From Chromohalobacter canadensis (lineage in GTDB: Bacteria > Pseudomonadota > Gammaproteobacteria > Pseudomonadales > Halomonadaceae), in NCBI RefSeq assembly GCF_034479555.1, contig NZ_CP140151.1, forward strand, positions 1,364,001 to 1,428,000: a stretch of 64,000 nucleotides of DNA, written 5' to 3'. Both the position numbers and the translations under genes were made by a program. Below the pieces are notes generated by a model that saw nothing but the letters and a program-made list of their open reading frames with translations, did no database searches and was not told the origin of the DNA. The number at the start of each line of letters is the position of its first letter. Position 1 is the first letter of the stretch. Shown in pieces: positions 1 to 64,000 of this stretch.

Positions 1-620
1 AACAGGCTCTGCGTCTTGTTGAAGCCTTGGGTCCTATCCCAGTTAGCGACATCGACGCCGACACGCTCTAGGCCGGGATATTGGCTGAGCACGGTTTCGT
101 AACCGTTGGAACGGGTGGCGGCATTATTATCCGAGGGCGCGCCCTTGAGTTCCACATAGCTTGCCGAATCGCCAACGCTCTTGATCCACTGCTGTGCGCC
201 CAGCGCCGCACCCTGGGCGTTGTTCGAGACAAGTTGTGCCTGGGCCAGCCCCTTCTCATTGATTTCGGCGTTGATGATAAACACCGGAATACCAGCATCG
301 ACGGCTTTGCGTACCGCCCCAATAGAGCCGTCAGCATTGGCTGGGTCGAGAATGATGGCCTCTGCCTGATTGGTAATAGCCGTATCGATCTGATTGCTCT
401 CGGTGTTGGTGTCTCCTTTGTGCGAGTTCACGTTGGCCTCATATCCCAACTCTTCGGCTGTCTCTCGGGCGATCTTACCCTCAGTAAACCAGTAGGGGTT
501 GGAGGTGTCGTTGACGATAATGGAGATACGTCCTTCGTCCTGAGCCGCGACCCCACCCGCGAAGAGCGGCGCGCTCACGGCCAGTGCAGCTATCAGCAGG
601 CGTTTTCCTTTCATGAACAT
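1..620 (-). CDS. Sugar ABC transporter periplasmic binding protein, ribose type (3' end outside window)
   Basis: About 206 residues are visible; the C-terminal part lies beyond the left edge. The start at 620 (MFMKGKRLL) has an AGGTGG ribosome site 6 nt upstream; the next ATG is at 614. A Sec signal peptide (KGKRLLIAALAVSAPLFAGG, cleaved after VAA) precedes a type I periplasmic-binding fold that begins RISIIVNDTSNPYW. The IILDPANADGSIGAV segment is typical of RbsB-like proteins (PF13407). It is the last visible gene of the leftward operon with a permease, an ATPase, DUF2291 and a polyol dehydrogenase. The context points to a four-carbon polyol as ligand (inference); the family also binds ribose, xylose and other polyols. 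Confidence 0.9.
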   Translation of the reverse strand, partial: MFMKGKRLLIAALAVSAPLFAGGVAAQDEGRISIIVNDTSNPYWFTEGKIARETAEELGYEANVNSHKGDTNTESNQIDTAITNQAEAIILDPANADGSIGAVRKAVDAGIPVFIINAEINEKGLAQAQLVSNNAQGAALGAQQWIKSVGDSASYVELKGAPSDNNAATRSNGYETVLSQYPGLERVGVDVANWDRTQGFNKTQSL

Positions 621-638
621 AATCGACCACCTTTACTC

Positions 639-1790
639 TTATGATTGTGTACCGGCTTTACCGGCAGTACTTCCCGAGGCCGGCGAACGCTCAACGGCGC
701 TCTCCGGTTGCGGCGAAGTCGTCTTGCCATCGGAAGAGGCTTGCTGCTTCTTCCGACCGCTGTATTGAATGCTGTTGAGCAAGACCGCGAGAATGATGAC
801 GGCCCCGGTGAACACGGTCTGCCAGTAGGAAGAAACCCCGATGATGACCAGACCATCGGAGAGGAACCCGATCACGAAGGCCCCCAGCAAAGTGCCGCGC
901 ACATTGCCGCGGCCACCGGTGAGTGCCGCACCGCCGATGACGACACCGGCAATCGCGGTCAATTCATAGGTCGTCCCGGCCGTCGGCCCTGCCGACGTCA
1001 GCTGGGATGACAGCACCAACCCGGCGATGGCCGCGCAAATGCCTGATAGCACATACACCAGCACTTGCACGCGTTTGACCGGTACGCCCGAAAGCTCTGC
1101 GGCACGGGCGTTACCGCCGGTGGAATACACCCAACGCCCAAACGGCGTGCGCGCCAGCAGCAGGATGCAGGCGATCGCCACGGCCGCCAAAATCAGGACA
1201 CCGACCGGAACCCCGAACAATCGATTGAAGCCCAACCAGTCGAATCCGGTGTTACCCAGCTCAGGGCTACCGCCCAGATTGTTATAGGTCAGGCCGTTGG
1301 TCATCAGTAGGGCGACGCCTCTGGCCACGTACAAGAGCCCCAGGGTCGCCACGAAGGCGGGCACCTTGAAATATGCGATGAGCACACCGTTGATGGCACC
1401 GACCAGAGCGCCCAGTCCACACGTCAGAATGACCACGACCCACACGGGGGGGTAGAACACGACGCCCAGTATTTCGAAAGACACGCCTTGCATCAGAAAG
1501 CCTGCGAAGACACCTGCCAGGCCAAGCGTCGAGCCCACGGAAAGGTCGATGCCGCCCGTCAGGATGACCAATAGCATCCCGAGCGATAGCAACCCGAAGA
1601 TGGCGACGTGAGACGACATGGTCAGGAAATTACTGGTCGAGAAATAGACAGGGGAAAGAATCGAGAAAATGACAATGATCGCGATCAAGGCGAAGAACGC
1701 ACGACCCTCCAGAAGCATGCGCTTTATATCGAAATCGCCGCCGAATAGCTTGCCTCTCTCATTGTCGTTATCTTGGCTGACATCAGACAT
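639..1790 (-). CDS. Sugar ABC transporter permease, RbsC type
   Basis: This 383-residue inner-membrane protein has the BPD_transp_2 (PF02653) pattern of about 8-10 hydrophobic segments. The hallmark GGIDLSVGS (about residues 79-87) matches the conserved loop of ribose-class permeases, and GNARAAELSGVPV is the cytoplasmic loop that contacts the ATPase. The N-terminal 25 residues and the Ser/Pro-rich C-terminal tail are hydrophilic. A GGAGA ribosome site precedes the ATG by 8 nt. It lies between the double-ATPase gene and the binding protein with short gaps, so all three form one importer. The substrate cannot be read from the permease. Confidence 0.93.
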   Translation of the reverse strand: MSDVSQDNDNERGKLFGGDFDIKRMLLEGRAFFALIAIIVIFSILSPVYFSTSNFLTMSSHVAIFGLLSLGMLLVILTGGIDLSVGSTLGLAGVFAGFLMQGVSFEILGVVFYPPVWVVVILTCGLGALVGAINGVLIAYFKVPAFVATLGLLYVARGVALLMTNGLTYNNLGGSPELGNTGFDWLGFNRLFGVPVGVLILAAVAIACILLLARTPFGRWVYSTGGNARAAELSGVPVKRVQVLVYVLSGICAAIAGLVLSSQLTSAGPTAGTTYELTAIAGVVIGGAALTGGRGNVRGTLLGAFVIGFLSDGLVIIGVSSYWQTVFTGAVIILAVLLNSIQYSGRKKQQASSDGKTTSPQPESAVERSPASGSTAGKAGTQS

Positions 1791-1817
1791 TGTGATTATC
1801 TCCGCTTTATAAGTGGA

Positions 1818-3365
1818 TCAAGCGACCACGGCCTCGCCCGAGGCAGCCATAATCTCTTCTTTGTTGGCATCGGCACCGAATTCGGCCGCAATCCGGCCAC
1901 GGCTCATGACGACGATACGATGGGCAATACTCAGGCATTCGCCGACTTCCGAGGTCGAGAACACCACGGCCAGGCCCTGTTGCGCCGCCCCCTCACTCAG
2001 CAGTCTGAAGACCTCGGCCTTGGCACCGATATCGATACCTCGGCTGGGTTCATCGAGCAGCACGACCCGGGGATGCGTCGCCATCATCTTGCCGATCACG
2101 ACTTTCTGCTGGTTGCCCCCGGATAACGACCCGATGGAGGCTGCAGAGCCGTCAGTCTTAATGTGGACATTGCTGATCGATTCCCGCACCACGTGACGCT
2201 CACGCCCACGCGATGTCAGTAGTCCTTTGGTAAAGGCACCGATGCTGGCAAGCGACAGGTTTTCGCCCACCGACATCGTCTGTACCAGGCCATCGCGCTG
2301 GCGGTCCTCCGGCACCAACACCAGGCCTTTTTCGATACGCTCCGCGATACTCAGCCGCGAGATGTCCTCACCATGCAGCAGGACTCGGCCCGCACTCATA
2401 CCGCCACGTCCTGCCACGCTTTCAAGCAGTTCGGTGCGGCCCGCCCCCATCAACCCATAGATGCAGACGATCTCGCCGGCACGTACGCTCAACGACACGT
2501 CATCGACCACGGCGCGTCCGGGCACCGATACATCGGGAATGGTGATGCCCTCGATCGACAGCACGGCACCCCCCATCGCGTACCCGTCCGGCGGGGAACC
2601 AAGATCGAAGTTCTCTCCCACCATGTTGCGTACGATCCACTCGAGATCGATCTCCTGACGCGCGGCATAGGCCGTCATCCGACCATCGCGCAATACCACG
2701 GCATGGTCGGTAATGGTCAGGGCTTCCTCGAGATGGTGGGAGATATATACGAGTGAAACACCACGGCTTTTCAGGTCACGAATCACGCGAAACAGCACCT
2801 CGACTTCCGAGGCGCTCAATGCCGAAGTCGGCTCATCCATGATCAGAATGCGCGAATTGACGGATAACGCACGGGCAATCTCGACGATCTGCTGCTGCCC
2901 GAGACGCAGATCTTCCACAGGCGTGAGTGGATCGATGGGTTCATCCAGTTCTTCCATGAGTTGGCGCGTCTGGCGCGCCTCCTCCGCATAATCGACGCCG
3001 CCCTTGCCGACGATTTCACGGCCCATGAAGACGTTATCGCGGACGCTCAAATTGGGCGCCAAGCTAAGCTCCTGGTGAATGATCGATATCCCCTGGCGCT
3101 GCGCCTCCGTGGTCGAAGAGAAGCGAACCGGCTCGCCTTCGAGAACGATTTCCCCCGATGATGGCTGCATGACACCCGAGAGAATTTTCATTAACGTCGA
3201 TTTTCCCGCGCCATTCTCACCGAAAAGCGTTGTCACTTGCCCGTAGTGAACATCGAAATTCACGGCCTTCAACGCATGAACATTACCGAATGACTTGGCG
3301 ATATTACGCGCCGACAGGATCACCTTTCCTAGCGTTCCTTCTTGACTGGTTGCATGTTCGTTCAT
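1818..3365 (-). CDS. Sugar ABC transporter ATP-binding protein with two ATPase domains, RbsA type
   Basis: Two tandem ABC domains energise the importer. The first has Walker A GENGAGKSTLMK, signature LRLGQQQIVEIARAL and Walker B ILIMDEPTSAL. The second has the degenerate Walker A usual in this family (GLMGAGRTELLE), signature LSGGNQQKVVIGK and Walker B VVLLDEPSRGID. I chose the start at 3365 (MNEHATSQ, 515 aa) because GGAGG lies 9 nt upstream. An alternative ATG at 3386 (522 aa) overlaps the DUF2291 stop as ATGA, and translational coupling would be possible there. RbsA-type proteins are normally about 500 aa. Confidence 0.94.
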   Translation of the reverse strand: MNEHATSQEGTLGKVILSARNIAKSFGNVHALKAVNFDVHYGQVTTLFGENGAGKSTLMKILSGVMQPSSGEIVLEGEPVRFSSTTEAQRQGISIIHQELSLAPNLSVRDNVFMGREIVGKGGVDYAEEARQTRQLMEELDEPIDPLTPVEDLRLGQQQIVEIARALSVNSRILIMDEPTSALSASEVEVLFRVIRDLKSRGVSLVYISHHLEEALTITDHAVVLRDGRMTAYAARQEIDLEWIVRNMVGENFDLGSPPDGYAMGGAVLSIEGITIPDVSVPGRAVVDDVSLSVRAGEIVCIYGLMGAGRTELLESVAGRGGMSAGRVLLHGEDISRLSIAERIEKGLVLVPEDRQRDGLVQTMSVGENLSLASIGAFTKGLLTSRGRERHVVRESISNVHIKTDGSAASIGSLSGGNQQKVVIGKMMATHPRVVLLDEPSRGIDIGAKAEVFRLLSEGAAQQGLAVVFSTSEVGECLSIAHRIVVMSRGRIAAEFGADANKEEIMAASGEAVVA

Positions 3366-3382
3366 CGCATCAAGCCTCCGGC

Positions 3383-4033
3383 TCATTCCACGCTAAAGTC
3401 GACCGGCGTCACGAGCCAGTTATTCGGATTGATCAACTGGAACACACCCGTCACCGTCACGGTCTTGCCTTGCAGGCCTTGTGTATCGATATCCGATAGC
3501 ACCTGGGCCTTCATGGCATCGTTCAGAGCGGCGCCCGCATTCTGATATTCGATCTGATTCTTGAATTGACCGAACTCGATTTCTCCAGTGGCATCCCGCA
3601 GGTCGGTACCATTGATGGCCGGACCGGTCTGAACCCGTACCACGAGGTCATCGGGCGCCCCGTCAGCCTTGACCTCATATGTCCCGGACGTGCCGTCTCC
3701 CACCACACCGGTAAAGGTGACGGGCATGATCGGCCCGACGCCGCCTGGCACGCCGTATTTTTCCCCCGCCGCGCTCTGGTCGTCGGCAATTGCACTGGAA
3801 AGCTGCTCGATATCGACGGCACGCGCCTCGACATCGTCGCGAATCTTGGGAAATTCTTCTTCGGCGAAGCGTGCCATTTTCGCGCCTTCCTGCTCCTCTT
3901 CCGCGCCGATCGGCACCACCGTGGTATCCCAGGCCATGACGGCAAGCAGGACGACCGCAACGCCGATCATTACCGCCCTACCGCGCCCTTTTCGCCATCG
4001 TTTCGTAGGCATGGCGGCCGTATTTGAAGTCAT
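3383..4033 (-). CDS. DUF2291 family membrane-anchored periplasmic protein
   Basis: This 216-residue protein has a basic N-terminus, one hydrophobic segment (about residues 19-36) and then a soluble, probably periplasmic domain. The body (EEFPKIRDDVEARAVDI, YGVPGG, PVTFTGVVGDG, C-terminal VTPVDFSVE) matches my recollection of DUF2291 (PF10054). No lipobox cysteine is visible, although the family is described as predicted lipoproteins. Its stop overlaps the alternative start of the ATPase gene, so it is co-transcribed with the importer. Its function is unknown; the position suggests an accessory role in uptake of the same sugar alcohol (inference). Confidence 0.8.
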   Translation of the reverse strand: MTSNTAAMPTKRWRKGRGRAVMIGVAVVLLAVMAWDTTVVPIGAEEEQEGAKMARFAEEEFPKIRDDVEARAVDIEQLSSAIADDQSAAGEKYGVPGGVGPIMPVTFTGVVGDGTSGTYEVKADGAPDDLVVRVQTGPAINGTDLRDATGEIEFGQFKNQIEYQNAGAALNDAMKAQVLSDIDTQGLQGKTVTVTGVFQLINPNNWLVTPVDFSVE

Positions 4034-4121
4034 GATGAAGCGCCCCCTGGCGTCGCTGATGAGTGGTAATCAAGTCCCGCGTCGGATGACGATTGTGATC
4101 GCCACGCAGAACATCGCGACA

Positions 4122-5222
4122 TCACGCCCCGGGCATGAGAATGATCTTGAGTGCGCTGCTGTCGTGCCTCATCAGCTCGATACCCTTGTGGAAATCCGCC
4201 AATGGCAGCTTGTGGGTCACCACACCCTCGGTGGGGAAGTCACCGCTCTCGATACCCTCGATCACGTGTGGGTAGCAGTAAGGCCCCAGATGCGAACCCA
4301 GCACGTCAAGCTCCTTGCGATCACTGATGATGCTCCAATCGACCGTCACCGGATCCTTGAACACGCTGAACTCCACGAAGCGTCCCAGCTTGCGCAACAT
4401 CGCCAGCCCCTGCTCCACCGACTTGGGTGCACCGGTCGCTTCGATGTAGATGTCACAGCCATAGCCGTCGGTCATGTCTTTGACGATCTGAACGACATCT
4501 TCGTCAGCTGGATTAAGCACCACATCGGCGCCGAATTTCTTGGCCAGTTCCAAGCGTTCACCGTGAAGATCGAGCACCACCAGCTTGGCGGGACCGGACT
4601 TCTTGGCCGGGCCGATCATTCCCAGCCCCAGGGTGCCGGCACCGGAGAGCACCACGATATCTCCCAACTGGATTTGCGCTCGCTCCACTGCGTGCATCGA
4701 GCAGGAAAACGGCTCGGTGAGCACGATGTTTTCCACCGGCACATCGTCTGGCAGCTTGTGGTTGATGGCTTCCTTGGGAAACTTCATGTACTCGGCCATG
4801 CCGCCGTTGACGTTATTCTGGAAGCCATACACGTCGTGCTTCTCGCACATCCAGTACTGGCCGCGATGACAGAAGCGGCAGTCCCAGCACGGCACGATCT
4901 GCTCGGAAATGACCCGATCCCCGATCTCGAAACCCGTCGCACCGGGGCCCATCTTGACGACATGCCCGATGAACTCGTGCCCTGGAATCATCGGCGCTTT
5001 GATATAGGCAGGCTGTTCCTCGTCGCCCCAGAAACTCGGTGCGCCTTCATAAGCCTTGAGGTCACCGGCACAGATGCCACAGGCCTCGACCTTGACCAGA
5101 ATCTCCTTTTCACCGATATCAGGGACCGCAACGTTTTCCAGTCGATAGTCTTCCGGTGCGTAGGCGACGATGGCACGCATCGTGTCGGGGATATCGGGGG
5201 ATGAGGTGGGCGTATCGTTCAT
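4122..5222 (-). CDS. eltD: Zinc-dependent polyol dehydrogenase, erythritol/L-threitol dehydrogenase-like
   Basis: This medium-chain dehydrogenase (366 aa) has an N-terminal GroES-like domain and a Rossmann domain. Catalytic-zinc ligands are CGICAGD and the GHE of IPGHEFIG; the four cysteines of CWDCRFCHRGQYWMC form the structural zinc site; GAGTLGLGMIG binds NAD. The stretches KAYEG...FWGDE, ISEQIVPCW and VDWSIISDRKELDVLG resemble the mycobacterial EltD enzyme that oxidises erythritol or L-threitol to L-erythrulose (from memory, no alignment run). The start at 5222 has GGAGG 5 nt upstream; an ATG at 5234 lies on the far side of that site. It is the first gene of the leftward operon. Other polyol dehydrogenases (sorbitol, xylitol) are the main alternative. 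Confidence 0.8.
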   Translation of the reverse strand: MNDTPTSSPDIPDTMRAIVAYAPEDYRLENVAVPDIGEKEILVKVEACGICAGDLKAYEGAPSFWGDEEQPAYIKAPMIPGHEFIGHVVKMGPGATGFEIGDRVISEQIVPCWDCRFCHRGQYWMCEKHDVYGFQNNVNGGMAEYMKFPKEAINHKLPDDVPVENIVLTEPFSCSMHAVERAQIQLGDIVVLSGAGTLGLGMIGPAKKSGPAKLVVLDLHGERLELAKKFGADVVLNPADEDVVQIVKDMTDGYGCDIYIEATGAPKSVEQGLAMLRKLGRFVEFSVFKDPVTVDWSIISDRKELDVLGSHLGPYCYPHVIEGIESGDFPTEGVVTHKLPLADFHKGIELMRHDSSALKIILMPGA

Positions 5223-5253
5223 GACGGCCTCCATTGAGCTGGCGCTTATTTAT

Positions 5254-5278
5254 CATTTGATCTTTTGTTGCTCAAATG
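5254..5278. promoter_or_regulatory. Candidate operator of the SorC/EryD-like regulator in front of the dehydrogenase-ABC operon
   Basis: Perfect 7-bp arms CATTTGA and TCAAATG flank 11 nt. The dyad lies 32 bp upstream of the dehydrogenase start. One half resembles the site at 7357-7377 in front of dhaK (15 of 21 positions identical by eye, including AAAGATCA). SorC/DeoR-type repressors bind such dyads, so this is a reasonable operator; binding is inferred. Confidence 0.5.
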
Positions 5279-5436
5279 AATTAACGCTTTTCAGTATAGC
5301 CAGGTCAATGCAGTCGGCGACCTTTTCGCCTTATACTTTAGGATTGCTTTGTAAGTTTCTGAAAATAATAAATTTTATAGAGGGCTCTGCGAAAGCTAAC
5401 GCCCGCAGAGTGTAAGGAGAAAAAGAAAGCCTGCAC

Positions 5437-5480
5437 AAAAAAGCCGTTCACATAAACACATTAGTGTTCATATGAACGGC
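5437..5480 (-). terminator. Rho-independent terminator after the SorC-family regulator gene
   Basis: Arms 5443-5459 and 5464-5480 pair over 17 bp with two mismatches around a 4-nt loop. On the minus strand the stem is followed by six U (5437-5442) and a further pyrimidine-rich stretch. It lies 29 bp beyond the regulator stop and isolates the rpiB-regulator unit from the dehydrogenase-ABC operon. The inner GTTCATATGAAC is itself a palindrome. Confidence 0.85.
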
Positions 5481-5508
5481 TCTGCACGGCAATCGGCGAT
5501 ACTTTGAC

Positions 5509-6489
5509 TTAGCTCGCCGTTGAGGTGGTCGCCTCATCCAAGCGCAGGATGGTATGGGCGTTGGTCACACTAGTGGCCAAGGTATCGATGACGCCTGTAC
5601 GCAGTGCCCCCAGGATCCCCGCCGCCTTGGTGTTTTCGCTGGCGATCGCCACCACATCGGGAATCCGCGCCAGATCCGTGATGGTCAATCCAATGACCCG
5701 GCCCTGCATGGGCGTTTCCGATGGCCGACCATGCATGTCGATGAAGTCGTACCCCATCATGTCCCCAACGGTACCCGAGAGGCGCGCCTCGGCGATTTCC
5801 TGCGGCGTGAACCAGCCCATGCGTACCATGTTGCTGTCCTCACTGAGATCGCCGACGCCGATCATCGCGATATCCGCGCGGCGCGCCCTATCTAACGTCT
5901 GGCGCACGGTAGGGTTTTCATACATCGAATCGCGCAACGCCGGGTTCTGCACCAGCGCCGGGGCATAAAGCGTTTCGCTTTCACCGCCATACTTCACCGC
6001 CAGGCGACGACAAATATGGTCGGGGTTCATGTATTCGCCGGCACGCAGCGAGCCGCCAATGGCACACACGAACGAGCATTTGCGCTCGCCTTGCTCGAAG
6101 ACATTATCGGCCACCGCGCCCACGTTACGCCCCATCCCCACTGCCACGATCGAACCATCGTGCAGCTCGCGCGACAGATGATCGGCCACCAGGCTGGCCA
6201 CACCGGAACGTTGAACGTCAGGCTCGGTGTGGTCGAGCGCAATCAAGGCGCGCTTGATACCGAAACGCCGGATCAGCGCCTGTTCGAGTTCGGCACTCAC
6301 CGCCGGGTGCTGGCGCACCCGCACATCGACGATCCCTTCGGCATGCGCGCGTTTTAAAAGCCGGCCCGCCTTGACCCGGGATATCCCCAGCCGGTTGGCG
6401 ATCGCCTCCTGGGTTTCGCCCTCCACATAATACAGAGAGGCGATTTCAGTCATCAGCGCGACTTCGGCGCTCTCGACACGTTCACTCAT
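5509..6489 (-). CDS. SorC/DeoR-type sugar-binding transcriptional regulator, EryD-like
   Basis: This 326-residue protein has an N-terminal helix-turn-helix (MTEIASLYYVEGETQEAIAN then RLGISRVKAGRLLKRA). A C-terminal SorC-family sugar-phosphate-binding domain follows (VAVGMGRNVGAVADN, GIGxxG-like MIGVGDLSEDSN). The LASLYY-type opening resembles EryD, the erythritol repressor of Brucella and Rhizobium (from memory). The start at 6489 has GAGG 8 nt upstream; an in-frame ATG at 6546 adds 19 residues without such support. It sits behind rpiB on the same strand. It probably represses both divergent operons and senses a tetrulose phosphate (inference). Confidence 0.88.
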   Translation of the reverse strand: MSERVESAEVALMTEIASLYYVEGETQEAIANRLGISRVKAGRLLKRAHAEGIVDVRVRQHPAVSAELEQALIRRFGIKRALIALDHTEPDVQRSGVASLVADHLSRELHDGSIVAVGMGRNVGAVADNVFEQGERKCSFVCAIGGSLRAGEYMNPDHICRRLAVKYGGESETLYAPALVQNPALRDSMYENPTVRQTLDRARRADIAMIGVGDLSEDSNMVRMGWFTPQEIAEARLSGTVGDMMGYDFIDMHGRPSETPMQGRVIGLTITDLARIPDVVAIASENTKAAGILGALRTGVIDTLATSVTNAHTILRLDEATTSTAS

Positions 6490-6580
6490 GGCACTAGCCT
6501 CATACGATCCGCTTCCCGGTTCCGGTCCACTTCGGGCGACGCGCACAAGATACCACAGCGAACAGGCGTACTCTTAACGA

Positions 6581-7075
6581 TCAGACGTTCGGGGAGTCGC
6601 GAAAGGCTTCCTTCTCATACTCGGCAATACGCTCTATCTTGGCGCGCGAGCCGCCACCGCCGAACTCGGTTTCCAGGAAGGTCGTCACCACGGCCTTGGC
6701 CAGCTCCGGGCCGACCACACGGGCGCCGAGCGTCACGATTTGCGCATCGTTGCTCGAGCGCGCCTTGGCAGCCGAATAAGTGTCATGCGCCTGAGCGGCA
6801 CGAATCCCGCGCACCTTATTGGCTGAAATCGCTACGCCTATGCCGGTCCCACAGACCAGCACTCCCTGCGCCACCTCTCCCGAGTCGATGGCGCGCGCCA
6901 CTTTGACCGCCACATCGGGGTACAGCACCGGCTCGGCGTTATAGGTGCCGTAATCGACAGGCTCATATCCCAGAGCGCGAATGTGCTCGATCAGCAAAGC
7001 CTTGAGCTCGAATGCGGCTTCGTCGCCGCCCAGTGCGATGCGCTTTGCCGGCGCGCGACCTCTTGAGTCTGACAT
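6581..7075 (-). CDS. rpiB: RpiB/LacAB-family sugar-phosphate isomerase, probable erythrulose-4-phosphate isomerase
   Basis: The protein has 164 residues. IALGGDEAAFELK is the N-terminal substrate loop, in which D of GGDEAAF replaces the usual SDHAG context. CGTGIGVAISANKVRGIRAAQAHD carries the catalytic cysteine and the anion hole of RpiB enzymes. The start at 7075 has a GGGAG site 7 nt upstream; an upstream ATG lacks one. Ribose-5-phosphate isomerase B is the generic name, but EryI and DerI of tetritol pathways, which make erythrose-4-phosphate from erythrulose-4-phosphate, belong to the same family. With a polyol dehydrogenase and an erythrulose-type kinase beside it, that role is more likely here (inference). 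Confidence 0.85.
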   Translation of the reverse strand: MSDSRGRAPAKRIALGGDEAAFELKALLIEHIRALGYEPVDYGTYNAEPVLYPDVAVKVARAIDSGEVAQGVLVCGTGIGVAISANKVRGIRAAQAHDTYSAAKARSSNDAQIVTLGARVVGPELAKAVVTTFLETEFGGGGSRAKIERIAEYEKEAFRDSPNV

Positions 7076-7446
7076 GTATTGTCTCCCGTGATGATTCCTC
7101 CCGCTTGCGATCGGCATGCTGTTACCGTTCGCGCTATGTTCAAAATATCACTAACCGAACATTTGTAAAATTCTTGATCACGAAAAGTCAGGTCAAGCCT
7201 CGAACACCCGATAATCCAGCTTCCAAGGAAAGAAATAAAAAAGCTTATATTTCAAATATATATCTTGAAATGACGCTTTCAAGCCTCTTATTCACGACCA
7301 AAGTCTCAGGCGTCGACACCGACCATGCCTTGACAGCCTTGGGCCCCAAGCCTAAACATCTGTTCAGTGAAAGATCATTATATAAGCCACCATCCCAGGT
7401 GTCGGATCGCCACGCCGTCGGCCACAACGAACAAGAGGAATACGCC
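7076..7446. promoter_or_regulatory. Divergent control region between rpiB and dhaK
   Basis: This 371-bp AT-rich gene-free stretch separates the leftward rpiB-regulator unit from the rightward kinase operon. It holds three dyads: TGTTC/GAACA at 7137-7161, ATTTCAA/TTGAAAT (7-bp arms, 9-nt spacer) at 7249-7271, and the CATCTG...AAAGATCA site at 7357-7377. Open reading frames crossing it have no ribosome site and are not believed. No sigma-70 boxes were assigned with confidence. Confidence 0.6.
7357..7377. promoter_or_regulatory. Candidate regulator-binding site upstream of dhaK
   Basis: The 21 bp starting CATCTGTTCA and ending AAAGATCA match the reverse complement of the dyad region in front of the dehydrogenase operon at 15 of 21 positions. 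It lies 70 bp before the dhaK start. The same SorC-like regulator may control both operons. Confidence 0.4.
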
Positions 7447-8439
7447 ATGCAACGCATCATCAATGACCCCGACAACGTCGTAGACGATGCCATCAAAGGT
7501 TACTTGCGCGCCTCGCCGAGCTTGTTTGTCGCCACCGACCACCCGCGCGTTCTCAAGTACCCGGACAGCCCCAGCGACAAGGTCGGCATCGTCACCGGTG
7601 GCGGTTCCGGCCACGAACCCGCCTTCCTGGGATATATCGGTGAAGGAATGTGTGATGCGGTAGCCATCGGCGAGATATTCTCGTCGCCCACCGCCGATGC
7701 ATTCCTCGAAGCCTTTCGTGCCGCCCCCCATGAGCAGGGTGTCGCCTGCCTCTACGGCAACTACGCGGGCGATAACATGAACGTGAAGATGGCCAAGCAG
7801 ATGGCCGAGATGGAAGACATCGAGGTCAAGACGGTGATTGCACGCGACGATGTGGCCTCGGCACCGGCGACGCAGCGTGACAAACGGCGCGGCGTGGCCG
7901 GCGAAGTAATGATGTGGAAAATCGGCGGCGCGGCGGCGGCCCGCGGCGACAGTCTCGACGAGGTCATCCGCCTGGCGCAGAAGGCCGTCGATGCGTGTTC
8001 GAGCATCGGCGTCGGACTGAGTAGCTGCACCATTCCCGCCAACGGCAAACCCAACTTTTCGATCGAGCCCGGCCACATGGAGCTCGGCATCGGCCACCAC
8101 GGCGAACCGGGAATCGAAGTCGCGCCGCTGACCAGTGCCGAGGCCATCGCCACGGCCATGTGCGACCCTGTTCTCGCCGACCAGGACTTCGCCGGCAGCG
8201 AAGTGGCGGTTTTGATCTCCGGGCTTGGCGCCACGCCGGTGATGGAACTCAATATCCTCTACGCGCACATCGCCGAACGACTCGAAGACGCTGATATTCG
8301 CGTGCATCGTACGGATATCGGCAATTACTTCACCTCGCTGGAAATGATGGGCGCCACGCTCACGCTGATGAAGCTCGACGACGAGCTCAAACCGCTGCTG
8401 GACGCCCCGGCACGCTCGCTGGCCATCACGCAGTGCTGA
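7447..8439 (+). CDS. dhaK: Dihydroxyacetone-kinase-type kinase, substrate-binding subunit (probable erythrulose kinase)
   Basis: This 330-residue protein is the K domain alone (PF02733). GGGSGHEP (residues 51-58) and GNYAGDN (104-110) form the substrate pocket. GIGHHGEPG carries the histidine (about H218) that binds the ketose covalently as a hemiaminal. The ATG at 7447 follows AGAGGA; longer upstream frames lack a start signal. The kinase is split, with the ATP-binding L domain encoded next. No DhaM/PTS component is present, so ATP is the likely donor. DAK-family kinases LerK and DerK phosphorylate erythrulose in mycobacteria (from memory), and the neighbours support erythrulose over dihydroxyacetone. 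Confidence 0.9.
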   Translation: MQRIINDPDNVVDDAIKGYLRASPSLFVATDHPRVLKYPDSPSDKVGIVTGGGSGHEPAFLGYIGEGMCDAVAIGEIFSSPTADAFLEAFRAAPHEQGVACLYGNYAGDNMNVKMAKQMAEMEDIEVKTVIARDDVASAPATQRDKRRGVAGEVMMWKIGGAAAARGDSLDEVIRLAQKAVDACSSIGVGLSSCTIPANGKPNFSIEPGHMELGIGHHGEPGIEVAPLTSAEAIATAMCDPVLADQDFAGSEVAVLISGLGATPVMELNILYAHIAERLEDADIRVHRTDIGNYFTSLEMMGATLTLMKLDDELKPLLDAPARSLAITQC

Positions 8440-8466
8440 TCGGAACCGCTACTACGGAGACTCATC

Positions 8467-9120
8467 ATGCAAGTTCTGGACGCGACTCAAGGCAGGGACA
8501 TTCTCGAGGAGTTAGTCGAGGTCATCGTCGACAACCGCCAATACCTGAGTGACGTCGACGGCGCGATCGGCGACGGCGATCACGGCATCAACATGGCCAA
8601 GGGGTTTCGGCTTTGCGGGGAGTCGGTCGCCGGCCAATCGCTGTCGCTTTCCAAGGCGCTGGGCACGCTCGCCACGACCTTGATGGGCTCGATCGGCGGT
8701 TCGATGGGGCCGCTTTACGGCAGCCTCTTCATGGGCATGGCCAAGTCGGTCAAGGACAAGAACGTCCTCGACGCCAAGGATTTCGGTGACATGTTGGCCG
8801 ATGGGCGCGAAGCACTCGAGCAGATCAGCGATGCCAAGGTCGGCGACAAGTGTCTTCTCGACACTCTGGTGCCGGCCATCGAACGTTACCGTGACGCCGT
8901 CGAGGGCGGAGACGACTTTCCTCACGCACTGCAAGCCTTACGTAACGGCGCCCAAGACGGTCGCGATTCGACGCTCGACCTGGAAGCCAAGATCGGACGC
9001 GCGGCACGCCTCGGCGAGCGCTCGCGCGGCCATCTGGATGCCGGTGCGGTGTCGTGCTGCCTGCTGCTGACCCGCTTGGCCGACAGCACCGAACGCCGCC
9101 TGGAAAAAGCCGCCGCCTGA
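8467..9120 (+). CDS. dhaL: Dihydroxyacetone-kinase-type kinase, ATP-binding subunit DhaL
   Basis: This 217-residue all-helical L domain (PF02734) is the phosphoryl-donor half of the kinase. AIGDGDHGINM (about residues 34-44) carries the aspartates that hold Mg-ATP, followed by GSIGGSMGPLYG and GRAARLGERSRGHLDAGAVS, the canonical nucleotide-lid motif. It starts 27 bp after dhaK and is clearly co-transcribed. DhaL proteins work either with PTS-linked DhaM, where ADP stays bound, or with ATP. No PTS gene is visible, which favours the ATP-dependent form, but ATP use was inferred only from context. Confidence 0.92.
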   Translation: MQVLDATQGRDILEELVEVIVDNRQYLSDVDGAIGDGDHGINMAKGFRLCGESVAGQSLSLSKALGTLATTLMGSIGGSMGPLYGSLFMGMAKSVKDKNVLDAKDFGDMLADGREALEQISDAKVGDKCLLDTLVPAIERYRDAVEGGDDFPHALQALRNGAQDGRDSTLDLEAKIGRAARLGERSRGHLDAGAVSCCLLLTRLADSTERRLEKAAA

Positions 9121-9136
9121 GCACTGGCGGCGGCTT
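9107..9136 (+). terminator. GC-rich hairpin at the end of dhaL, possible attenuator
   Basis: Eleven-bp arms AAGCCGCCGCC and GGCGGCGGCTT enclose 8 nt that include the dhaL stop codon. No U-run follows, so read-through into tal is likely; it could adjust the ratio of kinase to pentose-phosphate enzymes or protect the 3' end. Confidence 0.4.
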
Positions 9137-9220
9137 ACTGGGTTTCCCTCCATTTTTTAGCCCCCGACGCCGTCTGGCACGTCGTGGGCCTTCACGCCCG
9201 CATACCGCGGCGGAGCAACC

Positions 9221-10177
9221 ATGGTTTCACAGCTCGACTCACTCAAGGCACTGTCGCAAGTGGTCGCCGACACCGGGGACCCAGCCGCCATCGAACGTTA
9301 TCGGCCCGTCGATGCCACCACCAATCCTTCCTTGATCCTCAAGGCATTCGAGCTGCCCGGCTATCAGCCACTGATCGAGCGGATCCTGGAAGAGGCGCGT
9401 GACGAGAAGTCACATGACGCCGACCACTTGGAGCGTATCGTCGACCGCCTCTCGGTCGGCATCGGCAGCGAGGTCGCCCAACTCATTCCGGGACGCGTCT
9501 CCACCGAGGTCGCCGCCAAGCTCTCGTTCGATACCCAGGCCAGTATCCGCAAGGCTCATGAGTTGGTGGAGCGTTACGAGGCGCTGGGTATCGGCCGTGA
9601 GCGGATCTTGATCAAGCTCGCGTCGACCTGGGAAGGCATCCGTGCCGCCGAGGTACTCGAGCGCGAAGGCATTCAATGCAACCTCACCCTCCTGTTCAGC
9701 GACGCTCAGGCGCAGGCTTGCTTCGATGCTGGCGTGTTCCTGATTTCGCCCTTCGTGGGGCGTGTCACCGACTGGTATCAGAAAGAAACCGATCAAACGT
9801 TCTCCCCAGAGGAAGACCCTGGTGTGCGGTTCGTGCGCCAGGTTTGCGAGCGCGCCGACCAGGGCGGCTACGACACCGTCGTCATGGGGGCCAGCTTCCG
9901 TACGCCAGAGCAAGTCCTCGCCCTCGCCGGCTGTCATCGACTGACGATCTCCCCCGCCTTGCTGGAAACGCTCGAGGCGCGCGAAGGTGATGTCGACGCC
10001 AAGGTCCGCTTCACGCATCCCGAGGCACAACCTGGCCATCCGCTCGGGGAAAGCGCCTTCCGCTGGCAGCACAACCAAGACCCCATGGCCATCGACAAGC
10101 TGGCCGAAGGCATCCGGCGCTTCGCCGACGACCAGGCCTGTCTCGAGGATTTGATCGCCGACCGGCTTGATAACTGA
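9221..10177 (+). CDS. tal: Transaldolase, TalB type
   Basis: This 318-residue protein matches the usual TalB length of about 317. The [14 protein letters not shown] opening is the family signature. [16 protein letters not shown] contains the Schiff-base lysine (about residue 132), and NLTLLFS and [12 protein letters not shown] are conserved barrel strands. It transfers dihydroxyacetone units between sedoheptulose-7-phosphate and glyceraldehyde-3-phosphate, releasing or consuming erythrose-4-phosphate. A GGAG site sits 5 nt upstream of the ATG. Its place between the kinase and transketolase suggests a copy dedicated to draining erythrose-4-phosphate made by this cluster, rather than the housekeeping gene (inference). 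Confidence 0.95.
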
Positions 10178-10202
10178 ATCATCGCTCACGGAGGAGACAC
10201 CG

Positions 10203-12194
10203 ATGCCCTCTCGCTTCACGCTAGCCAATGCCATTCGCGCCCTTTCGATGGATGCTGTGCAGGCCGCCAATTCCGGCCACCCCGGCGCGCCGATGGGCAT
10301 GGCCGATATCGCCGAAGTGCTGTGGAACGACCATCTCAAGCACAATCCCAGTAATCCCACCTGGCCCGACCGCGACCGTTTCGTGCTCTCCAACGGGCAT
10401 GGCTCGATGCTGTTGTATTCGCTTTTACACCTCAGCGGTTACGACCTGGCCATCGACGACATCAAGCAGTTCCGCCAGCTCCATTCGCGCACGCCGGGGC
10501 ATCCCGAGCTCGGCTATACGCCTGGGGTCGAAACCACCACCGGCCCGCTGGGTCAGGGGCTGGCCAATGCCGTGGGCATGGCACTCGCCGAACGCACTCT
10601 GGCCGCGCAGTACAATCGCCCAGGGCATGACATCGTCGACCATCGCACCTGGTGCTTCGTCGGCGATGGTTGCCTGATGGAGGGCATCAGCCACGAAGCC
10701 TGCTCGCTGGCAGGAACGCAGGGTCTCGGCAAGCTGACCGTCATCTACGACGACAACGGCATCTCCATCGACGGGGAGGTCGCGGGCTGGTTCACCGATG
10801 ACACTGCCAAGCGCTTCGAGGCCTACGGCTGGCAGGTCATCGCTGACGTCGACGGGCATGATCCCGCCGCCATCGAAGACGCCATCGTCGCCGCCAGGAG
10901 GGACACGCAACGCCCCACCTTGATCATCTGCAAGACGGTCATCGGCTTCGGTGCGCCCAACAAACAGGGCACCGGCGCCTGTCATGGTGCCGCCCTGGGC
11001 GAGGATGAAGTCGCCGCCGCGCGCCAGCGCCTCGAGTGGTCGCACCCACCGTTTCACGTGCCCGACGAGATCTACGCGGGCTGGAACGCCGACGCAGCCG
11101 GCCAGCAAGCCGAGGCCGAGTGGCGCCAACGCTTCGCGCGCTACGCCGAGGCTTATCCCGAGCTTGCCGCAGAACTCGAGCGCCGCTGGCGTGGCGAGCT
11201 ACCGGGCGACCTGGGCGGCAGCGCCCTGATCGAAGACGCCCAGCAAGCCTGCGATACGCTGGCCTCACGCAAGGCCTCACTCGGTGTGCTCAACCACCTG
11301 GGGCCACGCCTGCCGGAACTGCTGGGCGGCAGCGCCGACCTCGCGCCATCGAATCTGACGATCTGGGAGGGCGCACGCGCCATCTCGGCCCAGGCACCCG
11401 ACGGCAACTACCTGCATTACGGCGTTCGTGAATTCGCCATGGGCGCCATCATGAACGGCATCAGCATGCACGGCGGCTTCATTCCCTATGGAGCCACCTT
11501 CCTGACGTTCATGGAATACATGCACAACGCCGTGCGCATGGCCGCCATCGCGCGGCGCCAGGTGATCTTCGTCTACACCCACGACTCCATTGGGCTTGGC
11601 GAAGACGGCCCGACTCACCAGCCCATCGAACAACTCAATGCGCTACGCATCACGCCGAACTTGGCAACGTGGCGCCCCTGCGACGCCACCGAAACCAGCG
11701 TGGCTTGGCTGGCGGCGCTCAAACGTCAGGACGGCCCCACGGCTTTGGTATTTTCGCGCCAAGGGCTTCCCGGGCAAGCACGCGATGTCGCACAGCTCGC
11801 CGCTATCGAACGTGGTGGCTACGTGCTCAGCGATTGCGAGGGCACGCCCGAGCTGATTCTCATCGCCACCGGCTCGGAAGTGGGCCTGGCCATGGAAGCC
11901 GCCACCCAGCTCAATGGCCAGGGGCGTCAGGTCCGCGTCGTTTCGATGCCCTGCGCCAGCGCATTCGATGCTCAAGATGCCGACTATCAGGAGGCGGTAC
12001 TGCCGCCTACGGTGACACGTCGCCTCGCCATCGAAGCCTCGCATCCCGATTATTGGCACAAATACGTCGGCCCTCGAGGCAGTGTGATCGGCATGACCGG
12101 CTACGGGGAATCGGGCAAGGCCGAGGACTTGTTCCGCCACTTCGGATTCACCGTCGAAAACGTGATCGACACGGCTCACACTTTGCTCGACTGA
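10203..12194 (+). CDS. tkt: Transketolase
   Basis: This 663-residue thiamine-diphosphate enzyme starts [37 protein letters not shown] is the substrate loop, [13 protein letters not shown] the diphosphate/Mg-binding motif, and [16 protein letters not shown] the Glu-containing pyrimidine-binding motif of the second domain. The C-terminal domain ends normally. The ATG at 10203 has GGAGG 8 nt upstream; the upstream in-frame start overlaps tal and is less likely. Together with transaldolase it converts erythrose-4-phosphate into glycolytic intermediates. Location in an inducible polyol operon suggests a pathway-dedicated copy. Confidence 0.96.
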
Positions 12195-12397
12195 CCTGCC
12201 TGGCCTGCCTGGCGGCATGGCCCAGACGGCCATGTCGCCATCCGCCGGGCCCGATCCGGGCTGGATCGGTGGCCAAGCGATAATGGCCAGTCGCCCCCTT
12301 GATTCTCTCCTTCAGCATCGCCAGAACGAGTAGTGAGGCAAGCAGGAAGGCTGCCTCGGGAAGACTCGTCGCCGACGATCCCGTTAAGGAGGATGAT

Positions 12398-13777
12398 ATG
12401 AGCCGCAAGACCCTCACCGCCGTCAATCCCGCCAACGACCAAGTACTCGGCGAGCACGAGATGCTCGACGATGACCAGTTGGCCGAAAAGCTCAATCAAG
12501 CCCGCGAGGGCTATGCCGAATTCCGTCACCTGCCGGTGGCCGACCGCAGACACCGGCTCACCGCACTGGCCGACTTGATCGACCAGCATCAACGTGAAAT
12601 TGCCGAGATTATTGCCCATGAAATGGGCAAGCCCTTTCATCAGGGAATCGACGAAACGCAGATTTCCTCGGCTATCGTGCGCTTCTATGCCGATAACCTG
12701 GAGTCTCTTCTCAAGCCCCAGCCACGTCAGGTGGAAGGCGCACAGAAGGCCGAAATCGTCCACGACCCGATGGGCGCCGTGCTCGGCGTGATGCCGTGGA
12801 ACTATCCGCTTTATCAAGTGGTGCGCTTCGCCGCGCCCAACCTGGCAGGCGGTAATGTCTGCCTGCTCAAGCACGCCTCCAACGTGCCGGGCTGTGCCAA
12901 ATACATCACCAAGCTGTTCCACGACGCGGGCTTCAAGGAAGGTACCTTCACCTGGCTGCCGATCGGTTCCGACAAGGTCGAAGGCATCATTCACGATCCG
13001 CTCGTCTGCGGCGTCACGCTCACCGGTAGCTATGAAGCTGGGCGCAGCGTTGCCAAGATCGCCGGCGATGCCATCAAACCTAGCGTGCTTGAGCTCGGCG
13101 GCATCGACCCGCTGATCGTGCTCGACGACGCCGATGTCGACAAGGCCGTGGAACTGGCCGTGAATGGCCGCTTCGACAACACCGGGCAAAGCTGCGCGGC
13201 CTCCAAGCGCCTCATCGTTGAACGCCCGGTGCTGGAGCGCTTTACCGAGCGCCTCATTGATCGTGTGCAGAAACTGACCATCGGCGATCCCATGGACGGC
13301 GATACCGAAATCGCTCCCATGTCGCGCAAGGATCTGCGTGACGATCTCCATGACCAAGTTCAGCGGGCGATCCAGCAAGGGGCACAACTTGAGACCGGTG
13401 GTGAAGTCCTCGACCGTCCCGGCGCCTGGTATGCGCCAACCGTGCTGACCAATGTCGCGCCTGGCAATCCGGCTTTCGATGAGGAATTGTTCGGCCCAGT
13501 GGCCTCGGTTATCGTCGCCGACGACGCCGAGCACGCCATCGAGCTGGCCAACAACTGCCGCTATGGCCTGGGCGGTACCGTGGTCGGCCAGGACGTGAAA
13601 CGCGCCGAGCAGGTCGCACGCCGGCTCGAAGTCGGCATGAGCTTCGTCAATCAGCCCACCACGCCCTTCGCCGAGCTGCCATTCGGTGGCGTCAAGGAAA
13701 GCGGTTACGGTCGCGAGCAGAGCGAATACGGCTTTGGCGCCTTCCTCAACGTGCGCACGGTCTATATCGCCGAGTAA
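12398..13777 (+). CDS. NAD(P)-dependent aldehyde dehydrogenase, Sad/YneI-like (succinate-semialdehyde dehydrogenase family)
   Basis: The 459 residues match E. coli Sad (about 462) more than GabD (about 482). MPWNYPLYQ, the cofactor loop VTLTGSYEAG, VLELGGIDPLIVL and the catalytic cysteine in NTGQSCAASKR are all present. EELFGPVASV and the C-terminal FGGVKESGYGRE are intact. The start has a near-perfect AAGGAGG site. It is the last gene before a strong terminator. Its substrate in a tetritol operon is unclear: it may oxidise a short-chain aldehyde by-product such as glycolaldehyde, or a hydroxyaldehyde (inference). Ordinary succinate-semialdehyde oxidation is the default alternative. Confidence 0.88.
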   Translation: MSRKTLTAVNPANDQVLGEHEMLDDDQLAEKLNQAREGYAEFRHLPVADRRHRLTALADLIDQHQREIAEIIAHEMGKPFHQGIDETQISSAIVRFYADNLESLLKPQPRQVEGAQKAEIVHDPMGAVLGVMPWNYPLYQVVRFAAPNLAGGNVCLLKHASNVPGCAKYITKLFHDAGFKEGTFTWLPIGSDKVEGIIHDPLVCGVTLTGSYEAGRSVAKIAGDAIKPSVLELGGIDPLIVLDDADVDKAVELAVNGRFDNTGQSCAASKRLIVERPVLERFTERLIDRVQKLTIGDPMDGDTEIAPMSRKDLRDDLHDQVQRAIQQGAQLETGGEVLDRPGAWYAPTVLTNVAPGNPAFDEELFGPVASVIVADDAEHAIELANNCRYGLGGTVVGQDVKRAEQVARRLEVGMSFVNQPTTPFAELPFGGVKESGYGREQSEYGFGAFLNVRTVYIAE

Positions 13778-13800
13778 GTATGCCGTGAACGCCCCAACGC

Positions 13801-13834
13801 AAGCGCCCCGCCCAAATAATTGGGCGGGGCGCTT
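13801..13834 (+). terminator. Strong hairpin terminator after the aldehyde dehydrogenase gene
   Basis: Perfect 15-bp arms 13801-13815 and 13820-13834 (core GCGCCCCGCCCAA) enclose a 4-nt loop, with A residues at one side and T at the other. It can stop transcription from both sides: the polyol operon and the leftward small ORF. Confidence 0.85.
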
Positions 13835-13924
13835 TGTCGTTCGGCGTCCGCGATGTTCCAAAACCAGCTAGGCCGACCATATCACGGCTATATATCTCTT
13901 AGATCGGCTCCCTTAGATCAGGGC

Positions 13925-14053
13925 TTAGATATAAGGAGTAGATGTCCGTGATTGAAAGCCGCGGTAGGCGCTCTCGGTCATCATTCCCAGCACACGGCCT
14001 GCATGCTTGCCAAAACGCTTGAGCAGAGTCGGTCGCGCAGTCGAAATCGTCAT
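13925..14053 (-). CDS. Hypothetical 42-residue basic protein with its own promoter
   Basis: I do not recognise this family. The frame reads MTISTARPTLLKRFGKHAGR and continues for 22 more residues, ending STPYI. It is basic (several Lys/Arg, His) and could form an amphipathic helix. No strong ribosome site precedes the ATG. A good sigma-70 promoter (TAGACC, 17 bp, TATAAT) lies just upstream, with a predicted transcription start about 28 nt before the ATG. The 368-bp interval between the terminator and mipA holds nothing else. It could alternatively be a small RNA gene. Confidence 0.4.
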   Translation of the reverse strand: MTISTARPTLLKRFGKHAGRVLGMMTESAYRGFQSRTSTPYI

Positions 14054-14087
14054 GGATAACGTGCCTGTGTCGGTGGATACACAAGCA

Positions 14088-14116
14088 TTATACCTTAGTC
14101 TTTATACTTTGGTCTA
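14088..14116 (-). promoter_or_regulatory. Sigma-70-type promoter for the small ORF
   Basis: On the minus strand TAGACC (14111-14116) and a perfect TATAAT (14088-14093) are separated by 17 bp. It points leftward at the 42-codon ORF. Confidence 0.55.
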
Positions 14117-14145
14117 ATTAGCGGTCCGCACGACCAACGCCCAAG

Positions 14146-14916
14146 TTAGAAGTTGTAGTTGATGAACCCGCCCACGTAGGCCTGGGTCGCATCACCGACC
14201 TCGTCGACGATGGGACTATCCTTGGCATCGCCGGTCAGGTGCGACACGCCGACCAGGCCCGTGACGGACCACGTCCGCGTGAGATAATAACTGGCGCTGG
14301 CATCGGCACCGATGCGGAAATAGCCCTCGCTCGGCGAGTACGCATCCAGCCCCGAGCGTCGACTCTCCCGCGCGGAAATGCCGAACATGTCCTCGGTCCA
14401 GGCGTCGCTTCCATAGGCGATGTTCGGACCCAGCGAAACGGAGAGCCGCTGGGTCAGGCGCGAACGCCAATGCGCCTTGGCGCTGGCATGGTAGCCATCC
14501 ACGTCTCCGCTCACTGGCGTTTCCACCGCCGCGCTGTATAACCAATGGCCTTCGGTGTACTCGGCCCGCAGCCCTGCCGTGACGCCGCCGTCGACCTCAT
14601 CCAGGCGGTTCAGGTCATCGTCGTTATCGCGTCCGAAGGTGTAACCAAGAAACGGCGACACCCGCCAACCATCCCGGTTGATGACGTTCCAGCCCACGCC
14701 ATCACGCGCGTTGATATACACGCTATCGCCATAGGTCAGGTCGACCGATGGCCATGCGGACGTCTCGTAATCGTCGCTCCCCAGATAATCGGGCGCGTAA
14801 ATCGCCCCCGCACCGAGGCTCCCCTGCCAGCTGCTGTCCTGTGCTTGGCTTGGCACTGCCACTGCTATCAGCGGCAGTCCGACGGCCAGCGCCACGTATC
14901 GATATCCTAACTGCAT
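14146..14916 (-). CDS. MipA/OmpV-family outer-membrane protein
   Basis: The 256 residues begin with a Sec signal peptide (MQLGYRYVALAVGLPLIAVA, cut near AQA). A beta-barrel typical of MipA/OmpV (PF06629) follows: GAGAIYAPDYLGSDDY, then alternating amphipathic strands, ending in the terminal aromatic residue of outer-membrane proteins (NYNF). The start at 14916 has AGGGAG 8 nt upstream; a longer frame reaching 15171 would bury the signal peptide and is rejected. It is divergent from mobA and shares its control region, so it may let an aromatic acid across the outer membrane (inference). Family members have also been linked to peptidoglycan-enzyme scaffolding. Confidence 0.88.
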   Translation of the reverse strand: MQLGYRYVALAVGLPLIAVAVPSQAQDSSWQGSLGAGAIYAPDYLGSDDYETSAWPSVDLTYGDSVYINARDGVGWNVINRDGWRVSPFLGYTFGRDNDDDLNRLDEVDGGVTAGLRAEYTEGHWLYSAAVETPVSGDVDGYHASAKAHWRSRLTQRLSVSLGPNIAYGSDAWTEDMFGISARESRRSGLDAYSPSEGYFRIGADASASYYLTRTWSVTGLVGVSHLTGDAKDSPIVDEVGDATQAYVGGFINYNF

Positions 14917-15143
14917 AGTTCCGACTCCCTGAATTCCATTGCATGGCCATCGAGCAAGCCGCCCGCCGCACCGCAGACGCACACTCGACATCTTACGTAC
15001 GGTAACGTAGGTATCTGTTCTGCGCCAGCTATGCCAAACAGGTCGATAGGCAACCGTGGAGCTTGTTACATAACGAACCGTGCCAAGGCACTCGCAAGCC
15101 CCCGGTTGCCCCCTCGCTCCCTCCCGAGCTACGACTTTGGCAG

Positions 15144-15168
15144 AATTGATCACAATACTGATTGTCAT
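15144..15168. promoter_or_regulatory. 25-bp element upstream of mobA, shared with dctP
   Basis: The element contains ATTGATCACAAT (ATTG/CAAT arms) and ends ATTGTCAT. It matches the element at 17241-17265 in 23 of 25 positions. It lies 40 bp before the mobA start in the mipA-mobA divergent region. The MarR-family regulator encoded at the end of the gentisate operon is the likely ligand-responsive binder (inference). Confidence 0.6.
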
Positions 15169-15208
15169 CACAGTGACGATAATTCGACAGCACTGACAAG
15201 GTAATCCT

Positions 15209-17164
15209 ATGCAATTTCATCGCGATGGCTTCCACACCGGCGACCCGGCCCGCCACGCTCCCATTGGGACGCCCGCCAACACCAACGCCTTACCAGAAGA
15301 AGTCGATGTACTCATCGTTGGCTGCGGCCCGGCTGGCCTGACGCTCGCGGCCCAATTATCGGCTTTCCCCGACATCAACACTCGTATTATCGAGCAGAAG
15401 GACGGGCCGCTAGAACTCGGCCAGGCCGACGGCATAGCCTGCCGTACCATGGAGATGTTCAATGCTTTCGGCTTCGCCGAGAAGGTGCTCAAGGAGGCTT
15501 GCTGGATCAACGAGACGGTGTTCTGGAAGCCCGGCGAGACGAACCGCCAGCAGATCGTGCGCCACGGCCGCGTCCAGGATACCGAGGATGATCTATCCGA
15601 ATTTCCCCATACGGTGCTCAACCAGGCCCGGGTCCACGACTTCTATCTAGAGGTGATGCGCAATTCCTCCAGCCGTCTGGAGCCCAACTACGCGCGACGC
15701 TTACTCGACGTGGAGATCGACCCGGCCAAGGCTGATGAAACCACCCTGGAAGCCGACGACCACTCGGTGACTGTAACGCTTGAACGCACCGATAAGGCCC
15801 ATGCCGGCGAGGTCGAGACCGTGCGTGCCCGCTACGTGGTGGGCTGTGACGGGGCGCGTAGCGTTGTACGCAAGTCGCTGGGCCGGTCTCTGGAAGGCGA
15901 CTCCGCCAATCAAGCCTGGGGCGTCATGGACGTGCTGGCGGTCACCGACTTTCCGGATATCCGCATGAAAACGGCTATCCACTCCGCCAATGAGGGGAAT
16001 ATCTTGGTCATCCCGCGGGAGGGTGGCTATTTGGTGCGGCTCTACATTGAGCTCGACAAGCTCACGGAAGACGAGCGGATCGCCAGCCGCCAGATTACCG
16101 CCGAACAGCTGGTAGCCGGCGCCCGGCGCATCCTCCACCCCTATACGTTGGATGTGAAGGAGATCGCCTGGTGGTCAGTCTACGAGATCGGCCAACGACT
16201 GTGTGACAAGTTCGATGACGTGCCCACATCGGAGATGGAAAGCCGCTTTCCGCATGTATTTATCGCCGGCGATGCCTGCCATACCCACAGCCCCAAGGCC
16301 GGGCAGGGCATGAACGTCTCGATGCGTGACACTTTCAACTTGGGCTGGAAGCTGGCCTCGGTGCTGCGGGGGCAGGCCACGCCAGCGCTGCTGCACACTT
16401 ATACGTCGGAACGACAGACTGTAGCCAAGGAATTGATCGATTTCGATCGTAAATTCGCAAAGATGTTCAGCGCCCCACCCAAAGGCTCATCCGAGGACCA
16501 GGGTGACGGCGTGGATCCCAAGGAGTTCCAGCAATACTTCATCCAGCAAGGGCGTTTCACCGCCGGCACGGCGATCCAGTATTATCCATCGCTGATCTGT
16601 GCCGAGCCGACCCATCAGGCATTGGCCAAGGGCTTCGAAATCGGCACGCGCTTCCACTCCGCTCCAGTGGTGCGACTAGCCGATGCCAAACCCATGCACT
16701 TGGGGCACGTGATAGAGGCCGACGGGCGATGGCGATTACTCGCCTTCGCTGGAGCTGAAACCCCCACGGCACACGATTCGTCACTCTCCCAACTCTGCGA
16801 GTTTCTCGCCAAGTCTCCGGGCAGCCCGATCCGCCGCTACACTCCGACCGGCGCGGACATTGACACCGTGTTCGACCTACGCGCCGTTTGCCAGCAAGGC
16901 TTTCGTGACCTCTCCCTAGACAACTTCCCAAGCTTTCTCTGGCCGCGAAAAGGCCGCTATGGCCTACGTGACTACGAGAAGGTGTTCTGTGCGGATCTCA
17001 AAGGCGGCCAGGATATATTCGATATACGCGGCATCGATCGCGAGCAAGGCTGCCTAGTGGTCGTGCGACCCGACCAGCACGTCGCCCAGGTGCTGCCATT
17101 AGAGGCCCACGACGAGCTCGCTGCCTTCTTCGCCAATTTTATGCTCGATCAATCAACCCGTTGA
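15209..17164 (+). CDS. mobA: FAD-dependent aromatic hydroxylase, 3-hydroxybenzoate 4-monooxygenase (MobA) type
   Basis: This 651-residue flavoprotein belongs to the PheA/TfdB group with a C-terminal thioredoxin-like domain. VLIVGCGPAGLTLAAQL binds FAD, the DG motif is YVVGCDGARSVVRK, and the GD motif is HVFIAGDACHTHSPKAGQGM. The stretches LGQADGIACRTMEMF, KEACWINETVFWKPG and RVQDTEDDLSEFPH closely follow my memory of MobA of Comamonas testosteroni, which turns 3-hydroxybenzoate into protocatechuate. However, it heads a set of genes that degrade gentisate, the product of 6-hydroxylation. The substrate class is fairly secure; the position hydroxylated is not. Confidence 0.85.
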   Translation: MQFHRDGFHTGDPARHAPIGTPANTNALPEEVDVLIVGCGPAGLTLAAQLSAFPDINTRIIEQKDGPLELGQADGIACRTMEMFNAFGFAEKVLKEACWINETVFWKPGETNRQQIVRHGRVQDTEDDLSEFPHTVLNQARVHDFYLEVMRNSSSRLEPNYARRLLDVEIDPAKADETTLEADDHSVTVTLERTDKAHAGEVETVRARYVVGCDGARSVVRKSLGRSLEGDSANQAWGVMDVLAVTDFPDIRMKTAIHSANEGNILVIPREGGYLVRLYIELDKLTEDERIASRQITAEQLVAGARRILHPYTLDVKEIAWWSVYEIGQRLCDKFDDVPTSEMESRFPHVFIAGDACHTHSPKAGQGMNVSMRDTFNLGWKLASVLRGQATPALLHTYTSERQTVAKELIDFDRKFAKMFSAPPKGSSEDQGDGVDPKEFQQYFIQQGRFTAGTAIQYYPSLICAEPTHQALAKGFEIGTRFHSAPVVRLADAKPMHLGHVIEADGRWRLLAFAGAETPTAHDSSLSQLCEFLAKSPGSPIRRYTPTGADIDTVFDLRAVCQQGFRDLSLDNFPSFLWPRKGRYGLRDYEKVFCADLKGGQDIFDIRGIDREQGCLVVVRPDQHVAQVLPLEAHDELAAFFANFMLDQSTR

Positions 17165-17240
17165 GACGAGTTTCCGCTCTACCTAGACACTAGAGACATT
17201 ATCAACCGATAGGCACAGCTACGAACTGCCACCTTTGTAT

Positions 17241-17265
17241 AATTGAGCACAATACTGATAGTCAT
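17241..17265. promoter_or_regulatory. 25-bp element upstream of dctP, second copy
   Basis: This copy contains ATTGAGCACAAT and matches the mobA element in 23 of 25 positions. A TATAAT at 17238-17243 overlaps its left end, so binding would block the promoter. AATACTGAT occurs twice here (from 17251 and again 16 bp later). It lies 68 bp before dctP, giving the transporter-gentisate genes their own controlled promoter. Confidence 0.6.
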
Positions 17266-17333
17266 AATACTGATCAATATCCCAATGCACCTTGGGTCAC
17301 AGCTCAGTTCCCAACAACAACGAGACAAAGACA

Positions 17334-18341
17334 ATGAAAATCTATCCCCTGACAGCACGCCCCCTGACCTTTGCCGCACTCGCACTCGGCAGCGCACTTC
17401 TTAGTTTCTCAGTTCCTGGCGAGGCTAAGGAGCTGAAACTAGGGATCATCACGCCTCCCCAGCATGTCTGGACCAAGGCCGCTCACGAATTCGCCGAGAG
17501 AGTGGAATCGGAAAGCGACGGCGACTTGAGTGTGGCCCTATTTCCCGCCGGTCAACTCGGGGATGAGCCGGCGATGTTTGCACAGATGCAATCCGGCTTA
17601 TTGGACATGGGCATTATGACCGCCGCTATCACCAGTCAACGCGAGCCGTCAGTTAACGGTTGGTTCACGCCATTCCTGTTCGATAATGTCGAGGATGCCA
17701 TCCAGGCCACGCAAACTCCCGCCGCCGAGCAAATGCTCGACAACCTATCGGACAAAGGCCTACACGCTTTTGGCTATACCTTCGCCGGCATGCGCCACAT
17801 TCTAATGCGTGACCAGGCCGTCACCTCGATCGACGACCTCGACCATCAGAAAATTCGCATCATTCCCATCTCTGCGATGCAAACCTGGTGGCGCGCGACG
17901 GGTGCGGTGCCCACTCCCATCCAGTTACCAGACGTCTATCAAGGCCTGCAAAATAAAATGATCGATGGCGTCGGCATTGACCTCGACGCCCTGGTGGGCT
18001 CCGGTTTTGACGAAGTGGCCCAGCACCTCACGCTGACCAACCATATGGCTTTCCCAGCGATTGCCATGGTCAGTTCCACCACTTGGGACACTCTGAGTGA
18101 AAACGAACGCGAAGTCGTGAACCATGCCATGCACGAGGCGCTGAACTGGGCCAATCAGGCTCAAGTCGACGCCGAAGCCGACAACCTCGACTATCTCGAG
18201 CAACACATCGATGTCCGCCACCTCGACGATGCCAAGGCGCAATTCGCCAAGGCCAATACCGCCTTCGACGACAAGTTCTCGGTCCTGCCGCTGATCAGCC
18301 AATTCCAACAGCAGGTCGCCGACCAGCATGCCGAGAAATAA
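17334..18341 (+). CDS. TRAP transporter substrate-binding protein, DctP family
   Basis: The 335 residues begin with a signal peptide (MKIYPLTARPLTFAALALGS, cleaved near GEAKE). The DctP-fold body shows AQMQSGLLDMGIMT, the RxxLMRDQAVTSIDDLDHQKIRI region that includes the conserved arginine contacting carboxylates, and PDVYQGLQNKMIDGV. It is followed by small and large membrane subunits in the usual P-Q-M order. Position between mobA and gentisate dioxygenase suggests uptake of 3-hydroxybenzoate or gentisate (inference). Confidence 0.92.
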   Translation: MKIYPLTARPLTFAALALGSALLSFSVPGEAKELKLGIITPPQHVWTKAAHEFAERVESESDGDLSVALFPAGQLGDEPAMFAQMQSGLLDMGIMTAAITSQREPSVNGWFTPFLFDNVEDAIQATQTPAAEQMLDNLSDKGLHAFGYTFAGMRHILMRDQAVTSIDDLDHQKIRIIPISAMQTWWRATGAVPTPIQLPDVYQGLQNKMIDGVGIDLDALVGSGFDEVAQHLTLTNHMAFPAIAMVSSTTWDTLSENEREVVNHAMHEALNWANQAQVDAEADNLDYLEQHIDVRHLDDAKAQFAKANTAFDDKFSVLPLISQFQQQVADQHAEK

Positions 18342-18388
18342 ACGAGCCTCGGTGGCCGCTTATCCATTACCACGAGGCAGGTGACGCC

Positions 18389-18907
18389 ATGACAACTTAC
18401 CATGGAAATCTCCTCACCCGTGCCAGCCGTACCGTTGTGTACGTCGAGCAATGGGTCTGCAACGCATTGATCGTCGCCTTCGGCGTACTGCTGATTATCA
18501 ACGCGATTTTGCGCTACGCCTTCAACAGCCCTTTATTCTTCGCCGAAGAACTAGGTGTATATATCCTGATTTGGATGGCCTTCATGGCCATCTCGATCGG
18601 CATCCACCATGACAGTCATGTGCGACTGACCATGCTCACGGGCGTAATGCCAGACCCGCTGCGTGCGGCCTGCTACTGGATCAGCGAACTAATCTGCCTG
18701 GTCATCTTAGCGGTGCTGCTCAAATACTCTCTCGACTGGGTCACCTCGCCGGCCGTGACCTTCGATATGGCGATTACATTGGGATGGGATAAATGGGTCT
18801 TTTACCTGATCGTTCCCCTGTTCTCGGCTACGTCCCTACTGCATATTACCGCGCGCCTCACCGACCGCTCACGCCACGCCTTCGCTCTCGGCGTGCAGGA
18901 GGACTGA
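18389..18907 (+). CDS. TRAP transporter small permease, DctQ family
   Basis: This 172-residue protein has four hydrophobic segments (about residues 22-45, 55-72, 93-112 and 134-153), the DctQ pattern (PF04290). FAEELGVYILIWMAF and the HDSHVRL loop are characteristic. CAGG lies 7-8 nt before the ATG. It ends 3 bp before the large subunit, with that gene's ribosome site inside its own last codons. Confidence 0.92.
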   Translation: MTTYHGNLLTRASRTVVYVEQWVCNALIVAFGVLLIINAILRYAFNSPLFFAEELGVYILIWMAFMAISIGIHHDSHVRLTMLTGVMPDPLRAACYWISELICLVILAVLLKYSLDWVTSPAVTFDMAITLGWDKWVFYLIVPLFSATSLLHITARLTDRSRHAFALGVQED

Positions 18908-18910
18908 CCT

Positions 18911-20170
18911 ATGACGCTCGGTATATTCATACTGCTCATGCTGATGGGAATGCCCATCGCTTTCGTTCTGCTGGCAACCACCTTGGCGTTCATCCTGCTC
19001 GACGGTAACTTCCGTGCCCTCGAGACCCTGCCCCAGGTGCTTTTCGGCTCGCTGGAAGTCTTCGATCTGCTAGCGATTCCGTTGTTCATCCTGCTCGGCG
19101 AGATCATGAATGAAGGCGGCATTACCCGACGCATCATTCTTGCAGCACGTGCCTGGTTCTCGTGGCTACCGCACAGCATCGCATATGTATCGCTAACCTC
19201 GAATCTGATGCTCGCCTCGATTATGGGCTCGGCTACTGCCCAGATCGCAATCATGAGCCGCGTGATGACTCCGGAGCTGGAAAAGGATGGCTACGACAAG
19301 GGCTTCGCCGCAGCGCTGACTGCTGGCTCCGGCCTTCTCGGACCGATCATTCCCCCCTCGATGATCTTTATCATCTACGGGGTGATCGGCCAGGTCTCGA
19401 TCGGGGCGATGTTTCTGGGCGGTATCCTACCCGGGCTGGCGCTATTCGTGATCATTAGCGGCCTGATCGCTCTCTTCGCACGTCGCGCCAAATCGGCAAA
19501 CGCACCAAAACAGACACGTATCGACAAGTGGCAAGCCACACGAGGCGCGCTACTGACTTTGTCGATTCCGCTGGTGATCGTCGGCGGCATTGCTTTCGGC
19601 ATCGTCACGCCTACCGAGTCAGCCGCGGTGGCGACCTTGCTTGCAGTACTGCTCGGAGGCCTGGTATTCCGAGAGCTCAAGCTCGACAGTCTCCCCGCTT
19701 TGCTACAACGCACAGCGCGCAATACCGCCATCGTGCTATTCCTGATCGCCGCAGCCAAGGCTTTCGGCTGGGTACTGGTGTTCAACCAGGTCCCTCAGCA
19801 GGTTGCAGAAATGATGCAGACCACCACCCAGAGCCCGCTGCTCTTCATGCTCATGGTCTTCGCTTTGCTGATAGTGGTCGGAATGGTCCTCGACGGCATC
19901 GCCGCTCTGATCATTCTGGTGCCGATCCTGCTACCGGTCGCTCAGCAGGGCTATGGCATCGATCCAGTCGCCTTCGGTGTGGTGACCTGTATGACTCTGA
20001 CCTTGGGGCTGCTGACGCCCCCCGTCGGCGCCGGCCTTTTCGTGGCCTCAGCAATAAGCGATGTCAGCTTGGCACGGATCACATTTTGGATTTTACCGTT
20101 CATCCTCGCCGCCAGCTTAGTGATTCTGCTGACGATCTTTTATCCCGCACTGGTCACAGCCTTTCTATAG
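18911..20170 (+). CDS. TRAP transporter large permease, DctM family
   Basis: This 419-residue very hydrophobic protein has about 12 membrane segments (PF06808). The motifs MGIPIAF-like GMPIAFVLLA, MGSATAQIAIMS, the GLLGPIIPPSMIFIIYGV loop and FGVVTCMTLTLGLLTPPVG are the conserved substrate/ion-coupling regions. It completes the sodium- or proton-driven importer with the two preceding genes. Sodium coupling would suit a halophile, but the ion cannot be read from sequence. Confidence 0.94.
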   Translation: MTLGIFILLMLMGMPIAFVLLATTLAFILLDGNFRALETLPQVLFGSLEVFDLLAIPLFILLGEIMNEGGITRRIILAARAWFSWLPHSIAYVSLTSNLMLASIMGSATAQIAIMSRVMTPELEKDGYDKGFAAALTAGSGLLGPIIPPSMIFIIYGVIGQVSIGAMFLGGILPGLALFVIISGLIALFARRAKSANAPKQTRIDKWQATRGALLTLSIPLVIVGGIAFGIVTPTESAAVATLLAVLLGGLVFRELKLDSLPALLQRTARNTAIVLFLIAAAKAFGWVLVFNQVPQQVAEMMQTTTQSPLLFMLMVFALLIVVGMVLDGIAALIILVPILLPVAQQGYGIDPVAFGVVTCMTLTLGLLTPPVGAGLFVASAISDVSLARITFWILPFILAASLVILLTIFYPALVTAFL

Positions 20171-20250
20171 CGTCACTGGCATGGACCGCAAAAAAGCTCT
20201 CGAAAAGACGAGAACAGGTGCGATACCCCTAATCCGCAAGGAGGTGTGTC

Positions 20251-21300
20251 ATGTCACTCACCGAAGCTCCAAAAAGATCACCGGAGCGCGATGCGTTTTA
20301 TACCAAGCTTAACGATAAAAACTTCAGCGCACTTTGGACCGTACTTAACAATCTCATTACGCCCACACCGAAGAGCGCATGCCAACCGCATCGCTGGGAG
20401 TTCGCCCCAGCTCGCGAGCTACTGATGGAGGCCGGCAATCTGATCACTGCCAAGGAGGCCGAACGGCGAGTGCTGATCCTAGAGAACCCCGGAATGCGCG
20501 GCCAGAGTCGTATCACCACGTCGCTCTATGCGGGACTGCAGCTGGTTCTGCCTGGCGAAGTGGCACCCGCCCATCGTCACAGCCAATCAGCGTTGCGCTT
20601 CGTGATGGAGGGTAGCGGCGCCTGCACCGCCGTCGACGGCGAGCGCACGTATATGGAAGTGGGTGACTTCGTGATCACGCCGCCTAATGCTTGGCATGAT
20701 CACGGGAATGAGTCGAACGCTCCGATGATTTGGATGGATGGCCTCGACATTCCAATGCTTTCGTTCTTCGATGCTTCTTTTGCCGAAGGACTGGGGGCAG
20801 ATACGCAAGCGCTCACCAAGCCCAATGGCGATTCACAGGCCCGCTATGGCGCCAACTTGCTCCCCGTCGATTTCGAGCGCACGGGGCTAAGCTCCCCTCT
20901 TTTCAACTATCCCTATACGCGAACCCGCGAAGCTCTCGAGGCAATGCGACGTCATGATGAGTGGGACCCATGTCACGGTCTCAAGATGCGCTACATCAAC
21001 CCACTCGACGGTGGCTCAGCTATGCCCACCATTTCTCCCTTCGTGCAACTGCTACCCAAAGGCTTCAAGACCACTAGCTATCGTTCGACCGATGCCACGG
21101 TGTTCACCGTCGTTGAAGGTAGTGGGACGACTACCATTGGCGACACTACTTACCACTGGAAACCCAAGGACATTGTCGTGATACCCAGTTGGTGCCCGGT
21201 AGTCCATCAGGCCCACGAAGATGCTGTTTTATTCAGTTTCTCCGACCGGGTAACTCAGCAAAAGCTGGGCATCTGGCGCGAGCAGCGCAGTGCCGACTGA
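20251..21300 (+). CDS. gtdA: Gentisate 1,2-dioxygenase
   Basis: This 349-residue double-cupin ring-cleavage enzyme opens gentisate to maleylpyruvate. The N-terminal cupin carries iron ligands AHRHSQSALRF (H108, H110) and WHDHG (H149 or H151). The C-terminal cupin lacks a clear metal triad, as in the family. Residues WEFAPARELLMEAGNLI match gentisate dioxygenases. An AAGGAGG site lies 6 nt before the ATG. Genes for the next two steps follow directly, which makes the assignment firm. Confidence 0.93.
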   Translation: MSLTEAPKRSPERDAFYTKLNDKNFSALWTVLNNLITPTPKSACQPHRWEFAPARELLMEAGNLITAKEAERRVLILENPGMRGQSRITTSLYAGLQLVLPGEVAPAHRHSQSALRFVMEGSGACTAVDGERTYMEVGDFVITPPNAWHDHGNESNAPMIWMDGLDIPMLSFFDASFAEGLGADTQALTKPNGDSQARYGANLLPVDFERTGLSSPLFNYPYTRTREALEAMRRHDEWDPCHGLKMRYINPLDGGSAMPTISPFVQLLPKGFKTTSYRSTDATVFTVVEGSGTTTIGDTTYHWKPKDIVVIPSWCPVVHQAHEDAVLFSFSDRVTQQKLGIWREQRSAD

Positions 21301-21347
21301 CTCTTTGTCACTCAACCTTTTTCACTCCATACCAAGAGCGATATACC

Positions 21348-22055
21348 ATGACCGATTACGTCTTCGACCCGCAGTCCGTCAGCAGTGTCGCCATTGAGGG
21401 TGACAACAAGCGCTTTCCGGTGCGCCGCATTTTCTGCGTCGGCCGCAACTATGAGGCGCATGCCCGAGAGATGGGGCGCGACCCGAATCGCGAATTTCCC
21501 TTCTTCTTCACCAAGCCCGCCGACGCTATCGTGCCTGACGGCAGCGATGTCCCCTACCCACCGGAGACCCAAAATTTTCATTACGAAATGGAGCTGGTGG
21601 TAGCGATCGGCAAGGCCGGCTTCCAGGTCCCGGTCGAGGAGGCCAACGATTACATCTATGGTTACGCCGCCGGTAATGATTTGACCCGCCGCGACCTGCA
21701 GCTCGAAGCACGTGAAAAGGGCCGGCCCTGGGATTGGGGCAAGGCCTTCGATGAGTCCGCAGTGATTTCCCCCTTGCGCAAGGCCCGTGATATCGGTCAT
21801 CCCACCGAGGGCCGTATCTGGCTCGCCGTCAATGATGAGATCAAGCAGGACCAAGATATTGCCGACCTGATATGGGACGTGCAGGAAATCGTTTCGCTCC
21901 TCTCCCACACTATGCGCATCCGCCCTGGCGACCTGATTTATACCGGCACTCCCGCCGGCGTCGGCCCGCTCCAGGTCGGCGACAAGGTGACCGGTGGCAT
22001 TGACGGCGTCGGTGATCACTCGATCACCATCGTCACACCACGGGAGGGACTATGA
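21348..22055 (+). CDS. nagK: Fumarylpyruvate hydrolase, FAH family
   Basis: The 235-residue protein has the FAH fold (PF01557). FCVGRNYEAHAREMG, the metal ligands in FHYEMELVVAIG, the YAAGNDLTRRDLQ motif, and IYTGTPAGVGPLQVGD are all present. It splits fumarylpyruvate into fumarate and pyruvate, the last step of the glutathione-dependent gentisate route. The start at 21348 (MTDYVFDP) gives the family length of about 230; an extension back to 21189 overlaps gtdA and is not supported. Its stop overlaps the next start as ATGA. Confidence 0.9.
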   Translation: MTDYVFDPQSVSSVAIEGDNKRFPVRRIFCVGRNYEAHAREMGRDPNREFPFFFTKPADAIVPDGSDVPYPPETQNFHYEMELVVAIGKAGFQVPVEEANDYIYGYAAGNDLTRRDLQLEAREKGRPWDWGKAFDESAVISPLRKARDIGHPTEGRIWLAVNDEIKQDQDIADLIWDVQEIVSLLSHTMRIRPGDLIYTGTPAGVGPLQVGDKVTGGIDGVGDHSITIVTPREGL

Positions 22056-22699
22056 GTCTCGTCCTGCACAATTTTTTCCGTAGCTCGGCGTCAGTGCGTG
22101 TACGCGCCGCCCTTCAACTCAAGGGGCTGACGTATACGCATGTCTCCTACACCTTACGCCAAGGGGAGCACCGCTCCCCCACCTACCTCTCGCTTAATCC
22201 ACAGGGACTAGTTCCAGCACTGCAGCTTGAAGACAGCACGGTGGTGGCACAGTCGCTGGCGATCATCGAATATCTCGACGAGGTGTATCCTAAGCCATTG
22301 CTGCTACCCAGCGATCCGTTAGATCGTGCCTGGGTGCGTGGACTGGTACATTCCATCGCCAGCGATATCCATCCACTCAACAATCTCCGAGTGCTGCAAT
22401 ACCTGGGGCAGGAATTGGACGTAATCGAGGCAGGCGTCACCACGTGGTTCCGCCATTGGGTTGCTGAAAGTTTCACCGCGCTCGAGCGCCAACTGGCTGA
22501 CGACCCGCGCCGTGGCCAGTTCTGCTACGGTGACTCGCCCGGCCTAGCCGATATCTGCTTGTTCGCTCAGATGGCCAACAACCGACGCTTCGAAGTCGAT
22601 ATGACACCCTATCCGACGCTTGCGACTATCAACACCAACTGCCTTGAGCTACCAGCGTTCGTCGACGCTCTACCCGAGAGCCATCCACATGCAGGTTGA
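22052..22699 (+). CDS. nagL: Maleylpyruvate isomerase, glutathione-S-transferase zeta type
   Basis: This 215-residue protein has an N-terminal thioredoxin-like domain with the zeta-class motif SSASVRVRAALQLKG and a helical C-terminal domain. It isomerises maleylpyruvate to fumarylpyruvate with glutathione as cofactor, linking the dioxygenase and hydrolase before it. The NPQGLVPAL and AQSLAIIEYLDE segments are the glutathione-binding region. The start overlaps the hydrolase stop by 4 nt, showing tight coupling. Maleylacetoacetate isomerase is the related alternative. Confidence 0.9.
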   Translation: MSLVLHNFFRSSASVRVRAALQLKGLTYTHVSYTLRQGEHRSPTYLSLNPQGLVPALQLEDSTVVAQSLAIIEYLDEVYPKPLLLPSDPLDRAWVRGLVHSIASDIHPLNNLRVLQYLGQELDVIEAGVTTWFRHWVAESFTALERQLADDPRRGQFCYGDSPGLADICLFAQMANNRRFEVDMTPYPTLATINTNCLELPAFVDALPESHPHAG

Positions 22700-22785
22700 G
22701 GTCAAGCGACGATCCCCATAGCATTCAGGCCGTGGCCCGCGATACTGCGGCCTTCCACCGATTTTCACCGGACGCTCTCGACACC

Positions 22786-23256
22786 ATGACCGACTCGCCC
22801 CTCGCCGAAGCCAACACCTTGCCTGGCAATTTGCTCAGGCGCTGCCATCAAAGCAGCGTGGCCATCTTCCTGCGACAGTGCGAGGCTTTCCACCTTACAC
22901 AGCTACAATATGTCGCCCTTTCGGCTCTTGAAGAACAAGGTTCACTGGATCAGATCACTCTCGGTGGTTATACAGCGCTCGATCGCAATACGATCGCCGT
23001 AGTAGTCAAAAAACTTGAGGAGCGCGGTCTGGTCACTCGTCAGCGCAACCCTCAGGATCGACGCTCAATGCTCGTCACCTTGACGGGAGCGGGGCGTGAT
23101 CTTCGCCATCAGGCCGAAGCCTCGGTCCGCGACGCCCAAGAGGAAATCCTGGCCCCCCTCTCCACTGAGGAGCGTGAAACCCTATGCCATTTGCTACAAC
23201 GCATGGCCGACGCCAATAACGAACGCAGCCGGGTGCCGATCCGAACTGCTGAATAG
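22786..23256 (+). CDS. MarR-family transcriptional regulator of the gentisate/3-hydroxybenzoate genes
   Basis: With the ATG at 22786 it has 156 residues. The winged helix-turn-helix includes LTQLQYVALSALEEQGSLDQ, the recognition helix ALDRNTIAVVVKKLEERGLV and the wing RQRNPQDRRSMLVTLT. A TTG at 22696 overlaps the upstream stop (TTGA) and would add 30 residues by translational coupling; 156 is nearer the family norm, and neither start has a strong ribosome site. MarR regulators of aromatic operons usually release DNA when the substrate or a CoA ester binds. The repeated element at 15144 and 17241 is its probable target (inference). Confidence 0.85.
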   Translation: MTDSPLAEANTLPGNLLRRCHQSSVAIFLRQCEAFHLTQLQYVALSALEEQGSLDQITLGGYTALDRNTIAVVVKKLEERGLVTRQRNPQDRRSMLVTLTGAGRDLRHQAEASVRDAQEEILAPLSTEERETLCHLLQRMADANNERSRVPIRTAE

Positions 23257-23291
23257 CCGGTGACAGTAACGCCTCATACCACCCGATCCCT

Positions 23292-24602
23292 TTATGATTC
23301 GACAGCCATTTCCCCACCCAACCACTGGCGCGCCGCCGCAACATCGTCTTGAGGGTCGTGGTTCCACAGCCAGTCGAAACGTTGCTTGAGATCGGCGGCG
23401 ATGTGAGCTTCATCGGAGCCGATTCCGGTACCGCAGTACTCATAGACGTTTCCAGCCTCATGAGAGGTGGCTTGCGCGCGACAGGTTCGCGCATGCCGAA
23501 CACCCTCGAAAGCCGCTAATACCTCAGCAGCGGTGACGCGATCACAGGCTGGATCGCTCAATAGCTCGGTCAGCACATAGGCGTCCTCCAAAGCCTGACC
23601 AGCCCCAGCGCCTTGATGGGGCAGCATGGCATGGGCAGCGTCACCAGTGATCAATACGCGGTCACGCACATAACGAGGAAGCTCAGGTAACTCATGCAGC
23701 GCCCAGCGTGTTGGTTGGTCGATACAACCGAGAATTGCTCGGGAAGCGACTCCCCAACCAGGAAAGTCATCAAGCATCTCCTCCTGGCTAACCTCCTCGA
23801 CCCAGGGAGCGCCTTCCGATAGTTGCGGATTGGGCATCGAACGATCAGTGACGAAGGCGACCACATTAACTAGCGTCGCTTGCTTCACCGGAAAGGTCAG
23901 GATGTGGCGATCAGGTCCCAAATACATCTGCGGCACAGTAGCCATCTTCTCGTCGACGTCCACCGCCCGGAGGGCCTGACGAAGCCTCTCGGTAGGCACC
24001 AAGCCGCGATACGCTTGGGTTCCGCTCCAATTAGGATCAAACGCGCCGTATTCAACAGTCGGCAGCACATGCTCACGCACCGCCGACTTGATTCCATCGA
24101 AGCCGATTAGGATATCGCAGCGGAAGTCACTGCCATCCTCGAAGCTTACGCTGACACCTTCAGCGTCCTGCTCCACTGACCGACAACGCTTACCAAAGTG
24201 GGCAATACCCTCAGGCAGGTGAGAGACGATAGCCCCGAGAAAATCAGCACGATGAACCGAGGACTGACCGCAGCCAGGGGCCAACGAGGCTGTCAGGTAG
24301 GCCTCATCATGCCAGCGTCGCCATTCGAACCAGACGTCGCCATAGGGAGCCGGCGAGGCATCGGCAATGCGCCGATAGGCTTTCTCTAAGCCGAGTAGGG
24401 AAATCGCTCGCACGGCATTAGGACCGAACGAAACTCCGGCACCTATCTCAGAAAAGCGTTCGGCGGCCTCAAACAGGTTAATTTCTAGGTCCCGAGTGCG
24501 AGAGAGGCCCACGGCTAGGGCCACACCTCCGATGCCGCCGCCGACGATACCGATGCTGAGGCGCTTTCCCTGAGGGGTCTTTGTTGTGCTCCGTGTTTGC
24601 AT
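23292..24602 (-). CDS. nahG: Salicylate 1-monooxygenase (salicylate hydroxylase, NahG type)
   Basis: This 436-residue FAD enzyme turns salicylate into catechol with loss of CO2. IGIVGGGIGGVALAVGL binds FAD, the DG motif is LIGFDGIKSAVREH, and the GD motif is ITGDAAHAMLPHQGAGAG. FGPNAVRAISLLGL, DVWFEWRR, GQSSVHRADF, VPQMYLG and FDWLWNHD follow NahG of naphthalene plasmids closely (memory). ATG 24602 has AGGAG 8 nt upstream; an upstream TTG is less likely. It is divergent from a NahR-like regulator. The product catechol is handled by catA at 37.9 kb, not by the gentisate genes next door. Confidence 0.88.
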   Translation of the reverse strand: MQTRSTTKTPQGKRLSIGIVGGGIGGVALAVGLSRTRDLEINLFEAAERFSEIGAGVSFGPNAVRAISLLGLEKAYRRIADASPAPYGDVWFEWRRWHDEAYLTASLAPGCGQSSVHRADFLGAIVSHLPEGIAHFGKRCRSVEQDAEGVSVSFEDGSDFRCDILIGFDGIKSAVREHVLPTVEYGAFDPNWSGTQAYRGLVPTERLRQALRAVDVDEKMATVPQMYLGPDRHILTFPVKQATLVNVVAFVTDRSMPNPQLSEGAPWVEEVSQEEMLDDFPGWGVASRAILGCIDQPTRWALHELPELPRYVRDRVLITGDAAHAMLPHQGAGAGQALEDAYVLTELLSDPACDRVTAAEVLAAFEGVRHARTCRAQATSHEAGNVYEYCGTGIGSDEAHIAADLKQRFDWLWNHDPQDDVAAARQWLGGEMAVES

Positions 24603-24683
24603 GATCACTACTCCTATCAAGAAAAGAATGGTGTAGCATCACGCTAGACTTCCGCCGACATACCCCACAACGAAACCGCCTTC

Positions 24684-24735
24684 ATTTGGCAAATAAACGA
24701 CGCTAATACCCATAAATAACAGCATATTGTATTAG
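24684..24735. promoter_or_regulatory. Divergent nahG-nahR control region with two dyads
   Basis: ATTTGGCAAAT (24684-24694) is an 11-bp palindrome. CTAATAC (24703-24709) and GTATTAG (24729-24735) are 7-bp inverted arms 19 nt apart. LysR regulators such as NahR bind dyads in this position and activate the divergent gene with salicylate. The rest of the 237-bp interval is AT-rich without assignable promoter boxes. Confidence 0.4.
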
Positions 24736-24839
24736 CCGCCCCACCCCTTTTACGACCTTTGTCTAACCGGGATGGATAGCGAATATTATTACGTATACAG
24801 TCGTTTTTCTCAGCTAAGCGTCATCACAGAAGGCCTTTC

Positions 24840-25748
24840 ATGCGTAAATTATCGGAGGTCGATACCAACCTGCTCGTGGTATTCGATCTACTTTACCAAC
24901 ATCGCAATACTCAGGTGGTCGCCGAACAACTTGGCCAGACCCAACCTGCGGTCAGCCACGCACTAAAGCGGCTACGCAAGATGCTCGGTGATGAACTATT
25001 TGAGCGCACCTCGCAAGGTCTGATGCCAACACCTTATGCCACACACATCCACGAACCGATTTCCAAAGCGCTGTCCAGTCTCCAAGAGACACTCAACCTA
25101 AGTCATGGCTTTGATCCAGCGACCAGCCAGCGCCGCTTTCAAATCACCATGAGTGATATCGGCGAAATTTATTTCCTACCCCGCTTGATGTCACGGCTGG
25201 CTGAAGTGGCCCCACACGTCTCACTGAGAACCACACGCAGTGATCTTTATGACATTAAGCATGACATGGAGGAAGGTCATATCGACCTCGCGGTGGGACT
25301 GATTCCACAACTGGGCGCTGGTTTCTACCAGCAGCGATTATTCGTGCAGAACTATGTCTGCCTAATGCGTGAGAATCATCACCTTGCACGCGGCACGTTT
25401 TCCCAGGAAGACTTCGCCAAGGCGCAGCATATCGTGGTCGAGGCACAGGGCACAGGGCATGGCAGAATCGAGGAACTGCTGGCCAGGAGTGGTATCAACC
25501 CCCCGATACGACTCAGGCTGCCGCACTTCGTCGCCGTTCCCTACATCATCAACGATACTGACTTGGTAGTAACCGTCACCGACAAGCTGGCCGAGGCCAC
25601 AGCCTCTCGCTTTGGGCTATGTGCCATCCCCCATCCGTTGGCACTACCCGAAGTGCCTATCAACCTTTTTTGGCATCGCCGCTTCCACCAAGATGCCGGC
25701 AATCAATGGTTGCGACGCCTGATTCATGAGATGTTTGCGGAAACTTGA
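24840..25748 (+). CDS. nahR: LysR-family regulator, NahR-like salicylate-responsive activator
   Basis: The 302-residue protein has an N-terminal helix-turn-helix (LLVVFDLLYQHRNTQVVAEQ, LGQTQPAVSHALKRLRKMLG) and a NodD/NahR-type effector domain. MSDIGEIYFLPRLM, IDLAVGLIPQLGAGFYQQRL, GTGHG and LFWHRRFHQDAGNQWLRRL match NahR closely. NahR activates salicylate and naphthalene genes in response to salicylate. It is divergent from nahG, 237 bp away, as expected for the activator of that gene. Confidence 0.88.
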   Translation: MRKLSEVDTNLLVVFDLLYQHRNTQVVAEQLGQTQPAVSHALKRLRKMLGDELFERTSQGLMPTPYATHIHEPISKALSSLQETLNLSHGFDPATSQRRFQITMSDIGEIYFLPRLMSRLAEVAPHVSLRTTRSDLYDIKHDMEEGHIDLAVGLIPQLGAGFYQQRLFVQNYVCLMRENHHLARGTFSQEDFAKAQHIVVEAQGTGHGRIEELLARSGINPPIRLRLPHFVAVPYIINDTDLVVTVTDKLAEATASRFGLCAIPHPLALPEVPINLFWHRRFHQDAGNQWLRRLIHEMFAET

Positions 25749-25753
25749 GCTAG

Positions 25754-25795
25754 CGGCATTCGTCTGGTAGCGCCTCCCACCCAGACACAATGCCG
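25754..25795. terminator. Hairpin between convergent nahR and benE
   Basis: Outer arms CGGCATT/AATGCCG and inner arms GTCTGG/CCAGAC form an interrupted 13-bp stem. No U-run follows on either strand. The convergent position suggests a bidirectional transcription stop. Confidence 0.5.
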
Positions 25796-25802
25796 GATAG
25801 CT

Positions 25803-27008
25803 TCAACGCGAGCTATCGGATACCTGAGGCGATTCGCCTCGAGTGTCGAAACGACGGTGTAGGATGTTATAGGCGACGGCACCAATCATCACCCCCCAAA
25901 AAGCCGACCCCAGTCCCAAGAAGCTAACGCCTGAAGCAGTTGCAAGAAAGGTAATTACCGAGGCCTCTAAATGATCTTTTTGGGCAGCGAAGGCACTAAT
26001 ATTACTCGTAATGGCTCCGATCAGCGCCAAGCCAGCCAGTACAGCTACGAATTCGCCTGGCAGCGAGGTAAACAACAATACGATAGTGCCAGCGAAAGTG
26101 CCGCCGATCAGATAGAAGACGCCATTGGCCACACCCGCCACATAGCGCTTGTCTGGATCTTCGTGGGCATCTTTACTGGTGCAGATTGCCGCCGTGATGG
26201 CGGCGATCACAGTGGTGATACCACCGAAGAAAGCCGTGATGAAAGAAGTCAGACTAGCGACGGTGACAATCGGCCGAGCCGGAGTATGGTAGCCAGAGGT
26301 ACGCAGTATCGCCATGCCCGGCAAGAACTGTCCGGTCAGGCTAACCAATACCAGCGGAATAGCGAGGCTCAGAGTGCTATGCCACGTCCACTCGGGGTAA
26401 ATGAACTGCGGGGAGGCCACTTCCAACGTCACGCCTTCGAGGCTCGCGCCTTCCAACGTCATAGCTAAACCAACGCCGACTAACAGTAAGACGATCAGGC
26501 AATAGCGCGGCGTGAGGCGCTTGAATACTAGGTAAGCCAGCAGCATACCGATGACCAATGCCGGCACTGCGGCCAGGGACTCGAAGACCCCTACACCAAA
26601 TTGGAATAAAATGCCGGCCATCATCGCGCTGGCGATACCCGGTGGAATCAGCTGGATGATCCGATCGAAGGATCCGGTCACACCGATCACGAAGAGCACC
26701 ATTGCCGAGGTCAAGTAAGCCCCTACCGCCTCACCCAGCGATAGCTCAGGAAATAGGCCCACCAATAACGCTGTGCCCGGCGCTGACCAGGCCGTCACCA
26801 CCGGCACCTTGAGCCAAAGACTTAGCCCAATGCTGGAGACAGCGGCACCGACCGATATCGCCCACACCCAGGAAGTCATCATGGCACTCGATATTTCAGC
26901 GCTCTCGGCGGCCTGGAAGAAGATGGCCAGTGGCCCAGAATAGGATACCAGCACCGCCACGAAGCCAGCAGTGACAGCGGGTATCGACCAATCTTTGCGT
27001 AAACTCAT
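25803..27008 (-). CDS. benE: Benzoate/proton symporter, BenE family
   Basis: This 401-residue protein has about 12 membrane segments (PF03594). SIPAVTAGFVAVLVSYSGPL, the AWSAPGTALL motif, IPPGIASAMMAGILFQFGVG and FFGGITTVIAAITAAICTS are typical of BenE. The start at 27008 gives normal family length; a frame extending to 27098 lacks a ribosome site. It lies downstream of benC-benD on the same strand, with a small ORF and 304 bp between, so it may have a separate promoter. Confidence 0.92.
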   Translation of the reverse strand: MSLRKDWSIPAVTAGFVAVLVSYSGPLAIFFQAAESAEISSAMMTSWVWAISVGAAVSSIGLSLWLKVPVVTAWSAPGTALLVGLFPELSLGEAVGAYLTSAMVLFVIGVTGSFDRIIQLIPPGIASAMMAGILFQFGVGVFESLAAVPALVIGMLLAYLVFKRLTPRYCLIVLLLVGVGLAMTLEGASLEGVTLEVASPQFIYPEWTWHSTLSLAIPLVLVSLTGQFLPGMAILRTSGYHTPARPIVTVASLTSFITAFFGGITTVIAAITAAICTSKDAHEDPDKRYVAGVANGVFYLIGGTFAGTIVLLFTSLPGEFVAVLAGLALIGAITSNISAFAAQKDHLEASVITFLATASGVSFLGLGSAFWGVMIGAVAYNILHRRFDTRGESPQVSDSSR

Positions 27009-27155
27009 GGCGTCGGTCCTTGTTTTTGGAATAAAGGGAAATCCCGGAGCTCGGCAAAGGCAAAAAGGGACCGCGCCACCCTCTCGGACGCGGGCCAAGA
27101 AAAATATCAGCCGGGTAGTTTAGGAGTCTCTAGAATGAGAAAGCTCATCTAGACG

Positions 27156-27266
27156 TCACGCCGCGGGCTCGTTGATTATCACGTTTATCTCGTCTGCAGC
27201 GGTGCCGACCCCATGGCACGTCTCGCGCTCTAGCGTTCGGGAGTCACCCTTTTCGATATGCTTCAT
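27156..27266 (-). CDS. Hypothetical 36-residue ORF between benD and benE
   Basis: I do not recognise it. The peptide starts MKHIEKGDSRTLERETCHGV and ends NVIINEPAA. GGAG lies 6 nt before the ATG. A stem-loop with arms around GTCTAGATGAG and CTCATTCTAGAGAC (27127-27158) overlaps the stop region. The rest of the 304-bp benE-benD interval is featureless. It may be a real small protein, a gene remnant, or chance. Confidence 0.3.
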   Translation of the reverse strand: MKHIEKGDSRTLERETCHGVGTAADEINVIINEPAA

Positions 27267-27312
27267 GATGTTCTCCAAAATATTGTTATATTTAAAATTG
27301 GGCCGACAAACG

Positions 27313-28098
27313 CTAGCCCTGATCACCACCCGCCACTGGCAAAACGCTACCCGTGATATAGCTGGCATCGCTTGATGCTAAGAAAAGAATCGGTGCAGCC
27401 ATTTCATCTAAAGTGCCGTAACGCCCCATCAGGCAGCTCTGCTTGGTCTGATCGATATGCGCTTGAAACCAAGCCTTTTCCTGTTCGGTCTGTGCTTCCG
27501 GCGTGCCCCGCGAGATTTTGCGCGGGGGTGCTTCGGTGCCCCCCGGTGCAGTGGCCACTACACGAATACCGTGCTCGGCGTACTCGAAGGCCAACGACGC
27601 CGTCATGGCGTTGACGCCTCCCTTGGCGGCTGAGTAAGGAATACGGTGAATGCCTCGTGTTGCCGCCGACGAGACGTTGACGATGACGCCCTCTTCTTGC
27701 TTTATCATCGCTGGCAGCACTGCGCGGCAGCACCACAATGTTGGCATTAGTGAACGCGAGATCTCGGCTTCGATCTCAGTTTCGGTAAACTCGGTGAACG
27801 GCTTGAAGTTAATCGCCCCGCCGACGTTGTTGATCAGCACGTCGACCCGCCCGAAGCGTTCATGGGCCTGGCGAAAGGCACTTTCAGCGCCTTGCCAGGT
27901 TTCAAGATCAGCTCGAATGGCAACGGCTTCCCCACCTTGGGTATTGATCGTCGCCACGACCTCATCGATCTCGTCGGCACGATCTACCACCGCCAAGTGC
28001 GCTCCTTCTTGAGCGGCCAGTTCAGCGATTCGTCGTCCGATACCTTGAGCGGCACCAGTGATGACGACCACCTTGTCGGTGAAGCGCTGCATGCTCAT
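27313..28098 (-). CDS. benD: Dihydroxycyclohexadiene carboxylate dehydrogenase
   Basis: This 261-residue short-chain dehydrogenase converts the benzoate cis-diol to catechol with CO2 release. VVITGAAQGIGRRIAELAAQ binds NAD, NNVGG is the conserved loop, and the catalytic triad is NVSSAATRG (Ser) with YSAAKGGVNAM (Tyr-x3-Lys). The C-terminal YITGSVLPVAGGDQG is family-typical. Its start overlaps the benC stop by 4 nt. Confidence 0.94.
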   Translation of the reverse strand: MSMQRFTDKVVVITGAAQGIGRRIAELAAQEGAHLAVVDRADEIDEVVATINTQGGEAVAIRADLETWQGAESAFRQAHERFGRVDVLINNVGGAINFKPFTEFTETEIEAEISRSLMPTLWCCRAVLPAMIKQEEGVIVNVSSAATRGIHRIPYSAAKGGVNAMTASLAFEYAEHGIRVVATAPGGTEAPPRKISRGTPEAQTEQEKAWFQAHIDQTKQSCLMGRYGTLDEMAAPILFLASSDASYITGSVLPVAGGDQG

Positions 28099-29123
28099 GC
28101 GGCCTCCTCAGAGGTCTGATTGGGCGTGAATTTCTCGTAGTAGAAACTCGCCGGCATAATGTCCTGCTCGCGGAAATGCTTGAGCACGGCATCGACCATC
28201 GGCGGCGGCCCACACAGGTAGACGTCCACGTTACCGTCGTGAAGTATCTCGGCGTCCATGTGATGCGTTACGTAGCCCTTGTGCGGGTGCTCGCTAGCCT
28301 CGTCGGCCACCACCGTGGTGTAACTGAAATGGGGCAGTTGCTGGACATAGGCGTCGAGCTCATCGAGTTTGACGAGATGATCGTCACGGCTGACGCCGTA
28401 GATCATATGGACCGGTTGGTCGCAGCCCTTCTCTTCCAGCACTTTGAGCATGGAAAGCAATGGTGCCAAGCCCGTGCCACCGGCCAACATCAGCACAGGG
28501 CGCTTCACGTCACGTAGGTAAAAGCTACCCAACGGCCCCGTCAGGGTTAGAGGGTCACCGGACTGAGCCGTACGGGTAAGATAACCGCTCATCAAGCCAT
28601 CCGGGACATTGCGGATCAGGAAAGATACCCGTTTGTCACCGGGACACGAGCTAAACGAGTAGGAACGCGTTTCCTCGCTACCCGGTACCTGAATATTGAT
28701 GTACTGGCCGGGTAGAAAGGCCAGTTCAGCGTCTTCGTCCATGTCGATCATCAATTCGATACTATCTTCGGAGAGCGACTCGACGCAGGCCATCTGCCCA
28801 GTGATCTCACCTACCTGAGTCTTGCAAAGGGTCGAGGCCACCGGCACTTGGATGACGCAATCCGAAGACGGCACCATCTGACAGGTCAGCACCTTGCCCT
28901 CAGCTTCTTCCTCTTCGGAAAGGGCCTCCTCCAGATAGTCGTCACCCATGTCGAAAGCGCCTTGCTCGCAATGGCCCTTGCAGGTCCCGCAGACGCCGTC
29001 GGAGCAATCCATCGGTAGATTGATCTTTTGGCGGTACGCAGCGTCGAGCACCGTCTCTTCTGCCTTGCAGGTAATGAACCGGGAGACGCCGTCCTCGAAA
29101 TTAAGCGCAATGGTGTAGCTCAT
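28095..29123 (-). CDS. benC: Benzoate 1,2-dioxygenase electron-transfer component (reductase)
   Basis: The 342-residue protein has an N-terminal plant-type 2Fe-2S ferredoxin domain (CSDGVCGTCKG plus a downstream Cys in LTCQM), an FAD domain (RSYSFSSCPG) and an NAD domain (MLAGGTGLAPLLSML, VYLCGPPPMV). It passes electrons from NADH to the BenAB oxygenase. A GGGAGGAG site precedes the ATG. It normally follows benA and benB, but here only a truncated benB remnant lies directly upstream while intact benAB are 7 kb away on the same strand. Confidence 0.95.
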   Translation of the reverse strand: MSYTIALNFEDGVSRFITCKAEETVLDAAYRQKINLPMDCSDGVCGTCKGHCEQGAFDMGDDYLEEALSEEEEAEGKVLTCQMVPSSDCVIQVPVASTLCKTQVGEITGQMACVESLSEDSIELMIDMDEDAELAFLPGQYINIQVPGSEETRSYSFSSCPGDKRVSFLIRNVPDGLMSGYLTRTAQSGDPLTLTGPLGSFYLRDVKRPVLMLAGGTGLAPLLSMLKVLEEKGCDQPVHMIYGVSRDDHLVKLDELDAYVQQLPHFSYTTVVADEASEHPHKGYVTHHMDAEILHDGNVDVYLCGPPPMVDAVLKHFREQDIMPASFYYEKFTPNQTSEEAA

Positions 29124-29151
29124 GGTCGTTCTCCTCCCACCGGGTCGGTAC

Positions 29152-29535
29152 TCAGACGTGATAGACGTCGATGACCTGGTGGATGTAATCGTTGTTGAGG
29201 ATCACCGTCTTCCGCTCGATCAGCGGGGCATCCCCGGACACGTCCAATGTGTAGAAAGACGTGCCGAAATAAGCGTTGGTCTGCTGGTAACGATGACTCA
29301 ATGTGTGCCAGTTGAAGCGCAGTTCCACCTTGTCACCCTCCTGACTAAGTACCTCCAGGCTGGAGATCTGGTGGGTGGTGCGCGGCTCGGGAAGGCTGGT
29401 CGCCCCGGAGCGCTCGGTCTTGATTCGATAGACACAGTCTTGCAATCCCTCACAGCTGGGATAACAAATCAGCGAAATATCGGTTTGCGGATCATGGGAT
29501 CGCTGGTTGTCCTCCCAAACCGGTATCCATCCGCG
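29152..29535 (-). pseudogene. benB: Truncated second copy of benB (C-terminal part only)
   Basis: From the stop codon back to about 29440 this copy is nearly identical to intact benB at 35945 (about 95% at DNA level by eye; one amino-acid change in the last 88 residues). Upstream of that, about 35 more residues align in frame (WIPVWEDNQRSHDPQ against WMPAWDDDDRLTQDPQ) at only about half identity. Then homology stops and the frame runs out of step into a catB fragment. No start codon, N-terminus or benA is present. It cannot make a whole beta subunit; a fragment from an internal ATG near 29445 is possible but probably useless. Confidence 0.9.
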
Positions 29536-29558
29536 CGAAGTCCAGCGCGCCAGCCTCG

Positions 29559-29624
29559 TATGTGCGGCTGAGTCATCGGTAGATCGACGAGTTTAGTTTC
29601 AATATATTCAATGACAACGGACAT
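29559..29624 (-). pseudogene. catB: 5' fragment of a second catB copy
   Basis: Starting at ATG 29624 the frame reads MSVVIEYIETKLVDLPMTQP then HI, matching the first 22 codons of intact catB (MPVVIEHIETQLVDLP). Homology then ends at the junction with the benB remnant, in a different frame. The fused frame stops after 51 codons. This shows that everything from catB codon ~22 to mid benB was deleted in this copy. Confidence 0.85.
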
Positions 29625-29709
29625 GAGGCCTCCATCAAGGATGTTTCGTATTTCTCCTAAGTCTTACTTTTTGTCCTCACCCTCACCAATATTGTTTGAG
29701 TGGCCATCC

Positions 29710-29724
29710 ATACCTAGGAGGTAT
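29710..29724. promoter_or_regulatory. Conserved ATAC-N7-GTAT site in the duplicated catB-catR control region
   Basis: ATACCTAGGAGGTAT matches the intact site at 40468-40482 except one base in the spacer. The BenM/CatM consensus is ATAC-N7-GTAT (established for Acinetobacter). A 22-bp stretch just upstream (TCACCAATATTGTTTGAGTG and two more bases, from 29687) is identical to the intact copy. The control region is far better kept than the genes around it. Confidence 0.65.
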
Positions 29725-29725
29725 C

Positions 29726-30079
29726 ATGAAGCCACGACATTTCCACTACTCCTATGCTTTCACCGAGGAACTCAGCCTCACCAAAGCAGTGCATGATTAA
29801 TCAAATTTTTATTATAAAAATCAATCATTTATAATAAATTCAGGGCAGCTACTTATCCGTCAACTACGTGGCTTAAGTCTGTCACCGGCCGGCCACTGCT
29901 TGCATCAGCACTCCCTGCAGACACTTGAGAAGTTAGATACGACCATCCATGGCACAAAGCGCATGGTACGCAGCACGCGCGAGTTGTTCGGAGTTGGCTT
30001 CGTGCCCTCCGCGTTTTATGGGCAACTCCCCACACTCATACGGCTACTTAGACAAAATGATGACATTGAACTGCAGTGA
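29726..30079 (+). pseudogene. catR: Decayed second copy of catR
   Basis: The ATG follows a perfect AGGAGG. Codons 1-23 resemble CatR (FTEELSLTKA against VAEELNLTKA) and end at a stop. About 50 bp of AT-rich sequence with an ATTTTTAT/ATAAAAAT inverted repeat replaces the helix-turn-helix codons. From 29843 about 78 codons align in frame (RGLSLSPAG, LEKLDTTIH, MVRSTRELFGVGFVPSAFYG) before a stop at 30077. The DNA-binding helix is gone and the protein is dead. Confidence 0.88.
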
Positions 30080-30149
30080 CCCGATTGGAGTGGGCACTCA
30101 GTCGCCAGTGCTCAGGGCTATGTCCTCAACCTGTAGCGGCATAGTGAAC

Positions 30150-30258
30150 CTATCCGCCGGCCGGACCTGCTGGCCGATCTCTTCTGGCATCGGTGCTTTC
30201 ATCAAAATACCGTAACCGATGGCTACGTGATCTGCTCTTCGAGGTGTTTGCAAAGTAG
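30150..30258 (+). pseudogene. C-terminal fragment of a NahR-like LysR gene
   Basis: LFWHRCFHQNTVT followed after a one-base frame change by WLRDLLFEVFAK and a stop matches the tail of the NahR-like regulator (LFWHRRFHQDAGNQWLRRL...). The ~70 bp separating it from the catR remnant have no clear homology. It is the end of a different LysR gene joined to the decayed catR. Confidence 0.55.
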
Positions 30259-30316
30259 GATTACGGCATGTAGTGCCAATCAAACGGCACTACAAACCAC
30301 GAGAATGTGACCGGAG

Positions 30317-30724
30317 CTATTGCGGTTTTGCCCAGGCCGCTCGGCTGCTGTGGACGGCGCTCTTATGAGTGATTTTCCAAGTGCCGTCCAATTTGAGTAG
30401 GGTTAGCACATCCACCCAAGAGTCCGCCAAATCTTCCATGTTGTCGAAGCCGAGCAGAACGCTAGCGACTTCGCCGGCTTGAGTCACTTGGATAACGCGC
30501 CCCTTGACCGGCCTGTGGCTGGCCGCCCAGCGCTCAAAGCGGCCGCTGATCAAATCTTTGCTAAGAACGCCATCTGCGGCAATAGCAAGAATCCAGGCAT
30601 CCTCGTGAAAGGCCTCCTTAAGCTTGTCTATTCCCCCTTGAAAACCTTCGACATACAGTTGTACCACACTCACGATCTCATCATATTCAGGCGTCTGATC
30701 GATAGATTTAATGGAGTTTTCCAT
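30317..30724 (-). CDS. NTF2-like protein, putative lumazine-binding (Lumazine_bd_2) family
   Basis: The 135-residue protein is a single NTF2-like cone domain: YVEGFQGGIDKLKEAFHEDA, ISGRFERWAA, a central VTQAGEVASVLLGF strand and WVDVLTLLKLDGTWKITHKS. AAGGA lies 6 nt before the ATG, and the frame is intact although it sits between gene remnants. Family members are found near aromatic and xenobiotic genes but have no single role. Transcription would run from the ABC importer side, across the IS remnant. Confidence 0.65.
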   Translation of the reverse strand: MENSIKSIDQTPEYDEIVSVVQLYVEGFQGGIDKLKEAFHEDAWILAIAADGVLSKDLISGRFERWAASHRPVKGRVIQVTQAGEVASVLLGFDNMEDLADSWVDVLTLLKLDGTWKITHKSAVHSSRAAWAKPQ

Positions 30725-30781
30725 GCTATATCCTTCTGTTCTTGATTTGGGAAATTCAGACTGACTTGAATTCAGAACTCA

Positions 30782-30976
30782 AGCCATAACTGCGGTATCC
30801 AGAGCTCCTGAGTATTCTCCCAAGAACCCCCATCCCGGTGCCTGATAACCGAATCGGTTCCTGGGATGGTTATCCGGCTGCTTAATACCCCCTCTCAACT
30901 CGTCGCCCGCCACCTGCCGAGAGTCATCTCCTTTGGATAGCCGGAACAGACCATTCGTATTTTCATTGGTCCCGCT
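30782..30976 (-). mobile_element. IS30-family transposase remnant (C-terminal part)
   Basis: The minus-strand frame contains SGTNENTNGLF, the hallmark GTNENTNG of IS30-family DDE transposases. GDDSRQVAGDELRG and HPRNRFGYQAPGWGFLGE follow, decayed from the usual NNRPRKRLGYxTPxEVF. About 65 residues remain; the catalytic core and start are missing and no terminal inverted repeats were found. The 188 bp from here to the ABC operon (30977-31164) hold nothing I recognise. The element marks a probable recombination point next to the split ben operon. Confidence 0.75.
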
Positions 30977-31164
30977 TTTAGTCGTAGCAGTAGGGATCGC
31001 AATGTTGGGTGCGTGTTGTAAGTATTTTAGAATTTTCACACATACCCCAAAGGCGGCGCTTTTTTGTTCAACCCCCTTGCCATACACCACTCACTATCCA
31101 GGAATAAGGAGGTATCAACCAGTTGGTGTGCAGTCGCATAAAGCGTCTATCTATCCATTATCCC

Positions 31165-31896
31165 TCAGGCGACACCGAGGTGGGTCTCAAGGATCGCGGG
31201 ATCGTCCTTCAGGCCTTTGGAACCGCCGCTATAGATTACCTCGCCCTTGACCAGCAATATGTGCTTCTCGGCCACTTCCAGCAGGTTGTCAATATTTTTG
31301 TCGACAATGATGGCGGCGATACCCGAAGCCTTGATCTCGTGGATAATCTTCCACACCTCGTCACGAATCAACGGAGCCAGACCCTCGGTAGCCTCGTCGA
31401 GGATGACCATATCGGGATTGGTAGTCAGCGCACGCCCGATCGACAGCATCTGCTGCTCGCCCCCCGATAGGAAAGAGCCATCATGATTAATTCGCTGTCC
31501 GAGCCGTGGAAAAGTGTCCAGCACGCGCTCCAGCGTCCAGGGTGACTCGCCCCTGTCGTTAGGCCGAGCGGCCATGATGAGATGCTCACGCACGCTTATG
31601 CCCGGGAAGATGCCACGCCCTTCCGGCACATAACCGATGCCCTGGCGGATCAATTGCCAGGGGCGGTGCTTCGCCGCCGGCACGCCCTTGATGCGCACCT
31701 CCCCGTAGCGCGGTGGCACGAAGCCTAGGATCGACCTCAGCGTGGTGGTCTTACCCATGCCATTACGCCCCAGTAGGCTCAGCGTCTCTCCAGGCATAAG
31801 AGTAAGATCGACACCGTGCAGTACATGGCTTTCGCCATAATAGGTGTGAAGGTTGCAGGCATCGATCAGTGGGATAATCTGTTGCTGTGCCGTCAT
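31165..31896 (-). CDS. Branched-chain-type ABC transporter ATPase, LivF family
   Basis: This 243-residue ATPase has Walker A LLGRNGMGKTTTLRS, signature FLSGGEQQMLSIGRAL and Walker B MVILDEATEGLAP, with Q-loop RQGIGYVPEGRGIFP. LivF-type subunits pair with LivG. Its start overlaps the LivG-type stop as ATGA. It is the last gene of a five-gene importer operon that interrupts the ben genes, so an aromatic acid such as benzoate is a plausible cargo (inference). Confidence 0.93.
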   Translation of the reverse strand: MTAQQQIIPLIDACNLHTYYGESHVLHGVDLTLMPGETLSLLGRNGMGKTTTLRSILGFVPPRYGEVRIKGVPAAKHRPWQLIRQGIGYVPEGRGIFPGISVREHLIMAARPNDRGESPWTLERVLDTFPRLGQRINHDGSFLSGGEQQMLSIGRALTTNPDMVILDEATEGLAPLIRDEVWKIIHEIKASGIAAIIVDKNIDNLLEVAEKHILLVKGEVIYSGGSKGLKDDPAILETHLGVA

Positions 31897-32660
31897 GCCG
31901 TCGCCTCCTCGTGGTGGCGCCCGAGATAGACGTCACGTACCTTCTCGCTGGTACGGATCTGATCGGTGGTCCCGCTCTCCAGTACACAGCCGTCCACCAT
32001 CACAGTAATGCGGTCGGCAAGACAGAAGACACTGTCCATGTCGTGCTCAATAAGTACCAGAGTGTAGCGGTCGGTAAGGCTCTTGAGCAGTTCTGTGACC
32101 TGCCAGGTTTCCTCGCGGCCCATGCCGGCCATGGGTTCGTCGAGTAGCATCAGGGTGGGCGCTGTAGCCAGCACCATGGCGATTTGCAGCTGACGCTGCT
32201 CGCCGTAACTCATGTCGGCGGCCGGGGTATAAGCGCGGTGAACCAGATGACAGGTCTCGAGCACCTCAAGGGCCCGCTCGCTGACCTTGCGTGCCCGTTG
32301 GCGGGAACGCCAGCTGCCGAACACGCCTCCCATGTGGATGCGAGATGCCAGCTCACAGTTCTGCAGGCAGTTGAGGCGAGGGAAGATATTGGTCTTCTGA
32401 TGGCTGCGACCGATACCCATGCGGGCGATCTGGCGCACGCTCTTGCCCTGGATCGGCTTACCGTGAAAGAGTACCTGGCCCTCTGAGGGCGGGATCTCTC
32501 CCGACAAAAGGTTGATTAAGGTACTCTTTCCGGCTCCATTGGGCCCGAGAATGGCGTGGATCTCACCTGGCCTGACATCGAAGTCAACGTCACTGACCGC
32601 TACCAGACCGCCGAAGCGACGGATCAGCCCGTGAGTGGCCAGAATCGGTTCATTGCTCAT
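31893..32660 (-). CDS. Branched-chain-type ABC transporter ATPase, LivG family
   Basis: This 255-residue ATPase has Walker A LGPNGAGKSTLINLL, Q-loop MGIGRSHQKTNIFP, signature MSYGEQRQLQIAMVLA and Walker B LMLLDEPMAGM. The signature begins MSYGEQ rather than LSGGEQ, a common LivG variant. A GAGGGG site precedes the ATG. It lies 3 bp after the LivM-type permease gene and is translationally coupled to the LivF-type ATPase. Confidence 0.93.
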   Translation of the reverse strand: MSNEPILATHGLIRRFGGLVAVSDVDFDVRPGEIHAILGPNGAGKSTLINLLSGEIPPSEGQVLFHGKPIQGKSVRQIARMGIGRSHQKTNIFPRLNCLQNCELASRIHMGGVFGSWRSRQRARKVSERALEVLETCHLVHRAYTPAADMSYGEQRQLQIAMVLATAPTLMLLDEPMAGMGREETWQVTELLKSLTDRYTLVLIEHDMDSVFCLADRITVMVDGCVLESGTTDQIRTSEKVRDVYLGRHHEEATA

Positions 32661-32663
32661 GGC

Positions 32664-33716
32664 TTACCCCTCATTGTGCTGAATGCTGTTGGGCGGAATG
32701 ACTGATTCTGCGGCCTGCTCCTTTGCGACCGGCGTTTTCTTGCGGTTCCAAGGCGGGGCAATAATCAGCCCGGCAATACCTCGGGGCAGCACCAACACGG
32801 AGGCTATGATGGTAAGGCCCATCAGAATCGGCCAGTGCACGGTCAGGTGTTCGTAAACGTATAGCAGGATCTCGTAGGCGAAGGCGCCGAGGATTGGGCC
32901 GAAGATGGTACCTATGCCGCCAAGAATCAACATCATCAGCACCTCACCAGAGGTGTGCCAGCCGAGCTGTACAGGGTTGGCGAAGCCATACTGCATAGCA
33001 GCCAGCATACCGGCAATGGCGGCGAGGACCCCGGCGATCACAAAGGCTACCAGCTTGTAGCCACTGGTTGCATAGCCAAGCGCCTGCATGCGGTGCTCGT
33101 TGTCATGGATGCCGTCAAGCACCTGGCCGAAGTAAGAACGAGTCAGCCAGCGCATGAACAGGTAGCCGACAATTAACAATCCCAAGCAGAAGTAGAAGAA
33201 CGTCTGCGGATTACTCAGATCCAGCAGTGTCGTTTCGCCGAATGTGACGCTCGGGCGAAACATGATGAAGAGGCCGTCCGTACCACCAGCGAATTGCGAA
33301 GTGCTTATCAGATAGAAGAACATTTGGCCGAAGGCCAGGGTGGACATGATGAAGAAAATGCCCTTGGTCCGGATCACCAGCAGGCCGACCACGAATGCCG
33401 TTATCGCCGCGACAGCAATGACCAATGGCAACATCCACCATAGGGAGGCGGCACTATATTCAGGGCTAGCCAAGGCCAGTGTGTAGGCACCGACCCCAAA
33501 GAACAGAGCATGCCCCAAACTGACTAGCCCGACGATACCCACCAGCAGGTCCAAGCTCATGGTGAATAATGCTAGGATCACCATCAGTGTAAGCTTCTCC
33601 TGAATGAAATCTACCTGATCGCCGAAAACAGCCGGGCCCCACAGGGGGAATACGGCTACGCAGAGCGTCAATGCCAGCATGATGATAGCGACGCGTCTCG
33701 GATAACGATGCAGCAT
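32664..33716 (-). CDS. Branched-chain-type ABC transporter permease, LivM family
   Basis: The 350-residue permease has about 10 hydrophobic segments (PF02653). SLDLLVGIVGLVSLGHALFFGVGAY is the conserved loop (here described as VGLVSLGHA...GVGAY), with IHDNEHRMQALGY as the ATPase-contact loop and MLILGGIGTIFGPILGAF. A GAGGAGG site precedes the start. The C-terminal 30 residues are hydrophilic and alanine-rich. Confidence 0.92.
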   Translation of the reverse strand: MLHRYPRRVAIIMLALTLCVAVFPLWGPAVFGDQVDFIQEKLTLMVILALFTMSLDLLVGIVGLVSLGHALFFGVGAYTLALASPEYSAASLWWMLPLVIAVAAITAFVVGLLVIRTKGIFFIMSTLAFGQMFFYLISTSQFAGGTDGLFIMFRPSVTFGETTLLDLSNPQTFFYFCLGLLIVGYLFMRWLTRSYFGQVLDGIHDNEHRMQALGYATSGYKLVAFVIAGVLAAIAGMLAAMQYGFANPVQLGWHTSGEVLMMLILGGIGTIFGPILGAFAYEILLYVYEHLTVHWPILMGLTIIASVLVLPRGIAGLIIAPPWNRKKTPVAKEQAAESVIPPNSIQHNEG

Positions 33717-33728
33717 GTCTGCGCCTCC

Positions 33729-34589
33729 TCAGGCAAAAAGACCGCGTGGCTTGACCAGCAGCACAGCGGCCATGATCAGGTATATCACCATGCTGGCGAG
33801 GCTAGGGATCAGTACCGAGCCGAAAGTCTCAGCCATACCGATCAAGATGGCCCCCCAAAAGGCGCCCTTGATCGAGCCAATCCCGCCTATGACCACCACG
33901 ACAAAACAGGTAATCAGGATGCTATCCCCCATTCCCGGAGCTATGGTGGACAGAGGGGCTGCGATCATTCCAGCGAAGGCCGTCAGCGCTACGCCGGCAC
34001 TAAAGATCAAGGTAAACAGAGTGCGTACGTTGATACCCAGCCCCTCAACCATATCGCGATCAACGGCACCAGCGCGGATGATAATACCCAGCCGAGTATG
34101 TCGGATCACCCAGTAGATGACGGCTGCCAAGGCTAGACACACGCCCATCAAGAACAGCCGGTATACCGAGTATTGCAGGTTACTAGTAAGCTGCAGGCTG
34201 GTATCAAAGGGTGACGGCACCGCTACACTATGCACATCGCCTCCCCAGATGATGCGCTGAACCTCGTTGATCACCAGGATCAGGCCGAAAGTCAGCAGCA
34301 CCTGATAGAGGTGATCGCGCTTGTAAAGCGTGTCAAGGAAGAGACGTTCGATAATCAACCCCAAGGCAACGGCAATCGGCACAGCTACGACAATTGCCAG
34401 CCAGAAGTTCCCCAGGCGCAGGGTCAGGTCATAGACCAAGTAGGCCCCGATCATGTACATAGCGCCATGGGCTAGGTTGATGATACCCATGATGCCAAAG
34501 ATCAGGGTCAGGCCACTGGCGATAAGGAATAGCAATAGCCCGTACTGCAGCCCATTAAGGAGCTGCACGCCAAAAAACGCGAGATTCAT
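33729..34589 (-). CDS. Branched-chain-type ABC transporter permease, LivH family
   Basis: This 286-residue permease has about 8 hydrophobic segments. LLNGLQYGLLLFLIASGLTL, IINLAHGAMYMIGAY and VIGGIGSIKGAFWGAIL are LivH hallmarks. It follows the binding-protein gene by 63 bp and precedes the LivM-type gene by 12 bp. LivH/LivM pairs carry amino acids but also benzoate-type acids, amides and urea, so the specificity must come from the binding protein. Confidence 0.92.
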   Translation of the reverse strand: MNLAFFGVQLLNGLQYGLLLFLIASGLTLIFGIMGIINLAHGAMYMIGAYLVYDLTLRLGNFWLAIVVAVPIAVALGLIIERLFLDTLYKRDHLYQVLLTFGLILVINEVQRIIWGGDVHSVAVPSPFDTSLQLTSNLQYSVYRLFLMGVCLALAAVIYWVIRHTRLGIIIRAGAVDRDMVEGLGINVRTLFTLIFSAGVALTAFAGMIAAPLSTIAPGMGDSILITCFVVVVIGGIGSIKGAFWGAILIGMAETFGSVLIPSLASMVIYLIMAAVLLVKPRGLFA

Positions 34590-34652
34590 GTAACCTCCTC
34601 CGCGATGGACGGAGCGAGCTTGGCCCGCCCCGCAGGTCAGACGTTCACCGTG

Positions 34653-35825
34653 TTACATCTTGCAGGCGTCGTCCGGCACCTCAAGTTGCTCATAGGCAAC
34701 ATCGACGACTTCCTGCTTGCCATCCTGGATCTCAAGCAAATAGATGTTCTGGATCGGATGATGAGAGTCGGAGAAGCTTATTGGGCCGCGCGGACTATCC
34801 AAGTGGACGTTGGAAAGCGCCTCTATTAATGCTTCCTTATTCTCGGTATCGCCTTTGACAGAATACAGGGCCTGAGCAAGCATTTTTCCAGTATCGTAGC
34901 CATGGACGGCGTAGGCATCGGGAGTCTCACCATAGGCCTCCTGGTAAGCTGAGACGAAATTGCGATTCGCCTCACTCTGAAGGGTATCGGCATAGTGTAG
35001 CGTGGTCATCACCCCCTCACCTGCTTCGCCCAGCGCCTGAAGATTGCCCTCAGTCAAAAAGCCTGAGCCAAGTAAAGGAATACTTTCCTTTAGCCCAGCC
35101 GCAGCGTAATCGCGCACGAAGCTCACTCCACCGCCGCCAGCGAAGAAGGTATAGACTGCATCAGGGTCGATACTAGCGATCTGACTGAGATAGCTCTGGA
35201 ATTCAGTGCTGGGGAAAGGCACCCAGATCTGCTCGACGATCTCGCCTCCAGCCTTGGTGAAGGCTTCCTTGAAGCCGGCCACGTCTTCCTTACCAGCAGC
35301 ATAGTCCCAGGTAATAGTCACTACCTTGCGGTGGCCTCGCTCATAGGCGGCCTTGCCCATCGGGTAGCTGTCCTGCCACATGCTGTGCGAGGTGCGGAAC
35401 ACGTTGGGCATGCACAGCTGGTTAGTGGCAGCTTCTAAACCAGCATTGGGAATAATGGTGATGGCACCGGTCTTCTTGGCCATCCGCAGCATACCCATAG
35501 CTACGCCGGAATGCACCGGACCGATAACGAAGTCGACATCATCACCCTTGACCAGACGGCTCATGTTCTGGGGCGCCTGAGAGGGATCAGCCTCGGAGTC
35601 GAGTCGAACATACTCAACATCACGACCGCCGAGCTGACCGTCCTGTTCCTTTATAGCGAGCTTTAGGCCATTGGTAATGGCTTCGCCCAAAGCCGAGTAG
35701 GTACCGGAGTATGGTAGCATCAGGCCCAGCTTGACCGGATGCTCGCTCGCAGTCGCCATTGCAGAGGCTACGAGACTGGTGCCTATCAGTGAGGCCAAGA
35801 CAGTATTCTTGAAGGCGTGTTTCAT
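34653..35825 (-). CDS. ABC transporter periplasmic binding protein, branched-chain amino-acid/aromatic-acid type
   Basis: The 390 residues from ATG 35825 begin with a signal peptide (MKHAFKNTVLASLIGTSLVA, cut near ATA). A Peripla_BP_6 fold follows: LGLMLPYSGTYSALGEAITN, FVIGPVHSGVAMGM, TITWDYAAGKEDVAGFKEAF and YAVHGYDTGKMLAQAL. An upstream in-frame start would bury the signal peptide. This subfamily often recognises aromatic acids in catabolic clusters. Lying directly downstream of benAB and upstream of benC on the same strand, benzoate or a relative is the best guess (inference). Confidence 0.88.
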   Translation of the reverse strand: MKHAFKNTVLASLIGTSLVASAMATASEHPVKLGLMLPYSGTYSALGEAITNGLKLAIKEQDGQLGGRDVEYVRLDSEADPSQAPQNMSRLVKGDDVDFVIGPVHSGVAMGMLRMAKKTGAITIIPNAGLEAATNQLCMPNVFRTSHSMWQDSYPMGKAAYERGHRKVVTITWDYAAGKEDVAGFKEAFTKAGGEIVEQIWVPFPSTEFQSYLSQIASIDPDAVYTFFAGGGGVSFVRDYAAAGLKESIPLLGSGFLTEGNLQALGEAGEGVMTTLHYADTLQSEANRNFVSAYQEAYGETPDAYAVHGYDTGKMLAQALYSVKGDTENKEALIEALSNVHLDSPRGPISFSDSHHPIQNIYLLEIQDGKQEVVDVAYEQLEVPDDACKM

Positions 35826-35944
35826 TATGTTCACCAAAGAGCTTGTGTTGTGATTATGGAGTGGCGTTAACATCTTTTCCTTTATGCTTCTTTTTCATGC
35901 ACCGTCTTACACTGTGGCGTCCCTGCCACGAGGTCCATTGGAAA

Positions 35945-36436
35945 TCAGACGTGATAGACGTCTATGACCTGGTGGATGTAATCGTTGTTGAGAATCACCG
36001 TCTTCCGCTCGATCAGCGGGGCGTCCCCAGACACGTCCAATGTGTAGAAAGACGTGCCGAAATAAGCGTTGGTCTGCTGGTAGCGATGACTCAATGTGTG
36101 CCAGTTGAAACGCAGCTCTACCTTGTCACCCTCCTGACTAAGTACCTCCAGATTGGAAATCTGATGGGTGGTACGCGGCTCGGGAAGGCTGGTCGCCCCG
36201 GAACGTTCGGTCTTGATTCGATAGACGCGATCCTCCAACCCTTCACGATTGGGGTAGTAGATCAGCGAGATCTCGGACTGAGGGTCCTGAGTCAGCCGGT
36301 CATCGTCGTCCCAGGCCGGCATCCAAAACACCACATTCTTGCTGTAACACTCGAGCCAGGTATCCCAGTCACGATCATCAAGTAGACGCGCTTCCCGGTA
36401 GACGAAGGCCTGAATGTCTAGAAAACTCATGCTCAT
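35945..36436 (-). CDS. benB: Benzoate 1,2-dioxygenase beta subunit
   Basis: This 163-residue protein has the ring-hydroxylating-dioxygenase beta fold (PF00866): FVYREARLLDDRDWDTWLEC, SLIYYPNREGLEDRVYRI, WHTLSHRYQQTNAYFGTSF. It stabilises the BenA trimer. AGAGGG precedes the ATG; a second ATG lies two codons in. It starts 13 bp after benA ends. Its last ~290 bp occur again at 29152, next to benC. Between here and benC lies the five-gene ABC importer, so benAB and benC are no longer adjacent. Confidence 0.95.
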   Translation of the reverse strand: MSMSFLDIQAFVYREARLLDDRDWDTWLECYSKNVVFWMPAWDDDDRLTQDPQSEISLIYYPNREGLEDRVYRIKTERSGATSLPEPRTTHQISNLEVLSQEGDKVELRFNWHTLSHRYQQTNAYFGTSFYTLDVSGDAPLIERKTVILNNDYIHQVIDVYHV

Positions 36437-36449
36437 GGCGATGCCCTCT

Positions 36450-37820
36450 TTACGATGCGGAAGCGGTAGGAATGAACTGGCTGCGTTCCTTGTCGATGGC
36501 GCTCAGCATTTCAGCGACCCAATGCTTGTGGTGCATCACATACAGGCCTTCATCTTCAGGAGAGGCCCCGCTAAGCAGCGGTTTCATGTCGATGGCCTTG
36601 GCATTTTCATCGGCACCCTCGATCCACTGTTTGGCGCCCCGGGAAAGATCGTTCCATTCGGCATCGAGACCGGCATAACCGTTCTGGCAAGCCCGAAATT
36701 CCTCTAGATCATCTGGAGTACCCATACCACTGACGTTGAAGAAGTCCTCGTATTGGCGGATACGCAGCGCGCGATTCTCCGCCGATTCACCTTTGGGCGC
36801 GAAGCAATAGATAGTCACTTCACTCTTGTCCACGGCCAACGGTCTAATGACACGAATTTGCGTGGAAAACTGATCCATCAGATACACATTGGGATACAAG
36901 CACAGGTTACGGGTCTGATTGACGATGGAGTCGGCACGCGCCTCGCCGAACTGCTCCTCGATCCAGTCTTTCTGGGAGTAGACCGGACGCACCTCGGGAT
37001 TGAGTAAGCGCGTCCACAGCATCATGTGGCCATTCTCGTAGGAGTAGAAACCGCCCCGGCTCTTCGACCAACCATCGGCATCCACTGCTTTGGTGCCGCC
37101 AGCGTCGTAATTACGGCGATCCATCGTCGAGGCGTAATTCCAATGCACCGTACTGACGTGATAACCGTCGGCACCATTCTCGGCCCCCAGCTTCCAGTTG
37201 CCGTTAAAGGTGTAAGACGATGTACCACGCAGGATCTCAAGCCCCTCCGGCGCTTGATCGACGATGTTGTCGATGACTTTGGTGGTTTCGCCTAGGTGCT
37301 CGGCGAGCGGCTGGACATCCGAACTCAGACTACCGAATAGGAAGCCTCGATAGTTCTCGAAACGTGCGATACGTTTTAGGTCATGAGAGCCATCCTGTTT
37401 AAAGCCGTCAGGATAGGCGCCGGCTTTCTCGTTTTTGGCCTTGAGTAATGTACCGTCGTTTTTGAAGCTCCAGCCATGGAAAGGGCAAGTAAAAGTGCCC
37501 TTGTTGCCGCGTTTCTTGCGGCACAGGGTCGCGCCACGATGCGCGCAGGCATTGATCAGGGCATGCAATTCGCCCTGCTTGTCACGGGTGATGATCACCG
37601 GCTGGCGGCCCAGGGTCACGGTCATGTAGTCACCTGACTCGGCGACCTGACTTTCATGGCCCAGGAACAGCCAGTTGCCTTCGAAGATGTGCTTCATCTC
37701 CAGTTCGAAGTAGTCCGGGTCGGTGAAGATGCTGCGGTGAACGCGGAAGATACCCTGGTCGGCATCATCGACGACGGCACCACGAACGCGCTCTTCGAGA
37801 CGATCAAGTTGTGAGGTCAT
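36450..37820 (-). CDS. benA: Benzoate 1,2-dioxygenase alpha (catalytic) subunit
   Basis: This 456-residue Rieske oxygenase has cluster ligands CAHRG (C92, H94) and CPFHGWSF (C112, H115). The mononuclear iron site is in [20 protein letters not shown] (Asp plus two His). It dihydroxylates benzoate to the cis-diol using electrons from BenC. ATG 37820 has GAGG 8 nt upstream; a TTG at 37826 would add two residues. It follows catA by 69 bp, so the order catBCA-benAB forms one probable transcript under catR. Confidence 0.96.
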
Positions 37821-37889
37821 AGCCAATTCCTCGATTGCTTTATGGATACGCTTTCAGCGGGTCGCGCTAAAGCGTCGCGATGAGGCCAA

Positions 37890-38864
37890 TCAGACCTTGG
37901 CAGTGCTGGCCAGCTGACTGGCAGCATCCTGCTCATCTTCCTTGGCACGGGCACGCTTGTGGCGAACTTGCAGATCAGCCGATTCGGTCTTGGCCAGTTC
38001 GATATCGAAGATCACCTCGGTAAATGGCCCTTCCAGACCGCGCTTTTCAGCTTCCGCCACACTCTCGATATGCTTGCCTTCAATCACCAACTCCTCGCGA
38101 GTGGCGAAGGCAAAGTCGTCAAATGTATAGGGGTCGCCAGCCAGATTGATCTGAGTCGTGAGGTGCTGATAGTCGGGTGCAGAGATGAAGTAGTGGATGT
38201 GCGCCGGGCGCTCACCGTGACGACCCAAGGCCTTGAGTACCACGTCGGTGGGGGCGCCTTCCGGCACGCCGTAGCCGGAGGGGATAATGCTACGCGCGGT
38301 GTAGCGGCCTTCGCTGTCGGCGTAGATGGTGCGACGCATGTTGTACTCGCTCTGGGTCGGGTCGAAGAACGAGTAATTGCCCTTGGAGTTGCAGTGCCAT
38401 ATTTCGACCTTGGCGCCGGGAATCGGGGTGCCGTCGATGTCACGCACCTGGCCGGTCAGCCACATGGTCTCGGCATCAAGATCGCTACCGTCATCCAGGC
38501 GCGCGAAGCCTTCTGCCTCGGGGGCGCCGGCGACGTAGAGTGGTCCTTCGATAGTGCGAGGCGTGTTGCCAGTCCGCTTGGCCTCGGCATCGATAGCGTC
38601 CTGGCGCATATCCAGGTAGTGATCAAAGCCCAAGCCCGGTGAGAGCAAACCAAACTGTGTCTGACTACCCAAAGCGTTGAGCAAGTTGACGGCAGTCCAG
38701 TACTCTTCCTGGGTGACGTCGAAGTCGTCGATCAACTTGAACAGATCGGAGAGGAAGCGGTGCATGATTTTTTTGGCACGCTCGCTGCCTCCTTCTTGGT
38801 CAAAGCCGCTGATGCTATTCAGGAAATCTTGTACTGCTTGGGTCTCGTAGATCTTGACGGTCAT
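37890..38864 (-). CDS. catA: Catechol 1,2-dioxygenase
   Basis: This 324-residue intradiol dioxygenase opens catechol to cis,cis-muconate. Iron ligands are Y164 (GNYSFF), Y198 (SGYGVP), H222 and H224 (ERPAHIHYF), which line up with the Acinetobacter enzyme. The N-terminal helical dimerisation domain (residues 1-100) binds phospholipid in relatives. ATG 38864 has GAGG 8 nt upstream, while ATG 38870 lies too close to it. A charged C-terminal tail (KRARAKEDEQDAAS) is longer than usual. Confidence 0.96.
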   Translation of the reverse strand: MTVKIYETQAVQDFLNSISGFDQEGGSERAKKIMHRFLSDLFKLIDDFDVTQEEYWTAVNLLNALGSQTQFGLLSPGLGFDHYLDMRQDAIDAEAKRTGNTPRTIEGPLYVAGAPEAEGFARLDDGSDLDAETMWLTGQVRDIDGTPIPGAKVEIWHCNSKGNYSFFDPTQSEYNMRRTIYADSEGRYTARSIIPSGYGVPEGAPTDVVLKALGRHGERPAHIHYFISAPDYQHLTTQINLAGDPYTFDDFAFATREELVIEGKHIESVAEAEKRGLEGPFTEVIFDIELAKTESADLQVRHKRARAKEDEQDAASQLASTAKV

Positions 38865-38939
38865 GGTCATTGCCTCACTTGTTATAGTCTTTAGGTTTCT
38901 ATGAGTTGGCGTGATGAAGCCCGTTAGAGCCTTGGTTAT

Positions 38940-39230
38940 TCAGGCGTCACCGTCGTGCACCGACGATGGATGCCGACACAACGGCTTGACGTTAATTTCC
39001 ATATAGGGAAACAGCGGCAAACCACTGATAATTTCTTGAAGTTCAGCGTTGTCCTCGACATCGAATACGCTGACGTTTTCGTAGCTACCGGCCACACGCC
39101 ACAAATGACGCCACTTCCCAGCATGCTGTAGTTCCTGGGAGTAGGCCTTTTCCTTCGCCTTGATCTCGGCGGCCTGATTCGACGGCATATCCGTGGGCAA
39201 TTTCACGGTCATTTGCACTTGAAATAGCAT
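38940..39230 (-). CDS. catC: Muconolactone delta-isomerase
   Basis: This 96-residue protein is the usual CatC length. MLFQVQMTVKLPTDMP, the catalytic-site glutamate and WRVAGSYENVSVFDVED are conserved, as is the LPLFPYMEI segment before the C-terminus. It shifts the double bond of muconolactone to give 3-oxoadipate enol-lactone. That lactone must be hydrolysed by pcaL at 53-54 kb, since no catD is in this cluster. Confidence 0.95.
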   Translation of the reverse strand: MLFQVQMTVKLPTDMPSNQAAEIKAKEKAYSQELQHAGKWRHLWRVAGSYENVSVFDVEDNAELQEIISGLPLFPYMEINVKPLCRHPSSVHDGDA

Positions 39231-39263
39231 GGCGCTCTCCTCTTCGATCTTTGAAGTCGCGGA

Positions 39264-40382
39264 TTACTTACGCGAATAGTGGGTAAGTTTGTCTTCGTCG
39301 AGGGTAATGCCGAGGCCTGGGCCGGCCGGCAGCTCGACACCGAACTCGTGATAGGAAAGCGGCTCGGCGACGATATCGTCTTCGAGCAATAGAGGGCCGA
39401 ACATCTCGGTACCCCAGGCCATCTCGGAAAGCGTCGACCAGGCATGTAGCGAGGCGGCGGTGCCGATCGTGCCCTCGAGCATGGTGCCGCCATAGAGCTC
39501 CATACCTGAGGCTTGTGCCAAGTGCGCCAACTCCAGAGCCTCCAGCGGCCCACCCGACTTGGCGATCTTCAGTGCAAAAGCACCACTAAAACCACCGCAC
39601 ACCAGATCAAGGCCATCACGCGTATCCTGTACCGCCTCATCGGCTAGCATCGACACATTGAAACGTCTGGATAGACGAATCATTGCGGCCTTATCACGGG
39701 CGTCGACAGGTTGCTCAATTAGATCGATGCCGGCGTTTTGTAGTGCAGCGATGCCGCGTACTGCAGTAGACTCATCCCACGCCTGATTGATATCGACTCG
39801 AATGCTGGCCCGCTCCCCCAGCGCCTCCTTGATCATGGCGACGTGATTTACGTCCTGGTCGACCGAGTTCGCACCAATTTTCAGTTTGAAATCACAGTGG
39901 CGACGATCATCGAGCCGCTGAAAAGCCTCCTCAATGTCTTGCTGCGTATCACCACTGGCTAACGTCCAAAGCACTGGCAAATGGTCGTGATTTGTCCCGC
40001 CAAGCAAGGTGGCAACACTCACCTCCAAGCGTTTTCCCTGGGCATCCAGTAATGCGGTTTCCAGCGCCGACTTGGCGATGGTGTTGCCGCGTACATGGCG
40101 ATTCATACGCGCCCGAAGGGCATTGATATTGGCCGACGACTGTCCAATGAGGAGCGGCGCCAAGTAGGTATCGATATTGCACTTGATACTCTCCGGGCTC
40201 TCGGGGCCATAGCTGAGGCCACCGATAGTGGTGCCCTCACCTAATCCTTCCACGCCGTCGCTGTGGCGCATGCGTACGATAACCAGCGTCTGGCATCCCA
40301 TAGTGGCCATCGACAGCTTGTGCGGCCGAATCGTCGGCAGGTCGACGAGTTGAGTTTCAATATGTTCAATGACAACGGGCAT
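39264..40382 (-). CDS. catB: Muconate cycloisomerase
   Basis: This 372-residue enolase-superfamily enzyme lactonises cis,cis-muconate. FKLKIGA carries the catalytic lysine (KxK motif), IRVDINQAW, IEQPVDA and MLADEAVQ hold the metal ligands Asp, Glu, Asp, and ALKIAKSGG the second catalytic lysine. ATG 40382 has GGAG 5 nt upstream; the frame continues to 40469 without support. It is divergent from catR. A copy of its first 22 codons survives at 29559-29624. Confidence 0.95.
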   Translation of the reverse strand: MPVVIEHIETQLVDLPTIRPHKLSMATMGCQTLVIVRMRHSDGVEGLGEGTTIGGLSYGPESPESIKCNIDTYLAPLLIGQSSANINALRARMNRHVRGNTIAKSALETALLDAQGKRLEVSVATLLGGTNHDHLPVLWTLASGDTQQDIEEAFQRLDDRRHCDFKLKIGANSVDQDVNHVAMIKEALGERASIRVDINQAWDESTAVRGIAALQNAGIDLIEQPVDARDKAAMIRLSRRFNVSMLADEAVQDTRDGLDLVCGGFSGAFALKIAKSGGPLEALELAHLAQASGMELYGGTMLEGTIGTAASLHAWSTLSEMAWGTEMFGPLLLEDDIVAEPLSYHEFGVELPAGPGLGITLDEDKLTHYSRK

Positions 40383-40467
40383 GGGAGCTCCACTAAGATG
40401 TTTCGTCTTGCCCCAAAGTCTTGCTTGTTTGTCTTTAGCATCACCAATATTGTTTGAGTGGCTACTC

Positions 40468-40482
40468 ATACCCAGGAGGTAT
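40468..40482. promoter_or_regulatory. CatR/BenM-type binding site ATAC-N7-GTAT
   Basis: ATACCCAGGAGGTAT fits the BenM/CatM consensus ATAC-N7-GTAT exactly. It overlaps the catR ribosome site (AGGAGG), so binding would also repress catR. An adjacent dyad TGAGT-N4-ACTCA (40455-40468) could be the second site that activates catB. The site is repeated at 29710-29724. Confidence 0.7.
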
Positions 40483-40483
40483 C

Positions 40484-41386
40484 ATGGAGCTACATCACTT
40501 GCGCTGTTTTTGCACCGTCGCCGAGGAGCTCAACCTCACCAAAGCGGCACAAAATCTGCATATGGCACAGCCACCATTAACAAGGAAAATCAAACAGTTA
40601 GAAGAGGAGATGGGGGCTCAATTGTTTGTCCGCCAGGCCCGTGGGTTGAGCCTGACACCGGCGGGACAGTTCTTTTATGAGCATTCTCTTCAGATACTTG
40701 AAAAAGTAGACACGACCATCCATGCCACGAGGCACATGGTTCGCAGCAAGCGCGAGTTATTCGGGATTGGTTTCGTACCCTCCGTGTTTTATGGGCAACT
40801 CCCCTCCCTCGTGAGGCAACTTAGACAAAATGATGATGCCGAGCTGACACTTTCAGAGCTCACCACGGTTCAGCAGATCCAGGCGCTCAAAGCGGGACGT
40901 ATTGATATCGGATTCGGCCGTCTGCGAATCGACGACCCCGAGATAGAGCAGGAAGTGCTGTTTGAAGAGCCGATGGTGGCCGCTGTCCCCGCGGGCCATA
41001 TATTAGAAGGTACTCAGCCCACCATAGCGGAACTATCAAACTACCCAATGGTACTTTTCCCCGCCTCACCACGCCCAAGCATGGCGGATATAGTCTTGGG
41101 TATGTTTCGTCGCCGAGGCATGAAGGTCAATGTCGTGCAGGAAACCAACGAGCTCCAAACGACGTTAGGGCTCATTGCCTCAGGCTTCGGTATCACGCTG
41201 GTACCCGAACAAGTTCGCCGCCTTCAACGCGATGGCATTTCCTATGTCTATCTCGCCGACACCGATATCACCATTCCCATCATATGCAGCCGACGAAAAG
41301 GCGAACCACTTACGCCTATCATGCAAGAAACCAACGCCATTCTAGAGGTTTTGGTCGAAAACCGGCGTAGTGGACGCTATCCCTGA
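40484..41386 (+). CDS. catR: LysR-family activator of the cat-ben operon, CatR/BenM/CatM type
   Basis: The 300-residue protein starts MELHHLRCFCTVAEELNLTK. Its helix-turn-helix includes AAQNLHMAQPPLTRKIKQLE. The effector domain (FGIGFVPSVFYGQLPSLVRQ, IDIGFGRLRIDDP) follows CatR/BenM proteins, which respond to cis,cis-muconate and sometimes benzoate. ATG 40484 lies 4 nt after a perfect AGGAGG; an in-frame start at 40454 is less likely. It is divergent from catB and probably drives catBCA-benAB. Confidence 0.93.
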   Translation: MELHHLRCFCTVAEELNLTKAAQNLHMAQPPLTRKIKQLEEEMGAQLFVRQARGLSLTPAGQFFYEHSLQILEKVDTTIHATRHMVRSKRELFGIGFVPSVFYGQLPSLVRQLRQNDDAELTLSELTTVQQIQALKAGRIDIGFGRLRIDDPEIEQEVLFEEPMVAAVPAGHILEGTQPTIAELSNYPMVLFPASPRPSMADIVLGMFRRRGMKVNVVQETNELQTTLGLIASGFGITLVPEQVRRLQRDGISYVYLADTDITIPIICSRRKGEPLTPIMQETNAILEVLVENRRSGRYP

Positions 41387-41491
41387 ATATGTTCATCGGA
41401 TTGATAGGCACGGTCAAAAATGCCTGATGGCTTTTGAAATGTTCTTACTGTATCCAAAAGATAAAAGAAGAAACTTTCAAGGAGTAACAGG

Positions 41492-42262
41492 GTGACAGAC
41501 TGGGTTTATTGGCTGGATTTAGCTGGGGTGACTGTCTTCGCGCTCTCAGGGGTCATCCTTGCTTGCCGCTCGAGGATGGATCCCTTCGGCATGCTCGTAC
41601 TGGCCGCAATGACAGGCATCGGCGGCGGTACCCTGCGCGATCTATTACTGGGCATTCGCCCGGTGTTCTGGGTCACCGACCCCACCTATTTATGGGTGAT
41701 CATCATCACCGTCGTGTCATCGATCGTCGGCTTTCATTACATTCACCGGTTATCGCGCATCGTCCTGCCCGTACTCGATGCCTTCGGGCTCGCCATCTTC
41801 ACCATTATCGGCGCTCACAAGGCATTGGCGCTGGGCCATGGAGGTACCGTCGCTGTCTTGATGGGACTCCTCACCGGTGTCGCGGGCGGCATGCTGCGCG
41901 ATGTACTCGCACGGCGGGTCCCCATGGTGCTGCGCCAGGAAATCTATGCGACTGCCTCCATCGCAGGCGCCACGGCATACGTCACCCTGTACACGCACCC
42001 TATCCACCCCTACGTCACTATCGCGCTGCCTATCCTGGTGATCCTGGCGCTGCGTCTCAGCGCCATCTACTGGCGCCTCTCCTTGCCGGTATTCGCCTGG
42101 ATCACCTCGCCAGCCGAGGATTTATCTAAAAGCACTAAATCTAAAAGTGCTGAATCTCAAAGCACTATGCACAACGCAACACCGTCGTCGAACGAGATAG
42201 AAAAGAAGCCACGCTCTAAAGCCCGCGTGCGAATGCTCTCGCCCACACGACGGCGTAGATAG
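41492..42262 (+). CDS. TRIC-type cation channel family protein (UPF0126, YadS/YicG-like)
   Basis: This 256-residue membrane protein contains two repeats of three helices, each with a glycine-rich GIGGGTLRDLLLG or GVAGGMLRDVLARR motif. These define the bacterial TRIC family, which forms potassium-permeable homotrimers in characterised members. It starts with GTG, supported by GGAG 7 nt upstream. The last 55 residues are hydrophilic, rich in Ser/Lys/Arg and unusual for the family. No link to aromatic catabolism is apparent; it looks like a passenger between catR and the old yellow enzyme gene. Confidence 0.85.
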   Translation: MTDWVYWLDLAGVTVFALSGVILACRSRMDPFGMLVLAAMTGIGGGTLRDLLLGIRPVFWVTDPTYLWVIIITVVSSIVGFHYIHRLSRIVLPVLDAFGLAIFTIIGAHKALALGHGGTVAVLMGLLTGVAGGMLRDVLARRVPMVLRQEIYATASIAGATAYVTLYTHPIHPYVTIALPILVILALRLSAIYWRLSLPVFAWITSPAEDLSKSTKSKSAESQSTMHNATPSSNEIEKKPRSKARVRMLSPTRRRR

Positions 42263-42324
42263 CCATTGCTAAGCAATTATTAGCACGCTACATTGTTGCC
42301 ATCATTCCCTTCAGGAACGTTTCA

Positions 42325-43425
42325 ATGGCATCCCCTAAGCTGTTCTCGCCGCTCACACTCGGCGAGCTCAAATTGTCCAATCGCATCGTCATTTCACCGA
42401 TGTGCCAATACTCCGCCGACGAAAACGGCAGCATGACCGACTGGCACAAGATTCATCTGGGGCATCTCGCTCTCTCCGGGGCAGGACTCTTGATCGTCGA
42501 GGCCTCCGCCGTCGCGCCGGAAGGACGCATCACCTCTGGCGACGTGGGGCTCTATTCGGACGACAACGAGCAAGCGATGGCACGTGTACTCCAGTCCGTT
42601 CGTGCCCACTCGCCGATGCCGGTCGGCATCCAGCTGGGCCACGCCGGACGCAAAGCCTCCTGCCAGGCACCTTGGGAAGGCGGTGCCCAGCTAAGCCTGG
42701 AAGAGGGGGGCTGGCAAACCGTGGCGCCTTCCGCCGTACCGTATCAGGACGGGCAGCGTCCGCCACAGGCGATGAGTCTCGATGATATCGAGCAGCTCAA
42801 GGCGAACTTCGTCGCCTCGGCCAAGCGCGCCGAGCGTCTCGGTTTCGAGTTGATCGAACTGCACGCAGCGCATGGCTATCTGCTGCACGAGTTCTTGTCG
42901 CCACTTTCGAACCAGCGCGATGACGAGTACGGCGGCAGTCTGGAAAACCGCATGCGGATCGTGCTGGAGATCTTCGATGCCGTGCGCGCGGTCTTCCCGG
43001 ACGACAAGCCTGTGGGTATCCGTATCTCCGGAAGCGATTGGGTCGAAGGCGGCTGGGATCTGGAGCAAAGCGTCGAGTTGGCGCGAGCACTCGACGCCCG
43101 CGGCTGCAGCTTCATCGACTGCTCCGGTGGTGGCCTGGACCCACGCCAGACCTTGAACGTCGGCCCCAACTATCAGGTACCGTTCGCTCGCCGCATGAAG
43201 CAGGAAGTCGCCATGCCGGTGATTGCTGTCGGCCTGATCACCGAACCGGAACAGGCAGAGGGCATCGTCTTCGGTGGCGAGGCAGACGCCGTCGCGCTGG
43301 CTCGCGGCATGCTCTTTGATCCGCGCTGGCCGTGGCACGCCGCCGCCAAGCTCGGCGCTACCGTACATGCCCCGAAGCAGTATTTGCGCAGCCAGCCGCA
43401 TACGCTCAAGAAGCTATTCGGCTAA
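42325..43425 (+). CDS. NADH:flavin oxidoreductase, old yellow enzyme family (YqjM/NamA type)
   Basis: This 366-residue FMN-dependent TIM barrel has ISPMCQYSA (C27, the thermophilic-like/YqjM-class cysteine), QLGHAGRKAS, the substrate-binding pair in ELHAAHGYLLHEFLSPLSN (His and Tyr) and EYGGSLENRMR. It reduces activated alkenes such as enones or nitro-olefins; the natural substrate is unknown. AGGAA precedes the ATG. The gene is markedly GC-richer than the cat-ben block to its left. A strong hairpin follows it. Confidence 0.92.
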   Translation: MASPKLFSPLTLGELKLSNRIVISPMCQYSADENGSMTDWHKIHLGHLALSGAGLLIVEASAVAPEGRITSGDVGLYSDDNEQAMARVLQSVRAHSPMPVGIQLGHAGRKASCQAPWEGGAQLSLEEGGWQTVAPSAVPYQDGQRPPQAMSLDDIEQLKANFVASAKRAERLGFELIELHAAHGYLLHEFLSPLSNQRDDEYGGSLENRMRIVLEIFDAVRAVFPDDKPVGIRISGSDWVEGGWDLEQSVELARALDARGCSFIDCSGGGLDPRQTLNVGPNYQVPFARRMKQEVAMPVIAVGLITEPEQAEGIVFGGEADAVALARGMLFDPRWPWHAAAKLGATVHAPKQYLRSQPHTLKKLFG

Positions 43426-43444
43426 CGCGATATCCACGCGGCGC

Positions 43445-43493
43445 AGGCGTTTTTCGGGCGGCCCGCATCGTCGACACGATGCGGGCCGCACGC

Positions 43494-43495
<2 letters not shown>
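43445..43495. terminator. Long hairpin between convergent oxidoreductase and pobA genes
   Basis: A perfect 14-bp inner stem (GCGGCCCGCATCGT at 43458-43471 with 43476-43489) has a 4-nt loop. Outer 6-bp arms AGGCGT/ACGCCT extend it. It overlaps the pobA stop region and probably ends transcription from both sides, though no clean U-run is present. Confidence 0.65.
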
Positions 43496-44693
<1,198 letters not shown>

Positions 44694-44848
44694 TTATTCG
44701 GGTCTGGCATCACGGCCAGTCATCGAGTTGCATTTTTCACCGATGAAAACCTGCGAATAAGACAAAATCCCCGCATGAATTTATACTTTCCCAAGATTCG
44801 ACCGTAACTTTGGTCGAAGCATCGACTTTCGTCGCACAGGAGACCGCC

Positions 44849-45736
44849 ATGTCGGCATCGACAAAGCGCGCCATTCCCGTCTTTCAGTTGTATGGCGAAA
44901 CGCACCAATGGCCGACCCCCGACCTGCTGCATTGCGAGTCCATCGCCGAGCGCAGCCGACTGCATGATTGGCACATACGGCCGCACCGTCACGCCGACCT
45001 CGTGCATGTGCTGCATATCGCGCACGGTGAAGTGAACTTGACCTTCGATGACGATGTGCAGCGCGTCCAGGGGCCACTGCTGATCGTCGTCCCCGCGATG
45101 ACGGTGCATGCGTTTCGCTTCTCGCACGATGTCGATGGACACATCATCACTCTGGCGATGCCGCTGGCGACCCATATCGCCGACACACTGCATCCCCAGG
45201 GAAAGATCCTGGCACGCGCAGCGTTTTATCCGCTTGCCGACCAGCCGGAACGCGCGCCCATCGCCACGCTCGTCGCCCAACTCGATGCCGAGTACCGCCA
45301 GCCCGCCGAAGGGCGCGACGCCTTGCTCGAAGCCTTGCTCAACAGCTTGCTGGTGCTCGCCTCACGACGCGCGACCCGACGGCAGGCGCGTTCCGCGTCA
45401 CGCCATCATGAACGCGGCGAAGCGCACCTGGCCCGCTTTCAGCAGCTCATCGAAGCCCACTACCATCAGCAGCCCAGTATGCCCGAGCTCGCCGAACGCC
45501 TGGGTATCAGCAGTGCGCACCTCAGCGCGATCTGCCAACGACTCGCGGGGCGCGGCGCTCAGCAATTGCTGCACGAGCGTGTGCTTCTCGAGGCCAAGCG
45601 CCACCTGACCTATACCAACATGACCATCGGCCAGGTCGCCGAACGGCTGGGCTTCAAGGAGCCGGCCTATTTCACGCGCTTCTTCAAACGCCACGTCGCT
45701 TGCTCGCCCAAGGAGTTTCGCCAGCGTCAGGCATAG
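44849..45736 (+). CDS. pobR: AraC-family regulator of pobA (PobC/PobR type)
   Basis: The 295-residue protein has an N-terminal cupin ligand domain (PHRHADLVHVLHIAHGEVNL) and two C-terminal helix-turn-helices (MPELAERLGISSAHLSAICQ; MTIGQVAERLGFKEPAYFTR then FFKRHVACSPKEFRQ). AGGAG lies 6 nt before the ATG at 44849. AraC regulators divergent from pobA activate it in response to 4-hydroxybenzoate. The 167-bp interval between the two genes contains the promoters. Confidence 0.88.
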   Translation: MSASTKRAIPVFQLYGETHQWPTPDLLHCESIAERSRLHDWHIRPHRHADLVHVLHIAHGEVNLTFDDDVQRVQGPLLIVVPAMTVHAFRFSHDVDGHIITLAMPLATHIADTLHPQGKILARAAFYPLADQPERAPIATLVAQLDAEYRQPAEGRDALLEALLNSLLVLASRRATRRQARSASRHHERGEAHLARFQQLIEAHYHQQPSMPELAERLGISSAHLSAICQRLAGRGAQQLLHERVLLEAKRHLTYTNMTIGQVAERLGFKEPAYFTRFFKRHVACSPKEFRQRQA

Positions 45737-45971
45737 GCTTGTCCGCGCGCATTGGATCCAAAAACGCTATGTCGCGTCTGACGCATGCCCCACTTCCCCC
45801 AGTCCGAAGAGCATGCCGTAGCGCAATCCGCCAGTAGACGCCCGACGCGCCTAGACAATGACCATCTCAGAGGCATCCTTGCCCTTGAGGGGCCAACCGC
45901 GCCTAGAATGAATGCATGCATCTCGCCTGTTGCCAGGCTGGGTAGTATTCATCGCGTACAGGAGGTCCCCA

Positions 45972-46520
45972 ATGTCATTGACACCTTCCACCATGATCGA
46001 GCTGGGCTCGCCACTGCCGACGTTTCGGCTTCCCGATGCCGACGGCAAGGAAGTCGACAGCGCCGATTTCGCCGGGCGGCCGGTCCTGGTCGCGTTCATT
46101 TGCAACCACTGCCCGTTCGTCAAGCACATCGCGGATGCTTTCGCCGACTTTACTCGCGAGTACCAGGCCAAGGGCCTGGCAGTGATCGCCATCAACAGCA
46201 ACGACTTCCACGCCCATCCGGATGACAGCCCCGAGCGCATGCGTGAGGAAATCAACGCGCGCGGCTATACCTTTCACTACCTGGTGGATGAAAGCCAGGA
46301 TGTGGCGCGCGCCTTCGAGGCGGCTTGCACCCCGGACTTCTTCCTCTTCGACCACGAGCACCGGCTGGCCTACCGAGGACAATTCGATGCCAGCCGGCCC
46401 AGCAAGGAGACGCCGGTCACCGGAGAGGACCTGCGCGCCGCCGCCGATGCGGTGCTCGCCGACCGTGCGCCGGCGGCCCAGCAAATACCCTCCATGGGCT
46501 GCAACATCAAATGGAAGTAA
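45972..46520 (+). CDS. Thioredoxin-like redoxin (AhpC/TSA superfamily)
   Basis: This 182-residue cytoplasmic protein has a thioredoxin fold. FICNHCPFVKH carries a CxxC pair (C-N-H-C), followed by VIAINSNDFHAHPDD and ACTPDFFLFD with the cis-proline region. Such proteins are annotated as thioredoxin-family or peroxiredoxin-like; the substrate is unknown. GGAGG lies 6 nt before the ATG. The stop overlaps the next gene by 10 nt. The 235 bp upstream hold no other gene. Confidence 0.85.
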   Translation: MSLTPSTMIELGSPLPTFRLPDADGKEVDSADFAGRPVLVAFICNHCPFVKHIADAFADFTREYQAKGLAVIAINSNDFHAHPDDSPERMREEINARGYTFHYLVDESQDVARAFEAACTPDFFLFDHEHRLAYRGQFDASRPSKETPVTGEDLRAAADAVLADRAPAAQQIPSMGCNIKWK

Positions 46521-47455
46521 GAGATCTCCAACGCGCGCGGGAGCGGATCGCCGAGGCCCTCGCGCCGACACCGCTGTTGCTCGACCAGACGCTGTCCGAG
46601 CGTCTGGAACGGCGCGTGTGGCTCAAGGCCGAGTCATTTCAGCACACCGGCTCCTTCAAGACACGCGGTGCGCTGAACTGGCTGCGCACGGCGAGTGACG
46701 AGGAACTCGCCGGCGGACTGGGGGCCGTATCCGCCGGCAATCACGCCTTGGGGCTAGCCTGGGCGGCACGTCAGATGGGCATATCCGTGACCATCGTGAT
46801 GCCCGAGAATGCGAGCTCTTTCAAGGTGGAGGGCAGCCGCGCGCTGGGTGCGGAGGTCATCCTGCACGGCGATATCAACGCGGCCTGGACATTGATGCAT
46901 GAACTGGTCGAGAAGCGCGGGCTGACGCTGGTGCATCCCTATGACGACGAGCGCATCATCGCCGGCCAGGGCACGCTGGGCCTCGAGGTGCTCGAGCAGG
47001 CACCGGACGCCCAGGCGATCCTGTGCCCGGTCGGTGGCGGCGGCCTGATCGGGGGCATCGGCGTGGCGACGTCGACGCGGCGGCCTAAGCTCTCGCTGAT
47101 CGGCGTGGAACCCCGCGGAGCGGCGAGCATGGCGCATGCCTGGGCCCAGGGCGGCCCCGCCAGGCTCAGTGAGGTGCAAAGCTGCGCCAAAAGTCTCGCC
47201 GCCGCCATCGTCGGCGAGCACACCTATCCGCTGAGTCGCCGGCACGTCACCGAGCTCGTCGCGGTGGACGAGGACGCCATCCACCGCGCCATGCGCCACT
47301 TGATCTACCAGACCAAGCTAGTCGCGGAGCCCGGCGCTGCCGTGGGCGTGGCCGCCCTGTTGGAAAACGCCGCCACGCTACCGCCGCAAGGCGATATCGT
47401 GGTCATCGTCACCGGCGCCAACCTGGGGCGCGATGAGCTGGCCGGCTTTTTGTGA
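46511..47455 (+). CDS. PLP-dependent threonine/serine dehydratase-like enzyme
   Basis: This 314-residue fold-type II enzyme has the PLP lysine in SFQHTGSFKTRGALN, SAGNHALGLAWAA, and the phosphate-binding loop PVGGGGLIGGI. It lacks the C-terminal ACT domains of biosynthetic IlvA, so it resembles catabolic TdcB, serine racemase or threo-3-hydroxyaspartate ammonia-lyase. It begins 10 nt inside the redoxin gene, which implies coupled translation. Its relation to the aromatic genes around it is not evident. Confidence 0.85.
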   Translation: MEVRDLQRARERIAEALAPTPLLLDQTLSERLERRVWLKAESFQHTGSFKTRGALNWLRTASDEELAGGLGAVSAGNHALGLAWAARQMGISVTIVMPENASSFKVEGSRALGAEVILHGDINAAWTLMHELVEKRGLTLVHPYDDERIIAGQGTLGLEVLEQAPDAQAILCPVGGGGLIGGIGVATSTRRPKLSLIGVEPRGAASMAHAWAQGGPARLSEVQSCAKSLAAAIVGEHTYPLSRRHVTELVAVDEDAIHRAMRHLIYQTKLVAEPGAAVGVAALLENAATLPPQGDIVVIVTGANLGRDELAGFL

Positions 47456-47503
47456 GCGACGTCTTTGACGTACGTGCTGGAGCGACGTGCTCGGGTCACG
47501 TGC

Positions 47504-48136
47504 CTAGAAGTCGAAGAACACCGTCTCGCCCTCGCCCTGAAGGCGAATGTCGAAGCGATAGCGGGGCTTGCCCTCACCCTCTTCACGCGTAGCGATCAAG
47601 GTCTGGCGGCGCGTGGGAGATTCCACCGCATTAAGCACCGGGCAAGCCGCGTTGGCCTCGGCCTCATCCTCGAAGTACAACCGCGTATGCAGCTGAATAT
47701 TGATGCCGCGGGCGAACACGGCGAGCGTGACGTGCGGTGCCATCAGGCGGCCATCGCGGCGCGCGACCTGGCCCGGTTTGATGGTGTGAAAGCACCACTC
47801 GCCGTCGTTTTCCACCGTGGTCGCGGTGCGTCCGAAGCTGTTGAACGGCGCTTGCAGATCGAACTCGCACTGGTAGTTGCCATGAGCATCGGCCTGCCAG
47901 GCTTCCAGCAAGGCATCGCGCACCAGGTCGCCGTTGCCGTCGATGACGCGGCCCACGAGTTCGATGGCCTCGCCGTCGGCCTCCGGCGAAGCGAGCCGAT
48001 TCCAGATTTCTTCCTCGCGCGGCGGCAAGCCGGCGATATCCAGGGCCAGGCCAATGTGCACGTAGGGGCCGGCCGTCTGCGACGCAGTTTCACGCAGCAT
48101 GGTTGCAGCGCAGGGCTGTGAGTTCGGTTGTTGCAT
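47504..48136 (-). CDS. pcaG: Protocatechuate 3,4-dioxygenase alpha subunit
   Basis: The 210-residue intradiol-dioxygenase fold is seen in TASQTAGPYVHIGLALD, LVRDALLEAWQADAHGNYQC and HTIKPGQVARRDGRLMAPHV. As in other alpha subunits it lacks the full iron-ligand set, which is supplied by the beta subunit. It follows pcaH by 3 bp. Together the two cleave protocatechuate to 3-carboxy-cis,cis-muconate, the substrate of pcaB. Confidence 0.95.
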   Translation of the reverse strand: MQQPNSQPCAATMLRETASQTAGPYVHIGLALDIAGLPPREEEIWNRLASPEADGEAIELVGRVIDGNGDLVRDALLEAWQADAHGNYQCEFDLQAPFNSFGRTATTVENDGEWCFHTIKPGQVARRDGRLMAPHVTLAVFARGINIQLHTRLYFEDEAEANAACPVLNAVESPTRRQTLIATREEGEGKPRYRFDIRLQGEGETVFFDF

Positions 48137-48139
48137 GGT

Positions 48140-48880
48140 TTACCCCTGATTCTCGAAATAGGTTTGCACTTCACCGCGGATCACCAGATCGAAGCGGTAG
48201 GCCAGGCAATCCATCGAGCGACTGCGTGCCATGTCGAGACGCCCGGTCATGGTTTCCACCGCTTCGGGGTCACGCAAGGTGTGTACGATGGGACACAGCG
48301 GAATCAGCGGGTCGCCCTCGAAATACATCTGCGTGATCAAGCGCGTGGAGATCGACGGCCCCATCACCGAGACGTGGATGTGCGCCGGGCGCCAGCTATT
48401 GATGTCGTTGGGCCAGGGATACGGGCCAGGCTTGATGGTGCGGAAACGGTACCAGCCCTCGTCGTCGCTCAGGCAGCGCCCCACACCGCCGAAATTGGGG
48501 TCGAGCGGCGCCAGGTAACCGTCTTTCTTGTGGCGATAACGCCCGCCGGCGTTGGCCTGCCACATTTCCACCAGGGTGTTGGGCACCGGCTTGCCGAACT
48601 GATCGACGACACGGCCGAACACGATGACCCGCTCGCCGATGGGCAATCCAGCCTGGGCCTCGTTGTCGGCACGGAAGTTGAGCAGCAGGTCGTTATCGTG
48701 AGGCCCCATGCGCAGGCGCGTAAAATCCGGGCCGCCGAGCTCCGAGACGCTGGGCGCCTGCATGCTGACATAGGCTTGACTGGGAGAGCGCGCCACCGTC
48801 GTCTTGTAGCCCGGCGCGTAGGCCGGGGGATGCCAGTTACGGTCGCGCTCGACGAAGCGTTTATTATCGTTGCGAGGCAT
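48140..48880 (-). CDS. pcaH: Protocatechuate 3,4-dioxygenase beta subunit (iron-binding)
   Basis: This 246-residue protein carries the non-haem Fe(III) site: tyrosines in [11 protein letters not shown] and the [20 protein letters not shown] segment with its two histidines. The N-terminal [16 protein letters not shown] is a PcaH hallmark. The start at 48880 has CAGGAG 6 nt upstream; a longer frame to 48913 is unsupported. The LysR gene pcaQ lies upstream on the same strand, 155 bp away. Confidence 0.95.
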
Positions 48881-48986
48881 GCGAATCTCCTGATCGAAAG
48901 GACCGCGGCGCAAGCGAACGCCACGATGTCATGCCTCATTGTCCGCGCTGGGCTCCGGCTGCCAATTGAAATGGCCGCCCACCCCC

Positions 48987-49002
48987 ATAACTGATTGGAT
49001 AT
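48987..49002. promoter_or_regulatory. Candidate PcaQ-binding dyad upstream of pcaHG
   Basis: ATAACT-GATT-GGATAT resembles the PcaQ box ATAACC-N4-GGTTAA described in Sinorhizobium (from memory). GACC-AAA-GGTC (49006-49014 area) lies just beside it. The spot is between pcaQ and pcaH, where the pcaHG promoter must be. Confidence 0.4.
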
Positions 49003-49035
49003 ATCGACCAAAGGTCTATTCGACCAAGGAATGAG

Positions 49036-49962
49036 TCATGTCGAGGGCGAGGCCATCTCGGCGACGATATCGCGCAGACAGGCGCTCAAGGCGTCGACGC
49101 CGGGATTGCGCGGCAGGGCGATATTGGTGCACACCCCCACGGAGCCGCCCCGCGATTCCAGACGCACGGGCAAGCGTGCCAGGCGGCCATCGCGGAGATC
49201 CTCGCGTACCGCATCGAGAGGCGCGACCCACAAGGCGTCGCTGGCCAGGGCGTACCGCCGGCTCAACGAGAGCGACAGGGTTTCCAGTGCGATACGCGGC
49301 GGCGCGGCTCCCTGCTCGACCCAGAAACGCTCGACCTGATCGCGCAGGGTGGTGGACGTCGGTGGGACGATCCACGCATTGGCGATCAACGCTTCAGCAT
49401 CCAGTACATCCTGCCCCAACAGCGGATGCCCGGCGCGAGCCACCAGCACCAGCGGCTCGTAATACAGGTGCTCGAACTGCAGGCCGCGGATTTCGCGTGC
49501 CTCGCTCATGCGTCCGGCCACCGCGTCCAGCTCTCCCATCCGCAAGCGGGAGAGCAGATACGCACTGGGCCCCGTCACTACCTGCACGCGCCATTGCGGA
49601 GCCTGGGCATGCAGACGATGCAGCGCCCGAGGGAGCAGGCCCTCTTCGACGGTCGACAGCGCGCCCAGACGCACCACCGCTTCCTGTTGGGCGGCGTCCT
49701 GCACCGCCTGGAAGCCCTCGCCCAGACTGCGCAGCGCGGGGCCGGCGTGGCGCAGCAGGGTCAAGCCGGCGGTAGTCAAAGTAGCGCCTTGCGGGCTGCG
49801 CTCGAAAAGCGTCGTCTCGAGGATCTCTTCCAGCTCGCGAATCGTCTTGGACATCGCCGGCTGGGTAATGGAAAGCGCCTGCGCGGCCTTGGCCAGGCTC
49901 TGCAATCGCGCGACTTCCTGAAACGCCATGAGATGGCGTAGCTTGACGCGAGCGCTCAGCAT
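49036..49962 (-). CDS. pcaQ: LysR-family regulator, PcaQ type
   Basis: The 308-residue protein starts MLSARVKLRHLMAFQEVARL. Its helix-turn-helix has LAKAAQALSITQPAMSKTIR. The effector domain contains VRLGALSTVEEGLLPRALHR and RMGELDAVAGRM, a GstR/PcaQ-like pattern. PcaQ activates pcaHG in response to 3-carboxymuconate-type intermediates. GAGGA lies 7 nt before ATG 49962. It is oriented in the same direction as pcaHG, not divergent as in rhizobia, so pcaHG could be reached by read-through. Confidence 0.85.
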   Translation of the reverse strand: MLSARVKLRHLMAFQEVARLQSLAKAAQALSITQPAMSKTIRELEEILETTLFERSPQGATLTTAGLTLLRHAGPALRSLGEGFQAVQDAAQQEAVVRLGALSTVEEGLLPRALHRLHAQAPQWRVQVVTGPSAYLLSRLRMGELDAVAGRMSEAREIRGLQFEHLYYEPLVLVARAGHPLLGQDVLDAEALIANAWIVPPTSTTLRDQVERFWVEQGAAPPRIALETLSLSLSRRYALASDALWVAPLDAVREDLRDGRLARLPVRLESRGGSVGVCTNIALPRNPGVDALSACLRDIVAEMASPST

Positions 49963-50040
49963 CGCGGTTTCCTCACGAATCACGGGCAGGGGCGCGACAC
50001 CTGTACGAGCCACGATCACTCGCCCTCGCCAAGGTCGACA

Positions 50041-50109
50041 TCAGTGAGAGGAGGATACCAGCAGGCGCTTGGTAACGGCCATGGCGATGAGATTGAGGAT
50101 CAGTGTCAG
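50041..50109 (-). pseudogene. Possible C-terminal fragment of an ABC permease gene
   Basis: The minus-strand frame ends LTLILNLIAMAVTKRLLVSS and then SH-stop, a final membrane helix plus basic tail like that of phosphate-type ABC permeases. No upstream homology continues beyond about 50109. The remaining 50020-50193 interval has no gene. It may be the scar left by an insertion or deletion beside the TRAP operon. Confidence 0.3.
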
Positions 50110-50193
50110 TCCCTGAACTCAATCACTAAGTGCCGTTATTTAATCAACGGGATTGCCAACCACCGAGGCAGCTAGCGTTTTCCACTCCTGAGA

Positions 50194-51480
50194 TCAAATG
50201 AGAAATAGACTGAGAACAGGGAATGCGATCAATAGTGCCAAGCGCACGAAATCAGCGGCGATGAAAGGCGCCACGCCCTTGAAGATTTCGCCCAACCCCA
50301 CGTGGGGTGCCATGGCTTTGATAACGAAGACGTTCATCCCCACCGGGGGCGTTATCAACCCTAACTCGACGGTCAGCACGGTCACGATGCCGAACCATAC
50401 CGGATCGATGCCCACAGTCTGAATGATCGGGAATACTACCGGCACGGTGATCACAAGCATGGCGATCGAGTCCATGAACATCCCGAGGATGAAATACAGC
50501 AACAAGATGCATAGCAGCACGACAAGCGGCGTAAGATCCATGCTTAACAGGAACTCACTGATGGTAAAGGAAATACGCGAGACCGAAATGAAATAGCCCA
50601 GCGTCTCGGCGCCTACCAGCATGAAAAACACCACCGAGGAAAGTGCCAAGGTTTCCTGCACGGCCTGCCACAACCCCCTGGCTCGCATACCTTTGGCCAA
50701 GGCGTAAAGCAATGTCGCGAATGCCCCCACACTTGCGCCTTCTGTGGGCGTGAAAGCACCAAAATAAATGCCCAATATGAGCAGTAGAAAGACACCAAAG
50801 AAAGGTGACAATCCCGCCAGGGATTTAACCTTATCGCTCCAGGAAGTGGACTCTCCCGCGACGGCAAGCGAAGGCTTGAGTCGCATCACGATGGTGATGG
50901 CTAGCGAATAGAACAGAAGCCCCATCAAACCGGGTATGAGACCCGCCATGAACATATCGCCTACCGACTGCTCGGTAAGAATGGCGTAGATCAACAAAGC
51001 GATGCTCGGCGGAATCATGATCCCCAGCGTTCCGCCCGCGGCCAGCGCACCGGTGGCCAAGCCCCGGTTGTAACCGTAGCGCTCCATTTCGGGCAGCGCG
51101 ACGCGGGTCATGGTGCTCGCCGTGGCCAATGACGACCCGGAAATCGCCGAGAAAATACCGCAGGAGCCAATCGCCGAGATCGCCAGGCCCCCTTTCCAGC
51201 CACCGCAGATCACACGGGTGGAATTGAACAACTTACCCGCCATGCCTGAGTGCGCCGCCAATACCCCCATGAAAATAAACATGGGAACCGCGCTGAAGCT
51301 GTAGTTAGACAGCACTTCCACTGGCACGGATTTAACCATCGACAAGGCGGCCCCCATGTTGATGATCTGCGAGAACCCCACGACACCAACGATCAACATC
51401 GACAGCGCCACCGGCACACGCAGCATCATCAACACCAGCAATGACGCCAGACCTAGGCCACCGATCATTTCACTACCCAT
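50194..51480 (-). CDS. TRAP transporter large permease, DctM family
   Basis: This 428-residue protein has about 12 membrane segments. MLRVPVALSMLIVG, GSSLATASTMTRVALPEM, AAGGTLGIMIPPSIALLIYA and LTVELGLITPPVGMNVFV are DctM signatures. Its start overlaps the DctQ gene by 8 nt. It is the third gene of a TRAP operon placed after pcaL, so uptake of protocatechuate, 4-hydroxybenzoate or a related acid is likely (inference). Confidence 0.93.
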   Translation of the reverse strand: MGSEMIGGLGLASLLVLMMLRVPVALSMLIVGVVGFSQIINMGAALSMVKSVPVEVLSNYSFSAVPMFIFMGVLAAHSGMAGKLFNSTRVICGGWKGGLAISAIGSCGIFSAISGSSLATASTMTRVALPEMERYGYNRGLATGALAAGGTLGIMIPPSIALLIYAILTEQSVGDMFMAGLIPGLMGLLFYSLAITIVMRLKPSLAVAGESTSWSDKVKSLAGLSPFFGVFLLLILGIYFGAFTPTEGASVGAFATLLYALAKGMRARGLWQAVQETLALSSVVFFMLVGAETLGYFISVSRISFTISEFLLSMDLTPLVVLLCILLLYFILGMFMDSIAMLVITVPVVFPIIQTVGIDPVWFGIVTVLTVELGLITPPVGMNVFVIKAMAPHVGLGEIFKGVAPFIAADFVRLALLIAFPVLSLFLI

Positions 51481-51997
51481 TGGCGCTTTCCTCCTGTTGG
51501 CCGAAGACGCCGCTCAGCAAGACATGCATCAAGCTGCGCAGGCTGAGTAGTGCACTCAGAAAGGCGGCAAAAAAATAAATGGGCCCCATGGAAATTCTCA
51601 AGTCTTGCGTGACTTCACCATGCGATATCGCACCGAGCGCCGAATTGATCAGCCCCACGCACAAGATAATCCCAAGCACCATGAAGCCCAGTAGGTAGAA
51701 ACCGTGCAGACGCGCCTTGAGGGCATCGTTCATACGGTGCGTCAGCGCCTCGACGACCACCTGGCTTTTCTCGACGCTCGCGGCCATGGCCGCGAGCAGG
51801 GAGAACAGCAACAGATAGCTGACCAGTTCCACGCTGCCGGAGACGCTCAGCGAGACCGCGCCCCCGGTCAGCCGGCCCAGATAGCGCAGTCCCACGTCGA
51901 GGATGGTGACCGACAACAATGCCAGCAGCGCCACGCCGGCAATGAGCCTGCACAGGTAACCCAGCCAGTGGCTGAGCCGAGTGAGCCCTTGCTGCAT
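51473..51997 (-). CDS. TRAP transporter small permease, DctQ family
   Basis: The 174-residue protein has four hydrophobic segments. LGYLCRLIAGVALLALLSVT, VELVSYLLLFSLLAAMAASV and MGPIYFFAAFLSALLSLRSL fit DctQ. AGGAG precedes the ATG by about 8 nt. It is coupled to the large permease by an 8-nt overlap and follows the binding-protein gene by 18 bp. Confidence 0.9.
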   Translation of the reverse strand: MQQGLTRLSHWLGYLCRLIAGVALLALLSVTILDVGLRYLGRLTGGAVSLSVSGSVELVSYLLLFSLLAAMAASVEKSQVVVEALTHRMNDALKARLHGFYLLGFMVLGIILCVGLINSALGAISHGEVTQDLRISMGPIYFFAAFLSALLSLRSLMHVLLSGVFGQQEESANG

Positions 51998-52015
51998 ACC
52001 GTTCTCTCCTAGGCC

Positions 52016-53038
52016 TTATTCGGCTGAGCAGGATTTGCGCGCTTCGAGCGCTGCGTAATAGACATCTCGCGCCTGATCGAGACCACGCGACTCGAGATTA
52101 CCGAGGTACTGGTCGATGCCTGCCTTGAGCGGCTTTGCCCATTCCGAATTCTCGAGCGGATTGTCGATGACACGAATGGTGTGCCCGGCTTCTTCGGCTT
52201 CTTTTTTGCCGGCCTTATCATCGGCGGCAAAGACCTTTCCGGCTTTTTCCGCCCACTTCATGCCGGAGTTCTCGTCGATGGCCTTTTGTTGCTCAGGGGA
52301 CAGGCTGTCATATGTGTCCTGGCTCATCGTGGCGACGAAGATCAGCGTGTAGAACGGTACCTGGGTGTGATACTCGGTCAGCTCATTGAGGCGGAAGGTC
52401 TTCATCCCTTCCCAAGGAAAGCTCAGCCCATCCAGGACACCACGTTGCATGGAGGTATAGATTTCCGGGGCCGGCATGCCCACCGGCTCGGCGCCCATGT
52501 TGTTGAGGATGTTGCCCGCCACGGACGTGGGCCTACGCATACGCAGGCCTTCGAGATCCGAAGGTGTCTGCACGTCCGTCTCGCGCGTGTGAATGTACCC
52601 AGGCCCGGTGGTGAACATGAACAACACATGGGTATCGTCATATTCGCTATCGATCTTGCCATCGTCATAGAGCGTTTGCAGCACGCAGGCTCCTTCCGGC
52701 GCCGACGACGCCACGCCCGGCAATTCTACGATCTGACTCAGCGGAAAGCGGCCATTGGTATAGCCCTGTGCCGTGATCCCGATATCAGCGATCCCGTTGA
52801 CGGCCGCTTCATAGGTTTCATCGGCTTGGCTCAAGGTCTGCGAGGGGTAGTTCTCGACCTGTAAGGAGCCATTGGAGTCTTTTTCCACTGCTTCGGCCCA
52901 GGCTTCGAACACATCTTTATTGATGGATGAAGCCCCCGGCCAGAAATGCGACATGCGCAGTGTCGTTTCCGCATGGGCGGTCGACACTGCAGCCGCGGTC
53001 AAGGAGAGGGTAAGCATGCAAGTGAGCGTACGTTTCAT
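52016..53038 (-). CDS. TRAP transporter substrate-binding protein, DctP family
   Basis: This 340-residue protein has a signal peptide (MKRTLTCMLTLSLTAAAVST, cut at AHAE) and a DctP-type fold. MSHFWPGASSINKDVFEAWA suggests a carboxylate-binding N-lobe. LEGLRMRRPTSVAGNILNNM carries the conserved arginine, and MQRGVLDGLSFPW the ligand-pocket tryptophan region. An AGAGGA site precedes the ATG. The binding protein belongs to a different subgroup from the one at 17.3 kb, so the two TRAP systems probably carry different acids. Confidence 0.92.
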   Translation of the reverse strand: MKRTLTCMLTLSLTAAAVSTAHAETTLRMSHFWPGASSINKDVFEAWAEAVEKDSNGSLQVENYPSQTLSQADETYEAAVNGIADIGITAQGYTNGRFPLSQIVELPGVASSAPEGACVLQTLYDDGKIDSEYDDTHVLFMFTTGPGYIHTRETDVQTPSDLEGLRMRRPTSVAGNILNNMGAEPVGMPAPEIYTSMQRGVLDGLSFPWEGMKTFRLNELTEYHTQVPFYTLIFVATMSQDTYDSLSPEQQKAIDENSGMKWAEKAGKVFAADDKAGKKEAEEAGHTIRVIDNPLENSEWAKPLKAGIDQYLGNLESRGLDQARDVYYAALEARKSCSAE

Positions 53039-53065
53039 GGCGTTGATTCCTCTTATTATCTCGAA

Positions 53066-53085
53066 AGAGGCCCAATAAGGCCTCT
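53066..53085 (-). terminator. Hairpin between pcaL and the TRAP operon
   Basis: Arms AGAGGCC and GGCCTCT enclose 6 nt. On the minus strand it is followed by TTTCGAG, a short U stretch only. It may partly terminate the pcaIJFL transcript before the TRAP genes. Confidence 0.45.
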
Positions 53086-53133
53086 CGGTTCCACCACCTT
53101 CCGAAGAAGGCCAGTTCCAGGCAGAGATTTTCG

Positions 53134-54303
53134 TTATAGGGTTTTGCCCCAGCCCAGTTTCTTGGCCATCGAAAAGGCATGGTTAGCAGCCGGCACGCCG
53201 GCATAGATCGCCACATGCATCAGTGCCTGGCGCAATTGTGCTTCGCTAAGGCCGATACGCTGGGCGGTTTTCAGGTGGAGTTCCAGCTCTCCGTCGCGCC
53301 CCAGCGCTGCTAGCACCGCCAGGGTGATCATGCTGCGCTCGGTGCGGCTCAAATCATCGTTGCCCCACAGCTCGCCCCAGGCCATGCGCGTAATCATGTT
53401 CTGGAACGGCGCGTCGAGCGTGGTGGCATTTTCGCTGGCACGCGCCACGTGCTCGTCGCCGAGTACCTGCTTGCGCGTTTCCAGCCCGGCGGCATAGCTC
53501 ACACCGTTCTCGTCGACGTGCTCATCACCCAGCCAGGCACGCAGACGCTTGGCGATCGCCTCGGGCACTTCCACGCTCGGCACGTGCGCGATGTTTTCGA
53601 GTACTTCGAGACGCGCGTCACCGAACTGGGAAGCCAGCGTCTTCAGGGTCTCGGGCGGCGTGGACAGATCCTCGCGCCCGCCGAGCAAGCGCACCGGCCC
53701 CGCGACCCCGCGCAGTTGTCCGCTGAAGTCGGTGTCGGCCAGCATCTCGCAAAGCCGCGCGTAGGACTCGCCATCGGTACGCGCAAGCTGGGTCTTCCAG
53801 CCCGTATAGGTGGCCGTATCGCCTTGCGCGAACGCCTCGGAAAACCAGCGCGGAACGATCTCGTCGGCCATGGCGGCCAGGCCTTCCTGGCGCACGCGCG
53901 AGGCCCGTGCATACCAGTTGTCCGGAGTGCCGATGACAGCGCCGGTGTTGGTCAGCACGACATCGGCGAGACGCTCGGGACACTGGATCAGCAACTGCTG
54001 ACCGACCACGCCGCCGATCGAGGTGCCCACGAAATGAAAGCGCGTCACGTCCAGCGCGTCGGCCAGGGCCAGGGCGTCTTCGGCCAGCGCGCGGGGCGTG
54101 ACCGCCTCGGTCAGGCCACTGCTGGCGCCATGGCCAGGCAGATCCCAGGTCACGCAGCGGAAACGGCCACGCAAGGCGGCGACCACGTCCTCCCACACGT
54201 CCTGGCTCATGCCCAGCGGGTGTGCCAACAGCACCGCCGGCAGCGCGGCTTCACCGCTATCGCGATAGGCGATCGTGCGCTCCGCCACCGTCAAGAAAGC
54301 CAT
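53134..54303 (-). CDS. pcaL: PcaD-PcaC fusion: 3-oxoadipate enol-lactonase and 4-carboxymuconolactone decarboxylase
   Basis: This 389-residue protein joins two enzymes. Residues 1 to about 260 form an alpha/beta hydrolase: GTSIGG with nucleophile S95, AHPLGMSQD oxyanion loop and the NIAHVPSVEVPEAI histidine. Residues from about 265 form a carboxymuconolactone decarboxylase domain (MAWGELWGNDDLSRTERSM, HLKTAQRIGLSEAQLRQALM, YAGVPAANHAF). PcaL fusions are known from Streptomyces, Rhodococcus and some proteobacteria. Because no catD exists here, the lactonase half must serve both the catechol and protocatechuate branches. Confidence 0.94.
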   Translation of the reverse strand: MAFLTVAERTIAYRDSGEAALPAVLLAHPLGMSQDVWEDVVAALRGRFRCVTWDLPGHGASSGLTEAVTPRALAEDALALADALDVTRFHFVGTSIGGVVGQQLLIQCPERLADVVLTNTGAVIGTPDNWYARASRVRQEGLAAMADEIVPRWFSEAFAQGDTATYTGWKTQLARTDGESYARLCEMLADTDFSGQLRGVAGPVRLLGGREDLSTPPETLKTLASQFGDARLEVLENIAHVPSVEVPEAIAKRLRAWLGDEHVDENGVSYAAGLETRKQVLGDEHVARASENATTLDAPFQNMITRMAWGELWGNDDLSRTERSMITLAVLAALGRDGELELHLKTAQRIGLSEAQLRQALMHVAIYAGVPAANHAFSMAKKLGWGKTL

Positions 54304-54313
54304 GCCGTTCTCC

Positions 54314-55519
54314 TCAAACGCGTTCGATCAAAGTGGCCACGCCCTGGCCCACACCGACACACATGGTGCAAAGGGCGTAACGCTTGTTCTGTACGTGCAG
54401 CTCGTGCGCCGCGGTCAGCAGCAGCCGCGCCCCGGACATGCCCAGCGGATGCCCCAGTGCGATCGCGCCGCCATTGGGATTGACGCGCGGATCGTCATCG
54501 GCCACGCCCAGTTCGCGCAGGCATGCCAGCCCCTGGGCGGCGAAGGCTTCGTTGAGCTCGATGATGTCGACCTCATCGATGCCGATACCCAGACGCTCGA
54601 GCAGCTTGCGCGTCGCCGGTACCGGGCCCATGCCCATGATGCGGGGTTCGACGCCGGCGGTGGCCATGCCCAGGATCCGCGCCATCGGAGTGAGACCATG
54701 GCGCGCGACGGCGGCGTCGCTGGCGACCAGCATCGCCGCCGCCCCGTCGTTGACACCCGACGCATTGCCCGCGGTCACGCTGCCGCCATCGCGAAACGGC
54801 GTGGGCAACTTGGCCAGCTTTTCCAGCGTGGTGCCTGCGCGCGGATGCTCGTCCCGATCGACGATCAGGGGCTCCTGCTTGCGACGCGGCACCTCGACCG
54901 GCGTGATCTCCTGCGCCAGACGCCCGGACTGCTGGGCGCGCTCGGTTTTCTGCTGCGAGCGCACGGCGAAGGCATCCTGATCCTCGCGAGAAACGTGGAA
55001 CTGCTCGGCGACGTTCTCGGCGGTCTCGGGCATCGACTCGACGCCGAAGTGGTTCTTCATCAACGGATTGACGAAACGCCAGCCGATGGTGGTGTCCTCG
55101 ATCGCCTGGCTGCGCGAGAACGCCGTTTCGGCCTTGCCCATCACGAACGGCGCGCGCGACATGGACTCCACGCCGCCGGCCAGCGCCAGCTCGAACTCGC
55201 CCGCCTTGATGGCACGAAATGCCGTCCCCACGGCATCCATGCCCGACCCGCACAGGCGATTCAAGGTGGTGCCGGGCACGCTGGTCGGCAGCCCGGCCAG
55301 CAGCGCCGACATGCGCGCGACGTTGCGATTGTCCTCACCGGCCTGGTTGGCGCAGCCCATGATCACTTCATCGATGGCCGCCGGATCGAGGTCCGGCGCC
55401 TGGGCCAGCACGGCCCGGAAAATCGTGGCCGCCAGGTCGTCGGGGCGGACGCTGGCCAGCGAGCCGCCGAAACGTCCCACGGCGGAACGCGTGGGGTGAC
55501 ACAACCAAACATCGCTCAT
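54314..55519 (-). CDS. pcaF: 3-Oxoadipyl-CoA thiolase
   Basis: This 401-residue thiolase has the nucleophile C90 in [14 protein letters not shown], the histidine in [14 protein letters not shown] and the second catalytic cysteine in [11 protein letters not shown]. The opening [20 protein letters not shown] is typical of PcaF. It splits 3-oxoadipyl-CoA into succinyl-CoA and acetyl-CoA. ATG 55519 has AGGAG upstream; a frame to 55594 is unsupported. It lies 10 bp before pcaL. Confidence 0.94.
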
Positions 55520-55529
55520 CGAATTCTCC

Positions 55530-56306
55530 TCATGCCTCGCCGGCATGTTTGCGTTCGGTACGCGCCTTGAGATCCCGCAGCACGTCGAGCTCATTCGCGG
55601 AAGGCATCGGCGTGGTGTCGAGCTGCTCGGCGAAACGAATCTCCCAGCCGGTCGCGTCCTGCACCTGCTCGACGGTCACGCCCGGATGCAGCGATACCAC
55701 CACCAGCTCGCGAGTCTCGGGGTCGGGCTTCATCACGCACAGGTCGGTGATCACCCGAGTCGGGCCGCGGCCGATATTGGGCACCCCATCACGCGCCTTG
55801 CCGTCGCGGCCGAAGCCGAGGGTAGTGATGAAATCCACCTGATCGACGAAGGTCCGCTTGGAATGCTTGAGCGTGATGAAGACCTCGCCGGCACAGGTCG
55901 CGATTTCCGGTGCCCCGCCGCCGCCGGGCAAGCGCACCTTGGGCGCCTGATAATCGCCGATCAGCGTGGTGTTGAGGTTGCAGTAGCGATCGATCTGCGC
56001 GGTGCCCAGAAAGCCCACATCGATCTTGCCGCCCTGCAACCAGTAGCGGAACATTTCCGGCACCGACACGGTGGTCAGCGCCGACTCGCAAAGTTCGCCG
56101 TCGCCGATGGAAAGCGGCAGCACGTCCGGCTTGGTCTGCAGGGTGCCGGACTCATAGATCAGTACCACGTCCGGTGCATGTGTCAGGCGCGCCAGGTTGG
56201 CGGCCTCGGACGGCAAGCCGATGCCCACGAAACACGTCATGCCGTTCTCCAGCGCCTTCGCCGCCGTCACGGTCATCATTTCCGCGGAGGTGTACTCGAT
56301 ACTCAT
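55530..56306 (-). CDS. pcaJ: 3-Oxoadipate CoA-transferase beta subunit
   Basis: The 258-residue class I CoA-transferase subunit has NGMTCFVGIGLPSEAANLAR, the catalytic-glutamate region LIYESGTLQ, VSVPEMFRYWLQGGKIDVGF and LPGGGGAPEIATCAGEVFI. It moves CoA from succinyl-CoA to 3-oxoadipate with PcaI. Its ATG overlaps the pcaI stop (ATGA). A longer frame to 56348 lies inside pcaI and is rejected. Confidence 0.94.
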   Translation of the reverse strand: MSIEYTSAEMMTVTAAKALENGMTCFVGIGLPSEAANLARLTHAPDVVLIYESGTLQTKPDVLPLSIGDGELCESALTTVSVPEMFRYWLQGGKIDVGFLGTAQIDRYCNLNTTLIGDYQAPKVRLPGGGGAPEIATCAGEVFITLKHSKRTFVDQVDFITTLGFGRDGKARDGVPNIGRGPTRVITDLCVMKPDPETRELVVVSLHPGVTVEQVQDATGWEIRFAEQLDTTPMPSANELDVLRDLKARTERKHAGEA

Positions 56307-57124
56307 TGGGCCTGCCCCCCTGCGTTGAAGACGTTCTCGTCGAGCCATGTCTGGAAGGTGTCACGGTCGCGCGCGATGGTATCCCACTCCTTGTAGAAGC
56401 GGTTGTTGCGCGGGTAGTAACCGTGGGCATAGGAGGGATAGGCGCCCTTCTCGGCCACGGCGATGGCGTCGATGGCCCAGCCGGGGATCACGCAGGCATT
56501 GGGACCGGCCTCGAGATCGTCGACGATCTCCTCGACGGTGACGATGCTCTTGCCCGCCGCCAGAATCGCCTCCTTCTGCACGCCGATGATGCCCTCCACC
56601 AGGACATTGCCCTTGCGATCGGCCTTCTGCGCATGCACCAGGGACACGTCCGGGCGCACCGAAGGCACCGCCGCGAGGCGTTCGCCGGTGAACGGGCACT
56701 CGATGAACTTGATCTGGTCGTTGACGCTGGGCAGCTCGCTGCCCACATAGCCGCGCAGCACCGCCAGCGGCAGGCCCGCCGCGCCGGCCTCGAAGGCACA
56801 GGCCATGGCCGCATGACTGTGCTCGAAGATCTCCACCTTGTGCGGCCAGCCTTTCTCCACCGCGTCGCGCAGGCGATGCAAGGAGCCCACCCCGGGGTTG
56901 CCGCCCCACGAGAAGATCAGCTTCTTGGCGCAGCCGGCGCCGATCAATTGGTCGTAGACCAGGTCCGGCGTCATGCGGATCAGCGTCAGATCACGCTTGC
57001 GCTGGCGAATGACTTCATGCCCGGCGGCGAAAGGAATCAGGTGGGTGAAGCCTTCCATGGCCACGGTCGCGCCATCCTCGACGTAGCGCGCCACAGCGTC
57101 ATGCAGGCTAAGAAATTCGGCCAT
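56303..57124 (-). CDS. pcaI: 3-Oxoadipate CoA-transferase alpha subunit
   Basis: This 273-residue protein opens MAEFLSLHDAVARYVEDGAT, with MEGFTHLIPFAAGHEVIRQ, the GSELP-type loop GYVGSELPSVNDQIKFIECP and ADRKGNVLVEGIIG. It is the first gene of pcaI-J-F-L. GAGG lies 8 nt before the ATG. Two PcaR-like dyads (57144-57158 and 57163-57177) sit 20-53 bp upstream, matching control by the IclR regulator encoded nearby. Confidence 0.94.
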   Translation of the reverse strand: MAEFLSLHDAVARYVEDGATVAMEGFTHLIPFAAGHEVIRQRKRDLTLIRMTPDLVYDQLIGAGCAKKLIFSWGGNPGVGSLHRLRDAVEKGWPHKVEIFEHSHAAMACAFEAGAAGLPLAVLRGYVGSELPSVNDQIKFIECPFTGERLAAVPSVRPDVSLVHAQKADRKGNVLVEGIIGVQKEAILAAGKSIVTVEEIVDDLEAGPNACVIPGWAIDAIAVAEKGAYPSYAHGYYPRNNRFYKEWDTIARDRDTFQTWLDENVFNAGGQAQ

Positions 57125-57143
57125 GCGGATTGCCTCGCAAGTT

Positions 57144-57177
57144 GTTCGCTTAATGAACACTGGTTTGTGATACGAAC
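57144..57177. promoter_or_regulatory. Two PcaR-like 15-bp dyads upstream of pcaI
   Basis: GTTCGCTTAATGAAC (57144-57158) and GTTTGTGATACGAAC (57163-57177) share the pattern GTTCG-N5-YGAAC with sites in front of pcaB/pcaR and the DcaP-like porin. The P. putida PcaR site is GTTCGATAATCGCAC (from memory), of the same length and left half. Confidence 0.7.
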
Positions 57178-57211
57178 AAAATTATCGGGATTACCGCAGG
57201 GGGTCAAACGC

Positions 57212-57247
57212 GCGAGGTGGGCAACGGCATGCCGTTACCCACCTCGC
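57212..57247 (-). terminator. Long hairpin after pcaB
   Basis: Seventeen-bp arms (starting GCGAGGTGGG) with one mismatch and a 2-nt loop lie 33 bp beyond the pcaB stop and before the pcaI promoter sites. No U-run follows. It probably separates the pcaB transcript from pcaIJFL. Confidence 0.65.
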
Positions 57248-57279
57248 CAGGTGCCGAATATCAATTCAAAAACAGGGAG

Positions 57280-58617
57280 TTACATCGACTCCAGGACCGC
57301 CAGTGCACGCTGGACCTGCTCCTGGCTACTACCAATGTATAAACCCGGGTCGACACAACGCCGTAGCCGCTGTGCCTCGACCCGCCCCGCCACCGCCGGG
57401 TGGGCGAGCAATACCTCGGCGTATTCGCGGCGCTCAAGGCGCGACGTCTCGGCGGCCTCCCTGGCGATGCGCTGCGCTTCGTCAGCCCCCAGGATGTCAC
57501 CCAGCAGGCGCGCCGCGGGCTCCGCCATGATCGCGCCGCCCATCAGCGTCAGGTTGCGGCGCATCGTCTCGGCATGCACCTCCAGGCCTTCCCAGAGTTC
57601 GGCCAGGGATACCAGGGCCCCCTCCATCAGCAGGACCGCATCCAGCATCGGCGCCCACTCGGCATGCCACTCCCCGAGCCCACGCTCGAGGGGTTGCGCG
57701 CCGGCATGGCTGAGCGTCACGGCCTGACCATGAATCTGACGAGCCGCCGCCCGCAGTCGGGCGCAGATCACCGGGTTGCGCTTGTGCGGCATCGACGACG
57801 AGCCCCCCGCGCCGGGGACCGCCGGCTCGCTGACCTCGGCCACCTCGGACTGGGTCAGCAGGGAGACATCCAGGGCGACTTTCTCGACCCCCACCGCCAC
57901 CGCATCGACGGCACCGGACAAGGCCAGGATCGGCTGGCGATTGGTATGCCAGGGCAGCAACGGCGACGCCAGCCCAAGCCGCTCGGCCACGCGATCCATC
58001 ACCTCCAGCCCCTGGGCATCCAGTCCCGAGTGAACGCCCACCGCGCCACCGAATTGCAGATAGAGCCCGGTCTCGGTCACGTCTCTCAGTCGTCGTTCGG
58101 CCTGCGCCAGGTTCTCCGCCCATTGCGCGACCTTGACCCCGAAGGTGATCGGCAACGCCTGCTGCATCAGCGTACGCCCGACCATAGGCGTGCCGGCGTG
58201 TCGACGCATGAGCGCACAACCGGCCTTGCGACTACGTTTCATGAGAGCGAGGCATGCCTCGAGGCGCGGCTTGAGCAGCAACATCAAGGCGGTGTCGAGA
58301 ATATCCTGGCTGGTCGCGCCACGGTGGAAATGTGCCTTGAGCTCGTCGGGCAGGGCCGCCTTGGCCTGCTTGACGAAGGGAATCGCCGCATTGCCGCCCA
58401 GCACGGTACCGTGCGCCATCGCGTCCATGTCGAAGACATGCTCCGCGAGCACTCGCTCGATCTCGGCCGCGACTCCGCCCGGCAGGATGCCCAGTCTCTC
58501 CTGCTCGGTGGCCAGCGCGACCTCGACGGTACACATGGCAGCGACCAGATCCTGGGCTTGCGTCGCTGCGCGTCCCTCGTCACTCATGAAAGGATGGCGA
58601 AGCAGGGTGTCGTACAT
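57280..58617 (-). CDS. pcaB: 3-Carboxy-cis,cis-muconate cycloisomerase
   Basis: The 445-residue fumarase-superfamily enzyme has the signature GGSSSMPHKRNPVICARL, FHRGATSQDILDTALML, and QQALPITFGVKVAQWAENL. It lactonises 3-carboxymuconate to 4-carboxymuconolactone, the substrate of the decarboxylase half of pcaL. ATG 58617 has GGAG 6 nt upstream; the frame continuing to 58800 runs through the promoter region and into pcaR and is rejected. It is divergent from pcaR. Confidence 0.95.
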   Translation of the reverse strand: MYDTLLRHPFMSDEGRAATQAQDLVAAMCTVEVALATEQERLGILPGGVAAEIERVLAEHVFDMDAMAHGTVLGGNAAIPFVKQAKAALPDELKAHFHRGATSQDILDTALMLLLKPRLEACLALMKRSRKAGCALMRRHAGTPMVGRTLMQQALPITFGVKVAQWAENLAQAERRLRDVTETGLYLQFGGAVGVHSGLDAQGLEVMDRVAERLGLASPLLPWHTNRQPILALSGAVDAVAVGVEKVALDVSLLTQSEVAEVSEPAVPGAGGSSSMPHKRNPVICARLRAAARQIHGQAVTLSHAGAQPLERGLGEWHAEWAPMLDAVLLMEGALVSLAELWEGLEVHAETMRRNLTLMGGAIMAEPAARLLGDILGADEAQRIAREAAETSRLERREYAEVLLAHPAVAGRVEAQRLRRCVDPGLYIGSSQEQVQRALAVLESM

Positions 58618-58649
58618 ACGAATCTCCAACGGCGATTTATCGAACAAAT

Positions 58650-58664
58650 GTTCGCATTTCGAAC
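58650..58664. promoter_or_regulatory. PcaR-like dyad in the pcaB-pcaR divergent region
   Basis: GTTCGCATTTCGAAC fits GTTCG-N5-CGAAC perfectly. A second overlapping dyad CGAACA-AA-TGTTCG (58641-58654) adds a third half-site, as seen at PcaU/PcaR operators with repeated 10-bp halves. It can control both genes. Confidence 0.75.
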
Positions 58665-58720
58665 TTTTATGATAGATTGCCCCTACGTACCCCACAATCG
58701 ACAACGAGGCAATACGCGAC

Positions 58721-59506
58721 ATGGCATCACAAGACGGAGCGCTTACCCCGGATGACAGGGATTTCGTGGCCGCATTGGCAAGCGGCCTTGAGGTCATCAT
58801 GGCCTTCGATCAAGCCAACCCCCGCATGACCTTGAGCGAAGTGGCCACGAAGACCCAGATGAATCGAGCCAAGGCCCGGCGCTTTTTATTGACGCTGCAT
58901 GCGCTGGGGTACGTACGCAAGCAGGAGCGATATTTCGAATTGTCGCCCAAGGCCCTCCAGTTGGGATATGCCTTTCTCTCGGCGAACAATTACCACAACG
59001 CCATCCAAAAGTATCTGGAAGACGTCACGCTGGAAACGGGCGAGTCCTCGTCTCTCGGTGTGCTCGACGGCAAGGACGTGATCTACGTGGCGCGCTCCGC
59101 CGCCAAGCATCGCCTGATGGCCATCACCCTGGCGGTGGGCACTCGCCTGCCCACGATCTACACCTCGATGGGCAGAATGCTGCTGAGCACATTGGATATC
59201 GAAGAGCGTCGACGCATCCTTTCAGAAAGCGATCTCGTCGCGCATACCTCAAGTAGCATCACCGATATTCACCAGCTCGAAGAGGCGATCGACACGGCAG
59301 GAAAGCAGGGATATTGCATCGTCGACCAGGAGCTGGACTCCGGCCTGCGGTCGCTTGCCGTCCCCATTTTCAGCGGAGGCGGACGTTTGATCGGTGCGAT
59401 GAACGTCTCGACCAACTCCGCTCGGGTCCCCCTCGAACGGCTCACCGATCACATTCTTCCCTGCCTTCAGCAAAAGGCTCTGGAAATTAAAGAAACATTG
59501 ATTTAA
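58721..59506 (+). CDS. pcaR: IclR-family regulator of the beta-ketoadipate genes, PcaR/PcaU type
   Basis: The 261-residue protein has a winged helix (LASGLEVIMAFDQANPRMTL, SEVATKTQMNRAKARRFLLT) and an IclR effector domain (ESSSLGVLDGKDVIYVARSA, GTRLPTIYTSMGRMLLSTL, DQELDSGLRSLAVPI). PcaR activates pca genes in response to 3-oxoadipate; PcaU responds to protocatechuate. Which effector applies cannot be read. Matching dyads occur at 57144, 58650 and 59657. A strong terminator follows. Confidence 0.93.
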   Translation: MASQDGALTPDDRDFVAALASGLEVIMAFDQANPRMTLSEVATKTQMNRAKARRFLLTLHALGYVRKQERYFELSPKALQLGYAFLSANNYHNAIQKYLEDVTLETGESSSLGVLDGKDVIYVARSAAKHRLMAITLAVGTRLPTIYTSMGRMLLSTLDIEERRRILSESDLVAHTSSSITDIHQLEEAIDTAGKQGYCIVDQELDSGLRSLAVPIFSGGGRLIGAMNVSTNSARVPLERLTDHILPCLQQKALEIKETLI

Positions 59507-59593
59507 TCGCCAAAAAACACTGCCACAACCAAAGTATAAGCGTGTAAAAACCGCTTCAATACAAAGCGTTACCTTCTACCCACCAATCGCACG

Positions 59594-59627
59594 GCCCTTC
59601 CGCATTGACAGGAAGGGCTTTTTTTTT
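59594..59627 (+). terminator. Rho-independent terminator after pcaR
   Basis: Arms GCCCTTCC (59594-59601) and GGAAGGGC (59611-59618) enclose 9 nt and are followed by nine T. This is a textbook terminator on the plus strand. Confidence 0.95.
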
Positions 59628-59656
59628 CAACTTTCATGTACGCAAGACGAATCAAG

Positions 59657-59671
59657 GTTCGTATTGCGAAC
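59657..59671. promoter_or_regulatory. PcaR-like dyad upstream of the DcaP-like porin
   Basis: GTTCGTATTGCGAAC fits GTTCG-N5-CGAAC exactly, followed by AAAATATAACG, which resembles the sequence after the second pcaI dyad (AAAATTATCG). About 230 bp lie between it and the porin start; that leader holds a 24-codon ORF (59709-59783) of doubtful reality and no other gene. Confidence 0.7.
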
Positions 59672-59901
59672 AAAATATAACGAATAAACCATTAGCCGGG
59701 GAATAAAGATGGCAATCAAGCAAGCATGGCTGACCTCTATCACCCCCTCCCTTTCACGGGCCAATTCAGCGGGAGGTCATTAAAACGTCATCAGAAAAAT
59801 GCATGGGGAGGCGATGAAAAATTAATTTTCCCGTCGACTCAGAAACGCATACTCGTTCATGCGCACCAAGCTCATAACTTCCTACAAAGGGCAGCTCACC
59901 A

Positions 59902-61128
59902 ATGCGATCCGATATAACAACATTCAAGATGACAAAACTCGCGCTATGCGTGTCACTCGTTTCAGGAATGGCAGGCATGGCGACGGCTCCCGCTCACGCT
60001 TTCGATGTCGTCGAAGCGGGACAACCCGTCGTCACCGGCGACCCCAGCCGTGTGGGACCGCCATGGAACCATCGCTCAACCATCAACATACCGGGCACCG
60101 AGACTGATATCGCCTTCGGCGGCTATGTCAAGCTCGATATGCTTTACGATTTCGACTATGACCTTGGCACTACCACAACGCCTTATGAGATCATGAATCC
60201 AGACAACCGGACCGACGGTCGGACGGACTTCACCGCCTATGAGTCGCGCCTCAACTTCCGTACGCACACCATGACCGATTACGGGCGTTTGACGACCTAT
60301 TTCGAAGGCCATTTCGTGCCCGATGGAAAGTTTGGACTACGTCATGCATATGGCGAACTCAATGGCTTCCTCGCGGGCCAGACATGGACCAACTTCCAAA
60401 GTTTCGTCGGTGCCCCCCGCACGCTGGCATTGGGCGATCCCAAGGGTTACGTGTTCGAGCGCCAGGCGCAGTTGCGCTACACCCAGCCAATGGGCACGGG
60501 CAACCTGTCTTTCTCCGTGGAGGACCCGGATACAGTGATCGCCCGCGACGATGCGAGTGTGGCCGATGGTGAGAGCCAGTTCCCCGACTTGACTGTACGC
60601 TATGAGTACAAGCGCTTGTTTGCTCTGTCCGGGGTGGCCCGTCAGCTCTCTACCAATGACATCACCAGCACCGTGGATGACGAAACCACGGGGTATGGCG
60701 TCAATGCGCAATTCAACCTGCCCTTTACGCCAATGACCAGCCTGAAGGGTACCGCCACTTACGGCGAAGGTATCGGTAACTACATGGGCAACCCCGGCAA
60801 TACTGGGCACCGCCACGCGCCCGATGTCTACGTCAATGACAATAACGAACTCGAGGCCATCGAGACACGTGCCTTCGGTGTGTCGCTCAACCATAACTGG
60901 ACCGACGACTGGGTCAGCTCTGTTGGCTTTTCGCGCCTCGATCAGGACATGCCCGACAGTTATGGCGAACAGTTCAAGACCATCGATTACGCCTTCGCTA
61001 ACGTGATCTGGGATGTCACTCAACGCCTGGCAGTGGGTCTTGAGTATCAGAACGCCGATGTCGAGCAGGTTAACGGCAACTCCGACGATGCTAGCCGTCT
61101 GCAGGCCAGTGCCATCTTCCAGTTCTAA
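59902..61128 (+). CDS. DcaP-like trimeric outer-membrane porin
   Basis: The 408-residue protein has a signal peptide (KLALCVSLVSGMAGMATA, cut at AHAF) and a beta-barrel with FGGYVKLDMLYDFD, ESRLNFRTHT, LRHAYGELNGFLAGQTWTNF and a C-terminal FQF. DcaP of Acinetobacter admits dicarboxylates. The 15-bp PcaR-like dyad upstream suggests a protocatechuate-pathway porin for aromatic or dicarboxylic acids (inference). Starts at 59902 and 59929 (MTKLALC) are both possible; the first has AAGGG about 10 nt upstream. A T-rich terminator follows. Confidence 0.88.
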   Translation: MRSDITTFKMTKLALCVSLVSGMAGMATAPAHAFDVVEAGQPVVTGDPSRVGPPWNHRSTINIPGTETDIAFGGYVKLDMLYDFDYDLGTTTTPYEIMNPDNRTDGRTDFTAYESRLNFRTHTMTDYGRLTTYFEGHFVPDGKFGLRHAYGELNGFLAGQTWTNFQSFVGAPRTLALGDPKGYVFERQAQLRYTQPMGTGNLSFSVEDPDTVIARDDASVADGESQFPDLTVRYEYKRLFALSGVARQLSTNDITSTVDDETTGYGVNAQFNLPFTPMTSLKGTATYGEGIGNYMGNPGNTGHRHAPDVYVNDNNELEAIETRAFGVSLNHNWTDDWVSSVGFSRLDQDMPDSYGEQFKTIDYAFANVIWDVTQRLAVGLEYQNADVEQVNGNSDDASRLQASAIFQF

Positions 61129-61157
61129 CATCGTAAACACTGATCGATCGTGATTTT

Positions 61158-61181
61158 GGCTGGCGTTTCGCCAGCCTTTTT
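61158..61181 (+). terminator. Rho-independent terminator after the porin gene
   Basis: Arms GGCTGGCG and CGCCAGCC with loop TTT are followed by five T. It lies 30 bp after the stop. Confidence 0.92.
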
Positions 61182-61209
61182 CATGAAAGAAAAAATAGAT
61201 CGTGGCGCT

Positions 61210-62160
61210 TTAGCACACGTCAGCCATGATCTTTTCAAGCTTAGCGAGAAGACGCATGGTAGGAAGGCAATGCGAAAATGTCGCTTCCGGAACACGGCAT
61301 TCGCGAATGGCGGCGATGAATTCGGCATCCTGTTCCTGAAACCCCACCCCCTCAAGAGTCATCACCTCCCCTTGATAATCCTTCAGCTCATCGCGATAGG
61401 CCATCAGCGTGTTTTCTTCGCCTATATAGCGATAAAATCCGCCGAAAGGCCCATGGTTGTTAAAAGAAAGCGTCAAGGTCGCCAGAGTCTCATTGCGTGA
61501 TTTCAAGCCAATGTTCATATCCATGGCAATCCCCAGCTCGGGATGAATCGGCCCTCTTCCACCCCAGACTTTCAAATCGAAATCGTCCAGCAACCACGCA
61601 AACAGGTCTACGCTATGGCAAGCATGATGCCACAGCAAATGGTCCGTCCAGCCGCGTGGCTCGCCTTGCATATTGAGGTTTTCGCGACGCAGGAAATACG
61701 TCTCGCTCACCAGATGCTGCAGGTGGAACTCTCCCGTTCGTATACGGCGCTTCATTTCGCGATGCGGCGCATTGAAGCGACGCGTATGGGCCACCATAGC
61801 GACGGTATTTGCCTCACGGGCTCGCGCTGTCATGCGCTCGGCATCCGCCAGGTTCAGGCTCATGGGAATTTCGCAGAGGACGTGTTTACCGGCATCGATC
61901 GCTTGCTCGGCCTGGTCGGCATGTAACGGGCTCGGCGTCGCCAGGATCACGGCATCGATCTCGAGCGTCGCCAGCGCTTGCGTATAGTCAGCGCACACAT
62001 GCGGAATATTCCAGTGCTCGGCGAAGCGTCGCGCTCCTTGGGCATCACCTCCTACCACGGCCACGACACGGGCCTCAGGAACGGACGCCAGGGCTTGCAT
62101 ATGAATCCCGGCGATGGCGCCTTCGCCCACCATCAGGATACGTATGGGTGAAGTCATCAT
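61210..62160 (-). CDS. ligC: Gfo/Idh/MocA-family dehydrogenase resembling LigC
   Basis: This 316-residue Rossmann protein has the NAD(P) motif VGEGAIAGIH, CEIPMSLNLADAERM, and a catalytic region HTRRFNAPHREM, EPRGWTDHLLWHHACHSVDL and GPIHPELGIAMDMNIGLKSR. These stretches follow LigC/PmdC, the 4-carboxy-2-hydroxymuconate-6-semialdehyde dehydrogenase of the protocatechuate 4,5-cleavage pathway, rather than generic sugar oxidoreductases (memory, not aligned). No ligAB-type dioxygenase is in the window. GAGGAG lies just before the double ATG (62160/62157). It may handle a meta-cleavage product from elsewhere, or a related hydroxy-semialdehyde. Confidence 0.7.
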   Translation of the reverse strand: MMTSPIRILMVGEGAIAGIHMQALASVPEARVVAVVGGDAQGARRFAEHWNIPHVCADYTQALATLEIDAVILATPSPLHADQAEQAIDAGKHVLCEIPMSLNLADAERMTARAREANTVAMVAHTRRFNAPHREMKRRIRTGEFHLQHLVSETYFLRRENLNMQGEPRGWTDHLLWHHACHSVDLFAWLLDDFDLKVWGGRGPIHPELGIAMDMNIGLKSRNETLATLTLSFNNHGPFGGFYRYIGEENTLMAYRDELKDYQGEVMTLEGVGFQEQDAEFIAAIRECRVPEATFSHCLPTMRLLAKLEKIMADVC

Positions 62161-62246
62161 GGCTCCTCGGCTGCTTTGATTATGCCCATCTCGTTGCCGG
62201 ACATTGCCGCAGGATCGCCATGCTTTGTCTACCTTTCATAAGCGTT

Positions 62247-62289
62247 GCAGCCATGAGCTAGGTATCGGCAAATACCACGTCATGGCTGC
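62247..62289. repeat. Nested inverted repeat between fcs and the LigC-like gene
   Basis: Outer arms GCAGCCATGA and TCATGGCTGC (10 bp, perfect) enclose inner arms GGTAT and ATACC around CGGCAA. No T-run follows on either strand, so it is more likely an operator or RNA-processing structure than a simple terminator. Confidence 0.6.
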
Positions 62290-62364
62290 GTGTTATCAGG
62301 TTTATTCTCGGAGTGCGGATGGCGCATGGCGTCTTGAGCGGCCCGCGTACTGCTCACTTATCGG

Positions 62365-64000
62365 CTAAGAAGCCGGCAGTACCACGCGCGCATCGCGAGG
62401 AGTATCGGCATAGAGTGTCCCGACGAGATCGGCGTAGCGTTCGCGCACCAAGCGCTGATTGACCGACCCCTTGTCGGTCAACTCGCCACGATCGACCGAA
62501 AGCGGCGTATCCAGAATCAGTAGACGTTCCAGACACGTGGAACTCGCCTGCCCTCGACGGCAGGTCGCCAGACGTTGCGCGAACCATTGGTGCAGGGTGG
62601 TATCGTGCGCCAGGTCATGCACTGATGACGTCGCGACGCCTATATGCTGCGCGCATGCGGGGACGTTCAGCACTACTAACCCAGTGAGATAGTCACGGCT
62701 TTCACCGGCGATCACCACGTCTTGCACTAGCGGAGCGAAATGCTCGATGAGCTGCAATCGCAAGATGCCCACATTGACCCAGGTACCGGTCACCAGCTTG
62801 AAGTTCTCGCTCAAGCGACCGTCAAAGATTAACCCACGTTCAGGCTGCTCGGGATCAGCGAGTCGCATCGCATCCCCGGTACAATAATAGCCTTCGTCAT
62901 CGAATGCTTCGGCGGTGCGTTCGGCGTCGCGCCAGTAGCCCGGCGTGACATTGAGTCCTTTGAGGCGCGCTTCCCATTTGTCGTCCGTTGCCACCAGTTT
63001 GAGCGACATCCCCGGCACGGGCCGACCAATCAAGCCCGGCGTACCACTGGCCTCCTCGGTACAGAACGCCAGGCACGCCTCGGTGGATCCAAGCCCCGTC
63101 AGCATGGGCACGGGGCGTCCACGAGTCTGCTCGCCAAAGGTATCCAGCGCCTCGCGCACATGCACCGGCAACACGGCGCCACCGAAGTGCATCATCTCGA
63201 GATTACGGAATAAGGCCGTGCGTAAGGCCTCATCGTCACGCAAATGCTCGACCAGGGCCTCGAAGCCCTTGGGCACGTTGCAATAGAACGTCGGCGAGAC
63301 CTCGCGCAAGTTATCCACCGTGCGCCGCACGCCGTCCGCCGTCGGATTGCCGTCATCGATGTACAGCGAACCCCCGTTATGGATCGTCATGCCCAGGATC
63401 GTGTTGCCGCCGAAGGTATGGTGCCAGGGTAGCCAGTCCACCAGCACCGGCTTGTGGCGGCTCAGGAAATCCAGACGTTTCTCGAGCATGGTCTGGTTGC
63501 TGCACAGCATGCGCTGCGTATTGATCACCGCTTTGGGCATGCCAGTCGAACCCGAGGTGAACAGCAACTTGGCGACGCTATCCGGTGTCACTCGCGCATG
63601 AGCATTATCGACCTCGGCCCGTGCCGGCGTCGCCGCCAGCGTCTCCAGCGACAGCCCCCGATGGCTCGGTAGCGTCGCCACACAGGTCACCTGCTCATCG
63701 CAAACGGCCGTCAGAGCTGCGCCAAAGCGTGCTTCATCGTCGACAAAAATCATCCCCGGCGTCACGAGCTCGACGACATGGCGAAGCTTGACGAAGTCCT
63801 CCGACAACAACGCATACGAGGGCGATACCGGCACATAGGGAATGCCCACATGCATGGCGGCACACGCCAGTAACGCATGATCGATGCCGTTGCCCGACAG
63901 CACCATCAACGGCCGCTCTACCGATAAGCCATGGTCCAGCAACGCTTGTGCCAGGCAGGCCACGCGCGGCATCGCCTCACCGAAGGTCAGCGTCCGCCAG
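62365..64000 (-). CDS. fcs: Feruloyl-CoA synthase / hydroxycinnamate-CoA ligase (5' end outside window)
   Basis: About 545 residues are visible; the frame stays open to the right edge (WRTLTFGEA precedes the first internal ATG at 63972), so the true start lies outside. The AMP-forming motif is LLFTSGSTGMPKAVI, and PWHHTFGGN, the GLGSTEACL adenine region and YYCTGDAMR are present. LSGNGIDHALLACAAMHVGI, TPGYWRDAERTAEAF and the C-terminal TDKGSVNQRLVRERYAD resemble Fcs, which activates ferulate, coumarate and caffeate. The lysine near the C-terminus (DKGS) completes adenylation. It points to hydroxycinnamate breakdown to vanillate and protocatechuate; the hydratase and vanillin genes would lie to the right. 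Confidence 0.85.
   Translation of the reverse strand, partial: WRTLTFGEAMPRVACLAQALLDHGLSVERPLMVLSGNGIDHALLACAAMHVGIPYVPVSPSYALLSEDFVKLRHVVELVTPGMIFVDDEARFGAALTAVCDEQVTCVATLPSHRGLSLETLAATPARAEVDNAHARVTPDSVAKLLFTSGSTGMPKAVINTQRMLCSNQTMLEKRLDFLSRHKPVLVDWLPWHHTFGGNTILGMTIHNGGSLYIDDGNPTADGVRRTVDNLREVSPTFYCNVPKGFEALVEHLRDDEALRTALFRNLEMMHFGGAVLPVHVREALDTFGEQTRGRPVPMLTGLGSTEACLAFCTEEASGTPGLIGRPVPGMSLKLVATDDKWEARLKGLNVTPGYWRDAERTAEAFDDEGYYCTGDAMRLADPEQPERGLIFDGRLSENFKLVTGTWVNVGILRLQLIEHFAPLVQDVVIAGESRDYLTGLVVLNVPACAQHIGVATSSVHDLAHDTTLHQWFAQRLATCRRGQASSTCLERLLILDTPLSVDRGELTDKGSVNQRLVRERYADLVGTLYADTPRDARVVLPAS

Follow-up and report, generated by a model that had tools for sequence, protein, structure and literature searches.

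What does a bacterial locus degrade that joins a polyol dehydrogenase, a split DAK-type kinase, and an RpiB-type isomerase with its own transaldolase and transketolase? We addressed this question for two divergent operons of Chromohalobacter canadensis, rpiB-sorC-DH-DUF2291-ABC importer (DH, dehydrogenase) and dhaK-dhaL-tal-tkt, which lie in a window of 64,000 nucleotides (the whole stretch of DNA that was analyzed). An earlier note on this DNA had proposed tetritol catabolism ending at erythrose-4-phosphate, and this is the best fit. The operons probably form a module for tetritol catabolism whose most likely substrate is erythritol, with D-threitol as a possible second one, and whose D-erythrulose route would be drained by Tal and Tkt. 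They would provide candidate genes for erythritol use by C. salexigens DSM 3043, which is listed as an erythritol user and whose genome-scale metabolic model reproduced this phenotype only after reactions were added by hand (PMC3034673).

Gene content of the C. canadensis locus

ORF and profile checks bore out the earlier gene set of a split DAK kinase, an RpiB, a Zn-dehydrogenase, a SorC-type regulator, a ribose-type importer, tal, and tkt, each an intact ORF where it had been placed. The minus strand encodes an RpiB-family isomerase, likely acting on D-erythrulose-4-phosphate (6581..7075, PF02502; an alternative start is possible at 7117), a SorC/DeoR-family regulator with a sugar-binding domain (5509..6546; PF04198, 239.5 bits), a zinc-dependent, EltD-like polyol dehydrogenase (4122..5234; PF08240 and PF00107), a DUF2291 periplasmic lipoprotein that is a likely importer accessory (3383..4033; PF10054, 145.7 bits), a sugar ABC ATPase with two ATPase domains (1818..3386; XylG/AraG/RbsA-type NCBIfam matches below cut-off), a ribose-type ABC permease (639..1790; RbsC-type NCBIfam matches below cut-off), and the N-terminal part of a CUT2-type sugar-binding protein (1..620; PF13407). 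The lipoprotein, ATPase, and permease genes are each found in 14/14 close loci. The binding-protein gene is cut by the window start, with 337 further bases outside (full gene, G000:C1:1363664-1364620, G000 being the window genome). The plus strand encodes a DhaK-type kinase subunit, likely a D-erythrulose kinase (7447..8439, PF02733), a DhaL-type subunit (8467..9120, PF02734), an extra transaldolase (9221..10177; TIGR00874, 411.3 bits, cut-off 396.2), and an extra transketolase (10203..12194; PF00456, PF02779, and PF22613; residues 1-662 of 663 aligned to PDB 4xeu). A search for terminator-like sites on the plus strand of the dhaL-tal gap was negative, though the gap folds into hairpins. The substrates and reactions given below, as well as co-transcription and regulation, are predictions from sequence.

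Upstream of the window edge lie fba, pgk, and gap, and farther out, about 15 kb upstream, a second tetritol-like cluster surrounds the other tkt of the genome. It has its own dehydrogenase, RpiB, fused DAK, TIM-family gene, FGGY kinase, and G3P-dehydrogenase-like gene, and includes eryA/eryB-like genes. A search with its eryA-like gene at E <= 1e-40, covering the genomes of 17 of the 80 DhaK loci described below and the window genome, found no relative in 13 of the 14 other Halomonadales-type genomes, a result in line with the pathway proposed for the window module. The description of the window cluster as self-contained was too strong because it holds no Rpe or RpiA, both of which would have to come from elsewhere, and the second tetritol-like cluster is nearby.

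Conservation of the gene set among relatives

We compared the best 80 of 355 loci encoding a relative of the window DhaK, so the linkage rates given here are valid for near relatives only. The genome search that the earlier note had called for recovered the full set, including tal and tkt, in all 14 close loci, from Chromohalobacter, Halomonas, Modicisalibacter, Aidingimonas, and Marinobacter; locus L036 was counted among them, although the contig ends within its second tkt. The gene grouping thus exceeds chance. As for the extent of the cluster, originally set at 1..13777, the importer-to-tkt part was kept throughout, whereas the aldehyde dehydrogenase at its end (12299-13777) was rejected as a module member, being present at at least 70% identity in just 7 of the 14 loci. 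Among the seven loci with no such match, L032 and L036 end too early and L040 has a copy about 2 kb further off.

Beyond these loci, tal (9/9) and tkt (6/9) adjoin the same dehydrogenase, RpiB, DhaKL, and SorC genes in Serratia and Erwinia, where the transporter differs; in L049 and L061, both from Serratia, the tkt of the cluster appears in two pieces. Transaldolase genes were linked in 0/6 Providencia loci, in 2/21 Pseudomonas loci (tkt, 0/21), and in 1 of the remaining 30 loci of the best 80 (tkt, 2/30). Linkage of tal and tkt is therefore incomplete outside the Halomonadales.

Enzyme assignments and the proposed pathway

The proposed pathway would begin with tetritol uptake by the ABC importer, followed by oxidation of erythritol to D-erythrulose by the EltD-like dehydrogenase. 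Among the 120 homologues listed for this enzyme (72-90% identity), 16 are named erythritol/L-threitol dehydrogenase by their source annotation; no NCBIfam model for EltD was matched by the window protein. DhaK-DhaL would then convert D-erythrulose to D-erythrulose-4-phosphate. Both the Dak1 and Dak2 domains expected of a DAK-family tetrulose kinase are present, split over two genes, and the assignment to a tetrulose is a prediction from family membership. DhaL passes TIGR02365, the model for DhaL of DhaK-DhaL systems (167 bits, cut-off 138.3), a trait shared with PTS-dependent DhaKLM that counts against the tetritol reading, and DhaK scored 358.8 bits against TIGR02363, under the cut-off of 406.25. 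The phosphodonor here is probably ATP. Most of the nearest DhaK structures belong to PTS-dependent kinases; however, an EIIA-man domain (PF03610), i.e. a DhaM-type phosphodonor, was absent from 9/9 Halomonadales-type genomes, including the window genome, in a search of the genomes of 19 of the 80 loci and G000. The domain was present in the five Enterobacterales and the Vibrio searched, so a PTS donor is possible there.

Every solved DhaK relative listed is a dihydroxyacetone kinase or related to one, as would be expected if the kinase acted on dihydroxyacetone only and the locus served dihydroxyacetone or glycerol catabolism. We consider this highly improbable, since it gives RpiB, Tal, and Tkt no role, a third DAK gene exists elsewhere in the genome (C1:487058), and the EIIA-man domain is missing from the genome.

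In the tetritol pathway, the RpiB homologue would isomerize D-erythrulose-4-phosphate to D-erythrose-4-phosphate; its score against the DerI model NF051858 was 150.9 bits, under the cut-off of 240. The extra Tal and Tkt, encoded downstream in the kinase operon, would drain erythrose-4-phosphate and, with Rpi and Rpe from elsewhere, could give the net conversion 3 E4P -> F6P + 2 GAP. The proposed minimal erythritol route would thus need three enzymes and no L-series isomerase.

A route through L-erythrulose and LerK was not supported. In such an L-series pathway, L-threitol or erythritol would be oxidized to L-erythrulose, phosphorylated to L-erythrulose-1-phosphate, and passed to a LerI-like isomerase encoded in the upstream cluster. 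The source names, which read erythritol/L-threitol dehydrogenase, agree with this route, as does the upstream TIM-family gene (C1:1347423, 185 bits). Against it, 23 of the 25 genomes with a window-type DhaK have a single gene of this family, to which LerI and EryH belong, and lack a second one, and no TIM gene lies near the cluster in any of the 14 close loci. Judged by TIM-family genes, this route is therefore quite unlikely, and the D-erythrulose branch fits the missing second TIM gene better. The consulted part of PMC10733421 has EltD and LerK taking erythritol to D-erythrulose-4-phosphate, which would make LerI unnecessary.

Comparison with known tetritol pathways

Profiles for domains and NCBIfam families detected no EryA-type erythritol kinase inside the module. 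The regulator, called EryD-like in the earlier note, matches at the level of the PF04198 family. The last step of the Brucella ery pathway is carried out by an RpiB-family enzyme, as is predicted for the window module, and the tetritol pathway of Mycolicibacterium smegmatis was reportedly described by Huang in 2015. The latter comprises EltD, LerK, LerI, and DerI, plus a D-threitol branch, according to the parts consulted of PMC10733421 and PMC12780249. To the extent covered by those excerpts, the window module resembles it, judged by gene families, in the order of dehydrogenase, kinase, and isomerase leading to erythrose-4-phosphate, and differs in the split DhaK/DhaL, the presence of tal and tkt, and the lack of LerI. 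With Brucella eryABCD-HI it would share erythrose-4-phosphate as the end product, carried on by Tal and Tkt, and a Brucella tal-fba double mutant is unable to use erythritol, by the portion consulted of PMC11508834. In contrast, as far as that portion goes, phosphorylation by EryA comes first in Brucella, which also employs EryB, EryC, and EryH, whereas the window module would oxidize first and has none of these. For Halomonas HL-93, a member of the Halomonadaceae like the window organism, the consulted section of PMC5507952 gives measured growth on erythritol, and for the mat consortia it predicts erythritol catabolism that includes an ABC importer.

The Serratia/Erwinia clusters tkt-tal-rpiB / DH-MFS-SDR-dhaK-dhaL-sorC (L051 and L065) have the same enzymes, regulator family, and tal and tkt as the window. 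They differ in having an MFS transporter instead of the ABC importer, in an extra GolD/DthD-type SDR (the L051 protein passes the GolD/DthD model with 391 bits, cut-off 286, in favor of the tetritol reading), and in the position of tal and tkt, which adjoin rpiB there and dhaL in the window. No published account of this Serratia/Erwinia tal-tkt tetritol-like cluster was found. More generally, in the open-licence literature, consulted mostly as titles and abstract starts, we recognized no description of a tetritol cluster that includes tal and tkt genes of its own.

Extra copies of transaldolase and transketolase

The cluster tal is 69% identical to the other of the two tal genes of the genome, at 2252662, and the cluster tkt is 73.6% identical to the copy at 1337521; the genome search, in which that copy appears at 1337536, gave only these two close tkt genes. 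Surveys of tkt, tal, and TIM genes covered 24 of the 80 loci, picked by group and thus non-random, together with G000 and six relatives; many of the surveyed genomes are drafts. Each of the 10 cluster-bearing Halomonadales-type genomes searched gave two tkt matches (in G394 only as contig-end pieces), whereas 5 of the 6 relatives with no DhaK match had one, the sixth (G197) having two contig-end pieces. The view of tal and tkt as additional copies was thereby supported. For two Halomonas genomes, an in-frame stop had been suspected in the tal of the cluster; this was discarded, as the flagged TGA is the normal stop.

Trees of the two families suggest that tal and tkt joined such clusters several times. 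The tkt tree had 37 rows, leaving out repeat extractions (L216 and one row each of L203 and L204) and genes recovered only as fragments (L218 and partial matches), and the 41 tal rows were a selection of tal matches plus rows from other loci; copies were labeled as cluster or housekeeping by their neighborhood. The cluster and housekeeping copies of tkt share 99.5-100% identity in three genomes.

We regard it as unlikely that tal and tkt are accidental neighbors of a cluster that landed by the housekeeping tkt-gap-pgk-fba block, an explanation compatible with any substrate. The cluster does start directly after fba in Chromohalobacter, and it sits between two tkt copies in H. faecis, H. eurihalina, and Aidingimonas. 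Yet the two tkt genes are on separate contigs in Serratia ureilytica, Marinobacter, and Modicisalibacter, a tal-tkt pair adjoins rpiB and a fused DAK in G197, and tal, which lies outside that block, is joined to the cluster in 14/14 close and 9/9 Serratia/Erwinia loci.

The chances seem evenly balanced for a broader proposal, namely that tetritol clusters have acquired tal and tkt genes of their own on repeated, independent occasions as a dedicated erythrose-4-phosphate drain, removal of this intermediate being a bottleneck or toxic step; that the acquired tkt is, in some lineages, either a recent duplicate of the housekeeping gene or maintained identical to it; and that the shared gene may have guided insertion beside it. 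The repeated tal/tkt association suggests that disposal of erythrose-4-phosphate limits growth on tetritols. If so, it would be relevant to engineering strains on tetritols or formose sugars.

Importer specificity and candidate regulatory sites

The nearest relatives of the window binding protein are ribose-type proteins, and the nearest solved chains are 5ibq and 4ry0, whose ligands we take to be D-apiose and D-ribose, respectively. The substrate of the importer and module might accordingly be a different sugar or polyol, for example ribose, D-apiose, or a pentitol. RpiB would then act on a pentose phosphate, and RpiB, Tal, and Tkt all suit such compounds as well. This reading we find very doubtful: the D-R pair of 5ibq/4ry0 is replaced by N-A in the window protein and in 9/9 aligned orthologues, and the cluster has a DAK-type kinase and no pentulokinase or ribokinase. 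The growth record of C. salexigens bears on both sides, ribose being listed as used and adonitol as unused (PMC3034673).

For the tetritol module, the SorC-type regulator probably governs both operons via common palindromic sites. Candidate sites were located before the dehydrogenase gene (TATCATTTGATC, 5251..5262; kept in 13/14 loci), before rpiB (half site GAACATTTGTAA, 7157..7168; CATTTGTAAA kept in 13/14), and before dhaK (AAACATCTGTTC, 7354..7365; TAAACATNTGWTC kept in 14/14). Operator-like sites with one mismatch were not enriched window-wide (7 vs. 4.2 expected; 16 of 100 shuffles as high), and those with two mismatches showed a modest excess (63 vs. 47.6; 6 of 100 shuffles as high). 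The case for this putative operator is thus its conservation in place, and its window-wide signal is weak. A perfect operator-like site was also observed at 58642, where a lyase-family gene and an IclR-type gene, each recognized by eye, start divergently.

Gene organization of the cluster

All open reading frames of the cluster are intact (window, G000:C1:1364001-1428000; genome size, 3,595,165 bases). On the minus strand, rpiB (6581-7075) is accompanied, in this order, by genes for a SorC-type regulator, a zinc dehydrogenase, a DUF2291 protein, and the ATPase, permease, and binding protein of an ABC importer. On the plus strand, dhaK (7447-8439), dhaL (8467-9120), tal (9221-10177), and tkt (10203-12194) are separated by only 27, 100, and 25 bases, which makes a single operon plausible. 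Hairpin folding of the dhaL-tal gap (9121-9220) is possible in 14 of 14 related loci. In the window, no terminator-like site was found in this gap, and no T run stands behind the stem; differential expression of tal-tkt is thus possible, as is RNA processing.

The earlier note had proposed a self-contained tetritol cluster with its own tal and tkt. Both genes are indeed present, but self-containment does not hold in full, as Rpe and RpiA are not in the cluster and the genome carries a second tetritol-like cluster. By our working, Tal and Tkt on their own convert 2 erythrose-4-phosphate to GAP and R5P, and together with Rpi and Rpe they convert 3 erythrose-4-phosphate to F6P and 2 GAP. The onward transfer of erythritol carbon by Tal and Tkt is already established in Brucella, as reported in PMC11508834, whereas the new point here is the location of tal and tkt inside the cluster. 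No description of this arrangement was found in the open-licence literature searched. Its enzymes belong to known families and its layout is well conserved; the substrate, the activities, and any co-regulation are predicted from sequence.

Conservation and linkage of tal and tkt

The window DhaK shares 99% identity with its counterparts in C. canadensis and Chromohalobacter sp. 11-W, which assigns the window to this genus. Among the best 80 of 355 loci encoding a DhaK relative, the complete set including tal and tkt was found in all 14 loci of Chromohalobacter, Halomonas, Modicisalibacter, Aidingimonas, and Marinobacter, seven of which also have an aldehyde dehydrogenase gene. In Serratia and Erwinia, tkt-tal-rpiB is divergent from dehydrogenase-MFS transporter-SDR-dhaK-dhaL-sorC (L051, L065); tal occurs in 9/9 of these loci and tkt in 6/9, counting two loci (L049, L061) with tkt in two pieces. 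Linkage elsewhere among the best 80, where certain loci end close to the cluster, comprises tkt in 4/6 and tal in 0/6 Providencia loci, tal in 2/21 and tkt in 0/21 Pseudomonas loci, and tal in one and tkt in two of the remaining 30.

Two further arrangements were observed. In G197, a genome of the Halomonas family in which the split kinase is unmatched, tal and a tkt piece are divergent from rpiB and a fused DAK gene (L219, G197:C14). Beyond these lie two transketolase-like halves, TRAP-like genes, and two SDR genes, and the set may serve some other branched or four-carbon sugar. In Commensalibacter melissae (L063, 6065-20321), RpiB, dehydrogenase, MFS, SDR, and dhaKL genes lie ~4 kb from a transketolase gene and one for a 946-aa protein whose N-terminal start appears transaldolase-like by eye.

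Additional copies and probable repeated recruitment

The genome encodes two close tkt and two tal genes. Upstream of the window (G000:C1:1329741-1348172; loci L015 and L003), the second tetritol-like cluster surrounds the housekeeping tkt and comprises a DhnA-type aldolase, an EryB-like G3P-dehydrogenase homolog, an EryA-like FGGY kinase, three binding proteins, a dehydrogenase, a DeoR regulator, an ABC importer, RpiB, a fused DAK, and a TIM-family gene; an IS-like element comes next. This cluster is missing from the compared C. canadensis locus, in which the block metK-tkt-AKR-AKR-RNR-gap-pgk-fba stands without it; on this basis, the copy at 1337521 is taken as the housekeeping gene. Two tkt matches each were found in the 10 cluster-bearing Halomonadales-type genomes reached via the loci (in G394 as pieces at contig ends), and a single one in five of six relatives lacking a DhaK match, the sixth, G197, having two pieces at contig ends. 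The tal counts are less clear-cut (2-4 matches with the cluster, 1-4 without).

In a tkt tree of 37 rows, on whose branches cluster and housekeeping labels were compared, the Chromohalobacter and Modicisalibacter cluster copies form one clade, whereas in Aidingimonas, H. eurihalina, and S. ureilytica the cluster copy branches with the housekeeping copy of the same organism. The starred branches force at least six label changes for tkt and at least three for tal (five in the best tal tree); such changes are gains or losses and do not by themselves prove as many gains, and the positions of the long branches (tkt of Providencia and Marinobacter) are uncertain. Protein identity between cluster and housekeeping tkt products reaches 100% in H. 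eurihalina and 99.5% in both Aidingimonas and S. ureilytica, drops to 89% in H. faecis, and lies at 69-79% across the remaining nine genomes. In the first three, the boundaries of the near-identical DNA (98-99%) coincide with the tkt gene or lie no more than ~60 bases away (L204, L203, L207/L115, L216/L208), which suggests gene conversion or fresh duplication. The corresponding tal identities are 60-80% (12 genomes compared). The cluster tal genes of Enterobacterales, Pseudomonas, and Chromohalobacter fall into separate clades, so that a single gain is improbable.

Predicted substrate, kinase donor, and importer ligand

LerI and EryH are members of the TIM family. Among 25 genomes (that of the window and 24 reached via DhaK loci), a second TIM gene was found only in the window's genome, within the upstream cluster, and in Aidingimonas; the other 23 have a single gene, in G403 as two adjoining pieces. 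EltD and LerK are reported to yield L-erythrulose-1-phosphate when acting on L-threitol and D-erythrulose-4-phosphate when acting on erythritol (PMC10733421), so that by analogy the EltD-like dehydrogenase, kinase, and RpiB would form a full erythritol set in which LerI is not needed. In the Serratia locus L051, the SDR scores above the cut-off of the GolD/DthD family model (391 against 286 bits) and might produce D-erythrulose from D-threitol. EIIA-man was found in the five Enterobacterales and the Vibrio searched and in none of nine Halomonadales-type or five Pseudomonas genomes; given its absence from all nine, the Halomonadales-type kinase should use ATP.

Erythritol kinase is EC 2.7.1.27. 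According to PMC3034673, erythritol is among the substrates that C. salexigens DSM 3043 uses in vivo, and the model of this organism could use it and other substrates only after the addition of 13 reactions, including EC 2.7.1.27. Of 14 other Halomonadales-type genomes, 13, including all eight other Chromohalobacter, lack a relative of the upstream EryA-like kinase at E <= 1e-40, and hence the window cluster appears to be the better candidate for erythritol use in this genus. Halomonas HL-93 is reported to grow on erythritol, and the same study predicted an erythritol ABC importer (PMC5507952).

The window binding protein is closest to PDB entries 5ibq (E 7e-82) and 4ry0 (E 1e-81). We take these to be D-apiose and D-ribose complexes, respectively, and their D-R pair to correspond to D89-R90 of E. 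coli RbsB. Both the window protein and 9/9 aligned orthologues have N-A at these positions, making ribose a less likely ligand.

Putative operators

Alignment of two intergenic regions from 14 loci revealed the short conserved blocks TATCATTTGATC (13/14), CATTTGTAAA (13/14), and TAAACATNTGWTC (14/14). Comparable palindromes adjoin rpiB in the divergent gap of the scanned Serratia, Erwinia, Providencia, and Pseudomonas loci (a plain scan without shuffle control). Operator-like sites were not significantly enriched over the whole window. A perfect GAACATTTGTTC palindrome at 58642-58653, where a lyase-family gene and a gene for an IclR-type regulator start divergently, resembles the cluster sites and may be a chance match. 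In Providencia rettgeri, an operator-like palindrome (L052:3595) lies around position 3.6 kb, the region in which locus L047 of the related strain carries a separate SDR gene (3727-4488); this SDR could be a member of the cluster's regulon.
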